In this document: one piece after another, positions 1 to 64,000 of the stretch
Layout of the letters: every line of letters begins with the position of its first letter
How positions within the stretch are numbered: position 1 is the stretch's first letter
Source: Candidatus Blautia intestinigallinarum
GTDB taxonomy: Bacteria; Bacillota; Clostridia; Lachnospirales; Lachnospiraceae
Assembly (NCBI GenBank): GCA_019112635.1
Contig: DXIX01000016.1
Coordinates: forward strand, 62,001-126,000
Direction: 5' to 3'
Length of the DNA: 64,000 bases
Made by a program: the position numbers and the translations under genes
The notes under the pieces: model-generated
Told to the model about the DNA's origin: nothing
What the model saw: only the letters and a program-made list of their open reading frames with translations
Databases searched by the model: none

Positions 1-393
1 GCAGGAGAACTGCCCACAGCCAGTGCGGTCGTGGGAGATGTCTTTGACATTGCCAGAAATATTGAGTACAACTGCTGTACGAGAATCAGCTGTACCTGTT
101 ACAAACAGCTGCCGATCAAGAAGATGGAGGATACTTACAACAGCTATTATGTGAGACTGCAGGCGGAGGACCGCTGCGGAGTTCTGGCAGAGCTGACTAA
201 GATTTTCGCTGAGAACCAGGTAAGTATCGAAGAGATTGTCCAGAAACGGGCACGCTCCAATCAGCTGGCAGAGATTGTGGTGATCACTTCAAAAGTACGT
301 GAAGGAGATTTCACCAGGGCGATGGATGCAATCAAGAAACTGGAGCGGGTGAAAGAGATTTCTTCCTTGCTCCGTGTGTACCGTGCTGAGTGA
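1..393 (+). CDS. hom: Homoserine dehydrogenase, C-terminal part (5' end outside window)
   Basis: The reading frame is open from the first base and ends in TGA at 391-393, giving about 130 residues. It begins with the end of the catalytic domain (LPTASAVVGDV, typical of homoserine dehydrogenase) and continues into an ACT domain (YYVRLQAEDRCGVLAELTKIF...). The enzyme reduces aspartate semialdehyde to homoserine for Met, Thr and Ile synthesis in the cytoplasm. The ACT domain is the usual site of threonine feedback; that role is family knowledge and is not shown here. The start codon, NAD-binding domain and catalytic residues lie upstream of the window. The next gene, gpmI, follows after a 128-bp gap with its own -10-like element. 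Confidence 0.9.
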   Translation, partial: AGELPTASAVVGDVFDIARNIEYNCCTRISCTCYKQLPIKKMEDTYNSYYVRLQAEDRCGVLAELTKIFAENQVSIEEIVQKRARSNQLAEIVVITSKVREGDFTRAMDAIKKLERVKEISSLLRVYRAE

Positions 394-474
394 CAGAGAG
401 AAAAAGTGAAGACAGGGCAGGTTTCTTGGTGAAATTGACGATTGAGTATTCTGGTAATTTTGTTTATAATATGA

Positions 475-480
475 GCAGTA
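475..480 (+). promoter_or_regulatory. Probable -10 element upstream of gpmI
   Basis: A perfect TATAAT lies 41 bp before the gpmI start. The best -35 at a 17-bp distance is poor (TGGTAA, 452-457), and TTGACG at 435-440 is too far away. The ribosome site AAAGGAG at 502-508 lies downstream. Only the -10 is convincing. Confidence 0.4.
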
Positions 481-521
481 AAAAAGAGAAAAAGACGAAC
501 TAAAGGAGAACAGATAGCATT

Positions 522-2066
522 ATGAGCAAAAAACCAACCGTATTAATGATTCTGGATGGATATGGGTTAAATGACAAATGTGAAGCGAATGCAGTTTGTG
601 AGGGAAAGACTCCGATTATGGATCAGCTGATGTCTCAGTGTCCTTTTGTGAAGGGAGCGGCCAGCGGAATGGCAGTCGGTCTTCCGGAAGGTCAGATGGG
701 CAACTCGGAAGTGGGACACATGAATATGGGTGCCGGACGGGTAGTCTATCAGGAACTGACCAGAATTACGAAGGAGATTGAAGACGGAGATTTCTTCGAG
801 AACGAGGCACTTCTCACAGCAGTGAAGAATGCGAAAGAGAACAATTCTTCCATTCACTTTATGGGACTTTTGTCAGATGGCGGTGTTCACAGCCATAACA
901 CTCATCTCTATGCTTTGCTGGAATTGGCAAAACGGGAGGGACTTCAGAAGGTTTATGTACACTGCTTCCTGGATGGCCGTGACACACCTCCAGCATCCGG
1001 AAAAGAATATATCGAAGAACTTCAGGCTAAGATGAAGGAGATCGGCGTGGGCCAGATCGGTGTCGTGTCAGGCCGTTACTATGCGATGGACCGTGACAAC
1101 CGCTGGGATCGTGTGGAGAAAGCTTACCTTGCTCTGACAAAAGGAGAGGGAGTCAAGGGGACAGATGCTGCGCAGGCAGTTCAGGCTTCCTACGATGACG
1201 GCAAGACGGACGAGTTTGTCCTTCCGACCGTGATTGAGAAAGATGGGAAACCAGTGACCACTGTTCAGGATAAGGATTCGGTGGTATTCTTTAACTTCCG
1301 TCCGGACCGCGCAAGAGAGATTACCCGTGCTTTCTGCGCGGACGAGTTTGACGGATTTGACAGAGAAAAGAGACTGGATCTGACTTATGTGTGCTTCACA
1401 GAGTATGATGAGACAATCCCGAATAAGATCATCGCTTTCCATAAAGTGTCTATCACCAACACTTTCGGCGAATTTCTGGCAGCTCATCATATGAAGCAGG
1501 CAAGAATCGCGGAGACTGAGAAATATGCTCATGTCACCTTCTTCTTCAACGGAGGAGTGGAAGAGCCAAATGAGGGCGAGGACCGTATTCTGGTGAAATC
1601 ACCGAAGGTGGCTACTTATGATCTGAAACCGGAGATGAGTGCCTATGAAGTGTGTGATAAACTGGTGGAAGCCATCCGCTCTCTGAAATATGATGTGATT
1701 ATCATCAATTTTGCGAATCCGGATATGGTGGGCCATACCGGAGTGGAAGCGGCAGCCATCAAAGCCATTGAGGCGGTGGATGAATGTGTGGGCCGTGCTG
1801 TGGATGCCATCAAAGAAGTGGATGGTCAGATGTTTATCTGTGCTGACCACGGAAATGCAGAACAGTTGGTGGATTATGAGACTGGTGAACCTTTTACCGC
1901 TCACACGACAAATCCGGTTCCATTTATCCTGGTGAATGCAGATCCTTCTTACACACTGAGAGAGGGAGGACGTCTGGCGGATATTGTTCCGACCCTGATC
2001 GAATTGATGGGAATGGAGCAGCCTGAAGAAATGACCGGAAAATCTCTTCTGGTAAAGAAGGCATAA
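522..2066 (+). CDS. gpmI: 2,3-bisphosphoglycerate-independent phosphoglycerate mutase
   Basis: Interconverts 3- and 2-phosphoglycerate in glycolysis and gluconeogenesis using two Mn ions and a phosphoserine. The 514-residue length is normal for the family. The N-terminal metal motif LMILDGYG holds Asp12. GNSEVGHMNMGAGR carries the phosphorylated Ser62, DGRDTPP and FNFRPDRAREI match the substrate lid, and the C-terminal ADHGNAEQ and HTTNPVPF motifs complete the alkaline-phosphatase-like metal site. The ATG is preceded by AAAGGAG. The gene appears monocistronic, closed by a hairpin at 2080-2137. No oddities seen. Confidence 0.97.
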   Translation: MSKKPTVLMILDGYGLNDKCEANAVCEGKTPIMDQLMSQCPFVKGAASGMAVGLPEGQMGNSEVGHMNMGAGRVVYQELTRITKEIEDGDFFENEALLTAVKNAKENNSSIHFMGLLSDGGVHSHNTHLYALLELAKREGLQKVYVHCFLDGRDTPPASGKEYIEELQAKMKEIGVGQIGVVSGRYYAMDRDNRWDRVEKAYLALTKGEGVKGTDAAQAVQASYDDGKTDEFVLPTVIEKDGKPVTTVQDKDSVVFFNFRPDRAREITRAFCADEFDGFDREKRLDLTYVCFTEYDETIPNKIIAFHKVSITNTFGEFLAAHHMKQARIAETEKYAHVTFFFNGGVEEPNEGEDRILVKSPKVATYDLKPEMSAYEVCDKLVEAIRSLKYDVIIINFANPDMVGHTGVEAAAIKAIEAVDECVGRAVDAIKEVDGQMFICADHGNAEQLVDYETGEPFTAHTTNPVPFILVNADPSYTLREGGRLADIVPTLIELMGMEQPEEMTGKSLLVKKA

Positions 2067-2079
2067 AATAAAAAAGATA

Positions 2080-2137
2080 AATGCTCTGAGCGACTGCGGA
2101 ATCATAGTTTATGAGGCAACTGCCCAGGGCATTTTTT
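2080..2137 (+). terminator. Intrinsic terminator after gpmI
   Basis: ATGCTCTGAGC (2081-2091) can pair with GCCCAGGGCAT (2122-2132) with one mismatch and a G-U pair. TTTTTT follows. The loop is long (about 30 nt) and contains a smaller TCAT/ATGA hairpin. Confidence 0.65.
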
Positions 2138-2194
2138 GATTCTTTGAGAGGACAGAAGAGATGCAGTTCTATTTTGGTTCTGACTTTCATGGAA

Positions 2195-2401
2195 AATGTG
2201 ATAAGGGTCATTCGATTGTTCACATTCGAATGACCCTTATCAATGTTGTTCATTGTCCATTGGACGATACCTTCACTTTCTTAAACTTTTAAAAGTTTAT
2301 TCTCTTACGCTTCTGGTGGTCCGTACCTTCCTTTCATTAGATTATGAGGTAAATCTTAACGTTTTCGGTGGTCTGTCCTCCTTACGTATGATTTATTTGT
2401 T
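2195..2401 (-). ncRNA. Candidate structured non-coding RNA (about 205 nt, unassigned)
   Basis: Read on the minus strand, a perfect promoter (TTGACA, 17 bp, TATACT; 2436 to 2408) would start transcription near 2401. The unit ends in a perfect 17-bp inverted repeat with a 10-nt loop (2199-2242) followed by CATTTTCC. Between them there is no credible ORF. The only frames open at ATG codons run through the hairpin into the next gene's antisense strand and resemble no protein. The body holds an 18-bp self-complementary AU-rich palindrome (2282-2299) and two copies of a GACCACC..AA.CGT.AAGA module. I do not recognise the family. raiA-type RNA, a roughly 200-nt Firmicutes RNA, would be the first model to test, but I cannot confirm it from memory of its consensus. 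Confidence 0.6.
2199..2242 (-). terminator. Perfect 17-bp stem-loop ending the minus-strand unit
   Basis: Arms 2199-2215 and 2226-2242 are exact reverse complements around a 10-nt loop. On the minus strand the stem is followed by CATTTTCC, a short U tract. On the plus strand no U tract follows, so it most likely terminates the minus-strand RNA. Confidence 0.65.
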
Positions 2402-2407
2402 GAACTA

Positions 2408-2436
2408 AGTATAGCAAATACTTAGCTGATTGTCAA
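2408..2436 (-). promoter_or_regulatory. Consensus sigma-A promoter of the minus-strand RNA
   Basis: The -35 TTGACA is the complement of 2431-2436 and the -10 TATACT the complement of 2408-2413, with a 17-bp spacer. It matches 11 of 12 consensus bases and faces away from the downstream plus-strand operon. Confidence 0.75.
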
Positions 2437-2571
2437 TAAAAATTTTAAAAATAAAAATATAAAAATTGTATAAACTAATTTAAAAATAAAAATATCTAAA
2501 TTATCTGAAAATATAGAGAGGGAAAATATTAATAAAATGTAAAAAAAATAATAAAATTATGAAAAAAGATG

Positions 2572-2600
2572 TTGAAATATGTCGAAGACTTCCGTATCAT
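2572..2600 (+). promoter_or_regulatory. Promoter of the SGNH/DUF4358/MBOAT/DHHW cassette
   Basis: TTGAAA (2572-2577), a 17-bp spacer and TATCAT (2595-2600). It overlaps the farthest upstream possible ATG (2569), which supports translation starting at 2638 instead. The 2440-2570 stretch before it is strongly AT-rich, with no gene seen. Confidence 0.5.
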
Positions 2601-2637
2601 TAAAGAATATAAGAGGTTAAAAGTTGAGGTCACAGAA

Positions 2638-3444
2638 ATGGAAAACAGAAGAAAAAATCGCAGGAAACAGTATCTGCGGAGGAATTTTTTTCTGGCTGCC
2701 GGGATTTTTCTGCTTTTGCTCCTCACCATTGCTGTTCTGGTTTTCAGAATGCGGGCGCAAGGTGAAAAAGAGGCTGATACAGAAGAGGGAATTGCGTATC
2801 TGGAAAGTCTGGAGGCGAAGGATATGAATTCTATCCAACAGGAAATCAAGACACTCAGAAAAGAAGAGCAAAGAGAGGCTTTGACCAATGGAGATCTGAC
2901 TGTGTGGGAACAGTTTACGGATTACGCGATTCTGGGAGATTCCCGGACTATGGGGTTTGACCAGTATGGATTTCTTCCCTCCGAGAGGATTCTGGCTCAC
3001 GGAGGTGCCACAATCGCGGATATTCCGGAGTATATGGAGCAGTTGAAGGCTCTGAATCCGTCTTATGTGTTTCTGTGTTATGGTTTGAATGACGTGAGTA
3101 TCGGCTATTGGGAGACTCCGCAGGCATACACCACAGATCTGGGAAAAGCGGTTGAGTCCATCCGGACAGAGCTTCCGGATGCGCAAGTGTTTGTAAATTC
3201 CATCTTTCCGGCCCAGGATCCTGCGTTCGAACAGTCGGAAGAGTGGAGAAAGATTCCGGAATACAATGAGGTGATCAAAGCTTACTGTGAGGAAAATGGA
3301 TATCCCTATATTGATAACACCCAGATTGTCGAGGAGCATTCAGATCTCTACGATGAGGACGGGATTCATCTGCAGGAGGATTTCTATGAGTACTGGGCAG
3401 TCAATATGTTGGCAGAGGTGATGGCAGATGGAGAAAGTTCGTAA
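2638..3444 (+). CDS. Membrane-anchored SGNH/GDSL hydrolase-like protein
   Basis: A 268-residue protein with a short basic N-terminus, one membrane helix (about 17-37), then an extracytoplasmic SGNH-hydrolase domain. Visible catalytic blocks are ILGDSRTMG (nucleophile Ser102), YGLND (about 148-152) and DGIHL (Asp241, His244). Such proteins are esterases or acyl transferases on glycans. I chose the ATG at 2638 because GAGGT precedes it and the predicted promoter lies over the longer alternative start at 2569. Its 3' end overlaps the next gene by 17 bp, so the two are translationally coupled. Together with the following MBOAT and DHHW genes this suggests O-acetylation of a cell-surface polymer. 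The polymer is not identifiable from the sequence. Confidence 0.8.
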   Translation: MENRRKNRRKQYLRRNFFLAAGIFLLLLLTIAVLVFRMRAQGEKEADTEEGIAYLESLEAKDMNSIQQEIKTLRKEEQREALTNGDLTVWEQFTDYAILGDSRTMGFDQYGFLPSERILAHGGATIADIPEYMEQLKALNPSYVFLCYGLNDVSIGYWETPQAYTTDLGKAVESIRTELPDAQVFVNSIFPAQDPAFEQSEEWRKIPEYNEVIKAYCEENGYPYIDNTQIVEEHSDLYDEDGIHLQEDFYEYWAVNMLAEVMADGESS

Positions 3445-3913
3445 TAATTGGCTGACTGGAGTTCGCTATGGGATGCTGGTGTTCCTGGTGGTATTTGTGG
3501 GAATGCTGATGGGAGCGGATCGGGTGAGCGATGCGCAGATAGAAGAGGTGGAAAATGCAGTCACTGCCCAGGTGTCCATGGATGGAATGCACCAGGAGGG
3601 GAGCCAGATGGTTAAGAGACTGTATGGATTGAATGCCAATGACTATGATGGGACGATTCTGTATATCGCAGATTCCAATATGGGAGCTGAGGAGATGCTG
3701 CTGGTGAAGCTGGCGGATGTCTCCCAGGCAGATGATGTGGAGGCTGCGGTTGAGACACGGATATCAAATCAGGAAAATGCTTTTGAGGGATACGGGGCAG
3801 AGCAGTATCAGCTTTTGCAGGAGCATGTCCTGAGCGTTCAGGGAAATTATGTGTTCTTCCTGGTCCATCCGGATGCGCGGCAGGCTCAGAAAGCGTTTTT
3901 GGACAGTCTGTAA
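3428..3913 (+). CDS. DUF4358-type membrane-anchored protein
   Basis: A 161-residue protein with an N-terminal hydrophobic helix (about 12-30) and a soluble outer domain containing YIADSNMGAEEMLLVKL and NYVFFLVHPDA. These fit the DUF4358 family as I know it from clostridial acylation clusters. No catalytic motif is apparent. Start ATG at 3428 lies inside the end of the SGNH gene and is preceded by GGCAGATGG, so it probably depends on re-initiation. No function can be assigned beyond membership of the cassette. It may be a small accessory of the acyl-transfer complex (inference). Confidence 0.7.
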   Translation: MEKVRNNWLTGVRYGMLVFLVVFVGMLMGADRVSDAQIEEVENAVTAQVSMDGMHQEGSQMVKRLYGLNANDYDGTILYIADSNMGAEEMLLVKLADVSQADDVEAAVETRISNQENAFEGYGAEQYQLLQEHVLSVQGNYVFFLVHPDARQAQKAFLDSL

Positions 3914-3931
3914 ATGAAGTGGGGATAAGAG

Positions 3932-5347
3932 ATGATATTCAGCAGTGTTTTTTTTATTTTTGTCTTTCTCCCGGTGACCTTGATCGTATATTATCTGGTG
4001 CCGTGGAGAATCAAAAATCTGGTTCTGTTACTGTTCAGTCTGATTTTTTATGCCTGGGGAGAACCGGTATATATTTTTCTAATGATGTTCAGCATCGTCT
4101 TTAATTATTTCAGCGGGCTGGAGCTGGATCTGAGGAGAAGGACAGGAGAGAGACTGAAATTTAAAATTTGTTTTCTTACAACGGTTGTGGCAAACCTGGC
4201 AATTCTGGGATTTTTTAAGTATTACGGCTTCTTTGTTCTCAATCTGAACAGGATTCTTCCTGTGGATATTCCCTATCAGGAACTTGCTCTTCCCATCGGA
4301 ATTTCTTTTTATACTTTCCAGACATTATCTTATATCATTGACGTTTATTGGGGAAATGTAGAGGTGCAGAAGAATCTGATTTCCTTTGGGACTTATGTGA
4401 CGATGTTTCCTCAGTTGATCGCCGGACCGATTGTGCGTTATGCAGATGTGGAGAAGCAGCTGCGCAGCAGAACACTCTCCCTGACAAAGTTTGGAGACGG
4501 TGTGCTCTGGTTTTTGAGAGGACTGGGCAAGAAAGTTCTGCTTGCCAATAACATTGGTATGGTGTTTGACACCATTGTGGCCATGGGGAGTGATGAGAGA
4601 TCGGTTCTGACAGCCTGGATTGGATGTCTGGCTTATACCATGCAGATTTATTATGATTTCAGCGGTTACTCGGATATGGCCATAGGACTGGGAAAAATGC
4701 TGGGATTTGAGTTTGTGAAAAACTTTGAATATCCTTATATTTCCAGAAGCATTACGGAATTCTGGCGCCGCTGGCATATCTCACTGGGAACCTGGTTCCG
4801 GGAATATGTATATATTCCGCTGGGCGGCAACCGGGTATCTGTACCGAAGCATATCAGAAATATTATGGTTGTCTGGATTTTAACTGGTTTCTGGCATGGC
4901 GCCGCGTGGAATTTTATGTTTTGGGGATTTTATTACGGGATACTTCTTCTGGTGGAAAAATATTTTCTTCATTCGATTCTGGAGAAGGCTCCCGCCTTCG
5001 TATCTCATATTTACACGATGCTGCTGGTGATGATCGGATGGGTATTTTTCTTCTCCTCTTCCATGGGACAGGCAGGTGCCTATCTGGGAAATATGATAGG
5101 AATCACAGGTGCCGGTCTGGTGGATCATACGGGAGTATATTATCTCACGACAAATCTGATTTTGATGATCGTGATGATTCTGTGTGCCACACCGAAAGTC
5201 TATGGGTGGTTCCGGCGTTTTGCTCTGGAAGATAATTCCGCTCTGCGCCTTACTGCCACAATTTTGGTATATGCAGGAATTTTTGTGGCATCGACCGCAT
5301 ATTTAGTAAATATGACTTATAACCCGTTTTTATATTTTAGATTTTAA
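3932..5347 (+). CDS. MBOAT family membrane O-acyltransferase (AlgI/DltB-like)
   Basis: A 471-residue polytopic membrane protein. The MBOAT signature includes QLIAGPIVRY, YYDFSGYSDMAIGLGKMLGF, the WRRWHISLG motif, and GFWHGAAWNF with the invariant histidine at about residue 322. Family members move acyl groups across the membrane for O-acylation of alginate, teichoic acid or peptidoglycan. The alginate-type partner (DHHW protein) follows directly, so acetyl transfer to an exported polysaccharide is the best inference. It starts 18 bp after the DUF4358 gene with GGGGATAAGAG upstream. The length and blocks look intact. Confidence 0.92.
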   Translation: MIFSSVFFIFVFLPVTLIVYYLVPWRIKNLVLLLFSLIFYAWGEPVYIFLMMFSIVFNYFSGLELDLRRRTGERLKFKICFLTTVVANLAILGFFKYYGFFVLNLNRILPVDIPYQELALPIGISFYTFQTLSYIIDVYWGNVEVQKNLISFGTYVTMFPQLIAGPIVRYADVEKQLRSRTLSLTKFGDGVLWFLRGLGKKVLLANNIGMVFDTIVAMGSDERSVLTAWIGCLAYTMQIYYDFSGYSDMAIGLGKMLGFEFVKNFEYPYISRSITEFWRRWHISLGTWFREYVYIPLGGNRVSVPKHIRNIMVVWILTGFWHGAAWNFMFWGFYYGILLLVEKYFLHSILEKAPAFVSHIYTMLLVMIGWVFFFSSSMGQAGAYLGNMIGITGAGLVDHTGVYYLTTNLILMIVMILCATPKVYGWFRRFALEDNSALRLTATILVYAGIFVASTAYLVNMTYNPFLYFRF

Positions 5348-5367
5348 CAGAGGGAAGCGAAAGCAGG

Positions 5368-6564
5368 ATGAGCATACAGTCAAGAGAGGATCGGATATCC
5401 AGAAAAAAGAGAATGAGAAAGCTCAGGGCGAACAGAATCTGCCAGGTGGCGGCAGTGCTTTTCGGGCTGGTACTGGCCGTTGTGGTGATCTCAAATTTTT
5501 TGAAAAAAGATGTGACGTTTTCAGAGTCGGAGAATCGGATTCTCACCGAGCGGCCTGAGTGGGATCTTCAGGAAGTGATGTCAGGAGATTTTATGGCGCA
5601 GACAGAATCCTATGTGGCAGATCAGTTTATATTCCGGGATTCCTGGATTTGGCTGAAACTGCAGCTGGACAAGCTTGCAGGCAAGAAAGAGTCCAACGGG
5701 GTTTATCTGGGGAAGGAAGGGTATCTGATGGAAGTCCTGGATGAGCCTAAAGAAGAGTATCTGAAGAAAAACCTGGCGGCAGTCCAGGATTTTTCCAGCC
5801 GGCATCAGAATCTGAACCGGTTTATGACATTGGTGCCCAACGCAGCGTATATTTTAAAAGATAAGATGCCGGCCAACGCTCCTGTGAGAGACCAGTCGAA
5901 AGACATACAAAGAATCAAAGACGAGGTGGGCGAAAGTCTGAACTTCATCGATGTGACAAAAACCCTTCAGGATCATGCGTCAGACCCGATTTATTACAAG
6001 ACGGATCATCACTGGACAAGCCTGGGAGCCAAATATGTCTTTGATGAGATTGCAGATGATCTGGGAATTGTGCCTGTACAGGATTATCAGGTATATACGG
6101 TGTCGGATTCTTTCTCAGGGACACTGGCGTCCACCAGTGGTTATCACGGACAGAGAGATACCATTGAGGTCTATGATCCCCAGGGAGTTGAGAACGATTA
6201 TGTCGTCTATTACGCAGACGACCAGGAGAGAACCACTACCATTTACGACCGTTCCTGCCTGGAGGAGAAAGATCAGTATACGGTGTTCTTTGGCGGAAAT
6301 CATACACGGGTGGACATTGAGACGACGAACAAAGAAGAACGGTGCCTGCTGGTGTTCAAAGATTCCTATGCCAACAGTTTCATGCAGTTTCTGACCCCTT
6401 ACTTTCGGAAGATCATTCTGGTTGATCCCCGCTATTATTACGAAGATGTGGAACAGCTGATTGCCTCCGAAGGTGTGACGGATGTGCTGTTTTTGTATAA
6501 TCTGAACACTTTTCTCACAGACTCGTCTCTGGGGGATGTGCTTGCCGTACAGGAGTCGGAATAA
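5368..6564 (+). CDS. DHHW motif protein (AlgX/AlgJ-like SGNH acetyltransferase partner)
   Basis: A 398-residue protein with a cationic N-terminus, a single membrane helix (about 24-44) and an outer domain. The motif YKTDHHWTSLGA (Asp213-His214-His215-Trp216) defines the DHHW family, related to AlgX/AlgJ, which take the acetyl group from the MBOAT protein and place it on the polysaccharide. LVFKDSYANSF near the C-terminus is the likely nucleophile-Ser block (GDS equivalent). It lies 20 bp after the MBOAT gene and closes the cassette. The polymer acted on is unknown; no glycosyltransferase lies next to it. Confidence 0.88.
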   Translation: MSIQSREDRISRKKRMRKLRANRICQVAAVLFGLVLAVVVISNFLKKDVTFSESENRILTERPEWDLQEVMSGDFMAQTESYVADQFIFRDSWIWLKLQLDKLAGKKESNGVYLGKEGYLMEVLDEPKEEYLKKNLAAVQDFSSRHQNLNRFMTLVPNAAYILKDKMPANAPVRDQSKDIQRIKDEVGESLNFIDVTKTLQDHASDPIYYKTDHHWTSLGAKYVFDEIADDLGIVPVQDYQVYTVSDSFSGTLASTSGYHGQRDTIEVYDPQGVENDYVVYYADDQERTTTIYDRSCLEEKDQYTVFFGGNHTRVDIETTNKEERCLLVFKDSYANSFMQFLTPYFRKIILVDPRYYYEDVEQLIASEGVTDVLFLYNLNTFLTDSSLGDVLAVQESE

Positions 6565-6566
6565 AG

Positions 6567-6595
6567 TTGACAAAAATAGTATGATATGGTATTTT
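6567..6595 (+). promoter_or_regulatory. Promoter of ldhA
   Basis: TTGACA (6567-6572), a 17-bp spacer and TATTTT (6590-6595), just after the DHHW stop codon. No Rex-type inverted repeat is visible around it. Confidence 0.5.
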
Positions 6596-6660
6596 ATGGT
6601 TGATGAGAGTAAAAACAGACATTTTTATACATACTATGAGAAAATGATGGAGGCAATGAT

Positions 6661-7650
6661 ATGAAGATTTTATTCTATGATACCAAAGAATACGACCGTG
6701 CATCTTTTGACAGACAGCTGCCTGCTTATCCGGATATCACCATTGATTATCTGAAGACAGATCTGGCGCCGGCCACAGCGAAGCTGGCCAAGGGATATGA
6801 CGCGGTGTGTGCTTTTGTCAGTTCCGATATCGGAACAAAGACCATTGACGAACTTCATCAGTGCGGAATTTCCCTGATTCTCATGCGCTGTGCCGGATTC
6901 AATAACGTGGATCTGAAACAGGCCGCTGCTTATGGAATCAAGGTGCTGAGAGTGCCGGGCTATTCACCTGAGGCAGTCGCGGAGCACGCGATGGCGCTTG
7001 CCCTGGCAGTCAACCGGAAGCTGCACAAAGCTTACGTGAAGGTAAGAGAGAATGATTTCAGTCTGAACGGACTTCTGGGATTCAATTTCCATCAGAAGAC
7101 GGCCGGGATTGTGGGAACTGGAAAGATCGGCGCAGCGATGGCGAAGATCTGTCACGGATTCGGCATGAAGGTGCTGGCCTACGACGTATATCATAATCCA
7201 GAGCTGGATTTCGCGGAGTATGTCTCCTTGGATGAATTGCTGAAAAGGAGCGATCTGATTTCTTTGCATTGTCCTCTGACAGATGATACCTATCATCTGA
7301 TCAACCGGGATACGATCCAGAAGATGAAAGACGGAGTGATTCTTGTGAATACATCCAGAGGCGGTCTGGTAAAGACACAGGATCTGGTGGAAGGAATCCG
7401 GGCACGGAAATTCTTCGGCGTGGGTCTGGATGTGTACGAAGAAGAGACGAAGAATGTGTTTGAAGACCGGTCGGATGAAATTCTGGAGAATTCCACCACG
7501 GCGAGACTGCTCTCTTTCCCGAATGTGATGATCACCTCCCATCAGGGATTTTTTACCCAGGAGGCACTGGCAGCGATCAGCCAGACAACTCTGGACAATG
7601 CGGTGACATTTCTCAAAGGCGGGACGACAGAAAACGAAGTGAAAGCGTAA
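6661..7650 (+). CDS. ldhA: D-lactate dehydrogenase (D-2-hydroxyacid dehydrogenase family)
   Basis: Reduces pyruvate to D-lactate with NADH in the cytoplasm, a fermentative outlet for reducing power. The 329-residue protein follows the LdhA pattern closely: YDTKEYD at the N-terminus, LRCAGFNNVDL, VPGYSPEAVAEHAM, the Rossmann motif GTGKIG (about 152-157), the catalytic NTSRGGLV arginine and the ITSHQGFFT histidine. Related enzymes also act on phenylpyruvate or hydroxyisocaproate, so substrate is inferred. It has its own promoter and a terminator at 7662-7694, so it is a single-gene unit. Confidence 0.9.
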   Translation: MKILFYDTKEYDRASFDRQLPAYPDITIDYLKTDLAPATAKLAKGYDAVCAFVSSDIGTKTIDELHQCGISLILMRCAGFNNVDLKQAAAYGIKVLRVPGYSPEAVAEHAMALALAVNRKLHKAYVKVRENDFSLNGLLGFNFHQKTAGIVGTGKIGAAMAKICHGFGMKVLAYDVYHNPELDFAEYVSLDELLKRSDLISLHCPLTDDTYHLINRDTIQKMKDGVILVNTSRGGLVKTQDLVEGIRARKFFGVGLDVYEEETKNVFEDRSDEILENSTTARLLSFPNVMITSHQGFFTQEALAAISQTTLDNAVTFLKGGTTENEVKA

Positions 7651-7661
7651 AAAGAAAAAAA

Positions 7662-7694
7662 AGAGGTTTTCCGTAACCGGAGAATCTCTTTTTT
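7662..7694 (+). terminator. Terminator after ldhA
   Basis: AGAGGTTTTCCG and CGGAGAATCTCT pair (G-U pairs included) around TAAC, followed by TTTTTT. Confidence 0.8.
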
Positions 7695-7793
7695 GAATCT
7701 CGAAAAGTGTCGAAAGATACTTTTTTCTCGAATATGAATATGGTATACTTCTGAGTGAAAGCAACAGAAATTACATAGAAGAGGAGAAACAGA

Positions 7794-10700
7794 ATGGGGA
7801 AAAGAACAGATATTCACAAAGTATTGATTATTGGCTCAGGTCCGATTATCATCGGACAGGCCTGCGAGTTCGACTATTCAGGTACTCAGGCGTGTAAGGC
7901 ACTCAGACAGCTGGGATATGAGATTGTGCTGGTGAACTCCAATCCGGCAACGATTATGACGGATCCTGGCATTGCGGATGTGACTTATATTGAGTCGTTG
8001 AATGTGGAGAGAATGGAAGAGATCATTGCGAAGGAACGTCCAGACGCGATTCTTCCCAATCTGGGCGGACAGTCTGGTTTGAATCTGTGCTCCGAACTGT
8101 CAAAACTTGGAATTCTGGATAAATATAACGTGAAAGTCATCGGAGTTCAGGTGGACGCGATTGAGAGAGGCGAGGACCGGATCGAGTTCAAACATACCAT
8201 GGACAGTCTGGGAATTGAGATGGCGCGAAGCGAGGTAGCCTACAGTGTGGATGAGGCTCTGGCTATAGCGGATAAGCTGGGATATCCGGTGGTTCTGCGT
8301 CCGGCTTATACCATGGGAGGAGCCGGCGGCGGTCTGGTCTACAATGTGGAAGAGCTGAAGACTGTGTGTGCCCGCGGTCTGCAGGCGTCTTTGGTGGGAC
8401 AGGTTCTGGTGGAAGAGTCCATCCTGGGATGGGAGGAGCTGGAGCTGGAAGTTGTCCGTGATTCCAAGAATAATATGATTACCGTCTGCTTCATTGAAAA
8501 CATCGATCCTCTGGGCGTACACACAGGAGACTCTTTTTGCTCTGCGCCTATGTTGACGATCTCAGAGGACGTGCAGAAAGAACTTCAGCGTCAGGCTTAC
8601 AAGATTGTCGAGGCGATTGAGGTGATTGGAGGTACGAATGTACAGTTCGCCCATGACCCGCAGAGCGGCAGAATTATTGTCATTGAGATTAATCCGAGAA
8701 CTTCCAGATCCTCTGCCCTGGCATCCAAGGCGACAGGATTCCCGATTGCGCTTGTGTCAGCTATGCTGGCATCCGGTCTGAATCTGGATGAGATCCCCTG
8801 CGGAAAATACGGTACCCTGGATCGCTATGTCCCCGACGGCGACTACGTGGTAATCAAATTTGCCCGCTGGGCATTTGAAAAATTCAAAGGTGTGGAAGAT
8901 AAACTCGGCACCCAGATGCGTGCGGTCGGTGAAGTGATGAGCATCGGCAAGACTTATAAGGAAGCATTCCAGAAAGCGATCCGAAGTCTGGAGATTGGAA
9001 GATACGGTCTTGGCTGGGCAAAGGATTTCCACGAAAAATCCAAAGAGGAACTTCTGAAAATGCTGGTGGTACCCACCAGTGAGAGACAGTTCATCCTCTA
9101 TGAAGCTCTGCGCAAGGGCGCAACGGTGGACGAGCTTTTTGAACTGACTAAGATCAAACATTATTTCCTGGAGCAGATGAAAGAGCTGGTTGAGGAAGAA
9201 GAAGAGATTCTCAAATACAAGGGCCAGGAACTTCCTGGAGAGGTGCTGCGCCAGGCGAAGCTGGATGGCTTCTCTGATAAATATTTAAGCCAGATTCTCG
9301 GCGTGGAGGAAGAAAAGATCCGCAGCCAGAGAATCGCCATGGGTATGGAGGAAGGCTGGGAAGGTGTTCATGTGAGCGGAACGAAGGACAGCGCTTATTA
9401 CTATTCCTCCTATCATATCAAAGATGAGAGTCCGGTGAGCGAAAACAAGAATAAGATCATGATTCTGGGCGGAGGCCCGAACCGGATCGGACAGGGTATT
9501 GAGTTTGACTATTGCTGTGTTCACGCAGCTCTTGCCCTGAAGAAAGCAGGCTTTGAGACGATTATCGTGAACTGTAATCCGGAGACCGTATCCACAGACT
9601 ATGATACTTCGGACAAGCTGTATTTTGAGCCGCTGACTATGGAAGATGTGCTGAGCATTTATAAAAAGGAGAAACCTCTGGGTGTGATTGCCCAGTTCGG
9701 CGGACAGACACCGCTGAATCTGTCTGCGGATCTGGAGAAACATGGAGTGAAGATTCTGGGAACTTCTCCGGCAGTGATCGACATGGCAGAGGACAGAGAC
9801 CAGTTCCGTGCTATGATGGATAAGCTGGAGATTCCGATGCCGGAGTCCGGAATGGCGGTGGATGTGGAAGAGGCACTGAAGATTGCGGATCAGATTGGCT
9901 ATCCGGTGATGGTACGTCCGTCCTACGTGCTCGGCGGACGCGGCATGGAAGTGGTTTATGATCCGGAGAGTATGAAATCTTACATGGCTGCGGCAGTAGG
10001 TGTGACGCCGGATCGCCCGATTCTGATTGACCGTTTCCTGCGCCACGCTATGGAGTGTGAGGCAGATGCCATCAGTGACGGCACACATGCTTATGTGCCT
10101 GCTGTGATGGAGCACATTGAGCTGGCAGGTATTCACTCAGGGGATTCCGCATGTGTCATTCCGTCTGCGAATATCTCCGAGGAGAATTTAAAGACCATCA
10201 AAGAATATACGAAGAAAATTGCCGAGGAGATGCATGTGCGCGGTCTGATGAACATGCAGTATGCCATCGAGGATGGAAAGGTGTATGTGCTGGAGGCTAA
10301 CCCGAGAGCTTCCCGTACTGTGCCGCTGGTATCCAAGGTGTGCAACATTGCCATGGTTCCTCTTGCAACTGAGATTATCACCTCCGAGTTCACCCATGAG
10401 CCGTCTCCGCTTCTGAATCTGACCGAGAAGAAGATTCCGCATTATGGAGTAAAAGAGGCAGTCTTCCCGTTCAATATGTTCCCGGAAGTGGACCCGCTGC
10501 TGGGACCGGAGATGCGTTCCACCGGCGAGGTGCTGGGACTGGCCAAGACGGTGGGCGAGGCCTATTATAAAGCGCAGGAGGCTACCAAGAGCAAACTTCC
10601 TCTGGAAGGAACGGTGCTGATCAGCGTCAGCGACCGAGACAAAGGAGAAGTTGTGGAAGTGGCCCGTCTGTTCCAGGATGCCGGATTCTCCATCATGGCG

Positions 10701-11018
10701 ACCGGCCATACGCAGAAGCTTCTGGAGGAATCTGGAATTGAGGCGCAGAAAGTATTCAAGATGTCTGAGGGACGTCCGAACATCTATGACATGATCACCA
10801 ACGGAAAGGTTCAGCTGGTGGTCAACACACCAAAAGGAACCAATGAGGACGGTGTGGACGACAGTTACGTGCGTAAGGCATGTATCAAGAGCCGAGTGCC
10901 TTACATGACAACCATGGCAGCGGCACGCATGTCTGCTATGGGAATTGCCCAGGTGAAGAAGCAGGAGAGCAAGGAAGTACTCTCTTTGCAGGAGCTGCAC
11001 AGCCACATCGGGAAATAA
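7794..11018 (+). CDS. carB: Carbamoyl-phosphate synthase large subunit
   Basis: Makes carbamoyl phosphate from bicarbonate, ammonia (from the CarA glutaminase subunit) and two ATP, for pyrimidines and arginine. The 1074-residue length is standard. Two homologous ATP-grasp halves are visible. The first starts VLIIGSGPIIIGQACEFDYSG and the second starts IMILGGGPNRIGQGIEFDYC near residue 557. Each carries the EINPR or EANPR metal-binding motif. The C-terminal MGS-like allosteric domain (from about 940) contains SVSDRDKGEV and NTPKG. The start has GAGGAG, and a TATACT -10 lies at 7744-7749. Unusually, carA is not adjacent: the neighbours are ldhA and a DNA repair gene. Confidence 0.97.
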   Translation: MGKRTDIHKVLIIGSGPIIIGQACEFDYSGTQACKALRQLGYEIVLVNSNPATIMTDPGIADVTYIESLNVERMEEIIAKERPDAILPNLGGQSGLNLCSELSKLGILDKYNVKVIGVQVDAIERGEDRIEFKHTMDSLGIEMARSEVAYSVDEALAIADKLGYPVVLRPAYTMGGAGGGLVYNVEELKTVCARGLQASLVGQVLVEESILGWEELELEVVRDSKNNMITVCFIENIDPLGVHTGDSFCSAPMLTISEDVQKELQRQAYKIVEAIEVIGGTNVQFAHDPQSGRIIVIEINPRTSRSSALASKATGFPIALVSAMLASGLNLDEIPCGKYGTLDRYVPDGDYVVIKFARWAFEKFKGVEDKLGTQMRAVGEVMSIGKTYKEAFQKAIRSLEIGRYGLGWAKDFHEKSKEELLKMLVVPTSERQFILYEALRKGATVDELFELTKIKHYFLEQMKELVEEEEEILKYKGQELPGEVLRQAKLDGFSDKYLSQILGVEEEKIRSQRIAMGMEEGWEGVHVSGTKDSAYYYSSYHIKDESPVSENKNKIMILGGGPNRIGQGIEFDYCCVHAALALKKAGFETIIVNCNPETVSTDYDTSDKLYFEPLTMEDVLSIYKKEKPLGVIAQFGGQTPLNLSADLEKHGVKILGTSPAVIDMAEDRDQFRAMMDKLEIPMPESGMAVDVEEALKIADQIGYPVMVRPSYVLGGRGMEVVYDPESMKSYMAAAVGVTPDRPILIDRFLRHAMECEADAISDGTHAYVPAVMEHIELAGIHSGDSACVIPSANISEENLKTIKEYTKKIAEEMHVRGLMNMQYAIEDGKVYVLEANPRASRTVPLVSKVCNIAMVPLATEIITSEFTHEPSPLLNLTEKKIPHYGVKEAVFPFNMFPEVDPLLGPEMRSTGEVLGLAKTVGEAYYKAQEATKSKLPLEGTVLISVSDRDKGEVVEVARLFQDAGFSIMATGHTQKLLEESGIEAQKVFKMSEGRPNIYDMITNGKVQLVVNTPKGTNEDGVDDSYVRKACIKSRVPYMTTMAAARMSAMGIAQVKKQESKEVLSLQELHSHIGK

Positions 11019-11035
11019 AAAGCGATTTTGACAGC

Positions 11036-11081
11036 AGGGTGCCGCAGGACTGGCCGAACAAGCCGGCCGGCGGCACTCTTT
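11036..11081 (+). terminator. Possible terminator after carB
   Basis: AGGGTGCCGC (11036-11045) pairs with GCGGCACTCT (11070-11079), with a GC-rich interior stem GGCCG/CGGCC. Only three U follow, so termination would be weak. Confidence 0.4.
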
Positions 11082-11129
11082 GTGAGATAAGCATGAGGTA
11101 TCCCATTGATCGGATAGGGGGAGAAAAAT

Positions 11130-11816
11130 ATAGAAAGTCGTAATATCTGCAGTCAGCTGATAGAGTTGGCGGAACCTGAATATCAGAAATTCACCAGCAG
11201 GCTGATTCCCAATGTTCCACCCGGGAAAATACTGGGAGTCCGCCTTCCGGCGCTTCGAAAGATAGCAGCCCGAATCGCGAGAGATGACTGGGAGTCTTAC
11301 GTGGCCCAGGAGAAAGAGTACTTCGAGGAGATTATGGTGGAGGGAATGGTTCTGGGGAAAATATCCCTTCCCTGGGAGGAGCTGGAACCTTATCTGCGCA
11401 GTTTTGTTCCCAAAATTGACAACTGGTCTGTCTGTGACAGTTTTTGCACCGGGCTGAAGATCGCCTTGCGGGAACCGGAAAAGATGTGGCAGTTCCTTCA
11501 GGAATATCTGGCGTCCGGGGAGGCTTATGAGATCCGGTTTGCGGTGGTGATGATTCTGAAATATTATGTGGATGAGAATTACAGGGAAAGTGCGTTTGAG
11601 TGGTTTGACCGAATCTGCCATCCGGATTACTATGTGAAAATGGCGGTGTCCTGGGCGGTCTCTTGCTATTATGTGAAATTTCCAGAGGAGACAAAGGAGT
11701 ATTTAAAGTGTGACCGGATGGATGTGTTCACCCACAATAAGGCAATTCAGAAAATCCGGGAATCCCGCTGTGTATCGGCACCCCAAAAACAGGAATTGCT
11801 TCTGCTGAAACGCTGA
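11130..11816 (+). CDS. DNA alkylation repair protein (AlkD-like HEAT-repeat glycosylase)
   Basis: Family members remove bulky or cationic alkylated bases such as N3-alkyladenine. The sequence shows GVRLPALRKIA, DNWSVCDSF and KMAVSWAVSCYYVKFP, matching the AlkD helical-repeat fold. No ATG exists in frame at the 5' end. The nearest AUG-like options are TTG at 11166, which lacks a good ribosome site and would drop the first conserved helix (ICSQLIELAEPEYQKFTSRL), and ATA at 11130, placed 8 nt after AGGGGGAG (11116-11123). An in-frame TAG at 11115-11117 rules out anything longer. I therefore place the start at ATA 11130 (228 residues, close to family length); TTG 11166 (216 residues) is the alternative. 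Confidence 0.82.
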   Translation: MESRNICSQLIELAEPEYQKFTSRLIPNVPPGKILGVRLPALRKIAARIARDDWESYVAQEKEYFEEIMVEGMVLGKISLPWEELEPYLRSFVPKIDNWSVCDSFCTGLKIALREPEKMWQFLQEYLASGEAYEIRFAVVMILKYYVDENYRESAFEWFDRICHPDYYVKMAVSWAVSCYYVKFPEETKEYLKCDRMDVFTHNKAIQKIRESRCVSAPQKQELLLLKR

Positions 11817-11822
11817 GATTCT

Positions 11823-11851
11823 TTGGCATTGGCAGGACTGTATGGTATACT
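11823..11851 (+). promoter_or_regulatory. Promoter of the zinc-ribbon/GH3/ybaK operon
   Basis: TTGGCA (11823-11828), a 17-bp spacer and TATACT (11846-11851), starting a few bases after the alkylation-repair stop codon. Confidence 0.65.
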
Positions 11852-11893
11852 AGGGTTAAATGTTCAGCGAAGAAGTGTTGAGGAGGGAGACAG

Positions 11894-12967
11894 ATGAAGT
11901 GCCCAAAATGTGGTTTTGAAAATGATGAGAATGCGCGGTTCTGTGAGAAGTGCGGAAGCGCTCTGAGGCCTCAGACAACAGGGAAGGGACAGGAGGAGAC
12001 CGTCGCGTTCTCACAGGAGAAAGGAAGAGAACGTTTCCGCGAAGAGACTGGGCAGACGGAATTCTATTCCGACGGAAATGGAACTTGGGAGGGACAGCAG
12101 GTGGACTGGGGAAGTCCCCAGGGAGATCAGACCTATCGAGGTTATCCGGAGAAACGCTGTCCGCGCTGCGGAAGTCTTTTGGAAGAAAACTGCGGTTTCT
12201 GCCCGGTCTGCGGAGCAGCGGTGGATCAGACATCCCGGCCTTATGACGTCCCTCCCTACAAGGGAGAGGGGCCTTCCCAGGGATCAGGCGGAAAAAATCA
12301 AAAGCCGTTGACAAAACAGATCCTTCTGGTGCTTTTAGTCTTGTTTTTGCTGATCGATGCGATTTTGGCCGGATATTATTTTTATACCCGGAACGATGAC
12401 ACAGCGGTCGAGGAAGAGGAAGCGGATGCTGGAGAGGAGAAGAGTTCTGAAGAGACGGAAGAGGCGTCAAAGACCACTTCCACTCCAATGCCCACTCCCA
12501 CAAAAGAGCCGGAGATTGTTCATATTTATGAGTATTATATTGATAACTGCAGCTGGGAGGAAGCCTACCAGAAATGCAGAGCGCAGGACGGTTATCTGGT
12601 CCGCATCGAGAGCGCAGAGGAATTTGAGACGATCTGCAAAGAAATCCGGGCAAAGGGAATGCAGGACTATATGTTTTTCATCGGCGGGCGCAGAGACCCG
12701 GGGAGCAGCAGCTATTATTGGATTGATGAAAATAATGTGACTACCGGAGAACCCATCAACGATGTCAATTCACCTCTGAATGGATACTGGATGGCCAATG
12801 AGCCCAGTTTCACGGATGGGGCCATTGAGGAAACCTGTATGGAGATGAATTTCTACTCCGGTGAAAACCGTTGGGTGATCAATGATGTTCCCAATGAGTT
12901 GACAGATGTGGTTCCGGAGTTCACAGGAAAGATAGGGTATATTTGTGAGTATGAGATCACCCGGTAG
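11894..12967 (+). CDS. Double zinc-ribbon, single-TM protein with extracytoplasmic C-type-lectin-like domain
   Basis: A 357-residue protein in clear modules. Zinc ribbon 1 is at residues 3-21 (CPKCG...CEKCG). A polar Gln/Gly-rich linker follows. Zinc ribbon 2 is at about 89-107 (CPRCG...CPVCG). One membrane helix spans about 141-164, followed by an acidic then Ser/Thr/Pro stalk (TSTPMPTPTKEP). The outer domain (about 208-357) has WEEAYQKCRAQDGYLVRIES, YYWIDENN and WVINDVP, the layout of a C-type-lectin-like fold. Orientation would put the zinc ribbons in the cytoplasm (positive-inside, inferred). The function is unknown: it may sense or bind a cell-wall ligand. It overlaps the GH3 gene by 23 bp, so the two are co-translated. 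Confidence 0.75.
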   Translation: MKCPKCGFENDENARFCEKCGSALRPQTTGKGQEETVAFSQEKGRERFREETGQTEFYSDGNGTWEGQQVDWGSPQGDQTYRGYPEKRCPRCGSLLEENCGFCPVCGAAVDQTSRPYDVPPYKGEGPSQGSGGKNQKPLTKQILLVLLVLFLLIDAILAGYYFYTRNDDTAVEEEEADAGEEKSSEETEEASKTTSTPMPTPTKEPEIVHIYEYYIDNCSWEEAYQKCRAQDGYLVRIESAEEFETICKEIRAKGMQDYMFFIGGRRDPGSSSYYWIDENNVTTGEPINDVNSPLNGYWMANEPSFTDGAIEETCMEMNFYSGENRWVINDVPNELTDVVPEFTGKIGYICEYEITR

Positions 12968-14249
12968 AGACAAGAGGAGAAGAAAGGTAATCCTGACGGT
13001 GGGGGCAAGCTGTCTGCTTGTCCTCTGTCTTCTGTTTATGAGCCTCCTGATTTTCAGCATTTATCAGGAAAAGACGCAGAAGGAAGAAAATTCTCCGCCA
13101 AAAGAACAGGAAAACCTGGATGTTTTGGAAGAACAGCCGGAGGAAGATGTGCCGCAGCGTAAGGAAGATACGCCGCAGCCGAAGGAATCGGTATCGAAGA
13201 AGGTGGAAGAACTGATTGAGAGGATGACGGTGGAGCAGAAGGTGGCCCAGCTGTTCTTCGTTCTTCCGGATTCCCTGAGCCAGGTCAGCCAGACAACCCA
13301 GGTGGGAGAACTGACAGCCTCTGCTTTTGGGCAGTATCCGGTGGGCGGAATTGTGTATATGGAGAATCAGATTCTCTCAGAAGAACAGCTGACGGACATG
13401 AATCAGGAATTCTGCCGGCTTAGTCAGGAGATCCTTGGGGTGGATCCCTTCCTCGCAGTGGATGAGGAAGGAGGAAGCGTGACCAGGATCGCCGGCAATC
13501 CTGCTTTTCCGGTGACGGACGTGGGAGATATGGCGGATGTGGGGAGTACCCGGGATCCGAATCAGGCCTATCAGGTGGGAGTGACTTTGGGAACTTATCT
13601 TCATCAGTATGGGTTTAACCTGGATTTTGCGCCTGTGGCGGATGTGCTGACCAATCCATCCAACACGGTGGTCAGCAGACGATCGTTCGGCAGCGAACCT
13701 GAGCTGGTAGCCGATATGGTGGCGGCAGAGGTGAGAGGACTTGGAGAAAACAGCATCCGTTCGGCTCTGAAACATTTTCCAGGACATGGAGCCACGGCAG
13801 AGGATTCCCATGAGGGCTTTGCCTACGCAAACCGAAGCCTGGAACAGCTGCGGTCGTGTGAGCTGCTTCCTTTTCAGGCAGGAATTGATGCGGGGGCAGA
13901 TTTTGTGATGGTGGGACATCTGTGTTATCCCCAGATTGATGAAAGCGGGGAACCAGCCAGCATCTCCTCCTGGGCAGTCACGCAGCTTTTGAAAGAAGAG
14001 ATGGGATTTACCGGGGTTGCCATCACGGATGCCATGAATATGGGGGCGATTGCCAACCATTATTCTTCCGCGGAGGCAGCTGTGAGGGCTGTGCAGGCCG
14101 GAATTGATATGATCCTGATGCCGGCGGATTTCATATCCGCCTATAACGGTGTTCTGGAAGCCGTGAACAACGGGAGTATTTCCCAGGAGAGGTTAAATGA
14201 CGCATTGACGAGAATTTTGACAGTAAAATTAGAAGGACAGGGAGACTGA
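12945..14249 (+). CDS. Glycoside hydrolase family 3, NagZ-like beta-N-acetylhexosaminidase
   Basis: A 434-residue protein with a positively charged start, a membrane helix or signal anchor (about 15-37) and a Glu/Pro-rich stalk. The GH3 barrel contains VDEEGGSVTRI, the His/Asp general-acid loop KHFPGHGATAEDSH and the nucleophile block GVAITDAMNMGAI. NagZ-type enzymes release N-acetylglucosamine from muropeptides. The anchor places this one outside the membrane, suggesting wall trimming. The GTG at 12945 follows AGGG at 12934-12937; ATG at 12951 is an equally possible start. It overlaps the upstream CTLD protein and is followed 2 bp later by ybaK. Confidence 0.88.
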   Translation: MSMRSPGRDKRRRKVILTVGASCLLVLCLLFMSLLIFSIYQEKTQKEENSPPKEQENLDVLEEQPEEDVPQRKEDTPQPKESVSKKVEELIERMTVEQKVAQLFFVLPDSLSQVSQTTQVGELTASAFGQYPVGGIVYMENQILSEEQLTDMNQEFCRLSQEILGVDPFLAVDEEGGSVTRIAGNPAFPVTDVGDMADVGSTRDPNQAYQVGVTLGTYLHQYGFNLDFAPVADVLTNPSNTVVSRRSFGSEPELVADMVAAEVRGLGENSIRSALKHFPGHGATAEDSHEGFAYANRSLEQLRSCELLPFQAGIDAGADFVMVGHLCYPQIDESGEPASISSWAVTQLLKEEMGFTGVAITDAMNMGAIANHYSSAEAAVRAVQAGIDMILMPADFISAYNGVLEAVNNGSISQERLNDALTRILTVKLEGQGD

Positions 14250-14251
14250 GA

Positions 14252-14728
14252 ATGGCAAAAGAGGCAAAGACAAATGCAATGAGAATGTTAGAGAGACAGA
14301 AAGTGCCTTATCAGGTACTCACCTATGAGTGTGAGGAGTTTATTGACGGGATGCACTCGGCAGATCTGACCGGGGCGCCTTACGAGCAGTCATACAAGAC
14401 GCTTGTGATGGAGGGCAAAAGCAAAGAACACTATGTCTTTGTGATTCCCATTGAGCGGGAAGTAGATCGCAAGGCAGCGGCGAAGGCTGTGGGAGAGAAG
14501 AGTGTGGATATGATTCATGTGAAGGATATCCAGAAGATCACAGGATATGTGCGCGGAGGATGCAGTCCTTTGGGAATGAAGAAGCAGTTTGTCACAGTGT
14601 ATGACGAGAGTGTCAGAAATTTTGACGAAATTTATGTGAGCGGAGGGCGGATCGGGATCACTCTCAAAGTGCCCGTGGAAGCTCTGCTGAAGATAACAAA
14701 GGGAATTACCGCTGCTGTGACAGCGTGA
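14252..14728 (+). CDS. ybaK: YbaK/EbsC-type Cys-tRNA(Pro) deacylase
   Basis: A 158-residue cytoplasmic protein of the YbaK/ProX editing family, which hydrolyses mischarged Cys-tRNA(Pro). The family core is visible: KTLVMEG, FVIPIEREVDRKAAAKA, RGGCSPLGMKK and VSGGRIGITLKV. The length is normal. It starts 2 bp after the GH3 stop with GGACAGGGAGAC acting as ribosome site. The functional tie to the two envelope genes before it is unclear; co-transcription may be incidental. Confidence 0.9.
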   Translation: MAKEAKTNAMRMLERQKVPYQVLTYECEEFIDGMHSADLTGAPYEQSYKTLVMEGKSKEHYVFVIPIEREVDRKAAAKAVGEKSVDMIHVKDIQKITGYVRGGCSPLGMKKQFVTVYDESVRNFDEIYVSGGRIGITLKVPVEALLKITKGITAAVTA

Positions 14729-14742
14729 GCCGGAAAGATATG

Positions 14743-14787
14743 AAAAGTGCCGTTTTCTCATGACATTATGGGAAAGCGGCACTTTTT
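14743..14787. terminator. Bidirectional terminator between ybaK and the ABC-F gene
   Basis: AAAAGTGCCG pairs with CGGCACTTTT, with extra pairing of TTTTCTCAT/ATGGGAAA inside. U-rich runs leave the hairpin on both strands, serving the convergent genes. Confidence 0.85.
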
Positions 14788-14791
14788 CAAA

Positions 14792-16423
14792 TTAATTATC
14801 TTCTTCGGTCATCTGATATACATGACGTTTCTTGGCCATCTCATCGCTGGCAAGATATTCGTCGTAAGTTGTGATCTTATCGATCAGGGTTCCGTTGGGC
14901 AGGAATTCCATGATCCGGTTGGCTGTCGTCTGCACAAACTGATGGTCGTGGGAGGCGAACAGAATCACGCCCGGGAATTTGATCAGACCGTTGTTCAAAG
15001 CGGTGATGGATTCCATGTCCAGGTGGTTGGTGGGCTCATCCAGAAGCAGGATGTTGGCACCGGAGATCATCATCTTGGAGAGGAGACAGCGGACTTTCTC
15101 TCCACCGGAGAGTACGCGGACTTTTTTGACACCGTCCTCACCTGCGAAGAGCATTCTTCCGAGGAAGCCGCGCACATAAGTGGCATCTTTGATCTCAGAG
15201 TACTGAGTCAGCCAGTCGGCAATGGTCAGATCATTGTCAAACTCAGCGGTGTTGTCCTTGGGGAAATAAGCGCGTGAGGTGGTCACACCCCATTTGTAGG
15301 TTCCCTCGTCCGGTTCCAGTTCTCCCATCAGGATACGGAAAAAGGTGGTGATGGCCAGCTCGTTGGTTCCCACGAACGCAACCTTGTCGTCGTGTCCCAG
15401 GGTAAAACTGACATTGTCGATGACTTTCACACCGTCGATGGTCTTGGAGAGGTTCTCCACCATCAGGACTTCATTTCCGATCTCACGGTTCGGACGGAAA
15501 TCAATATAGGGATATTTTCGGCTGGAAGGACGCATCTCATCCAGCTGAATTTTTTCCAGGGCACGCTTACGGGAGGTAGCCTGTCTGGACTTGGAAGCAT
15601 TCGCGCTGAACCGGGAGATAAATTCCTGCAGTTCTTTGATTTTCTCTTCTTTTTTCTTGTTGGCTTCCTTCATCTGTTTGACCAGAAGCTGGCTGGACTC
15701 AAACCAGAAATCGTAGTTGCCGGCATAGAGTTGAATCTTGCCGTAATCAATGTCCGCGATGTGGGTACATACTTTATTAAGGAAGTAACGGTCGTGGGAT
15801 ACCACGATGACGGTATTCTCAAAGTTGATCAGAAACTCTTCCAGCCATTCAATGGCAGGCAGATCCAGGTGGTTGGTGGGCTCGTCCAAAAGCAGAATAT
15901 CCGGATTTCCGAATAACGCCTGGGCAAGCAGAACTTTCACTTTGAGACTTCCGTTCAGATCACGCATGGTAGTATAGTGATATTCTGTGTCCACACCCAG
16001 CCCGTTGAGCAAGGTGGCGGCGTCAGATTCCGCTTCCCAGCCATTCATCTCGGCAAACTCACCTTCCAGCTCGCTGGCACGGATTCCGTCCTCATCGGTG
16101 AAATCTTCCTTTGCGTAGATGGCATCTTTTTCTTTCATAATTTCATAGAGACGGGCGTTTCCCATGATTACTGTGTCCAGAACCTGGTAGTCATCATATT
16201 TAAAATGGTCCTGTTGCAGAAAAGACAGACGCTGTCCAGGGGTGATGGTCACATCTCCTTTGGTTGTCTCAAGCTGTCCGGACAGTATTTTCAGAAACGT
16301 TGATTTTCCCGCTCCGTTGGCTCCGATCAGTCCATAGCAGTTACCTTCGGTAAATTTGATATTGACATCTTCAAAGAGAGCCTTTTTTCCAATACGTAAA
16401 GTGACATTATTTGCTGCAATCAT
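14792..16423 (-). CDS. ABC-F family ATPase (YkpA/YbiT type)
   Basis: A 543-residue soluble protein with two nucleotide-binding domains and no membrane segment. ABC-F proteins bind the ribosomal E site and act in translation. NBD1 has Walker A GANGAGKST (about 33-41) and LLLDEPTNHLD, but its signature is LNGSLKVKV instead of LSGGQ. NBD2 keeps LSGGEKVRC and LLLDEPTNHLD, while its Walker A is degenerate (VGTNELAITTF). I recall both deviations in B. subtilis YkpA, so they mark the subfamily and not damage. The linker KKKEEKIKELQ is the usual charged inter-domain arm. ATG preceded by GAGGTC on the minus strand. Confidence 0.9.
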   Translation of the reverse strand: MIAANNVTLRIGKKALFEDVNIKFTEGNCYGLIGANGAGKSTFLKILSGQLETTKGDVTITPGQRLSFLQQDHFKYDDYQVLDTVIMGNARLYEIMKEKDAIYAKEDFTDEDGIRASELEGEFAEMNGWEAESDAATLLNGLGVDTEYHYTTMRDLNGSLKVKVLLAQALFGNPDILLLDEPTNHLDLPAIEWLEEFLINFENTVIVVSHDRYFLNKVCTHIADIDYGKIQLYAGNYDFWFESSQLLVKQMKEANKKKEEKIKELQEFISRFSANASKSRQATSRKRALEKIQLDEMRPSSRKYPYIDFRPNREIGNEVLMVENLSKTIDGVKVIDNVSFTLGHDDKVAFVGTNELAITTFFRILMGELEPDEGTYKWGVTTSRAYFPKDNTAEFDNDLTIADWLTQYSEIKDATYVRGFLGRMLFAGEDGVKKVRVLSGGEKVRCLLSKMMISGANILLLDEPTNHLDMESITALNNGLIKFPGVILFASHDHQFVQTTANRIMEFLPNGTLIDKITTYDEYLASDEMAKKRHVYQMTEEDN

Positions 16424-16550
16424 AATTTGACCTCATTTTCTCATAGAATACTGTGATATGGTTACAGTGGTGCGAAATCACATACACATTAGCTATTTTA
16501 ACGTATCTTTTCAAATTTGCAATACTGACTTATAAAAAATTGGATTTTTT

Positions 16551-16579
16551 TTGACAAGATCCGAAAATCATGGTATAAC
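16551..16579 (+). promoter_or_regulatory. Promoter of the CcdA-like gene
   Basis: TTGACA (16551-16556), a 17-bp spacer and TATAAC (16574-16579), about 43 bp before the start codon. Confidence 0.7.
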
Positions 16580-16621
16580 AAAAAGAATTGAAAATGAGAA
16601 AAAATTAAGGAGAGTGATTGG

Positions 16622-17353
16622 ATGAATGTCTGGTTGGAAACTCTGACCGGATTGATGAGAGATAATCTGTGGTTCGCACCGGTCCTGAGTCTGGCAGCAG
16701 GAGTCGTGACTTCCTTTACTCCCTGCTCTTTGTCCGCGGTTCCCATGATTCTGGCATATGTGGGTGCAGCGTCGAACAGCAGGAAGAAGGCACTGCGCCT
16801 TTCGCTGGTGATGGCTCTGGGAATGGCTGCCACCTTTGGAGTGTTTGGAAGCATTGCATCTGCCATCGGCCACGCCATGCACGATGTGGGGCGCTGGTGG
16901 CATGTGTTTCTGGGAATTTTGATGGTTGTCATGGCTTTGCAGGTATGGGGCGTGATTCATCTGATTCCGGGGGAGGAACATGACCACTCGGAATGTGAAG
17001 ATCCTCAGCACTGTGAACATCACAACAGAAAGCTGATCAGAGGAACCGGTTACAAGGGAGCCTTTTTCACGGGCGCTCTGGGCGGGCTGTTCGCGTCTCA
17101 CTGTGCGACGCCGGTAATGCTTGCTCTGCTTGCCATGGTGGTGGAATCCGGCCGTGGAATGTGGTGGGGAATCTTCCTTATGATTCTGTACGCATTGGGA
17201 CACAGTATCCTGCTGGTTGCCGCGGGAACCAGCTATGGAGCTGTGGAGGAGATCATGAACCGCCCGGGCTCCCGCAGGGTTGGAAAAGTTCTCCGGACGA
17301 TAGTGGGAGTTTTGATCTTTGCCATCGGTATTGGAATGTTTTTTGTGGAGTAG
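16622..17353 (+). CDS. CcdA/DsbD-like thiol-redox membrane protein with His-rich loop
   Basis: A 243-residue membrane protein with about six helices. The CcdA core shows two pseudo-repeated cysteine motifs, TPCSLSAVP (Cys35) and SHCATPVM, which carry electrons across the membrane in CcdA/DsbD proteins. Between the halves sits a loop rich in His, Cys and acidic residues (EEHDHSECEDPQHCEHHN, about 138-156), which could bind metal ions. No thioredoxin-like or cytochrome c gene is nearby, so the client is unknown. An Rrf2 regulator follows with its own promoter. The start has GGAG 7 nt upstream of ATG. A TauE/heavy-metal-transport relative is the alternative reading. Confidence 0.75.
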   Translation: MNVWLETLTGLMRDNLWFAPVLSLAAGVVTSFTPCSLSAVPMILAYVGAASNSRKKALRLSLVMALGMAATFGVFGSIASAIGHAMHDVGRWWHVFLGILMVVMALQVWGVIHLIPGEEHDHSECEDPQHCEHHNRKLIRGTGYKGAFFTGALGGLFASHCATPVMLALLAMVVESGRGMWWGIFLMILYALGHSILLVAAGTSYGAVEEIMNRPGSRRVGKVLRTIVGVLIFAIGIGMFFVE

Positions 17354-17363
17354 GAATTTCGGG

Positions 17364-17392
17364 TTGCATATTCTGCTCTAAATTGGTATAAT
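17364..17392 (+). promoter_or_regulatory. Promoter of the Rrf2 regulator
   Basis: TTGCAT (17364-17369), a 17-bp spacer and TATAAT (17387-17392). A start near 17399 gives a leader of about 64 nt with no clear structure. Confidence 0.7.
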
Positions 17393-17462
17393 TTTTAAAT
17401 GAAATGACAAAAGAGGTACAGCGGCCTTAGGAATTTTGAGTTATTACAAGTAGGAGGCTTCT

Positions 17463-17891
17463 ATGTTAATTACAAGAGAGTGTGATTATGCTGTGAGAGT
17501 GATTCGCGCATTGTCAGATGAGGATCGGCTGAGTGTGAATGACATCTGCGAGCGTGAGGAAATCACAGCACCATTTGCCTATAAAATTTTGAAAAAACTC
17601 CAGAAAGCCAAGATCGTCCGGGGTTATCGGGGAGTACACGGCGGCTATTCCCTGAAGAAGAGTACTTCGGAGCTGACTCTGCTGGACGTATATCTTGCAA
17701 TTGATTCCGGAATGTATATTATTGAGTGTATGAATCCCAAGAAGAAGTGCTGCAGAGATGAGAAGATGGAAGGCGGATGTGAGGTGCATCAGGAACTGGC
17801 CAGAATTCAGTGTAATCTTCAGCACATGCTCAGCGAGAAGACGCTTCAGGAAATCCTCGGTGTGAGAGAGGCGGCACAGATCACAAAATAA
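17463..17891 (+). CDS. Rrf2 family transcriptional regulator with Cys cluster
   Basis: A 142-residue regulator with an N-terminal winged helix (ITRECDYAVRVIRALS and VRGYRGVHGGYSL wing motif) and a Cys-rich segment near residue 89 (Cys89, Cys96, Cys97, Cys106). Rrf2 proteins such as IscR and NsrR use three such cysteines to hold an Fe-S cluster and sense iron, NO or redox state. The four cysteines here make cluster binding likely but do not tell the type. Its target is not given by the sequence; the upstream CcdA-like redox protein is the obvious candidate. Start ATG after TAGGAGG. A strong terminator follows. Confidence 0.88.
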   Translation: MLITRECDYAVRVIRALSDEDRLSVNDICEREEITAPFAYKILKKLQKAKIVRGYRGVHGGYSLKKSTSELTLLDVYLAIDSGMYIIECMNPKKKCCRDEKMEGGCEVHQELARIQCNLQHMLSEKTLQEILGVREAAQITK

Positions 17892-17910
17892 GATGGAAAA
17901 TATTGGAGAA

Positions 17911-17944
17911 AATCCCTGTGATTAAAAAATCACAGGGATTTTTT
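17911..17944 (+). terminator. Terminator after the Rrf2 gene
   Basis: A perfect 12-bp stem AATCCCTGTGAT/ATCACAGGGATT with a 6-nt loop, followed by TTTT. Confidence 0.9.
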
Positions 17945-18085
17945 GCATGATGTCTGACAAAATTCCATAACTGTCACACGTTGAATTCAAAAATCGTGAA
18001 AAGATAAGAAAACTTAATTAAATAAAGAATAATAAAATAGAAATTTTTAATTTTAAGAAAAATTTAAAAAAACTTTAAAGATTTC

Positions 18086-18114
18086 TTGACAATTAATAGA
18101 AAATCCGATATAGT
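18086..18114 (+). promoter_or_regulatory. Strong promoter of pyc
   Basis: TTGACA (18086-18091), a 17-bp spacer and TATAGT (18109-18114). The expected start near 18121 leaves AGGAGG almost at the 5' end, so the leader is only about 25 nt. The 17950-18085 stretch before it is AT-rich without other features. Confidence 0.8.
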
Positions 18115-18148
18115 AGTAAAAATTACTTAGGAGGTGTATGGAGAAGGT

Positions 18149-21100
18149 ATGAAAAAATTTAAGAGAATCTTAGTTGCGAACCGGGGGGAAATCGCACTGA
18201 GAGTAATCAGAGCTTGCAAAGAGTTGGGGATCCGGTCGGTAGCCATCTACTCGGAGGAGGATAAGAATGCTTTATTCCGCACGAAGGCAGACGAGTCCTA
18301 CCAGATCGGCAAAGGAAAATCGCCTTTGGAGGCGTATCTGGGGATTTCACAGATCATTGAGCTGGCAAAGGCGAAGAGTGTGGATGCCATTCATCCGGGA
18401 TATGGATTCCTGTCTGAGAACCGGGATTTCGCGAAACAGTGTGAGGAGGCAGGAATTACATTCATCGGTCCAAGTGCCGAGATGATGGGGCAGGTAGGCG
18501 ATAAGATTCAGTCCAAGTTGGTGGCCCACAGAGCGGGAGTTGCCACTGTGCCTGGAGTGGATGAGGCGATCCGCAGTGAGAAGGATGCCATTGAGTTTGC
18601 CAGATTCTGCGGCTATCCGGTCATGCTGAAAGCTTCTGCCGGAGGCGGCGGACGAGGTATGAGAATCGTGCGGGATGAGAAGGATCTGATCTCGGAGTTC
18701 AACAATGCCCAGAGTGAAGCCAGGAAAGCTTTTGGTGTGGATGACATTTTTATTGAGAAATACATAGAGAATCCAAAACACATTGAAGTGCAGGTCCTGG
18801 GAGACGAATATGGCAATCTGGTTCACCTTTATGAGCGGGATTGCTCCGTGCAGAGAAGACATCAGAAAGTGATTGAGTTCACTCCCTCACAGGTACTGAC
18901 GGAAGAACAGAGACAGAAGATTTGTGAAGATGCTTTAAAAATTGCCAGGGAAGTTCATTATAAGAGTGCCGGCACAGTGGAATTTCTGTTGGATAGTAAC
19001 GGAAACCATTATTTTATCGAGATGAATACCAGAATTCAGGTGGAACATACGGTCACAGAGATGGTGACAGGAATTGACCTGGTTCAGGCACAGATTCTGG
19101 TGGCGGAGGGATATCCCCTGGCCTCAAAGGAAATCGGAATCCGCTCCCAGGAAGATATTTCCATGAGGGGCGCGGCTATTCAGTGCAGAATCACGACGGA
19201 AGATCCGGTCAATGGTTTCGCGCCGGATACCGGAAAAATTGATGTGTACCGCAGCGCCTCCGGATTTGGAATCCGTCTGGACGGAGATTCCGGTTTTACA
19301 GGTTCTGAGATATCACCATATTACGACAGCCTTCTGGTGAAGGTGACTTCCTGGGGGCGTACCTTTGAGGATGCCAGAAGAAAGGCTTTCCGTGCTCTCT
19401 CGGAGACCGTGATTGAAGGCGTGAAGACGAATATCCGTTTCCTTCAGAACGTGATTAATCATCCGATTTTTGCGGAAGGAAAATGTGATACGAATTTCAT
19501 CGGCAATCATCCGGAACTGATGCACATCAATCAGGGAGAGACGGCGGAGCTTCGGGTTTTGAAATTCCTTGGCAACAAATATGTCAATGAGATAAAGGGA
19601 AACAAACCGCAGTTTGACGTGCCTGCTTTTTCGAGAATTAAGGAAGAGGAAATTCAGAAATTAAGCGGAACCCGTCAGCTTCTGCAGCAGATGGGACCGG
19701 AGAAATTCTCCCAGTGGATCCTGGATCAGAAGAAACTGCTGATCACAGATACCACCATGAGAGATGCGCATCAGTCGCTGATGGCTACAAGGATGCGTAC
19801 GATTGATATGGAAAAGATTGCGCCGGCGGTAGCTTTATATGGAAAGGATCTTTTCTCACTGGAGATGTGGGGCGGGGCAACTTTTGATGTGGCTTACCGT
19901 TTCCTTGGAGAATCTCCCTGGGAGAGACTGGCTACCCTGCGGGAGAAGATTCCGAACATTCTGTTCCAGATGTTATTCCGGGGCGCGAATGCTGTGGGAT
20001 ACAAAAATTATCCGGACAATGTGATCCGTGAATTTATCAAAGAGTCTGCTCAGGCGGGAATTGATGTCTTCCGTGTATTTGACTCTCTGAACTGGGTGCA
20101 GGGAATGGAGATTGCCTTGGATGAAGTGCTGAATCAGGGAAAGGTTGCGGAAGCCTGCATCTGTTATACGGGTGATATTTTGGATGAATCCAGAGAAAAA
20201 TATAATCTGAAGTATTATGTGAATCTGGCAAAGGAGCTGGAACACAGAGGAGCACACGTGTTGGCGATCAAGGATATGTCCAGTCTGCTGAAACCATTGG
20301 CAGCTCATAAACTGATCACAGCGCTGAAACAGGAGATTGGTATTCCGGTACATCTGCACACTCATGACACCAGCGGCAATGGCGGAGCAACTTTGATGAT
20401 GGCCGCCATGGCAGGGGTGGATATTGTGGATGCGGCCTTCAGCAGCATGGCGGGGCTGACCAGCCAGCCGTCTCTGAATTCACTGGTGGCGGCTCTGGAG
20501 AATTCCGAGCGGGATACCGGACTTCCTCTGGAAGGGCTGGATGAGATTTCTGCTTACTGGGAAGCTGTGCGTCCGGTATATAAGCAGTTTGAATCCGATC
20601 TCAAGACAGGCACTACGGAGATCTATTATTACGAGATGCCTGGCGGACAGTACTCCAACTTCAAATCTCAGGTGGAAAGCTTCGGACTGGGGCACCGTTT
20701 CCAGGAAGTGAAATCCATGTATAAGAAAGTGAATCTTATGTTGGGCGATATTGTGAAGGTGACGCCTTCTTCCAAGGTGGTGGGAGACCTGGCCATCTTC
20801 ATGGTGCAAAATGATCTGACTCCGGAAAATATCTGTGAAAAGGCGAAGACCATGGACTTCCCGGATTCTGTGGTATCTTATTTTGAGGGAATGATCGGGC
20901 AGCCTCAGGGAGGATTCCCGAAAGATCTTCAGAAGATTGTTCTGAAGGATAAAAAACCGATTACCTGCCGTCCGGGTGAACTGCTTCCGGCAGAAGACTT
21001 CCAGGCAATCAAGAAATATCTGGATGAGAAATTTGATATGGACGCAGACGGACAGCAGATCATGAGCTACTGCATGTATCCGAAGGTGTACGAGGATTAC

Positions 21101-21598
21101 CGGACCAAGCTGAAAAAGGAAGGAAACTTCCGGAAAATGGGAAGTGATGTATTCTTCCACGGAATCAACATCGATGAGACCTGTGGTGTGAAGATTGAGG
21201 AAGGAAAAGAGCTGATCGTCAAGCTGCTGGAAGTGAAGGCAGCCAACGAAGACGGCGAGAGAGAAGTGGTCTTCCAGGTGAACGGAAGCATTCGTTCTGT
21301 GATGATTCTGGACAAGACGGCCAACACGAAGGCCAGCAAGGAATCCATTCTTGTGGCGGATCCGGATAATGATCTGGAAGTGGGAGCGAATATCCCCGGA
21401 ACGATCAACAAGATTCTGGTAAAAGAGGGTGACGAAGTGTCAGCCGGACAGCCGGTGGCAGTGATTGAGGCCATGAAAATGGAGAGCAATATTCTGGCCA
21501 AGATTGACGGTGTGGTGGATAAGATCTTTATCAAAGAGGGAGATCAGCTCATCGCCAATCAGCTGGTAGCCAAGATGAAAGAGGATAAGCAGGAGTGA
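18149..21598 (+). CDS. pyc: Pyruvate carboxylase
   Basis: Carboxylates pyruvate to oxaloacetate using biotin, bicarbonate and ATP: the anaplerotic step feeding citrate synthase and aspartate. About 1149 residues, the full single-chain form. The biotin carboxylase domain (1 to about 450) begins KRILVANRGEIALRVIRA and has the ATP-grasp loop ASAGGGGRGM. The carboxyltransferase barrel (about 530-800) has LLITDTTMRDAHQSL and the metal-binding HLHTHDTSGNG. The C-terminal biotinyl domain has EAMKMES with the biotinylated Lys. I prefer ATG 18149 by homology; GTG 18134 overlaps the AGGAGG site itself and is unlikely. Confidence 0.97.
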   Translation: MKKFKRILVANRGEIALRVIRACKELGIRSVAIYSEEDKNALFRTKADESYQIGKGKSPLEAYLGISQIIELAKAKSVDAIHPGYGFLSENRDFAKQCEEAGITFIGPSAEMMGQVGDKIQSKLVAHRAGVATVPGVDEAIRSEKDAIEFARFCGYPVMLKASAGGGGRGMRIVRDEKDLISEFNNAQSEARKAFGVDDIFIEKYIENPKHIEVQVLGDEYGNLVHLYERDCSVQRRHQKVIEFTPSQVLTEEQRQKICEDALKIAREVHYKSAGTVEFLLDSNGNHYFIEMNTRIQVEHTVTEMVTGIDLVQAQILVAEGYPLASKEIGIRSQEDISMRGAAIQCRITTEDPVNGFAPDTGKIDVYRSASGFGIRLDGDSGFTGSEISPYYDSLLVKVTSWGRTFEDARRKAFRALSETVIEGVKTNIRFLQNVINHPIFAEGKCDTNFIGNHPELMHINQGETAELRVLKFLGNKYVNEIKGNKPQFDVPAFSRIKEEEIQKLSGTRQLLQQMGPEKFSQWILDQKKLLITDTTMRDAHQSLMATRMRTIDMEKIAPAVALYGKDLFSLEMWGGATFDVAYRFLGESPWERLATLREKIPNILFQMLFRGANAVGYKNYPDNVIREFIKESAQAGIDVFRVFDSLNWVQGMEIALDEVLNQGKVAEACICYTGDILDESREKYNLKYYVNLAKELEHRGAHVLAIKDMSSLLKPLAAHKLITALKQEIGIPVHLHTHDTSGNGGATLMMAAMAGVDIVDAAFSSMAGLTSQPSLNSLVAALENSERDTGLPLEGLDEISAYWEAVRPVYKQFESDLKTGTTEIYYYEMPGGQYSNFKSQVESFGLGHRFQEVKSMYKKVNLMLGDIVKVTPSSKVVGDLAIFMVQNDLTPENICEKAKTMDFPDSVVSYFEGMIGQPQGGFPKDLQKIVLKDKKPITCRPGELLPAEDFQAIKKYLDEKFDMDADGQQIMSYCMYPKVYEDYRTKLKKEGNFRKMGSDVFFHGINIDETCGVKIEEGKELIVKLLEVKAANEDGEREVVFQVNGSIRSVMILDKTANTKASKESILVADPDNDLEVGANIPGTINKILVKEGDEVSAGQPVAVIEAMKMESNILAKIDGVVDKIFIKEGDQLIANQLVAKMKEDKQE

Positions 21599-21638
21599 TT
21601 TTGTATAAGATTATGTACAGAAAAACCGGGAAAGTGGA

Positions 21639-21667
21639 TAGACGAGGTTTTCATTTTGTGCTATAAT
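21639..21667 (+). promoter_or_regulatory. Extended -10 promoter of PFOR
   Basis: TGC-TATAAT (TATAAT at 21662-21667) is an extended -10, with TAGACG at 21639-21644 as a partial -35 at 17 bp. The predicted leader is about 104 nt. Confidence 0.65.
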
Positions 21668-21698
21668 AAACACTGGATTTTAGAAGGACAGTTACCTT

Positions 21699-21725
21699 AT
21701 GCTGGCAGAAAAAAACTGCCAGCAT
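21699..21725 (+). promoter_or_regulatory. Perfect 10-bp stem with A7 loop in the PFOR leader
   Basis: ATGCTGGCAG (21699-21708) and CTGCCAGCAT (21716-21725) are exact complements around seven A. It is not followed by U residues, so it is not a terminator. Its place in the leader, 53 bp before the start codon, suggests mRNA stabilisation or protein binding. Confidence 0.55.
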
Positions 21726-21777
21726 CAGGCATGTCTGACACTCATTATCATAAAATCTTTCAAGGAGGAAAAGAACA

Positions 21778-24700
21778 ATGGCAAGAAAGATGAAAACCAT
21801 GGATGGAAACCATGCTGCCGCTCATGCGTCATATGCGTTTTCTGATGTAGCAGCAATCTATCCGATCACCCCTTCCTCTGTAATGGCTGAAGCTACAGAT
21901 GAATGGGCGACACAGGGACGAAAAAACATTTTCGGACGTGAAGTACAGGTTACAGAAATGCAGTCTGAGGCAGGCGCTGCAGGTGCAGTACACGGTTCAC
22001 TGGCAGCTGGTGCTCTGACTACTACTTATACAGCATCCCAGGGTCTGCTGCTGATGATCCCGAACTTGTATAAAATCGCAGGTGAGCAGCTTCCGGGAGT
22101 ATTCAACGTTTCCGCGCGTGCGGTTGCAAGCCACGCACTGTCAATCTTCGGCGATCACTCTGACGTAATGGCATGCCGTCAGACAGGATGCGCAATGCTT
22201 TGTGAGTCCAGTGTACAGGAGGTCATGGACCTGACACCGGTAGCTCATCTTGCAGCAATCAAAGGAAAAGTTCCGTTTATCAACTTCTTTGATGGATTCC
22301 GTACTTCTCATGAGCTTCAGAAAATCGAGACATGGGATTACGAAGATCTGAAAGACATGGCTGACATGGATGCCATCCAGGCTTTCCGTGATCATGCTCT
22401 GAATCCAAACCATCCGTGTCAGAGAGGTTCCGCTCAGAACCCGGATATTTTCTTCCAGGCAAGAGAGGCATGTAACCCATACTACGAAGCTCTTCCGGCT
22501 ATCGTACAAGAGTACATGGACAAAGTAAATGAGAAAATCGGAACAGACTATAAATTATTCAACTACTACGGAGCTGCTGACGCAGATCATGTCATCATCG
22601 CTATGGGATCTGTAAATGATACCATCGAGGAGACCATTGATTACCTGACAGCAGCAGGAAAGAAAGTCGGCGTTGTAAAAGTACGTCTGTACAGACCATT
22701 CGTTGCAGACGCTCTGGTAGCTGCTATTCCTGAGACTGCAAAACAGATCACAGTATTAGACAGAACCAAAGAGCCAGGCGCACTGGGCGAGCCTCTGTAT
22801 CTGGATGTCGTGGCAGCTCTGAAAGGAACCAAATTCGACGCAGTTCCGATCTACTCCGGACGTTACGGACTGGGCTCCAAAGATACCACTCCTGCACAGA
22901 TCGTTGCTGTTTACAACAACACTGAGAAGAAGAAATTCACCATCGGTATCGTAGATGACGTTACCAATCTGTCACTGGAAGAGGGTGCTCCGCTGGTTAC
23001 TACTCCAGAGGGAACCATCAACTGTAAGTTCTGGGGTCTGGGCGCAGACGGTACAGTAGGTGCCAACAAGAACTCCATCAAGATCATCGGTGACAATACA
23101 GATATGTATGCACAGGCATACTTTGATTATGACTCCAAGAAATCCGGCGGTGTGACCATGTCTCACCTGCGTTTTGGAAAGAAACCGATCAAATCCACTT
23201 ACCTGATCCACAAGGCAAACTTTGTTGCCTGCCACAATCCTTCTTATGTGGACAAATACAACATGGTTCAGGAGCTGGTTGACGGCGGTACCTTCCTGCT
23301 GAACTGTTCCTGGGATATGGAAGGACTGGAGAAACACCTTCCGGGACAGGTGAAAGCATTCATCGCAAACCATGGAATCAAATTCTATGTGATCGACGGT
23401 ATCAAGATCGGTAAAGAGATCGGTCTTGGCGGACGTATCAACACCGTTCTGCAGTCCGCATTCTTCAAACTTGCCAACATCATTCCTGAGGAGCGTGCAA
23501 TCGAGCTGATGAAAGCAGCTGCAAAAGCTACTTACGGAAGAAAAGGTGACGCAATCGTACAGATGAACTACGATGCTATCGATGCAGGCGCAAAACAGGT
23601 TGTGGAAGTTCAGGTTCCTGAGAGCTGGAAGAACGCAGCTGATGAAGGTCTGAGCATGACTCACGCTGAGGAAGGACGTCAGGAAGTTATCGACTTCGTA
23701 AATAACGTACAGGCAAAAGTAAGCGCACAGGAAGGAAATTCTCTGCCGGTATCCGCATTCAAGGATTACGTAGATGGAACAACACCTTCCGGATCAGCAG
23801 CTTACGAGAAACGTGGTATCGCAGTGGATATCCCTGTATGGAATCCAGACAACTGTATCCAGTGTAACCGTTGTTCTTATGTATGTCCGCATGCAGCAAT
23901 CCGTCCAGTGGCTATGACTGCTGAGGAAGCAGCAAATGCACCGGAAGGCATGAAGACACTTAAGATGACTGGTATGGCTGATTATACATTCGGCATTGTT
24001 GTATCTGCATATGACTGTACCGGATGCGGATCTTGTGCAAATGTCTGCCCAGGCAAGAAAGGTGCAAAAGCACTGGCTATGGAGAACATGGAAGCAAACG
24101 CAGCCGCTCAGAAATACTTCGATTACGCAGTAAAACTGCCGCAGAAAGACGATGTTGTTGCAAAATTCAAAGAGACTACTGTAAAGGGAAGCCAGTTCAA
24201 ACAGCCGCTGCTTGAGTTCTCAGGCGCATGTGCAGGCTGTGGAGAGACTCCTTATGCAAAACTGATCACCCAGCTGTTCGGTGACAGAATGTATATTGCA
24301 AACGCTACAGGATGCTCCTCTATCTGGGGTAACTCTTCACCTTCCACACCTTACACCGTGAATGCAAAAGGCCAGGGTCCTGCATGGGATAACTCTCTGT
24401 TCGAGGACAACGCAGAGTTTGGTTATGGTATGCTGCTGGCTCAGAATGCAATCCGCGAGGGTCTGAAAGAGAAAGTAGAAGATGTAGTGGCAAACGGAAA
24501 CAACGAGGATGTGAAAGCTGCCGGACAGGAATGGCTGGATACCTATGGATGCGGCGCTACAAACGGAGCAGCTACCGATAAACTGATCGCTGCACTGGAA
24601 GCATGCGGATGCGACAAGGCAAAAGAAATCCTGGCACAGAAAGACTTCCTGAGCAAGAAATCTCAGTGGGTATTCGGTGGTGACGGATGGGCTTACGATA

Positions 24701-25320
24701 TCGGATTCGGCGGTGTTGACCACGTACTTGCAAGTGGAAAAGATATCAACATCATGGTATTCGATACCGAGGTTTATTCCAACACAGGCGGACAGTCTTC
24801 AAAGGCTACCCCGACCGGAGCAATCGCTCAGTTCGCTGCAGGCGGTAAAGAGACCAAGAAGAAAGACCTGGCAAGCATCGCTATGAGCTACGGCTATGTA
24901 TATGTTGCACAGATCTCCATGGGTGCTGACTTCAACCAGACTGTAAAAGCTCTGACTGAGGCTGAGGCATATCCGGGGCCATCTCTGATCATCGCTTATG
25001 CTCCATGTATCAACCATGGTATCAAGAAAGGTATGAGCAAAGCTCAGACTGAGGAACAGCTGGCTGTAGAGTGTGGATACTGGCATAACTTCCGCTACAA
25101 TCCAGCACTGGCTGCAGAAGGAAAAGCTGCATTCACACTGGATTCCAAAGAGCCGAGCGGAGATTACCAGGCATTCCTGGATGGAGAGGTTCGTTACAAT
25201 TCTCTGAAACGCTCCAATCCGGCAAAAGCAGAGAGACTGTTCGCACTCAACGAGTCTCAGGCAAAAGCAAGATATGCATACCTGAAGAAACTGATCACTC
25301 TGTACGGACCAGAGGAATAA
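21778..25320 (+). CDS. nifJ: Pyruvate:ferredoxin (flavodoxin) oxidoreductase, single-chain
   Basis: Oxidises pyruvate with CoA to acetyl-CoA, CO2 and reduced ferredoxin; the central energy step of anaerobic clostridia. 1180 residues, as expected for the homodimeric type. Visible parts in order: pyrimidine-binding domain YPITPSSVMAEATDEWA; CoA and middle domains; two-cluster ferredoxin domain (CIQCNRCSYVCPHA and CTGCGSCANVCPGKK, about 699-760); proximal cluster CAGCGETPYAKL and ATGCSSIWG; thiamine diphosphate domain GDGWAYDIGFGG...EVYSNTGGQSSK. Codon use shifts visibly from the neighbours (many GTA, AAA, GCA, CGT), as expected of a very highly expressed gene. Start ATG after AAGGAGG. Confidence 0.97.
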   Translation: MARKMKTMDGNHAAAHASYAFSDVAAIYPITPSSVMAEATDEWATQGRKNIFGREVQVTEMQSEAGAAGAVHGSLAAGALTTTYTASQGLLLMIPNLYKIAGEQLPGVFNVSARAVASHALSIFGDHSDVMACRQTGCAMLCESSVQEVMDLTPVAHLAAIKGKVPFINFFDGFRTSHELQKIETWDYEDLKDMADMDAIQAFRDHALNPNHPCQRGSAQNPDIFFQAREACNPYYEALPAIVQEYMDKVNEKIGTDYKLFNYYGAADADHVIIAMGSVNDTIEETIDYLTAAGKKVGVVKVRLYRPFVADALVAAIPETAKQITVLDRTKEPGALGEPLYLDVVAALKGTKFDAVPIYSGRYGLGSKDTTPAQIVAVYNNTEKKKFTIGIVDDVTNLSLEEGAPLVTTPEGTINCKFWGLGADGTVGANKNSIKIIGDNTDMYAQAYFDYDSKKSGGVTMSHLRFGKKPIKSTYLIHKANFVACHNPSYVDKYNMVQELVDGGTFLLNCSWDMEGLEKHLPGQVKAFIANHGIKFYVIDGIKIGKEIGLGGRINTVLQSAFFKLANIIPEERAIELMKAAAKATYGRKGDAIVQMNYDAIDAGAKQVVEVQVPESWKNAADEGLSMTHAEEGRQEVIDFVNNVQAKVSAQEGNSLPVSAFKDYVDGTTPSGSAAYEKRGIAVDIPVWNPDNCIQCNRCSYVCPHAAIRPVAMTAEEAANAPEGMKTLKMTGMADYTFGIVVSAYDCTGCGSCANVCPGKKGAKALAMENMEANAAAQKYFDYAVKLPQKDDVVAKFKETTVKGSQFKQPLLEFSGACAGCGETPYAKLITQLFGDRMYIANATGCSSIWGNSSPSTPYTVNAKGQGPAWDNSLFEDNAEFGYGMLLAQNAIREGLKEKVEDVVANGNNEDVKAAGQEWLDTYGCGATNGAATDKLIAALEACGCDKAKEILAQKDFLSKKSQWVFGGDGWAYDIGFGGVDHVLASGKDINIMVFDTEVYSNTGGQSSKATPTGAIAQFAAGGKETKKKDLASIAMSYGYVYVAQISMGADFNQTVKALTEAEAYPGPSLIIAYAPCINHGIKKGMSKAQTEEQLAVECGYWHNFRYNPALAAEGKAAFTLDSKEPSGDYQAFLDGEVRYNSLKRSNPAKAERLFALNESQAKARYAYLKKLITLYGPEE

Positions 25321-25380
25321 TTGACTCCTGTCAGATAAAAATAGATCTGCCGCAGAAGGCGGCTTATGTTCAAACGGAAA

Positions 25381-25430
25381 AAAGAGCCATTGTAAATCCG
25401 ACCAAGGTTGGAGGAGCAATGGCTCCTTTT
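25381..25430 (+). terminator. Terminator after PFOR
   Basis: GAGCCATTG (25384-25392) and CAATGGCTC (25417-25425) enclose a second stem TCCGACC/GGTTGGA. TTTT follows. Confidence 0.85.
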
Positions 25431-25449
25431 GTAAGAAAGAGGGACGCAA

Positions 25450-26391
25450 ATGAAGGGCTTATCTGTGGTACTGCCGGCATATAATGAGAGAGAAATGATA
25501 CCTATCATCTCACGGGAACTGACCAGACGGCTGGAGCAGGAGAAAATTTCATATGAACTTATTTTTGTCAGTGACGGTTCCAGTGATGGCACTTGGGAGG
25601 AGATCGAGCGGGAAGCCGATGAGAACAGCAGAGTACTGGGACTGGAATTTTCCAGAAATTTCGGCAAGGATTCTGCTATTTTCGCAGGGATGGCACAGGC
25701 CAGGATGGATGCGGTGGCAGTGATGGACTGTGATCTTCAGCATCCTGTGGATACGTTGGTGAGTATGTACCGTATCTGGGAAAATGGCAGTGAGATTGTG
25801 GAAGGTGTGAAGGCGTACAGGGGAGAGGAGAACTTTTTCTATCGGAAAGGCGCAGGATGGTTCTATCATATTCTGTCCAGGGCATTAAAACTGGACATGG
25901 AAGACGCGTCAGACTTCAAACTGATGGACCGCAAGGTGGTGGACAGTCTTTTGAAAATGCCGGAGAGACATCTGTTTTTCCGGGGAATTTCTGCGTGGGC
26001 CGGATATCGGAAAACGCAGGTGAAATATGAGGTGGCTGAGCGGGCGGCGGGAAAATCCAAGTGGAACTGGAGTTCCCTGATTGCCTATGGATTTCAGAAC
26101 ATTGTGGCCTTTACCACCGTTCCCCTGCAGTTTGTCACAGTGGGCGGGCTGATCTGTTTTCTGGGATCCGTAGCACTTGGCATCTATTCCCTGATCCGTT
26201 ACTTCCAGGGGCAGGCCGTGGAAGGATACACCACCATTTTGATGGTGCTTTTGATTATCGGAAGTGCTATCATGATCAGCCTGGGAATCATTGGATTTTA
26301 TATGGGAAAAATCTATGATGAAGTGCGCCGAAGACCCAGGTATCTGATCAGCAGAATGACACACAGACAGGAAAAGGAGGAAAAGACGTGA
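25450..26391 (+). CDS. GT2 polyprenyl-phosphate glycosyltransferase (GtrB/DPM1-like)
   Basis: A 313-residue protein that should move a sugar from a nucleotide donor to undecaprenyl phosphate on the inner membrane face. The GT-A domain shows VVLPAYNERE, FVSDGSSDGTW and the metal-binding VMDCDLQHP. ERAAGKSKWNW is typical of the GtrB/DPM1 group. Two C-terminal membrane helices (about 232-256 and 265-288) anchor it. It overlaps by 4 bp the gtrA-like gene, so the pair forms the classic GtrB-GtrA set for lipid-linked sugar synthesis and flipping. No third glucosyltransferase follows; the acceptor is unknown. Confidence 0.9.
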   Translation: MKGLSVVLPAYNEREMIPIISRELTRRLEQEKISYELIFVSDGSSDGTWEEIEREADENSRVLGLEFSRNFGKDSAIFAGMAQARMDAVAVMDCDLQHPVDTLVSMYRIWENGSEIVEGVKAYRGEENFFYRKGAGWFYHILSRALKLDMEDASDFKLMDRKVVDSLLKMPERHLFFRGISAWAGYRKTQVKYEVAERAAGKSKWNWSSLIAYGFQNIVAFTTVPLQFVTVGGLICFLGSVALGIYSLIRYFQGQAVEGYTTILMVLLIIGSAIMISLGIIGFYMGKIYDEVRRRPRYLISRMTHRQEKEEKT

Positions 26392-26810
26392 GAGAGTTTG
26401 TGCTGAAATGTTATCGGAATTCTGTGATTCGCTATGTCTTCTTCGGCGGATGTACCACCATGGTCAATCTGATAACATTCTATCTCTTTCGCTATGTGTT
26501 TCAGATTCCTTTGAATCCGGCCAACCTGCTCTCAATTATCCTGGCAATACTGTTTGCCTATGTGGTGAATTCCCGCTATGTCTTTCAAGAGCCCTGTCAT
26601 GGCTTTCGAGAGCATTTGATCTCCGGAGGCAAGTTTTTCGGGGCAAGGGCAGTGACTATGCTTTTGGAACTGGGCGGGGTCTGGCTTCTGGTGGAATATC
26701 TTCAACTGCCGGATATGCTGGGAAAATTCCTGGTACAGTTTCTGGTATTGATACTGAACTATCTGTTCAGCAGATTTTTCGTGTTTACCCGTGGAAAAAC
26801 CAAGTCTTGA
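26388..26810 (+). CDS. GtrA family membrane protein (putative lipid-linked sugar flippase)
   Basis: A 140-residue protein with four membrane helices: FFGGCTTMVNLITFYLF, LLSIILAILFAYVVNSRYVF, the AVTMLLELGGVWLLV helix and VQFLVLILNYLFSRFFVF. The YVVNSRYVF and NYLFSRFFVF repeats are GtrA hallmarks. GtrA proteins are thought to flip undecaprenyl-phosphate sugars. It starts with GTG overlapping the GT2 stop (GTGA). Its own stop codon lies inside the left arm of the terminator hairpin. Confidence 0.9.
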   Translation: MREFVLKCYRNSVIRYVFFGGCTTMVNLITFYLFRYVFQIPLNPANLLSIILAILFAYVVNSRYVFQEPCHGFREHLISGGKFFGARAVTMLLELGGVWLLVEYLQLPDMLGKFLVQFLVLILNYLFSRFFVFTRGKTKS

Positions 26811-26833
26811 AAGTGCGAAGACTTGGTTTTTTT
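26799..26833 (+). terminator. Terminator overlapping the gtrA stop codon
   Basis: ACCAAGTCTT (26799-26808) and AAGACTTGGT (26818-26827), loop GAAAGTGCG, then TTTTTTT. The gtrA TGA (26808-26810) is at the stem-loop junction, so a terminating ribosome would cover the left arm. Confidence 0.85.
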
Positions 26834-26875
26834 GGCGGATTGTGATACTATGTAAAAGTGCGGAGGAGAAACCTG

Positions 26876-27973
26876 ATGACAGTGAAGATAGAGAGAAAAG
26901 GAGATTGTAAGACGATGGGGAAGATGAGTCTGGAAGAGACAATAGGCCAGATCAGTGCCTTGGATGAACAGGCAATGGAAGTGGCCAGAAAGCGGTGGGA
27001 CAGCATCGCCAAGCCTTTGAACAGCCTGGGTATGATGGAAGAAATGATTGTCCAGATCGCGGGGATGACCGGAGAGACTTCTGTGGATGTTCAGAAGAAG
27101 GCACTTGTGGAAATGTGTGCGGACAATGGCGTGGTGGAGGAAGGAGTCACACAGACCGGACAGGAAATCACAGCTTTAGTTGCAGAGAACTTCCTGAAAG
27201 GAGAGACTGTGGCATGTACCATGTGCAGACAGGCACATGCAGATGTGGTTCCCATCGACGTGGGAATGGCAGTGGATACGAAAGTTCCACGGTATAAGAG
27301 CGCATATGGAACCCAGAATTTTGTGAAAGGTCCTGCGATGACGAGAGAGCAGGCAGTGGAGGCGATAGAAGCCGGAATTCAGGTGGCAGGAGAGCTGGCG
27401 CAGAAGGGTTACCGTCTGCTTGCCATGGGAGAGATGGGAATCGGAAATACCACTACCAGCAGTGCTGTGGCAAGTGTGCTTTTGCAGGCCCCTGTGGAGG
27501 ACATGACCGGAAGAGGCGCAGGGCTGTCCAGTGAGGGTCTGAAGAGGAAGATCCAGGCGATCAAGAAAGGAATTGAAGTGAACCAGCCGGATCCCCAAGA
27601 TCCCATCGATGTTCTGAGAAAAGTGGGTGGTTTTGACATTGCGGCTCTTGCAGGACTGTGTCTGGGAGGAGCGCTCAACCGGATTCCCGTTCTGATGGAC
27701 GGATTTATCTCCGGTGTGGCGGCACTGATTGCGGTCCGTCTGTGTCCGGCAGTCTCAGGGTATCTGATCGCCTCCCATGTGTCCAAGGAGCCAGCGGCCG
27801 TACAGGTGCTGGAGGCCATGGGAAAAGAAGCCATGATCCACGGAAAAATGTGTATGGGAGAAGGCACCGGAGCTGCGGCACTCTTTCCTCTTCTTGACAT
27901 GGCGGCGACAATCTATAACACAATGAGTACTTTTGAAGATATTCATATGGATCAATATGAACATTTGGAGTAA
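26876..27973 (+). CDS. cobT: Nicotinate-nucleotide:dimethylbenzimidazole phosphoribosyltransferase
   Basis: Activates the lower-ligand base of cobalamin by making its alpha-ribotide. About 365 residues, normal length. Conserved blocks include AKPLNSLGMMEE, CADNGVVEEGVTQTG, the MGEMGIGNTTTSSA glycine loop and MGEGTGAA near the C-terminus. ATG 26876 has an excellent GGAGGAG site 7 nt upstream. ATG 26915 (AAAAGGAG at 11 nt) gives a more usual N-terminus and is the alternative. First gene of a five-gene cluster for nucleotide-loop assembly. The gap before it is too short for a cobalamin riboswitch. Confidence 0.92.
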   Translation: MTVKIERKGDCKTMGKMSLEETIGQISALDEQAMEVARKRWDSIAKPLNSLGMMEEMIVQIAGMTGETSVDVQKKALVEMCADNGVVEEGVTQTGQEITALVAENFLKGETVACTMCRQAHADVVPIDVGMAVDTKVPRYKSAYGTQNFVKGPAMTREQAVEAIEAGIQVAGELAQKGYRLLAMGEMGIGNTTTSSAVASVLLQAPVEDMTGRGAGLSSEGLKRKIQAIKKGIEVNQPDPQDPIDVLRKVGGFDIAALAGLCLGGALNRIPVLMDGFISGVAALIAVRLCPAVSGYLIASHVSKEPAAVQVLEAMGKEAMIHGKMCMGEGTGAAALFPLLDMAATIYNTMSTFEDIHMDQYEHLE

Positions 27974-27979
27974 AGCGGC

Positions 27980-28522
27980 ATGTTTACTGTGGTAACTGGA
28001 GGGAGCGGAAGCGGGAAATCCGCTTTCGCGGAGAATCTGGTTGTGAAGGAAAAAGATGGCAGAAGAATCTATATAGCCACCATGTTTCCCTATGACCAGG
28101 AAAGTGACAAAAGAATTGAACGGCATCGCCGGATGCGCAGGGGAAAGAATTTTGAGACCGTGGAATGTTATACGGGATTGAAAAATCTTGAAATCCCCAG
28201 GGAAAGCTGTGTGCTGCTGGAATGTATGTCCAATCTGGTGGCGAATGAGATGTTCATGGAAAACGGCGCGGGAGAATACACTGTGGAGGCAGTCTGTGAG
28301 GGGATTCAGAATCTTCGCAGAAACTGTGCCCATCTTTGTGTTGTCACCAATGAGATTTTCTCAGAGGCGGCTACCTATGAGGGGGACACAAGACGTTACC
28401 AGGAATATTTGGGACAGATCAACCGGAGAATGGTTGAGATGGCAGATCAGGCCGTCGAGGTGGTCTATGGAATTCCGCTCTGGTTTAAAAAGGGCAGGGA
28501 TGAAGAAAGGAGAGCAGACTGA
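27980..28522 (+). CDS. cobU: Adenosylcobinamide kinase / adenosylcobinamide-phosphate guanylyltransferase
   Basis: Phosphorylates adenosylcobinamide and then adds GMP, giving the substrate for CobS. 180 residues, full length. It keeps the P-loop GGSGSGKS (7-14), the RIERHRRMR block whose His49 should be the guanylylated residue, the LLECMSNLVANEMF segment and VTNEIFSEA. It lies 6 bp after cobT and overlaps cobS by one base. All expected catalytic residues are present, in contrast to the paralogue two genes downstream. Confidence 0.94.
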   Translation: MFTVVTGGSGSGKSAFAENLVVKEKDGRRIYIATMFPYDQESDKRIERHRRMRRGKNFETVECYTGLKNLEIPRESCVLLECMSNLVANEMFMENGAGEYTVEAVCEGIQNLRRNCAHLCVVTNEIFSEAATYEGDTRRYQEYLGQINRRMVEMADQAVEVVYGIPLWFKKGRDEERRAD

Positions 28523-29307
28523 TGGCATTGTGGAATGGATTTAAAATCGCGTTTTCCATGTACTCCAAGATTCCCATGCCCGCAAGCGAGTGGTCGAAGG
28601 AGAATATGAAATATGCGCTGGGGTTCCTGCCCCTGGTCGGTGTGGTAATCGGGGCAATTGTCTGCCTGGCTGCCTGGGGATTTGATCTTCTGGGAATTGA
28701 GGATGGACAGCTTTTTCGGGTTTGTGTTTTGACGGTGATCCCTGTTTTGGTGAGCGGCGGCATTCATCTGGATGGATTTCTGGATGTGTCAGATGCGCTC
28801 AGCTCCTGGCAGGAGAAAGAGCGGAGACTGGAGATTCTGAAGGATTCCCATGCGGGAGCCTTTGCCATTATATGCTGTGCAGTGTATTTCATCCTGTATG
28901 CCGGAGCAGTCAGCCTGATTGAGAGCAGGACTTTTTTTGTGCTTGCTTTTATGTATGTGATGATTCGATCCGGAAGCGGAATGTCCATAGTCACGTTAAA
29001 ACTTGCGAAAAATACCGGACTGGCAGCCACGTTCTCTGACGGGGCGTCCAAACGGGTGATCCGTGTCTGGATGTTTGTCTATATGATTGTGTGTGTCACT
29101 GCTATGTGTTGGATGAATGGAATCCTGGGACTTTTGTGTACGGCCGTTTTCTGTGTGGTCTGGATTTATTTCCGGCATATGGTGTATGACAAATTCGGCG
29201 GAGTCAACGGGGACATGGCAGGATGGTTTCTGCAGGTGTGCGAGCTGGGAGTGATGATTGCGGCAGCGATTCTGACTCTTGGAAGCGGCGGAACTTTGTG
29301 GAGCTGA
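28522..29307 (+). CDS. cobS: Adenosylcobinamide-GDP ribazoletransferase (cobalamin synthase)
   Basis: Joins adenosylcobinamide-GDP with alpha-ribazole (phosphate) to complete the cobalamin nucleotide loop at the membrane. 261 residues, about six membrane helices. The family blocks FSMYSKIPMP, GGIHLDGFLDVSDAL (metal-binding Asp residues) and KDSHAGAFAI are present, with YDKFGGVNGDMAG near the C-terminus. The ATG shares its A with the cobU stop (TGATG), indicating coupling. Confidence 0.95.
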   Translation: MALWNGFKIAFSMYSKIPMPASEWSKENMKYALGFLPLVGVVIGAIVCLAAWGFDLLGIEDGQLFRVCVLTVIPVLVSGGIHLDGFLDVSDALSSWQEKERRLEILKDSHAGAFAIICCAVYFILYAGAVSLIESRTFFVLAFMYVMIRSGSGMSIVTLKLAKNTGLAATFSDGASKRVIRVWMFVYMIVCVTAMCWMNGILGLLCTAVFCVVWIYFRHMVYDKFGGVNGDMAGWFLQVCELGVMIAAAILTLGSGGTLWS

Positions 29308-29340
29308 GAAAAGAAAATAAAATTTGAGACGGAGAGAAAA

Positions 29341-29721
29341 ATGGAGTTGATTGTGGGAGGTGCCTTTCAAGGGCAGCTGGATTATGCGAAAAGATTGTTT
29401 CCAATGGTAAAATGGACGGATGGGGCGGTCTGCAGTAAAGAGGAACTCTGCTCCTGCGAGGGGGTCTTTGGATTTCAGGAATACATACGGCGGACCATGA
29501 GAGAGGGCAGGGATGTCATGGGACTTACCGATCTGTTGATCCGGAAAAATCCGGATATCTTGATTGTGTCCGAGGAAGTCGGATACGGCGTTGTTCCTGT
29601 GGATCCTTTTGACCGGAGTTACCGGGAGGCAGTGGGACGGGTCTGTACCGGTCTGGCCGCGTATGCGAAGCGAGTACACCGTGTCATTTGCGGAGTCGGG
29701 ACGGTGATCAAAGATGATTGA
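29341..29721 (+). CDS. Degenerate CobU paralogue lacking the P-loop lysine
   Basis: A 126-residue protein related to CobU but shorter. The start ELIVGGAFQGQLDYAKRLF lies where CobU has GGxxSGKS, so the phosphate-binding Lys and Ser are replaced (GGAFQGQ, residues 6-12). The guanylylated-His block is missing. The C-terminal CobU region is well kept: ILIVSEEVGYGVVPVDPFDR and YREAVGRV match the VTNEVGxGxVP...RxFRDxxGR pattern. Start ATG after GGAGAG; the end overlaps cobC by 8 bp, and the frame is intact with normal codon use. This argues for a maintained function, perhaps substrate binding or regulation without kinase activity. It is not a decaying copy. Confidence 0.75.
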   Translation: MELIVGGAFQGQLDYAKRLFPMVKWTDGAVCSKEELCSCEGVFGFQEYIRRTMREGRDVMGLTDLLIRKNPDILIVSEEVGYGVVPVDPFDRSYREAVGRVCTGLAAYAKRVHRVICGVGTVIKDD

Positions 29722-30310
29722 GCTGTTTCTGATCCGGCATGGGCTCACAGAGGGTAATAAGAAAAAGCGTTATATCGGCAGAACCGATGAACCTTTGTGT
29801 CCGGAAGGACTGGAACAGCTGAGCGCGCTTTCTTATCCGGTTTTGGACAATATCTTCATCAGTCCCATGAGACGTTGTGTGCAGACGGCCAGGATCCTCT
29901 ATCCGCAGGCCAGGCTGCACATCATTGATGATTTCCGGGAATGTGATTTCGGAGAGTTTGAGAATCGAAATTATCTGGAATTGGCAGACAATGAAAACTA
30001 TCAAAAATGGATTGACAGTGGAGGAACGCTGCCATTCCCGGGAGGGGAAAGCCCCAAGGAGTTTCAAAGAAGAACTCTTCTGGGATTCCAAAGAGTGGTA
30101 TCCTGCTGTATACGCGGTCAGTGTGAGAGAGCGGCTCTGGTGGTCCATGGCGGAACGATTATGAACATTCTGGAAGCATATGGCCTGCCGGAGAAATCTT
30201 TTTATGATTGGCATGTGGCAAATGGAGAAGGATACAGGGTCTTATTGGATCCTTATCTCTGGAAGAAAAGAAAGAGAAGTCTGCACGTCATTGACAGGCT
30301 TTCCATATAA
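29714..30310 (+). CDS. cobC: Histidine phosphatase, probable alpha-ribazole-5'-phosphate phosphatase
   Basis: A 198-residue member of the histidine phosphatase (phosphoglycerate mutase-like) superfamily. Catalytic LIRHGLTEGN contains His9; the second block ALVVHGGTIMNIL provides the other histidine, and SPMRRCVQTARIL and FRECDFGEFENR fit the CobC branch. Position as last gene of the cob cluster supports dephosphorylation of alpha-ribazole phosphate or cobalamin phosphate. By sequence alone other small-molecule phosphatase roles remain possible. It overlaps the preceding gene by 8 bp. Confidence 0.85.
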   Translation: MIELFLIRHGLTEGNKKKRYIGRTDEPLCPEGLEQLSALSYPVLDNIFISPMRRCVQTARILYPQARLHIIDDFRECDFGEFENRNYLELADNENYQKWIDSGGTLPFPGGESPKEFQRRTLLGFQRVVSCCIRGQCERAALVVHGGTIMNILEAYGLPEKSFYDWHVANGEGYRVLLDPYLWKKRKRSLHVIDRLSI

Positions 30311-30351
30311 TAACAGAACGAAAGAATAAAAATCGGGCGGAGGGGATTTTG

Positions 30352-31725
30352 GTGCAGGTACATCAGACAGATTTTTCCACAGGAAGTGTGCAGAGAAACA
30401 TCATAGAAGTGGCGATCCCCATGATCGCGGCGCAGCTTTTAAATCTGCTGTATAACATTGTGGATCGGATTTATATCGGACGGATTGCAGGGGAGGGGAC
30501 ACTGGCACTGACCGGAGTAGGGTTATGCTTTCCTCTGATCACGCTGATCACCGCCTTTTCTCTTCTCTTTGGAAATGGAGGAGCACCCCTTTGCTCCATC
30601 GAACGGGGAAAAGGGAATGAGAAGGAGGCAGAGATGCTGATGGGAAATACCTTTGCCCTCCTTTTGATTACAGGTGTGATTCTCACAGTGCTGGGACTGA
30701 TTTTCTACAGACCGGTTCTGTATGCTTTCGGGGCCAGCGATGTGACTTTTCCCTATGCGCAGGAATATATCCGGATTTATCTTCTGGGGACAATCTTTGT
30801 GATGATTGTTCTGGGAATGAATAATTTTCTGAGTGCACAGGGCTTTGGGAATATGAGCATGTTGACCGTGCTGCTGGGAGCTATCCTGAATATCATCCTG
30901 GATCCGCTTTTCATCTTTGGATTCCATCTTGGAGTGCAGGGAGCTGCCATTGCGACGGTGATTTCCCAGGCTTGCTCAGCGGTCTGGGTCTTCTGTTTTC
31001 TGAAAGGCCCGAAGGCCATTCTGCATCTGACCACGAAGAGCATGGTTTTGAAGCTGTGGCGGGTGAAAAAAATTGTATCCCTGGGAATGGCCGGATTCGT
31101 GATGGCTTTTACCAATGGGCTGGTGCAGGTGGTCTGCAATGCCACACTGCAGAATTTCGGCGGAGATCTGTATGTGGGTGTCATGACCATCTTAAATTCT
31201 GTCAGAGAGATTTTTAATATGCCGATTCAGGGGTTGAATAATGGCGCGTCTCCTGTCATGGGTTTCAATTACGGTGAAAAAGCCTACGGGAAGGTGAAAA
31301 AGGCGATTTTTTTCACCTCTGCGGTGGGAATTGTTTATACGCTGGCGGCCTGGCTGGTGGTGAAATTGTTTCCTGAGTTCTTCATACAGATTTTCAATGG
31401 GGATCAGGAACTGATTTCGGCCTGTGTACCAGCGCTTCATATTTACTTTTTTGGATTTTGCTTTATGGCACTGCAATTTTCCGGGCAGTGTGTGTTCACA
31501 GCCCTGGGAAAAGCGAAGAAGGCCACATTTTTCTCTTTATTCAGAAAAGCGATTATTGTGGTTCCTCTGACTCTGTGGCTTCCCCATGTGGGCGGCCTGG
31601 GGGTATACGGTGTCTACTGGGCGGAGCCGATCTCCAATCTGATCGGAGGCTGCGCCTGCTTTATCACAATGTTAGTGACGGTTCTTCCGGAACTGAATGG
31701 TAAAAAGAAAATAACTGGGAGGTAA
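30352..31725 (+). CDS. MATE family multidrug/cation efflux transporter
   Basis: A 457-residue protein with about 12 membrane helices in two similar halves. It opens with the typical IPMIAAQLLNLLYNIVDRIYIGRI; later blocks are SAQGFGNMSM, ILDPLFIFGF, GLNNGASPVMGFNYG. MATE proteins export drugs or metabolites against Na+ or H+. GTG 30352 lies 6 nt after GGAGGGG and is preferred over TTG 30349. The preceding cobC gene ends 41 bp earlier with no terminator, so read-through from the cob cluster is possible. The substrate is unknown. Confidence 0.9.
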   Translation: MQVHQTDFSTGSVQRNIIEVAIPMIAAQLLNLLYNIVDRIYIGRIAGEGTLALTGVGLCFPLITLITAFSLLFGNGGAPLCSIERGKGNEKEAEMLMGNTFALLLITGVILTVLGLIFYRPVLYAFGASDVTFPYAQEYIRIYLLGTIFVMIVLGMNNFLSAQGFGNMSMLTVLLGAILNIILDPLFIFGFHLGVQGAAIATVISQACSAVWVFCFLKGPKAILHLTTKSMVLKLWRVKKIVSLGMAGFVMAFTNGLVQVVCNATLQNFGGDLYVGVMTILNSVREIFNMPIQGLNNGASPVMGFNYGEKAYGKVKKAIFFTSAVGIVYTLAAWLVVKLFPEFFIQIFNGDQELISACVPALHIYFFGFCFMALQFSGQCVFTALGKAKKATFFSLFRKAIIVVPLTLWLPHVGGLGVYGVYWAEPISNLIGGCACFITMLVTVLPELNGKKKITGR

Positions 31726-31731
31726 AAAAAG

Positions 31732-32976
31732 ATGGCAACGTTCAGACCTTTTGCGGCGCTTCGCCCGGCGAAGGAGCTGGCAGAGCAGGTAGCTGCGTTA
31801 CCTTATGATGTGGTGACTAGAGAAGAAGCAGAAAAAATCGGAGAGGAGAATCCCTATTCATTTCTCCATGTGGACCGGGCTGAGATTGATTTGGATCCGG
31901 AGGTGGATCCTTATTCCACGCAAGTCTACGAAAAAGCAAGGGAGACCTTGCAGAAGATGGAGGAAGACGGGGTGATGCGCCAGGATCCATCTCCCTGTTA
32001 TTATATTTATCAGCAGCAGATGAAAGATTATGTACAGACTGGACTGGTGGGCTGTGCTTCCATTGATGATTATAGGAATCAGGTGGTCAAGCGTCATGAA
32101 CTCACCCGGGCAGAGAAGGAACAGGACAGAATCCGTCATGTGGACACCTGTGACGCCAATACGGGACCGATTTTTCTCACAGGTCATTTTCCTATGGAGC
32201 TGATTGAATTGCGCAATCAGTGGATTGAGAGTCATGAGGCGGAATATGATTTCGTGGCGGAGGATGGAATCGCCCACAGAGTCTGGGTGATCGATGATGA
32301 AGATATCATTCGTCAGGTGGAAAAATATGTCCGGCAGATTCCAAGCTTTTATATTGCCGATGGACATCACCGGGCGGCTTCTGCCGTGAAGGTGGGATTG
32401 AAAAGACGCAAGGAGCACCCGGATTACACCGGTGAGGAAGAGTTTAACTATTTCCTCTCGGTATTATTTCCCTGCAGGCATATGCAGATCCTGCCTTATA
32501 ACCGGGTGGTTCTGGACAGAAATGGATTTGAGGAGAAGGGAATCTTAAATATGGTGAAGCTGAATTTTGAGCTTTTGTTTTTCCCGGGATTTCCCTGCAA
32601 ACCCATTGAGCCCCACTGTTTTGGCATGTATATGGGAGGCCAGTGGTATCATCTGAGAGCCAGAGAAGAATCTTATGACCACTCAGATCCGGTGGCAAGC
32701 CTGGATGTGTCGATTCTTCAGAAGAATCTTCTGGATCCGATTCTGGGGATCAAAGATCCCAGAACAGATCACCGGATCAAATTTGTGGGAGGCATCAAAG
32801 GCTTGAAGGAGCTGGAAGCCATGGCAGATGAGACAGGAGGAATTGCTTTTTCCCTGTATCCCACCACGATCCAGGAGTTGATGACGATCGCGGATGCCGG
32901 AGAGATTATGCCGCCGAAGTCCACCTGGTTTGAACCAAAACTTCGCAGCGGGTTGTTTATCCATAAGCTTCGGTGA
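31732..32976 (+). CDS. DUF1015 family protein
   Basis: A 414-residue protein of the DUF1015 family: FRPFAALRPAKELAEQVAALPYDVV at the start, RHELTRAEKEQDR, and IADGHHRAASAVK. A family member in archaea is an ADP-dependent serine kinase (SerK), so a kinase on a small molecule is possible. The clostridial members are uncharacterised as far as I know. It starts 6 bp after the MATE gene with GGGAGG upstream. In other clostridia the gene often sits beside serine-pathway genes (from memory); here it does not. Confidence 0.85.
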   Translation: MATFRPFAALRPAKELAEQVAALPYDVVTREEAEKIGEENPYSFLHVDRAEIDLDPEVDPYSTQVYEKARETLQKMEEDGVMRQDPSPCYYIYQQQMKDYVQTGLVGCASIDDYRNQVVKRHELTRAEKEQDRIRHVDTCDANTGPIFLTGHFPMELIELRNQWIESHEAEYDFVAEDGIAHRVWVIDDEDIIRQVEKYVRQIPSFYIADGHHRAASAVKVGLKRRKEHPDYTGEEEFNYFLSVLFPCRHMQILPYNRVVLDRNGFEEKGILNMVKLNFELLFFPGFPCKPIEPHCFGMYMGGQWYHLRAREESYDHSDPVASLDVSILQKNLLDPILGIKDPRTDHRIKFVGGIKGLKELEAMADETGGIAFSLYPTTIQELMTIADAGEIMPPKSTWFEPKLRSGLFIHKLR

Positions 32977-33004
32977 GAATAGAGGCAAAAAGTTGAACAG
33001 GTAA

Positions 33005-33046
33005 GGATTGTGGAAAATGCGAAGGAATTTTTCGCAGTCCTTTTTT
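33005..33046 (+). terminator. Terminator after the DUF1015 gene
   Basis: AATGCGAA/TTCGCA-type hairpin (33017-33036) followed by GTCC and TTTTTT. The stem is short but the U run is good. The rest of the 248-bp gap to 33224 holds the second hairpin at 33159-33213 and otherwise no recognisable feature. Confidence 0.6.
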
Positions 33047-33158
33047 AAATTCATAAATATTGATAAAGAAAAATTGAGGATTGGCAAAAGAATTGTAAAG
33101 GCATGTGAACGATAGATTCTGTGAAAAAGGCGATCTGATTCTCTACGATGAAAAAGCG

Positions 33159-33213
33159 AAAACCCTTTAAGACCAAATAGATAACATTGGATCTCAAAGG
33201 GTTTTCAATTTTT
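33159..33213. terminator. Bidirectional hairpin, terminator of the unknown minus-strand gene
   Basis: AAAACCCTTT (33159-33168) and AAAGGGTTTT (33196-33205) with an inner CCAA/TTGG stem. It lies just past the stop codon of the minus-strand gene, with U-rich runs on both sides. Confidence 0.7.
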
Positions 33214-33224
33214 ACAGTATTCTT

Positions 33225-33749
33225 TTAGATTTCTTTAATGACTCCGTTTGTTTTATCATAGCGGCAGTATTTGCCGTTCTCAGAGATAAATGGAGAGTAA
33301 GTATCGGTCTTATTGTCTTTCAGGTAGACGATGCTTGTGGCAATCATTTCCACCAGAGAGAAACGTTCACTGAGACTGGAGATCCAGCGGTAGGTTTTGT
33401 TGTGGCTGGACTCAGCCATGAGCAGGCCGTATTCTCCGCTGCCGTGGCGTTCCAGGGAGAAATAGATCTTCTCTTTCTTGTTGCCCTCGTCGTATACCTG
33501 GCTGAATACGTAGGAGGAAAAGTTCTTCTTCACAAATTTTTTGAAAGAGGCAGCAGTGTATTTTTCCTTGGATACCTCATCGATGATTTTGTCGCCGCGT
33601 TCCAGGCGGGTTTTGATGACGCTGAGCACTTCGATTGACCAGTTGATAAAGGAGATGCTGTTGTAGTCCATGGATTCCAGTAATGTGCTGATTAATTGTT
33701 TGGATAACAGTTCTGAGCGAACTGCCTCATCGTAAAGTTGTTGGTTCAT
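33225..33749 (-). CDS. Unknown protein, 174 residues
   Basis: I do not recognise this protein. The start ATG at 33749 follows a clear GGAGGG on the minus strand; a longer reading from 33815 has no ribosome site. It is soluble, mixed alpha/beta in feel, without signal peptide or membrane helix. Noticeable parts: an N-terminal helical part (QLYDEAVRSELLSKQLISTL), a lysine-rich middle (KEKYTAASFKKFVKKNFSSYVF) and the segment GNKKEKIYFSLERHGSGEYG. It stands alone between two terminators, divergent from the alarmone synthetase gene. No function is proposed; codon use is like that of neighbouring genes. Confidence 0.75.
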   Translation of the reverse strand: MNQQLYDEAVRSELLSKQLISTLLESMDYNSISFINWSIEVLSVIKTRLERGDKIIDEVSKEKYTAASFKKFVKKNFSSYVFSQVYDEGNKKEKIYFSLERHGSGEYGLLMAESSHNKTYRWISSLSERFSLVEMIATSIVYLKDNKTDTYSPFISENGKYCRYDKTNGVIKEI

Positions 33750-33923
33750 TTTTATCCCTCCGCTTAAAAGAATCATTACTGATTTCATTATAGAGGATGA
33801 GACCCAAAAAAGCAATAGAACAGCAGCCAGAAAACAGTTTATAGAAATTTAAGAAACAGGGAAAAAGTTAAGATTATTCCTACAGAAAGTTCATAATTGT
33901 GTGGTACAATAAATCTAAAAAAA

Positions 33924-33990
33924 CGGCAGGACTTTTCCGGGCATCATAGGATGAGAAATACATAGAAAAACAGATGCCCGGGGAACGCCG
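33924..33990 (+). promoter_or_regulatory. Structured leader of the alarmone synthetase gene
   Basis: CCGGGCATC (33937-33945) pairs exactly with GATGCCCGG (33973-33981), loop 27 nt; flanking CGGC (33924-33927) can pair with GCCG (33987-33990). A TACAAT -10-like element is at 33905-33910. No U run follows, so this is not a plain terminator. The rest of the 33750-34009 gap shows nothing else. Confidence 0.5.
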
Positions 33991-34009
33991 GATGACAAGG
34001 AGCAGTTGA

Positions 34010-34708
34010 ATGACAAACGAACAATATTATGATTTTATACAGCCGTACCACAATGCCAACGAGATCATGCGCATGAAGCTGGAGGTGCTGAATCATAATT
34101 TATATCTGAAATCCTCACAGCCCATCCATCACATTCAGGTGCGGGTGAAGGAGAAACGAAGCATCGAGGAGAAGCTGGCGAGAATGAATTACTCGGACAG
34201 CGTGCAAAATGCAAAGGACCATCTGTTGGATGTGGCAGGGATCCGTGTGATCTGTTATTTCGTGGATGACATCCACAACCTGGTCAATGCCCTGAAGAGG
34301 CACGGGGAATTGATTGTGATCCGTGAGAAGGATTACATCTCGAATCCCAAGCCGAACGGTTACCGCAGTTACCATATGATTGTGGGAGTTCCTGTGTACT
34401 ATCTGGACACAATGGAGTATTTTCCGGTAGAGATCCAGTTTCGGACCATGGCCATGGATTTCTGGGCAAGCATGGAACACCGGATCTGTTACAAAAAGCA
34501 GCCGGAGCACCGGGAAGAGCTGGCTGCGGCATTTCAGCAGTACGCACAGGTGCTGGAGAACATTGAGGAACAGTTCGAGACTTACAATGAGACTGGACGT
34601 CTGGGAGATGTACATGAGCCAGAGATTCCATGGTGGCGGATGCTGGCTGAGGAAGAGGAGCGGCGAGAGACGGAGAAAAATTCACAGAGAATCCAGGATG
34701 TTAAATAA
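34010..34708 (+). CDS. Small alarmone synthetase (RelQ/YjbM type GTP pyrophosphokinase)
   Basis: A 232-residue protein with only the (p)ppGpp synthetase domain: no hydrolase, TGS or ACT part. Diagnostic motifs are DVAGIRVICYFVDDI, NPKPNGYRSYHMIV (the G-loop), PVEIQFRTMAMDFWASMEH and a charged C-terminal helix with Glu-rich stretches. Family members transfer pyrophosphate from ATP to GDP or GTP and are usually controlled by transcription and allosterically by pppGpp. Start ATG after AAGGAG. The leader carries a long stem-loop (33924-33990) that may modulate expression. Single-gene unit. Confidence 0.92.
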   Translation: MTNEQYYDFIQPYHNANEIMRMKLEVLNHNLYLKSSQPIHHIQVRVKEKRSIEEKLARMNYSDSVQNAKDHLLDVAGIRVICYFVDDIHNLVNALKRHGELIVIREKDYISNPKPNGYRSYHMIVGVPVYYLDTMEYFPVEIQFRTMAMDFWASMEHRICYKKQPEHREELAAAFQQYAQVLENIEEQFETYNETGRLGDVHEPEIPWWRMLAEEEERRETEKNSQRIQDVK

Positions 34709-34791
34709 TTGCAGAGGAAAGGCATTTTCCCGTAAAGAATTTAAAAAGATGACCGGTTTTCCGGAAAAATCTTCATAAGATGAAAAAGAAC

Positions 34792-34821
34792 TTTACAAGA
34801 GCACTTTTGTCATATTATACT
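34792..34821 (+). promoter_or_regulatory. Promoter of citrate synthase gene
   Basis: TTTACA (34792-34797), an 18-bp spacer and TATACT (34816-34821). Transcription from about 34828 gives a leader of about 120 nt with a stem-loop at its 5' end. Confidence 0.6.
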
Positions 34822-34834
34822 AAAGTGAAGTAAG

Positions 34835-34864
34835 GGACGGATCCGGCAGATGACGGGTTCGTCC
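34835..34864 (+). promoter_or_regulatory. Stem-loop at the 5' end of the gltA leader
   Basis: GGACGGATCC and GGGTTCGTCC form 10 pairs (two G-U) around a 10-nt loop. No U run follows. It could protect the 5' end of the mRNA. Confidence 0.4.
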
Positions 34865-34950
34865 TCTTAGTACATGTTGTTTGCGCGAAAGGCAGGAAGT
34901 GTGAGGGGCTCATTTCGCTGATCCTTATCCGTGAACCCAGAAAGGATGGT

Positions 34951-36408
34951 ATGGAAGAAGTGAAAGCAAACTATATGAATGACAAATTGAAAGGACTGGC
35001 GGAGTACTGGAACAAAGAGGGGCGGATTGACCCGAATCTTTACATAGAGTATGATGTCAAGCGCGGACTTCGTGACGCGAACGGACAAGGTGTGCTCACT
35101 GGATTGACGGAGATTTCTGACGTCAATGGATACGAAACCGTGAACGGGAGAAAATATCCGGCAGACGGCCGGTTATATTATCAGGGATATAATGTCAAAG
35201 ATCTGATCAACAATACAGAGAATCCAAAGTTTGCCTTTGAGGAAGTGACTTATCTTTTGCTGTTCGGTTCTCTTCCCACGAAAGGGCAGTTTCAGGAGTT
35301 CCTGGAGATTCTCAGTCATTACCGGGAACTGCCGGATAATTTTGTGCGCGAGGTAATCATGCAGTCGACCAGCGCGAATATGATGAATATGCTGCAGAAA
35401 TCGGTATTGACGCTCTACTCTTATGACGCGGAGCCGGATAATATTTCTCTTTTGAATGTATTGGATCAGTCTCTGCGTCTGATTGCGCAGATGCCGCTGA
35501 TCTCCGTGTATGGATATCAGGCTTACCGGCATTACCACAAAAGAGAGCATCTGATTATCCGTTATCCTCTGCCGGAATTGTCCACAGCAGAGAATATTCT
35601 GCGCTTGCTGAGAAACAATGGGGAATACACAGAGCTGGAGGCGAAGGTTCTGGATGTGGCGCTGGTTATCCACGCGGAACACGGCGGCGGTAACAACTCC
35701 ACCTTTTCCACCCATGTAGTCTCCTCCACAGGAACGGATACTTATTCCGCGGTGGCGGCTTCCCTGGGATCTTTAAAAGGACCAAAGCACGGCGGTGCGA
35801 ATTTGAAAGTGCAGGAGATGTTCCAGGATATCAAGACACACATCAAAGACTGGAGCGATGAGAAAGAGATCCGCAGCTATCTGGACGCGATGCTGGATAA
35901 GAAAGTGTTTGACCACAGCGGATTGATCTATGGAATGGGCCATGCAGTCTATACACTGTCAGACCCAAGGGCGGTGATTCTGAAGAAATATGCCAAGGCA
36001 CTTGCCCAAGAGAAAGGAAGAGAGGAAGAGTTTGCCCTGTATGAGCGGGTGGAGAAGATTGCGGCGCAAGCTCTCGCAGCCAAGAGACAGCTTCCCAAGC
36101 CGGTCTGCGCGAATGTGGACTTCTACAGCGGATTCGTATACACAATGCTTCGCCTGCCGCAGGAGCTGTTCACGGCGATCTTTGCTATTGCACGTATCTC
36201 CGGCTGGTGCGCACACCGTATGGAAGAGCTGACCAGTGCCAGCAAGATCATCCGTCCGGCTTATAAGTATGTGGGACATCACAGAGTTTATGAGAAGATG
36301 TCACTGAGGACCAACGGGCAGATTCCTGTGAGTGTGAACCCTGTGCCGGAGGAAAAGAAAGAAGAACAAAGCGAAGAAAAAGAGGATAAAAAAGAAGAGA
36401 AAAAATAA
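34951..36408 (+). CDS. gltA: Citrate synthase
   Basis: Condenses acetyl-CoA and oxaloacetate to citrate, the entry to 2-oxoglutarate and glutamate in an organism that shows pyruvate carboxylase and PFOR nearby. 485 residues, at the long end of the family because of an N-terminal extension and a Glu/Lys-rich tail (EEKKEEQSEEKEDKKEEKK). Catalytic regions are visible: VIHAEHGGGNNST (His), KGPKHGGANLKV (His) and the aspartate near VCANVDFYSG. LIYGMGHAVYTLSDPRA is also typical. Start ATG lies close after GAAAGGATGGT; another ATG follows at 34975. Confidence 0.93.
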   Translation: MEEVKANYMNDKLKGLAEYWNKEGRIDPNLYIEYDVKRGLRDANGQGVLTGLTEISDVNGYETVNGRKYPADGRLYYQGYNVKDLINNTENPKFAFEEVTYLLLFGSLPTKGQFQEFLEILSHYRELPDNFVREVIMQSTSANMMNMLQKSVLTLYSYDAEPDNISLLNVLDQSLRLIAQMPLISVYGYQAYRHYHKREHLIIRYPLPELSTAENILRLLRNNGEYTELEAKVLDVALVIHAEHGGGNNSTFSTHVVSSTGTDTYSAVAASLGSLKGPKHGGANLKVQEMFQDIKTHIKDWSDEKEIRSYLDAMLDKKVFDHSGLIYGMGHAVYTLSDPRAVILKKYAKALAQEKGREEEFALYERVEKIAAQALAAKRQLPKPVCANVDFYSGFVYTMLRLPQELFTAIFAIARISGWCAHRMEELTSASKIIRPAYKYVGHHRVYEKMSLRTNGQIPVSVNPVPEEKKEEQSEEKEDKKEEKK

Positions 36409-36451
36409 AAAATTCTGCCTGGCGGGGATTCCTGTCAGGCAGAAATTTTTT
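36407..36451. terminator. Bidirectional terminator between gltA and luxS
   Basis: AAATTCTGCCTG pairs with CAGGCAGAAATTT around GCGGGGATTCCTGT, with U runs on both strands. Confidence 0.9.
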
Positions 36452-36463
36452 ATCCATGATTTC

Positions 36464-36943
36464 TTATTCCGGATAGGTCAGCCGGTCTGGTGTGATGTGG
36501 TAGAGAACCTCATCCAGATATTTCTTTGCCAGATATTTTGCCATGCCAAGATTCATATCCAGGTAATTGCCGCAGTCTTTCGGGGCGGCTCCAGGAATCT
36601 CACCTTCGAAATCACGGATGAACTCAAAGGTCTCAATCATCAGAGGAACGATATCCTTGGACTCATAATCACCATTCAACAGAAGATAATTTCCTGTGCG
36701 GCATCCCATAGGTCCCCAGTAGATTACCCGGTCTTTGAATTCGGGCTGATTTCTTAAGTAGGTGGCAGCCAGATGCTCGATGGTGTGAAGCTCCGCGGTG
36801 TTCATCACAGGCTCCTCGTTGGGGGAGGTCATACGGATGTCAAAAGTGGTGATGACGCTGTCCCCCACCTGATCTTTGCGGGACACGTAGATGCCCGGCT
36901 GCAGTTTTATATGGTCAACGGTAAAGCTGGCTATTTTTTCCAT
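36464..36943 (-). CDS. luxS: S-ribosylhomocysteine lyase (AI-2 synthase)
   Basis: Splits S-ribosylhomocysteine into homocysteine and DPD, the precursor of autoinducer-2, as part of the activated methyl cycle. 159 residues, normal. Metal ligands are His53 and His57 in ELHTIEHLAA and Cys124 in KDCGNYLDM; the active-site Cys81 lies in GPMGCRTGNY. ATG 36943 is chosen because AAAGGAG precedes it by 8 nt; the in-frame extension to 36967 has no site. The nucleosidase gene (pfs) is not adjacent. Confidence 0.96.
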   Translation of the reverse strand: MEKIASFTVDHIKLQPGIYVSRKDQVGDSVITTFDIRMTSPNEEPVMNTAELHTIEHLAATYLRNQPEFKDRVIYWGPMGCRTGNYLLLNGDYESKDIVPLMIETFEFIRDFEGEIPGAAPKDCGNYLDMNLGMAKYLAKKYLDEVLYHITPDRLTYPE

Positions 36944-37038
36944 GAAAAAGACTCCTTTCGTTTGCATTTTCTTACCTATTTTAGCAGAAAAGGCGGTCTG
37001 TTACAAGAAAGAATCTGGCAAAACAAAGGCAAGAAAGC

Positions 37039-37067
37039 TTGCATTTTGTCGAAAAAATCGATACAAT
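37039..37067 (+). promoter_or_regulatory. Promoter of xpt
   Basis: TTGCAT (37039-37044), a 17-bp spacer and TACAAT (37062-37067). The leader is only about 30 nt, so there is no room for a purine riboswitch. Confidence 0.6.
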
Positions 37068-37103
37068 AGGTTAAACAATTAAGGGAAAGCAGGGGAGAAA
37101 CGT

Positions 37104-37691
37104 ATGCAGATATTAAAAGATCGAATTCGCAAGGATGGAAAGATTAAAGAAGGTAATGTGCTGAAAGTGGACAGCTTTCTGAATCATCAGATGGACATTC
37201 ACTTGTTTGAGGAGATTGGAAAGGAATTCAAACGGCGCTTTGAAGGCGAGAGGATCAATAAGATTCTGACCATTGAGGCATCCGGGATTGGGATTGCCTG
37301 TCTGACTGCACAGGCTTTTGGCGTTCCTGTAGTTTTCGCGAAGAAAAACCAGACCAAGAATATCGCGGGAGACGTGTACACCACCAAGGTGGAATCTTTC
37401 ACCCATGGCAGAGTCTATGATATTATTGTGGCGAAGGAATTTCTGGGAGAGGGAGACAGAGTGCTCCTGATCGATGATTTTCTGGCAAACGGAATGGCTC
37501 TGGAAGGACTTGTGGAGCTGGTACAGATGTCCGGGGCAGAGCTGGTGGGAGCCGGAATTGTCGTTGAGAAAGGATTTCAGCAAGGAGGAGATCTTCTGCG
37601 TTCCCAGGGAATCCGTATTGAGTCGCTGGCAGTGATCGAATCCATGAACGAGAAGACCGGAGAGATTGTTTTCCGGGATGAATTAGAATAA
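37104..37691 (+). CDS. xpt: Xanthine phosphoribosyltransferase
   Basis: Salvages xanthine to XMP using PRPP. 195 residues, the usual Xpt length. Family marks: [30 protein letters not shown], the lysine-rich [11 protein letters not shown] and the PRPP loop [14 protein letters not shown]. Many Firmicutes control xpt by a guanine riboswitch; the short leader here shows none, so regulation must differ. Start ATG after GGGGAG; terminator at 37698-37741. Single-gene unit. Confidence 0.94.
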
Positions 37692-37697
37692 TAAAAA

Positions 37698-37741
37698 ATC
37701 GGAAGAAGTTACACTTATGAGTAACTTTCTTCCGGTTTTTT
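37698..37741 (+). terminator. Terminator after xpt
   Basis: CGGAAGAAGTTAC pairs with GTAACTTTCTTCCG around ACTTATGA (one bulge), then TTTTTT. Confidence 0.9.
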
Positions 37742-37771
37742 GTGTAATAAAAGACGTTTCACAGGGAAATG

Positions 37772-38656
37772 TCATTCCCAGGCTTTCTGGAAATCCTCCG
37801 GCACGGGCGCTTGAAGACACAGAGCTTCCCCTGTGACAGGATGGGAGAAGTCAAGCTGGTAGGAGTGGAGTGAGACTCGGGAGATCCGGCTGTAATCCGG
37901 GTTATAGAGATAGTCCCCAAGCAGAGGGTATCCCAGATATTTCATGTGTACCCGGATCTGATGGGTGCGGCCCGTCTCCAGGCACAGCTGTACGAGGGAA
38001 AGACCATTCCGGGTGTCCAGACGCTGGAAATGGGTGCGGGCGTCAGAACCAGTCTGAAAATTTACCTCCCGCTCGATGACCGACCCTTCTTTTCTGGAGA
38101 TGGGGGCATCGATGAGGCCTTTCTCGGGACAGATTCCCTGAACCAGTGCCAGGTAGGTACGGTGAATCTGCCTTTTTTGCATGGCAGAAGATAAGAGTGC
38201 GGCACTGTAGGCATGTTTGGCCAGAATCAGTGCGCCCGTAGTATCCCGGTCCAGCCGGTTGATGCAGCGATAGATGAAGGATTCCCCCTGGGACTGAAAA
38301 TAGTAGGCGACTCCGTTAGCCAGGGTATTTCTGTAATTTCCCATGGAAGGATGGATGGGCATGTCTGCGGGTTTGTTCAGAACCAGGATGTCCTCGTCCT
38401 CATAGAGAATGTTCAGCTTCATGGGCGTGGCAGGAATCTTTTCCGAGGATTTCTCTTCCACAAGGTGGATGTCCAAAGAATCACCGGCGTGAAGGCGACA
38501 GCTGCCATAGACGGATTCCCCGTTTCTCAAGATGCCCTGTTCGGTTCTTTTCAACTGCAAAAGAAGTCCCCGGGAGTACCCCAGGGATCGGAGATAGTCA
38601 TATATGGTTGTCCCTTCCTGATCTTCTGTGATCAGATAGTGAAAGCGTCGTTCCAT
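37772..38656 (-). CDS. RluA family pseudouridine synthase
   Basis: A 294-residue RNA modification enzyme. An N-terminal S4-like RNA-binding part (about 10-75: LLLQLKRTEQGILRNGESV) precedes the catalytic domain. The catalytic aspartate lies in INRLDRDTTGALILAK; CLETGRTHQIRVHMKYLGYPLLGDYLY is the C-terminal family block. The substrate (rRNA or tRNA position) cannot be told from sequence. It starts after GAGGAG, 6 bp downstream of the DUF2304 gene, as last gene of a minus-strand run with two glycosyltransferases. Confidence 0.92.
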   Translation of the reverse strand: MERRFHYLITEDQEGTTIYDYLRSLGYSRGLLLQLKRTEQGILRNGESVYGSCRLHAGDSLDIHLVEEKSSEKIPATPMKLNILYEDEDILVLNKPADMPIHPSMGNYRNTLANGVAYYFQSQGESFIYRCINRLDRDTTGALILAKHAYSAALLSSAMQKRQIHRTYLALVQGICPEKGLIDAPISRKEGSVIEREVNFQTGSDARTHFQRLDTRNGLSLVQLCLETGRTHQIRVHMKYLGYPLLGDYLYNPDYSRISRVSLHSYQLDFSHPVTGEALCLQAPVPEDFQKAWE

Positions 38657-38662
38657 CGTTGT

Positions 38663-39031
38663 TCACTCCTCTTTATCGTTTTCCTGATGTGTCAATTCCT
38701 GCAGTCTCCGGCTGAGAAGCGCCACTTCCTGGGTAAGCCTTGTGATTCTCCGGGAAAGTCTGGAGACAGCCATAGTCAGGGAGAAGATTACCAGCAGAGA
38801 AAAGCAGAATCCCAGAAAAAACAGCATATTGACCGGCACTTCAATTCCCAGAAGACGGGCAAGCAGGCTGGTGATTCCAGGAAAAAGGTCCAAAATAAGA
38901 ATTCCTGCTCCCAGAAGTATCCAGGACAGAGCATATTTCAGGTCCAGTTTGTTTTTCCGGATCAGGTTTGTCAAAAGAAAGAAACCGATCAGGATAATCA
39001 CAGCAATGATGATTTGAAGTTTGAGATTCAT
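38663..39031 (-). CDS. DUF2304 family small membrane protein
   Basis: A 122-residue protein with three probable membrane helices (about 3-22, 31-50, 62-85) and a charged coiled tail (RLSRRITRLTQEVALLSRRLQ). It resembles the DUF2304 family that commonly accompanies GT2 dolichol/undecaprenyl-phosphate glycosyltransferases. ATG 39031 has AAAGGA 6 nt upstream; the longer frame to 39064 overlaps the GT2 gene. It starts 14 bp after the GT2 stop. Probably a membrane partner for the GT2 enzyme (inference from context). Confidence 0.8.
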   Translation of the reverse strand: MNLKLQIIIAVIILIGFFLLTNLIRKNKLDLKYALSWILLGAGILILDLFPGITSLLARLLGIEVPVNMLFFLGFCFSLLVIFSLTMAVSRLSRRITRLTQEVALLSRRLQELTHQENDKEE

Positions 39032-39044
39032 AGACATTCCTTTC

Positions 39045-39734
39045 TCAGTGGCGGATCCACTCAATGAGGATGGCCAGTGAAACTTTTATCATGTAGTAAA
39101 TGGAGTTTCCAGGAGAGATGGAAGAGACACCGCCGGTGCGTTCCCGCATGATTACTGGAATCTCCACGATTTTTTTCTTCCGGTGCAGTACGCAGACGGC
39201 GCTCTCCGGTTCGGGATAGTCCTTCGGATAATGTCTGGCGAACAGCCCGATCACATCCCGGTTCACCAGCCGGAGTCCAGAAGTGGGATCTGTGATGGTC
39301 TTTCCTGTCAAAAGATGGATCAGCCAGGTAAAATACCGGATTCCCAGACGCCGGGTGAAGGAAGACTGAAATCCTTCCTTTCGGATAAAGCGGGAGCCGA
39401 TGACCATGGAGGCATGTTCCCTCTGCAGTGTGTTCAGCATGGTCTCCAGAAAGGCGGGGTCATGCTGCCCGTCTCCGTCCACCTGCACGGCCGTGTCATA
39501 GCCTTTTTCCCAGGCGTAGAGATAACCGGTCTGAACGGCTCCGCCGATGCCAAGGTTGATGGGCAGATTGATATGCGGATAATGATTGCGCTCACAGATC
39601 TGCCGGGTGTGGTCGGTGGAACAGTCATTGATGACGATGTAGTCAAAGAGCGTTGTCTTTGCTTTCAGATTCTCTATGGTTTTTTCAATATTTTCTTCTT
39701 CATTATAGGCAGGAATAATTACTAAATTTTTCAT
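39045..39734 (-). CDS. Glycosyltransferase family 2
   Basis: A 229-residue GT-A fold enzyme: LVIIPAYNEEENIEKTI, VINDCSTDHTRQIC, NLGIGGAVQTGYLYAWEKGYD, metal motif QVDGDGQHDP and DPTSGLRLVNRDV. This is the DPM1-like group that makes polyprenyl-phosphate sugars. It lacks C-terminal membrane helices, which the neighbouring DUF2304 protein could supply. It lies 20 bp downstream of the GT4 gene. Donor sugar and product are unknown. Confidence 0.9.
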   Translation of the reverse strand: MKNLVIIPAYNEEENIEKTIENLKAKTTLFDYIVINDCSTDHTRQICERNHYPHINLPINLGIGGAVQTGYLYAWEKGYDTAVQVDGDGQHDPAFLETMLNTLQREHASMVIGSRFIRKEGFQSSFTRRLGIRYFTWLIHLLTGKTITDPTSGLRLVNRDVIGLFARHYPKDYPEPESAVCVLHRKKKIVEIPVIMRERTGGVSSISPGNSIYYMIKVSLAILIEWIRH

Positions 39735-39754
39735 GTTCTCATCTCTGTATTTCT

Positions 39755-40891
39755 TCAGATTTTCTGAATACGGTCTGTGACGATTTTCCAGGTGAAATGG
39801 CTGGCCAGGCGTTCATATGCCCGGGCAGCTGCTTCCTGGCGTTCCCGCGGATGGGAAAGTGCCCAGAGCAGCCCTTCCTGGATGGAACCCTCTGTGAGTT
39901 CCGGCAGGATGCGGGCGTACCGGTCATCGGGAAGTAATTCGCGGGGACAGGCAGAATCTGTCACCACGATGTAATTTTTGCATGCTGCCGCCTCCAGCAG
40001 AGAAGTGGAGAAGCCCTCTGATACGGAGGGCAGGCAGAAGATGTCAGAGTTTCCCAGAAGATCCACAATCTCGCCGGAGTCAAGACGTCCCAGAAGAAGA
40101 ATGTGGGAATCGGACTGCTTTTTCAGTTCTTCTTCCAGATCTCCGTCACCGGCGATGCACAGGTAAGTATCCGGATATTGGCTGCGGACCTTTTTGAATG
40201 CCTGAACCAGAGGAAGAAGACCCTTTTCTGCCAGGAGTCTTCCGGTGAAGGTAATCACATCCGCCTGGTCTGGAATACCATATTCCTCGCGGAAGTTTCG
40301 CACCGGGTGTGCCAGCCTTCGTTGGATCTCATCCAGATCAATGGCGTTGTACAGAGCGCCCTTTGCCTGGATATGAAAGTGCCTCAGCCACTGGATACTT
40401 GCCCGGGAGACTCCATAGTAATCCTTGCACAAAAGTTTCAGGATTCCTGTGAACAGATGCTCATACCAGCCGCCCACAGTATCCCAGAAGGGATTGTGCA
40501 CCGTCAGGTGACTGGAACCATGGTCAATGACAATGGTTTTCGCCCTCTGTCTTCTGCCGAAGAGAACACCATAGAGAGAGTGGGGATAGAAGCGGGTGTT
40601 CACGATTACTTTATCAAAATGTTTTTTCATCAGTGTGCGGTGAATTTTGCGAAAGTCACCGCCGGGCCACAGAACCGGAAAACGTCCGTCCAAAAGATTG
40701 ATACAGGGAAAACGATAGACAGGAATTCCGTCCATCTTCTCGTAGGAGGGAAGCCGTTGCACATTGGATGTGACAATGACTGCCTGATCTCCCCGGCGGA
40801 TCAGTTCCTTGGCCAGATGATACGTATACCGCTCCACTCCTCCCAGATGGGGAAAATACTGAGCGGCGAAAATGCAATAATTCTGATTCAT
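39755..40891 (-). CDS. Glycosyltransferase family 4
   Basis: A 378-residue GT-B fold enzyme. The N-terminal acceptor domain starts FAAQYFPHLGGVERYTYHLAKEL (GGVERY is typical of GT4). The C-terminal donor domain shows TFTGRLLAEKGLLPLVQAF, LCIAGDGDLEEEL and the E-x7-E motif SEGFSTSLLEAAA. It should retain anomeric configuration and use a nucleotide sugar to extend a lipid-linked or surface glycan. First gene of the GT4-GT2-DUF2304-RluA run; the ribosome site is AAAGG before ATG 40891. Confidence 0.9.
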   Translation of the reverse strand: MNQNYCIFAAQYFPHLGGVERYTYHLAKELIRRGDQAVIVTSNVQRLPSYEKMDGIPVYRFPCINLLDGRFPVLWPGGDFRKIHRTLMKKHFDKVIVNTRFYPHSLYGVLFGRRQRAKTIVIDHGSSHLTVHNPFWDTVGGWYEHLFTGILKLLCKDYYGVSRASIQWLRHFHIQAKGALYNAIDLDEIQRRLAHPVRNFREEYGIPDQADVITFTGRLLAEKGLLPLVQAFKKVRSQYPDTYLCIAGDGDLEEELKKQSDSHILLLGRLDSGEIVDLLGNSDIFCLPSVSEGFSTSLLEAAACKNYIVVTDSACPRELLPDDRYARILPELTEGSIQEGLLWALSHPRERQEAAARAYERLASHFTWKIVTDRIQKI

Positions 40892-41022
40892 CTTTTATGA
40901 TACCTTTTCAAATTGAATTTCAAAGAATGTCTGCCAGCTTGTGCACAGAAGCCGAAATGAGTCGAGAAAAACAGATTCTGGCCGACGTTATTATGATAGC
41001 ACACTCCGTGAGGAAAATAAAG

Positions 41023-41069
41023 GGAGCGTTTGAAGTCCGCAGCCGTATTTTGCAGATTTCAAACGCTCC
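41023..41069 (-). terminator. Terminator after the sigma/anti-sigma pair
   Basis: GGAGCGTTTGAA and TTCAAACGCTCC are exact complements over 12 bp (loop 23 nt). On the minus strand CTTTATTTTCC follows. The 40892-41083 gap otherwise holds only the upstream region of the GT4 gene. Confidence 0.75.
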
Positions 41070-41083
41070 TGAAAAGTTATGGA

Positions 41084-42421
41084 TCAGGATACAGGATCCG
41101 GATGCAAAGTTACATGGTAGAAACATCGCTCCTCGAGGAGAGTGCTCCATTTATCCTCAGGCGCTTTGTTCTCGTTGTTGTAGTAATTATCGTCGCCTTT
41201 GAGTTCATCCATGTACTCGATGTAATCCAGAATGTAGATATCGATGGTGGAGATATCCCGGTCCTGAACGGTATAAAAAGCACAGTTGCCAAAAGAATCG
41301 TTGTAAGGGAGACGATTGCCGTCGGCATCCAGGGCCACACAGAAATAATCGTAGGAAGCTACCTCAGGGCTATAGAGATCATTGACTACCAGCTCATAAG
41401 GGGTCACAATCACATCTGCCAGGCCCACACCTTTATCATTGAGTTCATTGACTTCGATGACCTGAGTCCGGGATTTGTCTACGGTCAGATCCAGAGAGAA
41501 ATCCCATTGCCCATCGTACCAGTATTGTTCATATTTGTTCGGATGGGTTAAATACTCTTCCGGCATCTGAGACATGACGGCATTGAATTCCTCATCGGAC
41601 ATGGCGGCGAGCTCTTCTTCGGTATAACCGCTGTCCCAGTGCTTGGGATTGGCCAGATCACCGAGAACCTGCTCAATGCTGAAATCCAGATGAATCTGGT
41701 CAGGGATTTCCTCGTATCCCTGGGAATCATGATAGTCCAGTCTCTCCTGCAAAGGAAGTCTGAGAATGCAGGAATAAGAGTTCTCATTCAGAAAACTTCC
41801 CTCGGTGTAATAAGGAAGGTAGTAGTTCTCGTCTTCGCTTTCCCGGAAATCCATCTTCGACTGGATGGAAAGGCAGAGAGTCTGGTTTCCCCATTGGTCC
41901 GTGAAGGTATCCGGGAAGGGCTCTTCATTTTCTATAAGGACTGTCAGGTAGACAGCCAGGGGATCGGCATACACTTCCGATAGAGTGATGGTGAGACCGT
42001 CATAAGTCTGACTGAACGCTTCCGAGGTGTTCTGACCGTCAGAAGGGGTAAGGTTGTCATCAGACTGCAGTCCGTCCTCTGTCTGGGACTGCAAAGGTGT
42101 GGCGTAATCCTCAAAATTACCAAAGAAACTGACTTTGTCCTGGAGCAGGCTAAAGAGACTTCCGATTCCGGGAAGGTTTTCGGCCATGACCGGGTTGGTG
42201 AGAAACAGGATCATACAGAAGAAAAAAGCGGCGGCCGCACAGCCCAGGGCGATGCTGGCTTTTTTCATCCACCGGTAAGGAGAGCGAATGACTTCTTCCT
42301 GAGAGATTTGTCCGCTTTGTATCTGAAGATAAGCCTGGTGAACTTTCTTTTCCACAACATCCGGAATCGGAGTATCCTTTTGAAGTTGTTCCTGAAGCTG
42401 TTTTTCAGTAAATGATTTCAT
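41084..42421 (-). CDS. DUF4179 protein, probable ECF anti-sigma factor
   Basis: A 445-residue single-pass membrane protein. The N-terminal 50 residues (FTEKQLQEQLQKDTPIPDVVEKKVHQAY) should be cytoplasmic and bind the sigma factor. A membrane helix spans about 62-80 (ALGCAAAAFFFCMILFL). The outer part is large: NLPGIGSLFSLLQD, TYDGLTITLSEVYADP and LDYIEYMDELKGDDNYYNN fit DUF4179/RsiV-like sensors. Its ATG overlaps the sigma-factor stop (ATGA). Signal-triggered release of sigma is the family pattern; the trigger is unknown. Confidence 0.85.
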   Translation of the reverse strand: MKSFTEKQLQEQLQKDTPIPDVVEKKVHQAYLQIQSGQISQEEVIRSPYRWMKKASIALGCAAAAFFFCMILFLTNPVMAENLPGIGSLFSLLQDKVSFFGNFEDYATPLQSQTEDGLQSDDNLTPSDGQNTSEAFSQTYDGLTITLSEVYADPLAVYLTVLIENEEPFPDTFTDQWGNQTLCLSIQSKMDFRESEDENYYLPYYTEGSFLNENSYSCILRLPLQERLDYHDSQGYEEIPDQIHLDFSIEQVLGDLANPKHWDSGYTEEELAAMSDEEFNAVMSQMPEEYLTHPNKYEQYWYDGQWDFSLDLTVDKSRTQVIEVNELNDKGVGLADVIVTPYELVVNDLYSPEVASYDYFCVALDADGNRLPYNDSFGNCAFYTVQDRDISTIDIYILDYIEYMDELKGDDNYYNNENKAPEDKWSTLLEERCFYHVTLHPDPVS

Positions 42422-42930
42422 ACGGTTTCCTCCTTTTGAGAATGATAGAGATCTGCGAGTTGCTTTCGTCCCCTTTGGAGGCGGGACTTCACGGTTGGTT
42501 CCTTTAATTCCAGAATTTCCGCGATATCTCTTACGGAAAATCCTTCCATATAATAGAGGAGCAGAACGATTCGATACTTCTCATCCAGGAAGGACAGGGT
42601 TGCGTTCCACTCTGCATGGGAATATTCCACAGAATGGCTGCTGGCTTCCGGCAATGTCTCCATGGGCTGCACTTTTTTGTGCTGCGCCAGGATATCTTTG
42701 CATTTATTGATGAGAATCCGTGTCATCCAGGTCTTGAAATAGCGGTTTTGTTTCAGAGACTGCAGTTTCTCGTAACAGGTGAGAATGGTGTCCTGGATGG
42801 CATCAGCCGCATCCTCCTCGTTTTTTAAGTAAGCGATCGCGATTTTATACATGCTCTGCATGTGAAGATCCATCAATTGGCAAAAGGCCTCGGGATCCTT
42901 TTTCTTTGCTCTGCGGATCAAAGTGTCCAC
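42418..42930 (-). CDS. ECF sigma factor (SigV/SigW-like)
   Basis: A 170-residue RNA polymerase sigma factor with region 2 (MYKIAIAYLKNEEDAADAIQDTILTCYEKL, core binding and -10 recognition) and region 4 (FLDEKYRIVLLLYYMEGFSVRDIAEIL with the helix-turn-helix ending TVKSRLQRGRKQL). I choose GTG 42930: it lies 6 nt after AAAGGGGGG, while ATG 42936 would touch the ribosome site directly. Upstream is a promoter that looks like an ECF site, pointing to self-activation. It overlaps its anti-sigma gene by 4 bp. Confidence 0.93.
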   Translation of the reverse strand: MDTLIRRAKKKDPEAFCQLMDLHMQSMYKIAIAYLKNEEDAADAIQDTILTCYEKLQSLKQNRYFKTWMTRILINKCKDILAQHKKVQPMETLPEASSHSVEYSHAEWNATLSFLDEKYRIVLLLYYMEGFSVRDIAEILELKEPTVKSRLQRGRKQLADLYHSQKEETV

Positions 42931-42989
42931 AAGCATCCCCCCTTTCGGATGTGCTTTCTACAACCGGCTGTGTTTATTTTCACTTATTA

Positions 42990-43016
42990 GACGGGAAAAA
43001 TCCATAAAAAGATGCA
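42990..43016 (-). promoter_or_regulatory. Candidate autoregulated ECF promoter
   Basis: Minus strand: TGCATC (complement of 43011-43016), 17 bp, then CGTCTAATAA with CGTC at 42993-42990. A CGTC -10 and a TG(C/A)AxC-like -35 followed by a T run fit Bacillus-type ECF promoters. Located 60 bp before the sigma gene. Confidence 0.5.
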
Positions 43017-43119
43017 AAACAGAAAAAAATACGCTATAATGACAAAATGATACATCGTCTGTGTTCACAAAAGAGACATAAATCTTTGATATAGTTGGAA
43101 AAAAGGAGGATGGCCGAAG

Positions 43120-43800
43120 ATGGATACTTTGAAAATATTAGTGGTGGACGATGAGAGCAGAATGAGAAAGCTGGTAAAGGACTTTCTGGTCAAGAAGAAT
43201 TTTGAGGTAGTGGAGGCTGCGAACGGGGAGGAGGCTCTGGATCTTTTCTATTCAGATAAAAATATCTCCCTGATTATTCTGGACGTGATGATGCCGAAGA
43301 TGGACGGATGGGAAGTATGCCGTGAAATCCGTAAGAATTCCAAGGTGCCCATCATCATGCTGACGGCGAGAGGGGATGAGCGGGATGAACTGCTGGGATT
43401 TGAGCTGGGTGTGGATGAGTATATCTCCAAACCCTTCAGTCCGAAGATCCTGGTGGCCCGGGTGGAGGCCATTCTGCGCCGGACGAGCCAAAGCAGCATG
43501 GAGGATGTCTTGAGTGCCGGAGGTATTGTGCTGGACAAGGCGGCACATCAGGTGACGGTAGACGGGAATGTTGTGGAGCTTAGTTTTAAGGAGTTTGAAC
43601 TTTTGTCTTACTTCATGGAGAATCAGGGAATTGCCCTTTCCAGGGAAAAGATTCTGAATTCAGTCTGGAATTATGACTATTTCGGAGATGCGAGAACCAT
43701 TGATACCCATGTGAAAAAGTTAAGAAACAAACTGGGCGACAAAGGGGAGTATATCAAGACTGTCTGGGGAATGGGCTATAAATTCGAGGTGGAGGAATGA
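43120..43800 (+). CDS. OmpR/PhoB family response regulator
   Basis: A 226-residue regulator: receiver domain (1 to about 118) with the acidic pair Asp10-Asp11, phospho-acceptor Asp55 in LIILDVMMPKMDG, the MLTARG switch and KPFSPK lysine; then a winged-helix DNA-binding domain (about 130-226) ending AREYIKTVWGMGYKF-like (GEYIKTVWGMGYKFEVE). Start ATG after AAGGAGG (11 nt). It overlaps the histidine kinase gene by 4 bp. The signal and regulon are not evident. The gap to the divergent sigma gene holds a TATAAT at 43035-43040. Confidence 0.94.
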   Translation: MDTLKILVVDDESRMRKLVKDFLVKKNFEVVEAANGEEALDLFYSDKNISLIILDVMMPKMDGWEVCREIRKNSKVPIIMLTARGDERDELLGFELGVDEYISKPFSPKILVARVEAILRRTSQSSMEDVLSAGGIVLDKAAHQVTVDGNVVELSFKEFELLSYFMENQGIALSREKILNSVWNYDYFGDARTIDTHVKKLRNKLGDKGEYIKTVWGMGYKFEVEE

Positions 43801-45266
43801 AGCAGAAGAAAACCCATACACTGGGATTTCAGATCACAGTTCTTTTCACCGGAATGGTGGCTCTGTTTCTCGTGGCCATCCTGCTGGTCAATCAGTTTTT
43901 TCTGGAAGACTATTACATTGCCCAGAAGAAGTCGGTACTGAAAAGTTCGTTTGAAAAGCTGGAAGGGCTGCAGGATGGAGATGATATCCCTTATTCCTGG
44001 ATGAAAGACAGTTCCGAAAAGAATCTAAGCTGGGTGGTGCTGAATCCGCAGGGATCCATTGTCGGCGGCATGGGAGACAGTGATACACTGGCATCTCGGC
44101 TGTTTGGCTATCTATATGGGATCGGAGAGGAGAAGGTCCGGACGAAAGTTATGGACGAGACCGACGATTATGTAATTCAAAAGGTCCAGGACAAGTACAT
44201 GGGCATGGATTATGTGGAGATCTGGGGAGAGCTGAACAACAGTAACTACTGTATCATCCGCACTCCGCTGGAGAGCATTCGGGAGAGTGTGGACATCTCC
44301 AAGGGCTTTTATCTCTACGCAGGTGTGACGGTTCTGGCGTTCAGCTGCCTGATTATTATTCTGCTGACCCGCCGTATTACCCGCCCGATTTCCAAGCTGA
44401 CGGAGCTGTCCCAGAGGATGACAGATCTGGATTTCAATGTGAAATACGAGAGCAAGGCGGGCAATGAGATTGACGTGCTGGGCGAGAATTTTAATGAAAT
44501 GTCCAGAAAACTGCAGTATACCATCTCGGAACTTCAAGAGGCCAACGGGCAGCTGCAGAAGGACATTGAAGAGAAGATACGGATTGATGAGCAGAGAAAA
44601 GAATTCCTGAACAATGTGTCCCATGAGTTGAAGACACCGATTGCTCTGGTACAAGGGTATGCGGAAGGTCTGAAGGAGAATATTTCCGATGATGCGGAGA
44701 GCCGGGAATTTTACTGCGATGTCATCATAGATGAGGCAGCGAAGATGAATAAACTGGTGCGCAATCTTTTGAATCTGAACCAGCTGGAATCTGGAATGGA
44801 CAGTGTGACCATGGAAGAATTTGATCTGGTGGAAATGATTCAGGGAGTCCTCCAGGCGTCAGATATCCTGGTGCAGCAAAAAGAGGCCCAGGTGATTTTC
44901 CGCCATAAGGAACCGGTCATGGTCTGGGCTGATGAATTCAAGACAGAGGAGGTCATCACCAACTATTTCACCAATGCGCTGAACCATCTGGATGAGCACA
45001 AGACGGTGGAGATCCGGATTCTGCAGCGGGATGAGAAGACGGTGCGGGTGACGGTCTTCAACACAGGAAAAGCGATTCCCGAGGAAGATCTGGATCAGAT
45101 CTGGAACAAATTCTATAAAGTGGATAAGGCGAGAACCAGGGAGTACGGCGGAAGCGGAATCGGTCTTTCCATCGTGAAGGCGATTATGGAGTCCTTTGGA
45201 CAGCAGTGCGGTGTGGAAAATTATGAGAATGGCGTGAAATTCTGGTTTGAACTGGAAAAAAGATAG
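43797..45266 (+). CDS. Membrane sensor histidine kinase
   Basis: A 489-residue kinase: membrane helix 1 (about 11-32), an outer sensor of about 130 residues, helix 2 (about 176-196, YLYAGVTVLAFSCLIIILL), HAMP linker (RRITRPISKLTELSQRM), dimerisation domain with phospho-His near residue 276 (NNVSHELKTPIALVQGY), and an ATPase domain with NALNHL (N box), TVFNTGKAI (G1) and YGGSGIGLSIVK (G2). It autophosphorylates and passes phosphate to the regulator encoded just before. The sensor sequence gives no clue to the ligand. Confidence 0.94.
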   Translation: MKQKKTHTLGFQITVLFTGMVALFLVAILLVNQFFLEDYYIAQKKSVLKSSFEKLEGLQDGDDIPYSWMKDSSEKNLSWVVLNPQGSIVGGMGDSDTLASRLFGYLYGIGEEKVRTKVMDETDDYVIQKVQDKYMGMDYVEIWGELNNSNYCIIRTPLESIRESVDISKGFYLYAGVTVLAFSCLIIILLTRRITRPISKLTELSQRMTDLDFNVKYESKAGNEIDVLGENFNEMSRKLQYTISELQEANGQLQKDIEEKIRIDEQRKEFLNNVSHELKTPIALVQGYAEGLKENISDDAESREFYCDVIIDEAAKMNKLVRNLLNLNQLESGMDSVTMEEFDLVEMIQGVLQASDILVQQKEAQVIFRHKEPVMVWADEFKTEEVITNYFTNALNHLDEHKTVEIRILQRDEKTVRVTVFNTGKAIPEEDLDQIWNKFYKVDKARTREYGGSGIGLSIVKAIMESFGQQCGVENYENGVKFWFELEKR

Positions 45267-45275
45267 GCATAGTAA

Positions 45276-45313
45276 GGCTCCAGGGTAGAAATAGCTTTGA
45301 CCCTGGAGCTTTT
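45276..45313 (+). terminator. Terminator after the histidine kinase gene
   Basis: GCTCCAGGGT (45277-45286) and ACCCTGGAGC (45300-45309), then TTTT. Its right arm overlaps the -35 region of the next promoter. Confidence 0.8.
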
Positions 45314-45325
45314 ATGCTGTATACT
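45297..45325 (+). promoter_or_regulatory. Promoter of hisH-hisF
   Basis: TTGACC (45297-45302), a 17-bp spacer and TATACT (45320-45325), interleaved with the upstream terminator. The leader is about 26 nt; no T-box or attenuator fits. Confidence 0.65.
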
Positions 45326-45357
45326 TAACTGGTAAATTTATCAATTCGGAGGTTCTT

Positions 45358-45978
45358 ATGATCGGAATTATCGATTATGATGCGGGCAATATTAAAAGTG
45401 TGGAAAAAGCACTGGATTATCTGGGAGAAAAATCCATGGTGACCAGAGATCCGCAGGAATTGCTGGCGGCAGATAAAGTAATCCTTCCCGGTGTGGGAAG
45501 TTTTGGGGATGCCATGGAAAATCTGAAAAAATACGGGCTGGTTCCCGTGATCAAAAAAATTGTGGGAGATCAGATTCCTTTTCTGGGAATCTGCCTGGGT
45601 CTGCAGCTGTTGTTTGAGAGCAGCGAGGAGAGTCCTGGTGTGGAAGGACTGGGAATTCTAAAGGGAAAGGTACTTCGCATTCCGGCGGAAAAAGACCTGA
45701 AAATTCCCCACATGGGCTGGAATTCTCTTCATCTTCAGAATCAGGGCCGCCTGTTTGCGGGAATTCCCCAGGAGACCTATGTCTATTTTGTACATTCTTA
45801 CTATCTGCAGGCGGAGGATCCTTCCATCGTCAAGGCGACGACCTGGTATGGAACGCAGATTCATGCCTCTGTGGAGCAGGGAAATGTCTTCGCCTGCCAG
45901 TTCCATCCGGAGAAGAGCAGCCATTGGGGGCTGAAGATTCTGGAAAATTTTGCACGGCTGGATAGGAGGGATGCCTGA
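45358..45978 (+). CDS. hisH: Imidazole glycerol phosphate synthase, glutaminase subunit
   Basis: Supplies ammonia from glutamine to HisF in histidine synthesis. 206 residues. Class I amidotransferase triad: Cys79 in [11 protein letters not shown], with His and Glu in [12 protein letters not shown]; the [10 protein letters not shown] oxyanion-region motif is also present. It shares one base with hisF (TGATG), so the two subunits are made together. The other histidine genes are not in the window. Confidence 0.96.
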
Positions 45979-46739
45979 TGTTTACGAAGAGAATCATCCC
46001 TTGCCTGGATGTGAACGACGGAAGAGTGGTGAAGGGAGTCAATTTTGTCAATTTGAAAGATGCGGGTGACCCGGTGGAGGTTGCGAAAGCTTATGACGCT
46101 GCAGGTGCGGACGAGCTGGTATTTCTGGATATCACGGCTTCCAGCGATGACCGGAAGACTGTGGTGGATATGGTGAGAAAGGTAGCGGCAAATGTGTTCA
46201 TTCCTTTCACTGTGGGCGGCGGAATCCGGACGGTGGAGGATTTCAAGATGCTGCTGCGGGAAGGAGCGGATAAGATCTCCATCAATTCTTCTGCGATTAA
46301 CCGGCCGCAGTTGATTCAGGAAGCGGCGGAGAAGTTTGGAAGCCAGTGCGTGGTGGTTGCCATTGACGCTAAGCGCAGAGAGGACGGAAGCGGATGGAAT
46401 ATCTATAAGAACGGCGGCCGCGTGGACATGGGAATGGACGCAGTGTGGTGGGCCAAGAAGGCCGAGGAGCTGGGGGCAGGAGAGATTCTCCTGACCAGTA
46501 TGGACTGCGACGGAACCAAGGCGGGATATGATCTGGAACTGACACGCGCCGTGTCCCAGAGTGTGTCCATTCCGGTGATCGCCTCGGGAGGCGCTGGAAC
46601 TTTGGAGCATTTTTATGATGCCCTGACTGTGGGAGGGGCGGAAGCAGCTCTGGCCGCTTCTTTGTTCCACTATAAAGAGCTGGAGATCTGTGAAGTAAAA
46701 GACTATCTGGCACAGAGAAATGTGCCGGTCAGAAGATAA
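45978..46739 (+). CDS. hisF: Imidazole glycerol phosphate synthase, cyclase subunit
   Basis: Makes IGP and AICAR from PRFAR and ammonia. A 253-residue beta/alpha barrel with catalytic Asp11 ([15 protein letters not shown]) and the second aspartate in VVAIDAKR. The phosphate-binding loops are [10 protein letters not shown] and [12 protein letters not shown]. Full length and intact. Partner of HisH encoded just before. Confidence 0.97.
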
Positions 46740-46753
46740 AAGGAGTCGAAGAT

Positions 46754-47455
46754 ATGGCTGCACTGGATGGCGAGTGGTATGAGGCACTCAAAGGAGAATT
46801 TAGAAAACCTTATTACGCGCAATTATATAAAAAAGTTCTGGAGGAATACAAGACGAGGAAAATTTTCCCTCCGGCCCAGGACATGTTCAACGCATTTCAT
46901 TTTACACCACTTGAGAAAGTGAAGGTGGTAATTCTGGGACAGGATCCCTATCACAATGATGGACAGGCACATGGTTTGTGCTTTTCGGTGAAGAAGAATG
47001 TGGAGATTCCGCCGTCTCTGGTGAATATCTACCAGGAACTGCACGATGACCTGGGGTGTTACATCCCGGACAACGGATATCTGGAAAAATGGGCGAGACA
47101 AGGCGTACTTCTTTTGAACACGGTTCTGACTGTCCGGGCCCACCAGGCGAATTCCCACAGAGGAATCGGTTGGGAACAGTTCACAGACGCAGCGATTCAG
47201 GTATTGGATCAGCAGGACCGCCCGATCGTCTTCTTGCTTTGGGGACGTCCGGCACAGATGAAAAAGAGTATGCTGCACAATCCGAAACATCTGATTTTGG
47301 AGGCGCCGCATCCGAGTCCGCTGTCGGCTTACCGGGGATTTTTCGGATGCCGTCATTTCAGCAAGGCAAATGAATTTCTGGCTGCGCATGGGGAGACTCC
47401 TATTGACTGGCAGATTGAGAATATTAAGGACCATGGAGAGAGACTGAATGGGTAA
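46754..47455 (+). CDS. ung: Uracil-DNA glycosylase
   Basis: Removes uracil from DNA at the start of base-excision repair. 233 residues. Family 1 motifs are complete: the water-activating LGQDPYHNDGQAHGLCFSV, LLLNTVLTV, and HPSPLSAYRGFFGCRHFSKAN. ATG after AAAGGAG. It sits 14 bp after hisF and overlaps the flippase gene by 8 bp; these links probably reflect compact packing and not shared function. Confidence 0.97.
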   Translation: MAALDGEWYEALKGEFRKPYYAQLYKKVLEEYKTRKIFPPAQDMFNAFHFTPLEKVKVVILGQDPYHNDGQAHGLCFSVKKNVEIPPSLVNIYQELHDDLGCYIPDNGYLEKWARQGVLLLNTVLTVRAHQANSHRGIGWEQFTDAAIQVLDQQDRPIVFLLWGRPAQMKKSMLHNPKHLILEAPHPSPLSAYRGFFGCRHFSKANEFLAAHGETPIDWQIENIKDHGERLNG

Positions 47456-49067
47456 GAAAGATAATACACTGGTAAGAAATGCTTCGTTTTTGATGATTGC
47501 GGCTCTGGTTTCCAAGATTATCGGACTGATTTACAAAAGGCCTCTGTCTTCCATGCTCGGGAATGAAAGTTTTGCCTGTTTTCAGTTTGCGCAGAATATT
47601 TATTTTATCTTGCTGATGATTGCCTCCTTCAGTATCCCGCAGGCAGTGTCCAAGCTGATGGCGGAGAGAATTGCTTTCCACCGTTACCGTGACGCTCAGA
47701 AGGTATTTAAGGGAGCCCTGATTTATGCGGTGATTGCAGGAGGCGTTGTGGCGCTGTTCTGCCTGTTTGGCTCTTCGATATTGATTCCGAAGAATATGTC
47801 AAACGCCCGTCTGGCCCTTCAGATGCTCTCCCCTACAATTTTCCTGTCAGGAATTCTGGGAGTGTTCCGTGGCTATTTCCAGGCTTACCGCAATACAATG
47901 CCCACATCCCTCTCACAGATTCTGGAGCAGATTGCAAACGCCTGTATCGCCCTTTTGATGGTGCACTTTATGCAGGTGAATTTCAGTGCTGCCTCCGGGG
48001 ATGTGCAGCAGCGTTGGGAAGCGGCAGGAGCCACCATAGGTACCGGGGCTGGAGTGCTGAGCGCGCTTTTGCTGATGCTTGGCATCTATGGACTGAACCG
48101 GAGATTTATCCGCCGGAGGATCGCGAAAGACCGAAGATCCCATGACGAGAGTTATTCACAGGTTCTGCGTCTGATTGTGCTGATTGCGTCTCCGATCATT
48201 CTGAGCTCATTCATCTATAATGTGAATGGATATATCAACAGTTATATGTATTCCTCCATCATGGGATACCGGGGTGTGGAGGAGAGTGTGGTACAGTCTT
48301 TGTACAGCCAGAACTCTTATTTCATGACGATTATCAATATCCCTCTGACACTGGCCAGCACGGCGCCCACGTCTATGATCCCGGAGGTGTCGGCCCAGTA
48401 TGCGAGAGGGGATATCCGTGGCGCCAATCTTAAGACAGACCAGGCGACCTGGATCAGTATGTTGATTTCCATACCGGCGGCGGTGGGACTGGCCGTGCTG
48501 GCGGGACCGGTGACAAGAATTCTCTTTCCGCTGTCTACCACAGACGCGGCGAATATTCTGGCCATCGGTGCAGTGACGGTGATTTTGAATGGCTGTTCCA
48601 ATATTTCCAATGGAGTTCTTCAGGGTATTGGAAAGCCAAGGATTCCCATGATTAACGCAGCCATCGCGTTGGTTGTGGATGTGATTGTGATGGCGGTTCT
48701 TCTGTTTGCCACAGACCTGGGAGTCTATTCCATCGTCTGTGCCATGATCGTGTATGCGGTTGTCATGTGCGTCCTGAATGACCGTGCCATGAAAAAATAT
48801 ATGAAATACCGAAATCCGTGGAGAAAGGCGTATCTGCCGCCTCTTCTGGCGTCTGTGCCCATGGGGATTGTGGCCGGAGGTGTGTACTACGGACTCTATC
48901 TTCTGGTGCCGATCAATCTGATCTGTCTGATTCTCTCGATCGGGCTTGGGGCACTGACTTATTTCTGTGTATATATGAAGATTGCCAAACCCTCGGAGGA
49001 AGAACTTGGCGGACTGCCCGGCGGAGGCATGATGATCAGGCTGAGCCGGAAATTAAGATTGATCTGA
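47448..49067 (+). CDS. MurJ/SpoVB/Wzx-type lipid-linked oligosaccharide flippase
   Basis: A 539-residue membrane protein with about 14 helices, beginning TLVRNASFLMIAALVSKIIGLIYKRPLSS, as in SpoVB/YtgP members of the MOP flippase superfamily. Other marks are MLGNESFACFQFAQNIY, LSGILGVFRGYFQAYRNTMPT and TAPTSMIPEVSAQYARGD. Such proteins flip lipid II or other undecaprenyl-linked glycans. It is not possible to tell from sequence whether this is the main lipid II flippase or a spore/wall-specific one. A strong terminator follows. Confidence 0.9.
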   Translation: MGKKDNTLVRNASFLMIAALVSKIIGLIYKRPLSSMLGNESFACFQFAQNIYFILLMIASFSIPQAVSKLMAERIAFHRYRDAQKVFKGALIYAVIAGGVVALFCLFGSSILIPKNMSNARLALQMLSPTIFLSGILGVFRGYFQAYRNTMPTSLSQILEQIANACIALLMVHFMQVNFSAASGDVQQRWEAAGATIGTGAGVLSALLLMLGIYGLNRRFIRRRIAKDRRSHDESYSQVLRLIVLIASPIILSSFIYNVNGYINSYMYSSIMGYRGVEESVVQSLYSQNSYFMTIINIPLTLASTAPTSMIPEVSAQYARGDIRGANLKTDQATWISMLISIPAAVGLAVLAGPVTRILFPLSTTDAANILAIGAVTVILNGCSNISNGVLQGIGKPRIPMINAAIALVVDVIVMAVLLFATDLGVYSIVCAMIVYAVVMCVLNDRAMKKYMKYRNPWRKAYLPPLLASVPMGIVAGGVYYGLYLLVPINLICLILSIGLGALTYFCVYMKIAKPSEEELGGLPGGGMMIRLSRKLRLI

Positions 49068-49068
49068 A

Positions 49069-49119
49069 AAAATCCCGCAGAACTGACGATTTGTTACGGT
49101 CAGATTCTGCGGGATTTTT
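49069..49119. terminator. Bidirectional terminator between the flippase and activase genes
   Basis: AATCCCGCAGAA/TTCTGCGGGATT with an inner CTGAC/GGTCAG stem, and U runs on both strands. Serves two convergent genes. Confidence 0.9.
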
Positions 49120-49141
49120 CTGCCAGGATGAAACCTGATTC

Positions 49142-52100
49142 TTATCCATTCTGTGCTTTCTTTGACTTTTTCAGATTTTTCTGGGCGGTGGAAAGCATCA
49201 GCTTGATTCGGTTCAGCTGATTCACTTCGCTGGCACCTGGGTCATAGTCGATAGCCACAATGTTTGCCTGGGGATATTTCTTACGGATCTGTTTGATCAC
49301 ACCTTTTCCCACGATATGGTTGGGCAGGCAGGCAAATGGCTGTGTGCAGACAATATTCGGTGCATTGTTGTGGATTAATTCCAGCATCTCTCCGGTCAGG
49401 AACCAGCCCTCACCGGTCTGATTTCCGTTGGAGACAATGGGTCTTGCCATACGTGCCAGCTGGCGGATGTCTGCGGCCGGCTCAAAATGCTGGCTCTTCT
49501 CAAAGGCTTCGTTGGCCGCGCTTCTCACCCAGTCAAGAGCCTTGATTCCCATGTTGGCGGTCACTGCCGCGGATTTTTTGGATCCCAGATATTTTACCTT
49601 GAAATTCTGATTGTAGAAGCAGTAAGCCAGGAAATCGATCAGGTCAGGAACCACAGCCTCGGCACCTTCTGACTCCAGAAGCTCTGCCAGGTAGTTGTTG
49701 GCTGCGGGAAGGAATTTTACCAGAATCTCTCCCACAATTCCCACTCTTGGCTTGACTTCATCGGTGATGGGGATGCTGTCGAATTCTTCGATCATTCTGC
49801 GGCACATCCATTTGAATTTTTTGTGTGTCACTTTTTTGTCGCTGACGAACTGGATACAGCGGTTTTCCCATTTTCTATGTAGACGGTTGACGGAACCTTT
49901 CTTCACCTCGTAAGGGCGCATCCGGTAGACGCACTTCATCAGGATGTCTCCGAACACGGCGCCGTAGGCGACACGCTGAATCAGTTTTGGAGTCAGCTTG
50001 AATCCAGGATTGCTCTCCAGTCCGCTTAAGTTGACGGAGATGACCGGAATCTGGCTCATACCTGCTTTTTCCAGGGCACGGCGGATGAAAGCGATGTAGT
50101 TAGAAGCACGGCAGCCGCCTCCGGTCTGGCTCATGATGACTGCCACCCGGTTCAAGTCGTATTTTCCTGACAGCAGAGCCTGCATGATCTGTCCCACCAC
50201 CATCAGGGAAGGATAGCAGGCATCGTTGTTGACATATTTCAGTCCCACATCCACGGCTTCCTTGTTGTCGTTGGGAAGCACTTCCAGGTGGTAGCCGCTG
50301 GCATTAAATGCCGCCTGCAGGATGGAGAAATGAATCGGGGACATCTGCGGACACAGGATGGTGTAATTCTTACGCATTTCCTTGGTAAACGGAACCTTAT
50401 AGATGGAAGACGGCTGAATCACACGGGGCTGATTCTGTTTTTCCTTGGCCTTCAGGGCAGCGATGAGAGAGCGGATACGGATCCTTGCAGCTCCCAGATT
50501 GTTGACCTCATCAATTTTCAGGCAGGTATAGATTTTCCCGCTCTTTTCCAGGATTTCATACACTTCATCGGTAGTCACGGCATCCAGACCGCAGCCGAAG
50601 GAGTTCAGCTGAATGAGATCCAGATCATCCCGGGTCTTCACATAGTTGGCCGCGGCATAGAGTCTGGAGTGGTACATCCACTGGTCATTGACTCTCAAAG
50701 GACGTTCAATCTGTGCCAGATGAGAGACGGAGTCCTCGGTGAGCACGGCAATATCATAGCTGTTGATCAGCTCTGGAATTCCGTGGTGTACTTCCGGGTC
50801 CACATGGTAGGGACGTCCGGCGAGGACAATTCCCCGGTGATGAGTCTTCTTCATCCAGGCCAGAACTTCCTCTCCTTTGCGCTTGATATCCTCCCTTGTG
50901 GCTTCCATTTCCATCCAGGCCTTGTGGGCAGCTGCCCTCACTTCTTCCTCCGGGATCTTCGGGAATTCCTCTACCAGACGGTTGGTGATGATTTCCTCGG
51001 AGGTGAAGGCCAGGAAAGGATTTGCGAAATGAATGGAAGGATCATCCAGCTCATCCACATTATTCTTAATATTCTCCGCATAGGAGGTGACGATGGGGCA
51101 GTTATAATGGTTGACTGCCTCTGGAAATTCCACCCGCTCGTAAGGAACGCAGGGATAGAAGATGAATTTGACTCCTTTGCGGATCAGCCAGGTCACATGT
51201 CCGTGTGCCAGCTTGGCCGGGTAACATTCGGACTCGCTGGGGATGGACTCAATACCCAGTTCGTAGATCTTTCTGCTGGAGCTGGGGGAGAGAATCACCT
51301 GGTATTTCAGTTCCGTGAAAAAGGTATGCCAGAACGGATAGTTCTCGTACATATTCAGTACACGGGGAATTCCCACCTGGCCTCTGGTGGCCTCCACAGG
51401 AGACAGAGGAGCACGGTGGAACAGTTTCTTATATTTATAATCGAACAGATTCGGAATCTTCTTACGGTTTTTCTCTTTGCCAAGCCCTTTTTCACACCGG
51501 TTGCCGCTGATGAACTGACGTCCGCCGGAGAAGGTGTTGATGGTCAGTCGGCAGTGGTTGGTGCAGCCCTTACAGTTCGCCATGGAAGTGGTGTACTCCA
51601 GAGCGTTAATCTTGTCAATGGAGAGCATGGTGGTCTGTGTTCCTTCTGTGTATCGTTCTCTGGCGATCAGAGCAGCTCCGAAAGCTCCCATGATACCGGC
51701 GATATCCGGACGGATGGCGTGGCAGTCAGCGATCTTTTCAAAGCTTCTCAGGACAGCGTCATTGTAGAAGGTGCCTCCCTGAACCACGATGTGTTTTCCA
51801 AGTTCGGAGGCATCGGATACTTTGATGACCTTATACAGAGCGTTCTTGATCACAGAATAGGCAAGGCCGGCAGAGATATCGGAGACTTCCGCCCCCTCTT
51901 TCTGGGCCTGTTTTACCTTGGAGTTCATAAACACAGTACAGCGGGTACCCAGATCGATGGGATGTTTGGCAAAAAGCGCAGCCTTTGCGAAATCCGCCAC
52001 ACTGTAGTTCAGAGATTTGGCGAAGGTCTCGATGAAGGAACCGCAGCCGGAAGAGCAGGCCTCATTGAGCTGTACGCTGTCCACGGTCTGGTTCTTGATC

Positions 52101-53407
52101 TTGATGCACTTCATATCCTGTCCGCCGATGTCCAGAATACAGTCCACATCCGGGTCAAAGAAAGCAGCGGCATAGTAGTGGGATACGGTCTCCACCTCTC
52201 CTTCGTCCAGAAGAAAGGCTGCTTTTACCAGTGCCTCCCCGTAACCGGTGGAACAGGAGTAGGCAATGCGCGCGCTGGGCGGCAGCAGCTTGTAAATCTC
52301 CTGGATGGAACGGATGGCCGTCTTCACAGGGCTTCCGTTGTTGTTGCTGTAGAAGGAATACAAAAGCGTTCCATCCTCGCCTACCAGAGCAGTCTTGGTG
52401 GTGGTGGAACCGGCGTCGATTCCCAGATAGCAGTTGCCCTCGTAAGTGGACAGATCTCCGGTGGCCACATTGTAGCGGTTCTGACGCTCTTCAAATTCCC
52501 GGTATGCTTCCTCTGACTCAAAGAGCGGCTCCATACGGGCAACCTCGAAATCCAGTTTGATGGTGGCTGCCAGCCGGTCTTTCATGGCAGTCAGGGAGAC
52601 GGATACGTCTTCTTTGGCGTTCAGGGCGGAACCCATGGCGGCGAACAGATGGGAATTCTGCGGCACGATGGTGTGCTCTTCATCCAGCTTCAGAGTGCGG
52701 ATGAAGGCCTGACGCAGTTCCGTCAGGAAATGGAGCGGGCCGCCTAAGAAGGCCACGTGTCCCCGGATGGGCTTGCCGCATGCCAGACCACTGATCGTCT
52801 GATTGACGACCGCGTGGAAAATGGAGGCGGACAAATCTTCCTTGGTTGCTCCCTCGTTGATCAGAGGCTGGATGTCTGATTTCGCGAAGACACCGCATCT
52901 GGCAGCGATGGGGTAAAGTGCCTGATAATTTTTGGCATATTCATTTAAACCGGCAGCGTCCGTCTGAAGCAGAGATGCCATCTGGTCGATGAAAGAACCG
53001 GTGCCGCCGGCACAGATTCCATTCATTCTCTGTTCAATGTTGCCGCCCTCAAAATAGATGATTTTCGCGTCTTCTCCGCCAAGCTCTATGGCCACATCGG
53101 TCTTGGGAGCAAAAGTCTCCAGGGAAGTGGAGACGGCGATTACCTCCTGGACAAAAGGCACTTCCAGGTGATTGGCCAGAGTCAGACCGCCGGAACCGGT
53201 GATGACCGGATGAACCGTCAACTCTCCCAGCTTGTCCTGGGCTTTTGCCAGAAGCGCGGCCAGCGTCTCCTGAATGTTGGCGAAATGTCGTTCATAATCT
53301 GCGAATAATAGAGTATTGTCCTGGTCAAGAACCGCGATCTTCACGGTGGTGGAACCGATGTCAATACCCAGACGATAAGAATCGTTCACGGATGAGTTTA
53401 CAGTCAA
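49142..53407 (-). CDS. Giant tandem acyl-CoA dehydratase activase-like protein (BadF/BcrA ATPase x2 + DUF2229)
   Basis: A 1421-residue cytoplasmic protein. Two ASKHA ATPase modules of the 2-hydroxyacyl-CoA dehydratase activase kind sit in tandem. Module 1 is about 12-270 ([28 protein letters not shown]). Module 2 is about 327-590 ([40 protein letters not shown]). Each has the Cys that in HgdC-type dimers holds the shared [4Fe-4S] cluster. Then come a Cys-rich motif [10 protein letters not shown] (about 617) and a long region with the DUF2229 and dehydratase-subunit-like fold ([16 protein letters not shown]). Homologues are common in Lachnospiraceae, and I know of no defined function. The TTG start lies 7 nt after AAGGAGG. 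No dehydratase or transferase gene is near. Confidence 0.88.
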
Positions 53408-53498
53408 AGACAGTACCTCCTTCTCAATCGAAAATATATTTTTGATCAGATCATTATTTACAATCTTTTCATCATTTTTATGGTTTTTTCATCGTAAC

Positions 53499-53527
53499 AT
53501 TATACGACAGGACCTCCTAAAATACAA
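53499..53527 (-). promoter_or_regulatory. Possible promoter of the activase gene
   Basis: Minus strand: TATAAT (complement of 53499-53504), with TTGTAT as -35 at 17 bp (complement of 53522-53527). The -10 is perfect, the -35 weak. Within the 53408-53704 gap only this and the tgt promoter are seen. Confidence 0.5.
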
Positions 53528-53615
53528 CAGTTAAAACTTAACAAATTGTACCCAGAATCTTAACAGAAAAAAGAGAAAACAACAGACAGAGGTTCTTTCG
53601 TCAGTCTAATCAGGG

Positions 53616-53644
53616 TTGAAATTCCTCCTGTTTCAGGCTATACT
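53616..53644 (+). promoter_or_regulatory. Promoter of tgt
   Basis: TTGAAA (53616-53621), a 17-bp spacer and TATACT (53639-53644). The leader is about 54 nt. Confidence 0.65.
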
Positions 53645-53704
53645 GGACAATGGTATAAATTAGCCATAAGAAATAAGAATGAGAACAGAAAACGAGGAAA
53701 ATCT

Positions 53705-54835
53705 ATGTATCAGATATTAAAGACGGAAGGAAGAGCCAAGAGAGCTCAGATGACAACGGTTCATGGAACCATTCAGACACCGGTGTTTATGAATGTGGGA
53801 ACCGCGGCGGCGATCAAAGGAGCCGTCTCCACCATGGATTTGAAGGAGATCAAAACCCAGGTGGAACTGTCGAATACGTATCATCTCCATGTGCGCCCGG
53901 GAGACCAGGTTGTGAAGAAGCTGGGAGGACTTCACCGGTTCATGAACTGGGACCGGCCGATTCTCACCGATTCCGGCGGATTTCAGGTGTTTTCCCTGGC
54001 AGGTCTGCGCAAGATCAAAGAGGAAGGCGTCTATTTCCACTCCCATGTGGATGGACGGAAGATTTTCATGGGACCGGAGGAGAGTATGCAGATCCAATCC
54101 AATCTGGCTTCTACCATTGCCATGGCATTCGATGAATGCCCTTCCAGTGTGGCCAGCAGAGAGTATGTGCAGAATTCTGTGGACCGCACCACCCGCTGGC
54201 TGAAAAGATGCAAGGATGAGATGGCAAGGCTGAATTCCCTGGAAGACACCATCAACCCCCATCAGCTTTTGTTCGGCATTAACCAGGGAGCAATCTATGA
54301 GGATATCCGAATCTCCCACGCACAGCAGATTTCCGAGCTGGATCTGGACGGTTATGCGGTGGGAGGACTGGCAGTCGGAGAGACGCATGAGGAGATGTAT
54401 CATATCCTGGACGAAGTGGTGCCTTATCTGCCCCAGAACAAACCGACTTACCTGATGGGCGTGGGGACACCGGCGAATATCCTGGAGGCAGTCAGCAGAG
54501 GTGTGGATTTCTTTGACTGCGTCTATCCCACACGGAACGGACGTCATGGCCATGTGTACACGAACCAGGGACGCCGGAATCTGTTCAATGCCAAGTATGA
54601 GCTGGATGACCGTCCCATTGAGGAGGGATGCCAGTGTCCGGCCTGCCGCCATTACAGCAGAGCCTATATCCGTCATCTGCTGAAAGCCAAGGAGATGCTG
54701 GGCATGCGCCTGTGCGTGCTGCACAATCTGTACTTCTATAACAAGATGATGGAAGAAATCCGTGACGCCATTGACGCGGGAGAGTACGAGGCATATAAGA
54801 AGAGAAAGCTGGCAGGGATGGAAGAGAACGCCTGA
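53705..54835 (+). CDS. tgt: tRNA-guanine transglycosylase
   Basis: Exchanges guanine-34 for preQ1 in tRNAs with GUN anticodons, the key step of queuosine insertion. 376 residues. Catalytic motifs: LTDSGGFQVFSL (first Asp), GYAVGGLAVGE, GVDFFDCVYPTRNGRHG (nucleophile Asp) and the zinc site CQCPACRHYSRAYIRHL (three Cys and a His). Start ATG after GAGGAAA. Monocistronic; queA and yajC, which often accompany it, are not adjacent, though yajC lies 7 kb downstream. Confidence 0.97.
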   Translation: MYQILKTEGRAKRAQMTTVHGTIQTPVFMNVGTAAAIKGAVSTMDLKEIKTQVELSNTYHLHVRPGDQVVKKLGGLHRFMNWDRPILTDSGGFQVFSLAGLRKIKEEGVYFHSHVDGRKIFMGPEESMQIQSNLASTIAMAFDECPSSVASREYVQNSVDRTTRWLKRCKDEMARLNSLEDTINPHQLLFGINQGAIYEDIRISHAQQISELDLDGYAVGGLAVGETHEEMYHILDEVVPYLPQNKPTYLMGVGTPANILEAVSRGVDFFDCVYPTRNGRHGHVYTNQGRRNLFNAKYELDDRPIEEGCQCPACRHYSRAYIRHLLKAKEMLGMRLCVLHNLYFYNKMMEEIRDAIDAGEYEAYKKRKLAGMEENA

Positions 54836-54890
54836 CGGCATGTAAGATTCGCCTGCGCATCCTCGCGGCAGAAAGAAAAAAGAGATTTTT

Positions 54891-55916
54891 CTATATCGTG
54901 GTTTTTCGACGAATTAAAATAGGTGGAATGATTTTGTGAACCGGTTCCCGCAGGGGAGCCGGTCTTCTTTTTTTGCGCTCATTCATCTGCTCGGACAGAA
55001 CTTTCATGGCTTCATCGGCGATGACGGAGATCTGCTGTCCCACAGTGCTTATGGGGATGACAGCCTCCTTTGAGATCGGTGAATTGTCGAATCCGATGAT
55101 CTGATAAGTATCCGGCAGTGATCCGTATTTTTGAATGAGAAGATTCAAAAACACATTGGCGTGGGTATCGTTGGGCATGAAGATCCCTTTTCTCTTGCCA
55201 GGATATTTCTGTTCCAGAAGATTTATAAGTTCCAGGATTTTTTCCCGGTTTTCCTCAAAGGTATTTCCCAGATCGGTGAGAATCAATTCATAGGGAAAAT
55301 GAAATTCCTCGCAGGTATCCACAAATCCGCGGATCCGTCCGTAGGTGGGCAGAGTGTCCGGCAGATCTGCGTTCACGTGGATGAGAATGTCACAGTTGCT
55401 TTTGCTGAGAAGGCCGGCCGCCTGCACTCCGCCCATATAGTTGTCTGTGTTGACACTGGAGATGTGCTGATCTTCCCGCTCGATTCCCACGACGGGAACG
55501 TTGTAGGAAGCCAGTTCTTCGGAGGGAATGGTACCGCTTAAGATGATCATTCCTTCAATGTTATAGGCAAGCAGTTCTTTGATATATTTCCGCTCCACAT
55601 CTGCCTTGGAACTCCCGGCAAAGACCAGGAATTTGTAGCCGTAAGTCTCATAGGTGGCGAGAATCTGATTGAGCATTTCCGAGTAGTAATGCATGTACAG
55701 ATTGGGAATGATTACACCGATAAACTCAGTCTTTCCGCTGGCCAGGATCCGTCCCACTTTGTTTTCCTGATAATCAAGCTCCACCAGGGCGTTGGAGATT
55801 TTTTCCTGGTTCTCCAAGGTGAGCGAGTCCGGATCATTAAAATAACGGGAGATAGTAGTCTTGGAAAAACCTGTATATGCTGCGATATCCGCAAAAGTTA
55901 CTTTTTTTGTTCTCAT
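54891..55916 (-). CDS. LacI family transcriptional regulator of the fructoside operon
   Basis: A 341-residue repressor. The N-terminal helix-turn-helix (VTFADIAAYTGFSKTTISRYF, about 6-26) and the hinge (KVGRILASGKT) precede a periplasmic-binding-protein-like sensor (FIGVIIPNLYMHYYSEM, IIGFDNSPISKEAVIPISTV). It is transcribed away from the ABC/GH32 operon, with two 20-bp palindromes between them. It should repress that operon, and perhaps itself, until a sugar or sugar phosphate binds. The inducer is inferred from the GH32 gene (sucrose or a fructo-oligosaccharide). ATG 55916 after AAAGGAG. Confidence 0.92.
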   Translation of the reverse strand: MRTKKVTFADIAAYTGFSKTTISRYFNDPDSLTLENQEKISNALVELDYQENKVGRILASGKTEFIGVIIPNLYMHYYSEMLNQILATYETYGYKFLVFAGSSKADVERKYIKELLAYNIEGMIILSGTIPSEELASYNVPVVGIEREDQHISSVNTDNYMGGVQAAGLLSKSNCDILIHVNADLPDTLPTYGRIRGFVDTCEEFHFPYELILTDLGNTFEENREKILELINLLEQKYPGKRKGIFMPNDTHANVFLNLLIQKYGSLPDTYQIIGFDNSPISKEAVIPISTVGQQISVIADEAMKVLSEQMNERKKRRPAPLREPVHKIIPPILIRRKTTI

Positions 55917-55947
55917 AACATTTCAGCTCCTTTGATTCAATAGATAC

Positions 55948-55977
55948 AGTATAACAGATAAAAGGAAAAAGAATCAA
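55948..55977 (-). promoter_or_regulatory. Promoter of the lacI-type regulator
   Basis: Minus strand: TTGATT (complement of 55972-55977), 18 bp, TATACT (complement of 55948-55953). Operator 1 begins 6 bp upstream of this -35. Confidence 0.6.
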
Positions 55978-55983
55978 TAAAAG

Positions 55984-56003
55984 AACCGGTTACATAACCG
56001 GTT
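55984..56003. promoter_or_regulatory. LacI-type operator 1
   Basis: AACCGGTTACATAACCGGTT, a perfect palindrome of two 9-bp half-sites around CA. The central-CG arrangement is typical of LacI-family operators. It lies upstream of both divergent promoters. Confidence 0.75.
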
Positions 56004-56067
56004 TTGTTAGATTTCCACAGAAACCAAGGAAGAAAAATGGGATATATGACGAAACTGAAATTTGCTG

Positions 56068-56096
56068 TTGACACAAAACCAAGCAGCAGTTATGAT
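56068..56096 (+). promoter_or_regulatory. Promoter of the fructoside ABC/GH32 operon
   Basis: TTGACA (56068-56073), a 17-bp spacer and TATGAT (56091-56096). It is near consensus. The expected start (about 56103) lies just before operator 2. Confidence 0.8.
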
Positions 56097-56107
56097 TACA
56101 GTAAAGG

Positions 56108-56127
56108 AACCGGTTACTTAACCGGTA
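56108..56127. promoter_or_regulatory. LacI-type operator 2
   Basis: AACCGGTTACTTAACCGGTA, 19 of 20 palindrome positions, almost the same as operator 1 and 124 bp from it. It covers about +5 to +25 of the operon transcript, a classic repressor position. Confidence 0.75.
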
Positions 56128-56171
56128 ATTCAAAACTGATTTTCAGCAGAAAAGGCAAAGGAGAGGATGGA

Positions 56172-57494
56172 ATGAGAAGAAAATTGCTGTGCCTGTCGGT
56201 CATGCTGTTGGCCGCGGCGAGTCTTTCCGGGTGCAGACAGCATGACCCCGAGCCCGGGGAGATTGCCGGATATGATGAGGGAGAAGAATATCTCTCCATA
56301 TGGGTACACTCAATTGAGGACACAGAGGAAGGGCAGGCCTACAAGGAATCTGTGGAAACCTTTAATGAAGCTTATGACGGGAAGTATTTTGCGGATATTG
56401 AGTTCGTGCCGCGCAATGACAGCGGAGGCGGTTATTCCGACAAAGTGAATGCCTCTGTGATGGCAGGAGGACTGCCGGATGTGCTGACGGTAGACGGACC
56501 GAATATTGCCGCCTATGCCGCCAATGGAATTATTCAGCCTCTGGCAGATCTGACGGAGGAAGAAGAGAGTGAATATCTTCCTTCCATCATCGAACAGGGA
56601 ACGGTAAATGACGAACTTTATGCCCTGGGAGTGATGGAGTCCAGCGTGGGACTTTACTACAACAAAGATATTTTAGAGGAAGCAGGTATTGATGTTCCGG
56701 ATGCGGATCATCCCTGGACCTGGTCAGAGTTCACACAGATCCTGGAGCAGTTGAAGCCTCTGATGGAGGAGAAAGACGGATATCCTCTGGATATGACCTT
56801 TCCGGTGGGAGAGACCAGCATCTATTATTTCGCTCCTTTTGTGTGGTCCGGCGGCGGAGAGCTGGTGAGTGACGACGGGCTGACTGTGGACGGCTATTTC
56901 AATTCGGATAAGACTGCGGAGGCGATGGAGTATTTCCGTTCCATGGTGGAGAATGAATATATGTCGGAGGCTCCCATTGATCATTTGTTTGAGAGCGGAA
57001 GGGCTGCATTCAAGTTTGACGGAGCCTGGGAAGTGAATACGGTATATACCAGTTACCCGGATATTGATCTGGGAGTTGCTCCCTATGTGGTGAGCGATGA
57101 CTGGGATGGAGGCACTTACACGCCGACGGGTTCCTGGGCTTTTGCAGCTTCCTCAGAGACTGAGAATATTGAGGGAGCCACAGAGCTGGTTAAATGGATG
57201 AGCGGTGTGGAGAGCGGTGTCCGTATCTGGGAGATGTCAAAAAGCTTTCCGTCCACTTACGGGGCATTTGAGGAAATTGATGTGTTCCAGACAGATGAGA
57301 ACTACCGGGCTTTGTATAATCAGCTGAGCAATTACGGACATCCCAGACCTAAGACTCCTGTGTATCCGCAGGTCAGCACTTCCTTCCAGGAAGTTCTGGA
57401 GAGCGTGGCCCTGGGAGGCAAAGATACCCAGACTGAACTGGATAAAGCAGTGGAACGGATAGATACAAAATTGGAACGTTATACGAGGGAATAA
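56172..57494 (+). CDS. Sugar ABC transporter substrate-binding lipoprotein
   Basis: A 440-residue lipoprotein: basic N-terminus, hydrophobic segment and lipobox LSGC with Cys at about 19. The mature part is a family 1 solute-binding protein (SVETFNEAYDGKYFADIEF, GGLPDVLTVDGPNIAAYAANG, GLYYNKDILEEAGIDVP, SGRAAFKFDGAWEV). It should catch the sugar outside and deliver it to the permeases that follow. ATG 56172 is 8 nt after AAAGGAG. The frame is open back to 56004, but that part covers the promoter and operator and is not coding. First gene of a five-gene operon. Confidence 0.94.
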   Translation: MRRKLLCLSVMLLAAASLSGCRQHDPEPGEIAGYDEGEEYLSIWVHSIEDTEEGQAYKESVETFNEAYDGKYFADIEFVPRNDSGGGYSDKVNASVMAGGLPDVLTVDGPNIAAYAANGIIQPLADLTEEEESEYLPSIIEQGTVNDELYALGVMESSVGLYYNKDILEEAGIDVPDADHPWTWSEFTQILEQLKPLMEEKDGYPLDMTFPVGETSIYYFAPFVWSGGGELVSDDGLTVDGYFNSDKTAEAMEYFRSMVENEYMSEAPIDHLFESGRAAFKFDGAWEVNTVYTSYPDIDLGVAPYVVSDDWDGGTYTPTGSWAFAASSETENIEGATELVKWMSGVESGVRIWEMSKSFPSTYGAFEEIDVFQTDENYRALYNQLSNYGHPRPKTPVYPQVSTSFQEVLESVALGGKDTQTELDKAVERIDTKLERYTRE

Positions 57495-57497
57495 GAG

Positions 57498-58397
57498 ATG
57501 AAAAGAAAAAATTCAATTATGGGAATGGCGTTTTTCGGCCCCGCACTGGTGCTTCTCACCCTGTTTTTATTCCTGCCGATGCTTCTTACCTTCGGATTCA
57601 GTTTTACCGATTATTTTGCCCTGAATCCAGAGCTGACGCACTTTGTGGGACTGGAAAACTACATGAATATTTTTAAGGACGATCTGTTCGTGCAGTCCTT
57701 TTTAAACACAGTGAAATTCGTGATTATCATTGTGCCTCTTCAGTGCGGCGGAGCCCTGCTTTTAGCCCTTGCTATCAACAAGGCGGCACACTGTAAGAAG
57801 TACTTCAAAGTGGCATTTTTCGTGCCGGTGGTCATGTCTTTGGCGGTTGTCTCCACCTTATGGATGCAGATTTACAGCCCGGAGGGAATTCTGAATACGC
57901 TTCTGGCCCATGTGGGAATTGACACGCAGCCTTTCATCCACAGCGCGGATCAGGCTCTGCCATCCATTGCCATCATGAGTGTGTGGCAGGGAGTGGGATA
58001 CCAGATGATTATCTTTCTGGGAGGACTGCAGAACATCAATCCGGCCCTTTATGAGGCTGCGGAGATGGATCATGCGAGCGGATGGCAGAAATTCAAGGAT
58101 ATCACGCTTCCAGAGTTGAAGCCGCTGTGTATCTTTGTATTTATCACGGTTACCATCGGAGCTTTCCGTATGCTGGTACAGCCCATGGTAATGACCGGAG
58201 GTGGACCGGATCACTCGACTTACACGATTGTCTACGATATTTACGAGACCGGTACGGTGAACTGGGAGATGGGACTGGCGTCTACTATGGCGATTGTATT
58301 TACTGTCTTTGTTGTGATTTTGACCATTATACAGAATGTACTGACAAAAGATAAGGAGGGAAGAAAACATGTTCACAAAAAAGCAAAAGCGAATTAA
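57498..58397 (+). CDS. Sugar ABC transporter permease (MalF/UgpA type)
   Basis: A 299-residue inner-membrane subunit with six helices. The EAA loop that contacts the ATPase is visible as YEAAEMDHASGWQKFKDITLPEL. It starts 3 bp after the binding-protein gene and overlaps the second permease by 29 bp, so the two are translated together. Forms the channel with the next protein. Specificity follows the operon (fructosides, inferred). Confidence 0.94.
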   Translation: MKRKNSIMGMAFFGPALVLLTLFLFLPMLLTFGFSFTDYFALNPELTHFVGLENYMNIFKDDLFVQSFLNTVKFVIIIVPLQCGGALLLALAINKAAHCKKYFKVAFFVPVVMSLAVVSTLWMQIYSPEGILNTLLAHVGIDTQPFIHSADQALPSIAIMSVWQGVGYQMIIFLGGLQNINPALYEAAEMDHASGWQKFKDITLPELKPLCIFVFITVTIGAFRMLVQPMVMTGGGPDHSTYTIVYDIYETGTVNWEMGLASTMAIVFTVFVVILTIIQNVLTKDKEGRKHVHKKAKAN

Positions 58398-59220
58398 CTG
58401 GATCCTGGTGGCTGTGCTGCTGGTTCTCTCCATTTTCTTCCTGTTTCCCGTGATCTGGATGCTGGCCAATTCTTTCAAACCGGATGCGGCGATCACCGCA
58501 GATATGAACTCTGTCGCGGCGTTTATCCCGCCGGCACCGAACGGAAACTTTTTTGACAACTATGTCTCCATCATCACGGATACTAACTTTCTGAGATATA
58601 TGGGAAACACTCTTTTATACGCGGCGATTCTGATCGTTCTGAGTATTGTTGTGAATGGCCTTGCAGGGTATGCTCTGGCGAAGATCAAGTTTCCCTTCCG
58701 GGACCAGTGGCTGATGATCATCATTATGCTTCTGATTGTCCCCACCGAGACTGTGATCACCATCCATTTTCTGATTATAGCAAAAGCAGGTCTTCTGAAC
58801 ACGATTGTGGGGTACATCCTGCCGCTGATCGTCAATCCGTTTAACATCTTTTTGTTCCGGCAGGTGTTTGTAAGTCTGCCTGATGACGTATATGAGGCGG
58901 CACAGCTGGATTTCTGCGGACCGGTGAAATATTTCTTCACCATGGTGCTGCCCATGTCTAAGACGGTCGTGGCGACGGTCAGTGTGTTTACCTTTTTGAA
59001 CGTGTGGAATGACTATCTGTGGCCGTCACTGGTATTTACCTCCAGTGATCTTCTGACAGCACAGATTGGTCTGAACTCTATCACATCCAATGAAAACACA
59101 ACCATGGGCCAGACACTGGCGGTTATCACACTTGTCACTATTCCGGTAATTATCATCTACTCTCTGTTCTCCAAACAGATTGTGGAAGGCGTAACATCGA
59201 CAGGATCAAAGGAAGGATAA
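58369..59220 (+). CDS. Sugar ABC transporter permease (MalG/UgpE type)
   Basis: A 283-residue, six-helix subunit. The EAA loop is YEAAQLDFCGPVKYFFTMVLPMSK, and the C-terminal TSTGSKEG tail is usual for this type (VEGVTSTGSKEG). It starts inside the end of the first permease gene with AAGGAGGGAAG upstream, which is a good ribosome site. Pairs with the preceding permease. Confidence 0.94.
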   Translation: MFTKKQKRINWILVAVLLVLSIFFLFPVIWMLANSFKPDAAITADMNSVAAFIPPAPNGNFFDNYVSIITDTNFLRYMGNTLLYAAILIVLSIVVNGLAGYALAKIKFPFRDQWLMIIIMLLIVPTETVITIHFLIIAKAGLLNTIVGYILPLIVNPFNIFLFRQVFVSLPDDVYEAAQLDFCGPVKYFFTMVLPMSKTVVATVSVFTFLNVWNDYLWPSLVFTSSDLLTAQIGLNSITSNENTTMGQTLAVITLVTIPVIIIYSLFSKQIVEGVTSTGSKEG

Positions 59221-59224
59221 GAAA

Positions 59225-60328
59225 ATGAGTTTTATAGAATTTAAAAATGTATGTAAGAAATATCCGGGATCGGATAAAAATACGGTAAATAATTTTAATC
59301 TGAATATCGAAGAAAAAGAATTCATCGCTTTTGTCGGACCTTCTGGATGCGGCAAATCCACCACACTGCGTATGATTGCGGGATTTGAGGAAATTACAGG
59401 AGGAGAGCTCTACATCGACGGCAGGAAAGTCAATGAGACAGCTCCCAGAGACAGGGGAATTGCCATGGTATTCCAGAACTATGCACTCTATCCCCATATG
59501 ACCGTTGAGAAAAACATCGGATATGGCCTGAAGAATATGAAAATGCCGGCCGACCAGATTAAGAAAAAAGTGGACTGGGCCATTGACATCCTGGGATTGG
59601 AAGAGTATCGTTACCGCAAACCAAAGAATCTCTCCGGCGGCCAGCGCCAGAGAGTGGCCCTGGGCCGTGCCATTGTGAAGAACCAGAAGGTCTTCCTCAT
59701 GGACGAACCGCTGTCCAATCTGGACGCGAAGCTCCGCGTCAGCATGAGAACCGAGATCAGCAAACTGCACCGGGAACTGGGAGCCACTACCATTTATGTG
59801 ACACACGATCAGGTGGAGGCCATGACGATGGCTGACCGGATTGTCATCATGAAAGACGGTGTGATCCAGCAGGTGGGAAAACCTATGGAACTCTATGACC
59901 ACCCGAAGAATCAGTTTGTGGCAGGGTTTATCGGCTCTCCTCAGATGAATTTCTTCGATGTGACTGTGAATGGCAATGTGATCCATTTCGCGGATGGAAG
60001 TTCGGTCGCTGTCCCGGAGGGAGTCACCAAAAAACTTGGCGGACGCCAGGGAGAGATGGTGCTTGGCATTCGCGGCGAGGATATCAAGATGGATGCGCAG
60101 AATATGGATTTGAATCGGGATCACATACAGCATGCGGTGATTACGGACACGGAAGTCATGGGCAATGAGAATAACCTGTATTTCAATTTCGGCGGCACAC
60201 AGGCCGTGGCGCGGGTCTCCAAGTATGAGATCAGCCAGATTGGAGATCAGATTGATTTTGTGTTCATGCCATCAAAGATGCACTTTTTTGATAAAGAGAC
60301 GGGAGTAAATTACACGGAGGCAGTATGA
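59225..60328 (+). CDS. Sugar ABC transporter ATPase (UgpC/MsmX/MalK type)
   Basis: A 367-residue ATPase. Walker A GPSGCGKST (38-46), signature NLSGGQRQRVALGRA (about 134), Walker B VFLMDEPLSNLD and switch His in YVTHDQVEAMTMADR. A C-terminal regulatory OB domain (from about 240) follows as in MalK. Many Firmicutes use one shared MsmX ATPase for several sugar importers; here a dedicated copy sits in the operon, 4 bp after the permease gene and overlapping GH32 by 4 bp. Confidence 0.95.
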   Translation: MSFIEFKNVCKKYPGSDKNTVNNFNLNIEEKEFIAFVGPSGCGKSTTLRMIAGFEEITGGELYIDGRKVNETAPRDRGIAMVFQNYALYPHMTVEKNIGYGLKNMKMPADQIKKKVDWAIDILGLEEYRYRKPKNLSGGQRQRVALGRAIVKNQKVFLMDEPLSNLDAKLRVSMRTEISKLHRELGATTIYVTHDQVEAMTMADRIVIMKDGVIQQVGKPMELYDHPKNQFVAGFIGSPQMNFFDVTVNGNVIHFADGSSVAVPEGVTKKLGGRQGEMVLGIRGEDIKMDAQNMDLNRDHIQHAVITDTEVMGNENNLYFNFGGTQAVARVSKYEISQIGDQIDFVFMPSKMHFFDKETGVNYTEAV

Positions 60329-61671
60329 AGAGACAGAGATTACACTTAAAGGCACCAGACAACTGGGTGAATGATCCCAATGGATTTATCTACTACAAAG
60401 GGTATTACCATTTATTTTATCAATATTTTCCCTATGAACCGCGGTGGGGAACCATGCACTGGGGCCATGCGGTCAGCAAAGATCTGGTTACCTGGGAACA
60501 CCGGGGGATTGCGCTGCAGCCTTCCGTCCGGGAAGATCAGAACGGTTGTTTTTCCGGAAGTGCCCTGGAAGAAGACGGAAGGCTGTACCTTGTCTACACA
60601 GGGGTGCGCTATGAAGTTGTAAATCCTAAGGATCCTCACACCTGTCTGAATGAGCAGTTTGAGTCGGCTCAGCTGATGATTTCTTCCGGAGATGGCTTTA
60701 CCTTTGACAATGAAAAAGGAAAGCGGGTCATCATTCCCCCGGTGATCGACAGGAGCATTGGCGATCGGACTCACACCAGGGATCCGAAGATCTGGAGGGG
60801 AAAGGATGCCTGGTATCTCGTGCTGGGAAGCACCGTGGAGGAGCAATACGGTGAAGTCCTTTTTTACCGGAGTGAAGATCTGGAGAACTGGACTTATATC
60901 AATAAAGCATGGAAGGGCCCGGAATATGGATGGATGTGGGAGTGCCCGGATGTCTTTGAGACCGAAGGCGGGGGGGTACTCCTGGTGTCGGCCATGGGAC
61001 TTCTGAAAAACGGTGAGAAGGAGAAGAATCAGACCATCTGTTTTCCGGTGGAGATGGATGAGGATTCCTGTCAGATGGAGATACCGGATACTTACCAGTT
61101 TGTGGATTATGGAATGGATCTGTATGCGCCCCAGACGACCCTGGACGCTGAGGGAAGACGCGTGATGGAGGCGTGGATCCGTATGCCGTGTCCGACGGAG
61201 CAAGGATGGATCGGCATGTACTCCTCCCCCCGCATTGTGGAGAGAAAAGGAAGACATATCTATTTCCGTATGCATCCCAATCTGCGGGCAGCTTATTCCA
61301 GAAAGATCACACAGGTCGGCCAGGCCATGCCGGAGGGCTATATGGCAGTCTTTGATCTGGAAGAAGGAGAGCAGGTGGATCTGGGAGGATTTCAGATCCG
61401 CAGACAGGACGGGAAAGTCCGCACAGACAGGACGGCAGTCTATCCAGCTTTCGAAGGAGCACATCTGATATCGGAGACTCCTGAGTTAAAAGGGGAGTGT
61501 CATCTGGAAGTTCTGGTGGATGAGAACCTGGTGGAGATCTATGTCAATGACGGCGAGTATGTGATCAGCAATGCGGTATATGGGTTAAAGCCGGTTCTCT
61601 CGGCGGGAAAAGAAAAGAAAATCCAGCTGTATACGATGAGCGAAGAAAAAGAAAATACATCCCTTCTGTGA
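60325..61671 (+). CDS. GH32 beta-fructofuranosidase (sucrose / sucrose-6-phosphate / fructan hydrolase)
   Basis: A 448-residue enzyme without signal peptide, so cytoplasmic. The GH32 catalytic trio is present: nucleophile Asp17 in NWVNDPNG, transition-state Asp in TRDPKIW (about 153) and acid/base Glu in WECPDVFE (about 206). A C-terminal beta-sandwich ends with LVDENLVEIYVNDGEYVISNAVY. It should release fructose from sugars brought in by the ABC importer. Since uptake is by ABC and not PTS, the substrate is more likely free sucrose or short fructo-oligosaccharide than sucrose-6-phosphate (inference). Last gene of the operon; no clear terminator before yajC. Confidence 0.94.
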   Translation: MKRQRLHLKAPDNWVNDPNGFIYYKGYYHLFYQYFPYEPRWGTMHWGHAVSKDLVTWEHRGIALQPSVREDQNGCFSGSALEEDGRLYLVYTGVRYEVVNPKDPHTCLNEQFESAQLMISSGDGFTFDNEKGKRVIIPPVIDRSIGDRTHTRDPKIWRGKDAWYLVLGSTVEEQYGEVLFYRSEDLENWTYINKAWKGPEYGWMWECPDVFETEGGGVLLVSAMGLLKNGEKEKNQTICFPVEMDEDSCQMEIPDTYQFVDYGMDLYAPQTTLDAEGRRVMEAWIRMPCPTEQGWIGMYSSPRIVERKGRHIYFRMHPNLRAAYSRKITQVGQAMPEGYMAVFDLEEGEQVDLGGFQIRRQDGKVRTDRTAVYPAFEGAHLISETPELKGECHLEVLVDENLVEIYVNDGEYVISNAVYGLKPVLSAGKEKKIQLYTMSEEKENTSLL

Positions 61672-61707
61672 AATGGAACAAAATCGTGAAAAATATCAAG
61701 AAAACAC

Positions 61708-61736
61708 TTGAAGAAAATGGATTTTTTGTGTATGAT
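61708..61736 (+). promoter_or_regulatory. Promoter of yajC
   Basis: TTGAAG (61708-61713), a 17-bp spacer and TATGAT (61731-61736). Confidence 0.65.
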
Positions 61737-61773
61737 GTTCTGTAGTTTATATTGAATAGGAGGTTTTGTTTCA

Positions 61774-62076
61774 ATGGATAGTTCAGGTGCAATGGGAGTC
61801 GGCGGAATGATTATCTGGATTGTGATCCTGTTTGCAATTATGTATTTTCTGATGATTCGTCCTCAGAAAAAAGAGCAGAAGCGTGTCAATGCCATGCTTT
61901 CCAATATGGAAGTGGGCGACAGCATTGTCACCACCAGCGGATTCTATGGTGTGATTATCGATCTGACTGAGGAAGATGTGATTGTAGAATTTGGAAATAA
62001 CCGTAACTGCAGAATTCCCATGAGGAAGGCGGCGATTGCCGAAGTTGAGAAGGCAAGCACTTCCGTATCAGAATAG
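61774..62076 (+). CDS. yajC: YajC, Sec translocase accessory subunit
   Basis: A 100-residue protein with one N-terminal membrane helix (about 11-28), the hallmark MIRPQKKEQKR right after it, and the soluble part NMEVGDSIVTTSGFYGVI. YajC joins SecD-SecF in the holotranslocon; secD and secF are not in the window. Start ATG after AGGAGG. It stands between the fructoside operon and leuB, with its own promoter and terminator. Confidence 0.94.
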   Translation: MDSSGAMGVGGMIIWIVILFAIMYFLMIRPQKKEQKRVNAMLSNMEVGDSIVTTSGFYGVIIDLTEEDVIVEFGNNRNCRIPMRKAAIAEVEKASTSVSE

Positions 62077-62085
62077 AGGATTCAA

Positions 62086-62127
62086 AGACCGTTGTAAATT
62101 TTAACGATTTACAGCGGTTTCTTTTTA
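62086..62127 (+). terminator. Terminator after yajC
   Basis: ACCGTTGTAAAT (62088-62099) and ATTTACAGCGGT (62107-62118) pair with one G-U, followed by TTCTTTTT. Confidence 0.8.
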
Positions 62128-62174
62128 TTAGGCGCAGGAAATCCTTTTCTGGAAGAAAAAGGACGCGGAAACAG

Positions 62175-62203
62175 TTGAAAATTTTAGTCAAGTAGAGTAT
62201 CAT
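62175..62203 (+). promoter_or_regulatory. Promoter of leuB-ilvD
   Basis: TTGAAA (62175-62180), a 17-bp spacer and TATCAT (62198-62203). The leader is about 40 nt, too short for a T-box or leader-peptide attenuator. Confidence 0.65.
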
Positions 62204-62250
62204 ATTAGAAATACGTAATTTTATAGGCGAAAAGGAGAGGATCAAGAACA

Positions 62251-63333
62251 ATGGAATATAGACTGGGATTGATCTACGGCGACGGAATAGGGCCGGAGAT
62301 CGTGCGTGAGGCAAGGAAAGTTTTAGATAAAGTTTGTGAAAAATTTAACCATACATTTCACTATGAAGAACTGCTGTTAGGCGGCGCTTCCATTGATGTT
62401 CATGGCGTTCCGCTCACGGAGGAGACCATCGAGAAAGCGAAAGCTTCCGATGCGGTTCTGATGGGATCCATTGGAGGGGATGCGGCGACTTCCCCCTGGT
62501 ACCAGCTGGAGCCGTCCAAAAGACCGGAGGCAGGTCTTCTGGGAATCCGCAAGGCGCTGAATCTGTTCGCGAATCTCCGCCCTGCCTATCTGTATCAGGA
62601 ATTGAAAGATGCCTGCCCGCTCAGAGAAGATATCATCGGGGATGGTTTTGATCTGATGATTATGAGAGAACTGACGGGAGGTCTCTATTTCGGTGAGAGG
62701 AAAACCATCGAGGAGAATGGGGTGCGCAAGGCGATTGATACGCTGACTTATGACGAGAATGAGATCCGCCGGATTGCGCGCCGTGCCTTTGACATCGCAG
62801 GAAAACGGAGAAAGAAAGTCACCAGTGTGGACAAGGCAAATGTGCTGGATTCTTCCAGGCTGTGGAGAAAAGTTGTGGAGGAAGTGGCAGCGGAGTACCC
62901 GGATATTGAACTGGAACATATGCTGGTGGACAACTGTGCCATGCAGCTGGTGAGAGACCCGGCTCAGTTCGATGTGATTCTGACAGAGAACATGTTCGGT
63001 GATATTCTCTCTGATGAGGCAAGTATGGTGACTGGTTCCATCGGAATGCTTTCCTCCGCCAGCTTAAACGATACCAAGTTCGGCCTCTATGAGCCAAGCC
63101 ATGGTTCCGCGCCGGACATCGCGGGACAGAATAAAGCGAATCCCATCGCCACGATTCTGTCGGCGGCCATGATGCTTCGCTATTCCTTGGATCTGGACAA
63201 GGAGGCAGATGCTGTGGAGGCAGCGGTTCAGAAAGTTCTGACAGAGGGATACCGTACGGTGGACATCATGTCAGAGGGCTGTAAACTGGTCGGAACCAAA
63301 GAGATGGGAGATTTGATTGCGGAAGCAGTCTGA
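62251..63333 (+). CDS. leuB: 3-Isopropylmalate dehydrogenase
   Basis: Oxidatively decarboxylates 3-isopropylmalate with NAD+ in leucine synthesis. 360 residues. Marks: [12 protein letters not shown] at the N-terminus, [12 protein letters not shown] with the catalytic Tyr region, [15 protein letters not shown] with the catalytic Lys, [11 protein letters not shown], and the signature [44 protein letters not shown] is the NAD-adenosine loop, which points to NAD and not NADP. ATG after AAAAGGAGAGG. ilvD follows after 44 bp and is probably in the same transcript. Confidence 0.97.
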
Positions 63334-63377
63334 TAATAGAATACAAACAGAAGAATTAGAAGAACAGGAGTGAGATT

Positions 63378-64000
63378 ATGAGAAGTGATGCAGTGACAAA
63401 GGGAGCACAGCAGGCTCCGCACCGTTCTCTGTTTCATGCCCTTGGCATGACACAGGAAGAGATGGACCGCCCATTGGTGGGAATTGTCAGTTCCTATAAT
63501 GAGATTGTACCGGGCCACATGAATCTGGATAAAATCGTGAACGCGGTAAAACAAGGCGTGGCCATGGCGGGGGGAACTCCGATTGTATTTCCGGCAATCG
63601 CAGTCTGCGATGGAATTGCCATGGGACATATCGGAATGAAGTATTCCCTGGTTACCCGAGACCTGATTGCGGATTCCACAGAGGCAATGGCAATGGCGCA
63701 TCAGTTTGACGCGCTGGTGATGGTGCCGAACTGTGACAAAAACGTGCCGGGACTTCTGATGGCAGCAGCGAGAATCAATGTGCCGACAGTTTTTGTGAGC
63801 GGCGGTCCGATGCTTGCAGGCCATGTACAGGGCCATAAGACCAGTCTGTCCAGCATGTTCGAGGCAGTGGGACAGTACACGGCAGGGACAATCACAGAGG
63901 AAGAGTTAAGAGAGTATGAAGAGAAGACCTGTCCTACCTGCGGATCCTGCTCCGGTATGTACACGGCGAACAGTATGAACTGTCTCACCGAGGTTCTGGG
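63378..64000 (+). CDS. ilvD: Dihydroxy-acid dehydratase, N-terminal part (runs off the window)
   Basis: The frame opens at ATG 63378, 7 nt after AGGAG, and runs past the window end, giving 207 residues of a protein usually about 555 long. It dehydrates dihydroxy acids in valine, isoleucine and leucine synthesis using an Fe-S cluster and Mg. Seen here: [32 protein letters not shown], the cluster Cys in [10 protein letters not shown] and the second in [19 protein letters not shown]. It continues the branched-chain unit begun by leuB. Confidence 0.96.

Follow-up and report, generated by a model that had tools for sequence, protein, structure and literature searches.

A conserved RNA family of Clostridia with repeated units resembling translation-initiation sites

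Sponge RNAs such as CsrB and RsmZ are stand-alone transcripts that repeat a ribosome-binding-site-like element in variable copy number. Leader peptide and attenuator RNAs carry a short ORF next to an intrinsic terminator. The lambda bar minigenes and other AUG-N-stop minigenes join a Shine-Dalgarno (SD) sequence to a very short ORF, and the STAB-SD stabiliser of Bacillus cry3A-type mRNA uses an SD without making protein. Among RNAs of Clostridiales or the human gut, TwoAYGGAY, Clostridiales-1 and Gut-1 are listed in PMC2864571 as probably not cis-regulatory.

We analyzed a 64,000-nt stretch of the genome of Candidatus Blautia intestinigallinarum (the window). On its minus strand, at positions 2195-2436, a TTGACA-17-TATACT promoter is followed by about 210 nt that end in a 17-bp hairpin. 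The RNA contains units in which an SD-like sequence has, at constant spacing after it, either CCr (A-type) or AUG, two codons and a stop (B-type), and the window copy has two A-type units ahead of a micro-ORF for MDNEQH:

2408..2436, minus strand: promoter, with -35 TTGACA at 2436-2431, 17 nt, and -10 TATACT at 2413-2408
2355..2383, minus strand: unit 1, A-type, SD-like AAGGAGG, then CCACC at the start-codon position
2304..2333, minus strand: unit 2, A-type, AAGGAAGGTACGGACCACCAGAAGCGTAA
2261..2278, minus strand: terminal unit, SD-like part with its spacer, AAGTGAAGGTATCGTCCA
2240..2260, minus strand (read 2260-2240): terminal micro-ORF, ATG GAC AAT GAA CAA CAT TGA (MDNEQH*), 6 codons, conserved
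2199..2242, minus strand: hairpin, in which 2199-2215 pairs with 2226-2242 without a mismatch (17 bp)

The promoter matches the consensus at 11/12 positions, has a TG before its -10 (extended -10), and outranks the 11 other promoter-like sites of 1500-3500 (shuffled sequences average 3.4 sites); transcription would start near 2401. Similarity at the DNA level retrieved 20 loci, counting that of the window itself; 19 of the 20 fit the pattern TTGACA plus TATANT, and the remaining one (L008) reads by eye as TTGACA-17-TATGGT. The hairpin, whose base is overlapped by the stop of the micro-ORF, is probably an intrinsic terminator with a weak T-run in this species. Only four T come after it on the minus strand, which is why a terminator scan of the window did not list it; the terminators of relatives carry a T-run, and the window hairpin is weaker than theirs. 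The locus lies between two plus-strand genes: ORF 522-2066, which from its sequence we take to be gpmI and which is convergent with the RNA, and ORF 2569-3444, which encodes a GDSL lipase (PF13472). The promoter, the perfect stem-loop and the placement between two plus-strand genes had all been called by a first-pass annotation of this DNA, and each call is borne out. In the window at 2569-5347, the GDSL lipase, a DUF4358 protein and what its sequence leads us to regard as an MBOAT acyltransferase are encoded one after another and may form a cluster for polysaccharide acetylation.

Relatives of the RNA are common in the genus of the window. A DNA search gave a match at E<=1 in 48/61 genomes, with a best match of E 0.001 outside the genus, and the 20 retrieved loci are plainly homologous. 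A sequence-only model (R1), built from the 19 loci that fit the promoter and first-unit pattern (L008 was omitted), matched 52/64 genus genomes at E<=0.1 and, its 19 training loci included, 36/64 at E<=1e-11; two genus genomes more than 90% complete (G014 and G019) gave no R1 match. The RNA is conserved in relatives, one of the points on which the first-pass annotation made a functional RNA depend. A second clear copy was found in the window's own genome, outside the window (G000, contig C27:25532-25655, locus L079, region to 25800). It has an A-type and a B-type unit (the latter ATG GGA AAG TAA), a terminal MHGIS* and a terminator.

Outside the genus, a 27-nt pattern run over genome contigs retrieved 64 stretches, most of them in records named Lachnospiraceae or genera of that family, among them the common gut genera Blautia, Roseburia and Eisenbergiella; the rest were uncultured bacterium (3), Bacillota (2), and Clostridiales, Eubacteriales, Acetivibrio and Chryseobacterium (1 each). 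A two-unit model (R2), built from 59 unit pairs, matched 48/120 genera of the family at E<=1e-4 with one genome per genus, a count that may include training genomes, and 8/196 genomes of the class at E<=1e-3, of which four belong to other families. The pattern AGGTANRGWCCRATGNNNNNNTAR had 22 matches, in 17/391 class genomes, whereas its reversed form had 2, and 15 of these 17 genomes are outside the family. Most of the out-of-family loci show by eye a promoter-like stretch ahead of the unit; two loci of one genome (G747) look different from the others. Loci L231-L246, outside the family, share a conserved middle element ACACGACGGTG..ACGT..ATAGATT, and in most of them AAATTCGCCTTTTG stands after the unit, ahead of the terminal ORF. 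At L236 and L248 (G747), a unit-like AGGTACAGACCAATG-NNN-NNN-TAA comes after similar upstream sequence, and by eye no usual promoter was seen.

The covariance-model scan proposed in the first-pass annotation matched no known family at this RNA: Rfam 15 (4227 models) gave 0 matches above the gathering cut-off over the whole window, and the 13 sub-threshold matches near the locus had E 0.43 or worse, all far below gathering scores. A further 38 locus ids (L065 and L082 were done twice, and some ids denote an identical place) matched only TPP, tRNA and one Gut-1, each beside the RNA. The Gut-1 RNA (RF01706, 72.6 bits) is at L235:2091-2165, just 3' of a unit RNA and a tRNA. The suggestion of a raiA-type RNA found no raiA match in these scans. 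Searches of Rfam 15 (for the loci named) and of the literature returned, among the matches listed, no natural RNA made of repeated initiation sites. The window RNA apparently belongs to a conserved RNA family, undescribed so far, and the known kinds tested do not fit it. The relatives, the promoter conservation and the Rfam scans support the first-pass annotation in part: they favour a conserved gene for an RNA that has a promoter to itself and matches no family of Rfam 15.

The conserved content of this RNA is linear, consisting of ribosome-binding-site-like repeats and a micro-ORF under coding-like constraint. The consensus of a position-specific matrix is GAAAGGrAGGTACrGwCCA-(CCr or ATG)-rrAaACnTAA, from 277 units of 70 loci that are not all independent. 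Its middle triplet is bimodal (CCA 101, CCG 69, ATG 65, TTG 34, others 8). Genus RNAs carry from 3 units (window) up to 11 (L003), and none of the 206 unit spacings below 200 nt is below 45 nt. The CC and rrAaAC positions, which lie beyond the SD, match it approximately in conservation, and GGAGG varies among units (GAGAGG, GCGAGG, GGACGG). Pairing with what we take to be the 16S 3' end was predicted at -10.5 kcal/mol for A-type and -8.8 for B-type units, against -5.3 and -5.8 for shuffles, figures that describe the motif, since units were picked by sequence. Among distinct non-terminal AUG units, 55/56 have an in-frame stop by codon 4 (other frames 0/56 and 1/56), and the two codons are not conserved as a peptide. 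A stop triplet in the corresponding frame is retained by 143/162 distinct A-type units even though these have no start codon; stops are slightly commoner in AUG units (55/56 vs 143/162, p 0.03), and the use of TAG/TGA does not differ between the two types (p 0.20). The UAA of A-type units may be part of a motif that is recognized but not translated. At L081 (G030:C68) and L153 (G065:C1:329018), related RNAs have one unit each and a long tail sharing GTTCCTGCrAGAAAGACC; in L081 an ORF for NNEEF, possibly started by UUG, ends at a terminator.

The terminal micro-ORF was followed with a finder that has no rules for codons 2 onward. From 39 loci, 32 of the genus and seven others (one Blautia), it located the terminal unit and terminator in 36; the three missed (L008, L015, L019) have the same ORF when read otherwise. 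All 36 terminal ORFs stop in frame after 5 or 6 codons, compared with a stop within seven codons in 0/36 for the second frame and 27/36 for the third. Codon 2 is GAC in 21, GAT in 12, and GAA, CAC and CAG in 1 each; codon 4 is GAA in 33 and GAG in 3, the seven non-genus loci having been preselected partly by GAR at codon 4, so that their codon 4 is not independent evidence. The 29 genus loci give GAC 18, GAT 10 and GAA 1 at codon 2, and GAA 26 and GAG 3 at codon 4. With 30 distinct sequences among the 36, and TAA, TAG and TGA all used, the codon changes look coding and the constraint coding-like. A dual-function (coding) small RNA would have a conserved, translated ORF inside a regulatory RNA; what is observed here is coding-like constraint in the sequence. 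The first-pass annotation had found no credible ORF in the RNA, which stands for ORFs of ordinary size and fails for the conserved 6-codon MDNEQH* at 2260-2240.

More generally, the terminal ORF has mostly 5 to 10 codons and ends at the terminator. We counted, over 176 locus ids, SD-preceded ORFs whose stop begins between 7 nt before and 6 nt inside the stem: such a micro-ORF ends at 76/124 terminators that follow a unit and at 12/788 other terminators of the same loci, where the rule used (the terminator nearest downstream of a strong unit) is a rough one and kin may be present among the controls, e.g. L081. No terminal ORF was found at the other 48/124. Of the 76 micro-ORFs so detected, 59 have a stop that begins 1-5 nt ahead of the stem and 14 one that begins inside it. 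Six loci of one group (g34: L053, L055, L057, L061, L062, L063) have a 10-codon terminal ORF like LGSILRGGTS, whose stop is 11-13 nt inside the stem. In other families, MLDIKSEQK or kin is the terminal ORF, with many synonymous changes, in 10/11 loci followed to the end (one more, L232, gave no end).

We weighed several explanations of these features. The first-pass annotation proposed a structured regulatory RNA, and the folding z-score of the whole window RNA (-5.37) would agree with it; this value is due to the hairpin, since without it the body folds like shuffled sequences (z -1.29), and the bodies of 32 genus loci without their terminators average +0.43. The covariation test that it suggested, run with RNAalifold on 19 loci aligned from promoter to unit 2, gave 6 pairs and zero compensatory changes, and with the z-scores this speaks against covarying helices beyond the terminator. 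Unit hairpins are weak in A-type units (mean -3.0 vs -2.2 kcal/mol shuffled) and equal to shuffled in B-type units. The claim of a structured RNA is therefore not borne out, and we consider that explanation very improbable. Direct repeats in variable number would also be expected of a DNA-level repeat array or remnant with incidental transcription, a reading made scarcely credible by the promoter kept in the 20 retrieved loci, the terminators and the reading-frame constraint. A mobile element was likewise set aside, one array having no match among phage and plasmid records, a result that also tells against the repeat-array reading. The chief rival, judging from the conservation outside the SD, would be a factor sponge of the CsrB kind, in which the units bind some RNA-binding protein or sRNA that normally acts at ribosome-binding sites and the repeats titrate it. 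Tandem repeats in variable number, an unstructured body suited to a linear-motif binder, and positions conserved beyond the SD, also in A-type units without a start, all argue for it. We nevertheless hold it to be unlikely, though a serious contender: CsrA is above the Pfam cut-off in 1/64 genus genomes and in 0/34 good ones (none was found in the window's own genome, 75.5% complete), so that a CsrA sponge is rejected for this genus, and exact-match searches of 15 genus genomes revealed neither a group of mRNAs sharing the site nor a complement that recurs. In these genomes GGTANNGWCCAWTG and GGTANNGWCCACC occur at the RNA loci and at scattered others; unit cores away from the RNA loci number 31 vs 20 for the reversed pattern in one search and 24 vs 53 in the other, and 30 loci read from the 31-vs-20 search looked like ordinary coding sequence. 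An mRNA regulon or antisense partner was rejected on these grounds.

The second rival would turn on the terminator, the terminal micropeptide being a functional product, or its translation controlling the adjoining terminator and so the downstream gene, with the upstream units loading or spacing ribosomes. This fits the recurrence of terminal peptides with synonymous changes (MDNEQ, MDSIV, MKLTIIH, MLDIKSEQK) and the position of the stop just before or inside the stem. It also fits part of the genomic context, in which the next ORF (>=100 aa) shares the strand of the RNA in 71/122 non-genus loci (39 opposite, 12 none; 45 ids were excluded beforehand, and duplicates (40) and ids lacking a strong unit (16) were dropped) and in 24 of 30 genus loci (4 opposite, 2 none). 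GH3 proteins are encoded downstream at L058, L059 and L093, the three loci tested of one group; elsewhere the downstream protein is a polysaccharide deacetylase (L015) or an enolase (L149), and the upstream ORF begins like enolase, by eye, in 21/32 genus loci. The downstream gene is thus often co-directional yet not constant, and there is none in the window: with 39/122 and 4/30 next ORFs on the opposite strand and gpmI convergent, there is no fixed downstream gene, and a leader of a downstream gene was rejected even though 71 non-genus loci have it on the same strand. As the identity of the peptide also differs among groups, we find this rival rather improbable, below the sponge.

The reading that we tentatively favour, at somewhat less than an even chance, is that of a stand-alone RNA gene whose modules mimic translation-initiation sites, on which ribosomes dock and which serves as a decoy or translation sensor. 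30S subunits or ribosomes would dock on every unit, leaving the RNA lined with ribosomes; A-type units would hold 30S without starting, B-type units would run start-stop cycles, and the terminal micro-ORF would be translated and keep the 3' end covered. The role is the weakest step: the RNA might act as a decoy by occupying initiation capacity, or might sense translation through a ribosome-dependent stability of its own. Docking is the simplest reading of the SD, the spacing, the start-stop frames, the unstructured body and the terminal ORF. A decoy would have to bind 30S or ribosomes in the cell, and what was obtained on this point is a predicted SD:anti-SD pairing. Several observations go against it. 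The startless A-type units that keep a stop triplet (143/162) are hard to reconcile with a meaning that is translational only, and the conservation of CC and rrAaAC, close to that of the SD, is more than ribosome binding by itself calls for. In addition, GGAGG varies, non-terminal codons are not conserved, and the terminal ORF was not found at 48/124 terminators and extends 11-13 nt into the stem in the six g34 loci. A possible but more doubtful generalization is a chromosomal RNA class of Clostridia that imitates polysomes, with startless and start-two codons-stop docking modules and a terminator-abutting micro-ORF, and that holds or meters ribosomes or initiation factors. A linear motif of this kind would be overlooked by RNA searches that rely on structure. 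Should the RNA hold ribosomes, bacteria would have a new way of tuning translation; should a protein or another RNA be what it holds, it would point to a new regulator in a genus nearly without CsrA.

Compared with described systems, this family resembles TwoAYGGAY, Clostridiales-1 and Gut-1 in host range and in the ACGGAC present in some units; in PMC2864571 those three are presented as structured motifs, whereas the window RNA has no Rfam match. Like CsrB and RsmZ, it stands alone and has a ribosome-binding-site-like element in variable copy number, but its host genus is nearly devoid of CsrA, it carries micro-ORFs, and in place of GGA in hairpin loops it has several units lacking GGA and unit hairpins that are weak or absent. 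With leader peptide and attenuator RNAs it shares a short ORF beside an intrinsic terminator, and it differs from them in having no constant downstream gene and several start-stop units upstream. The SD plus very short ORF recalls lambda bar and AUG-N-stop minigenes, although the units here are tandem, chromosomal and conserved over a bacterial family, with codons that are not conserved. Finally, the proposed use of an SD without a protein product is that of STAB-SD, from which this family is set apart by many SDs along the whole RNA, with its own promoter and terminator.
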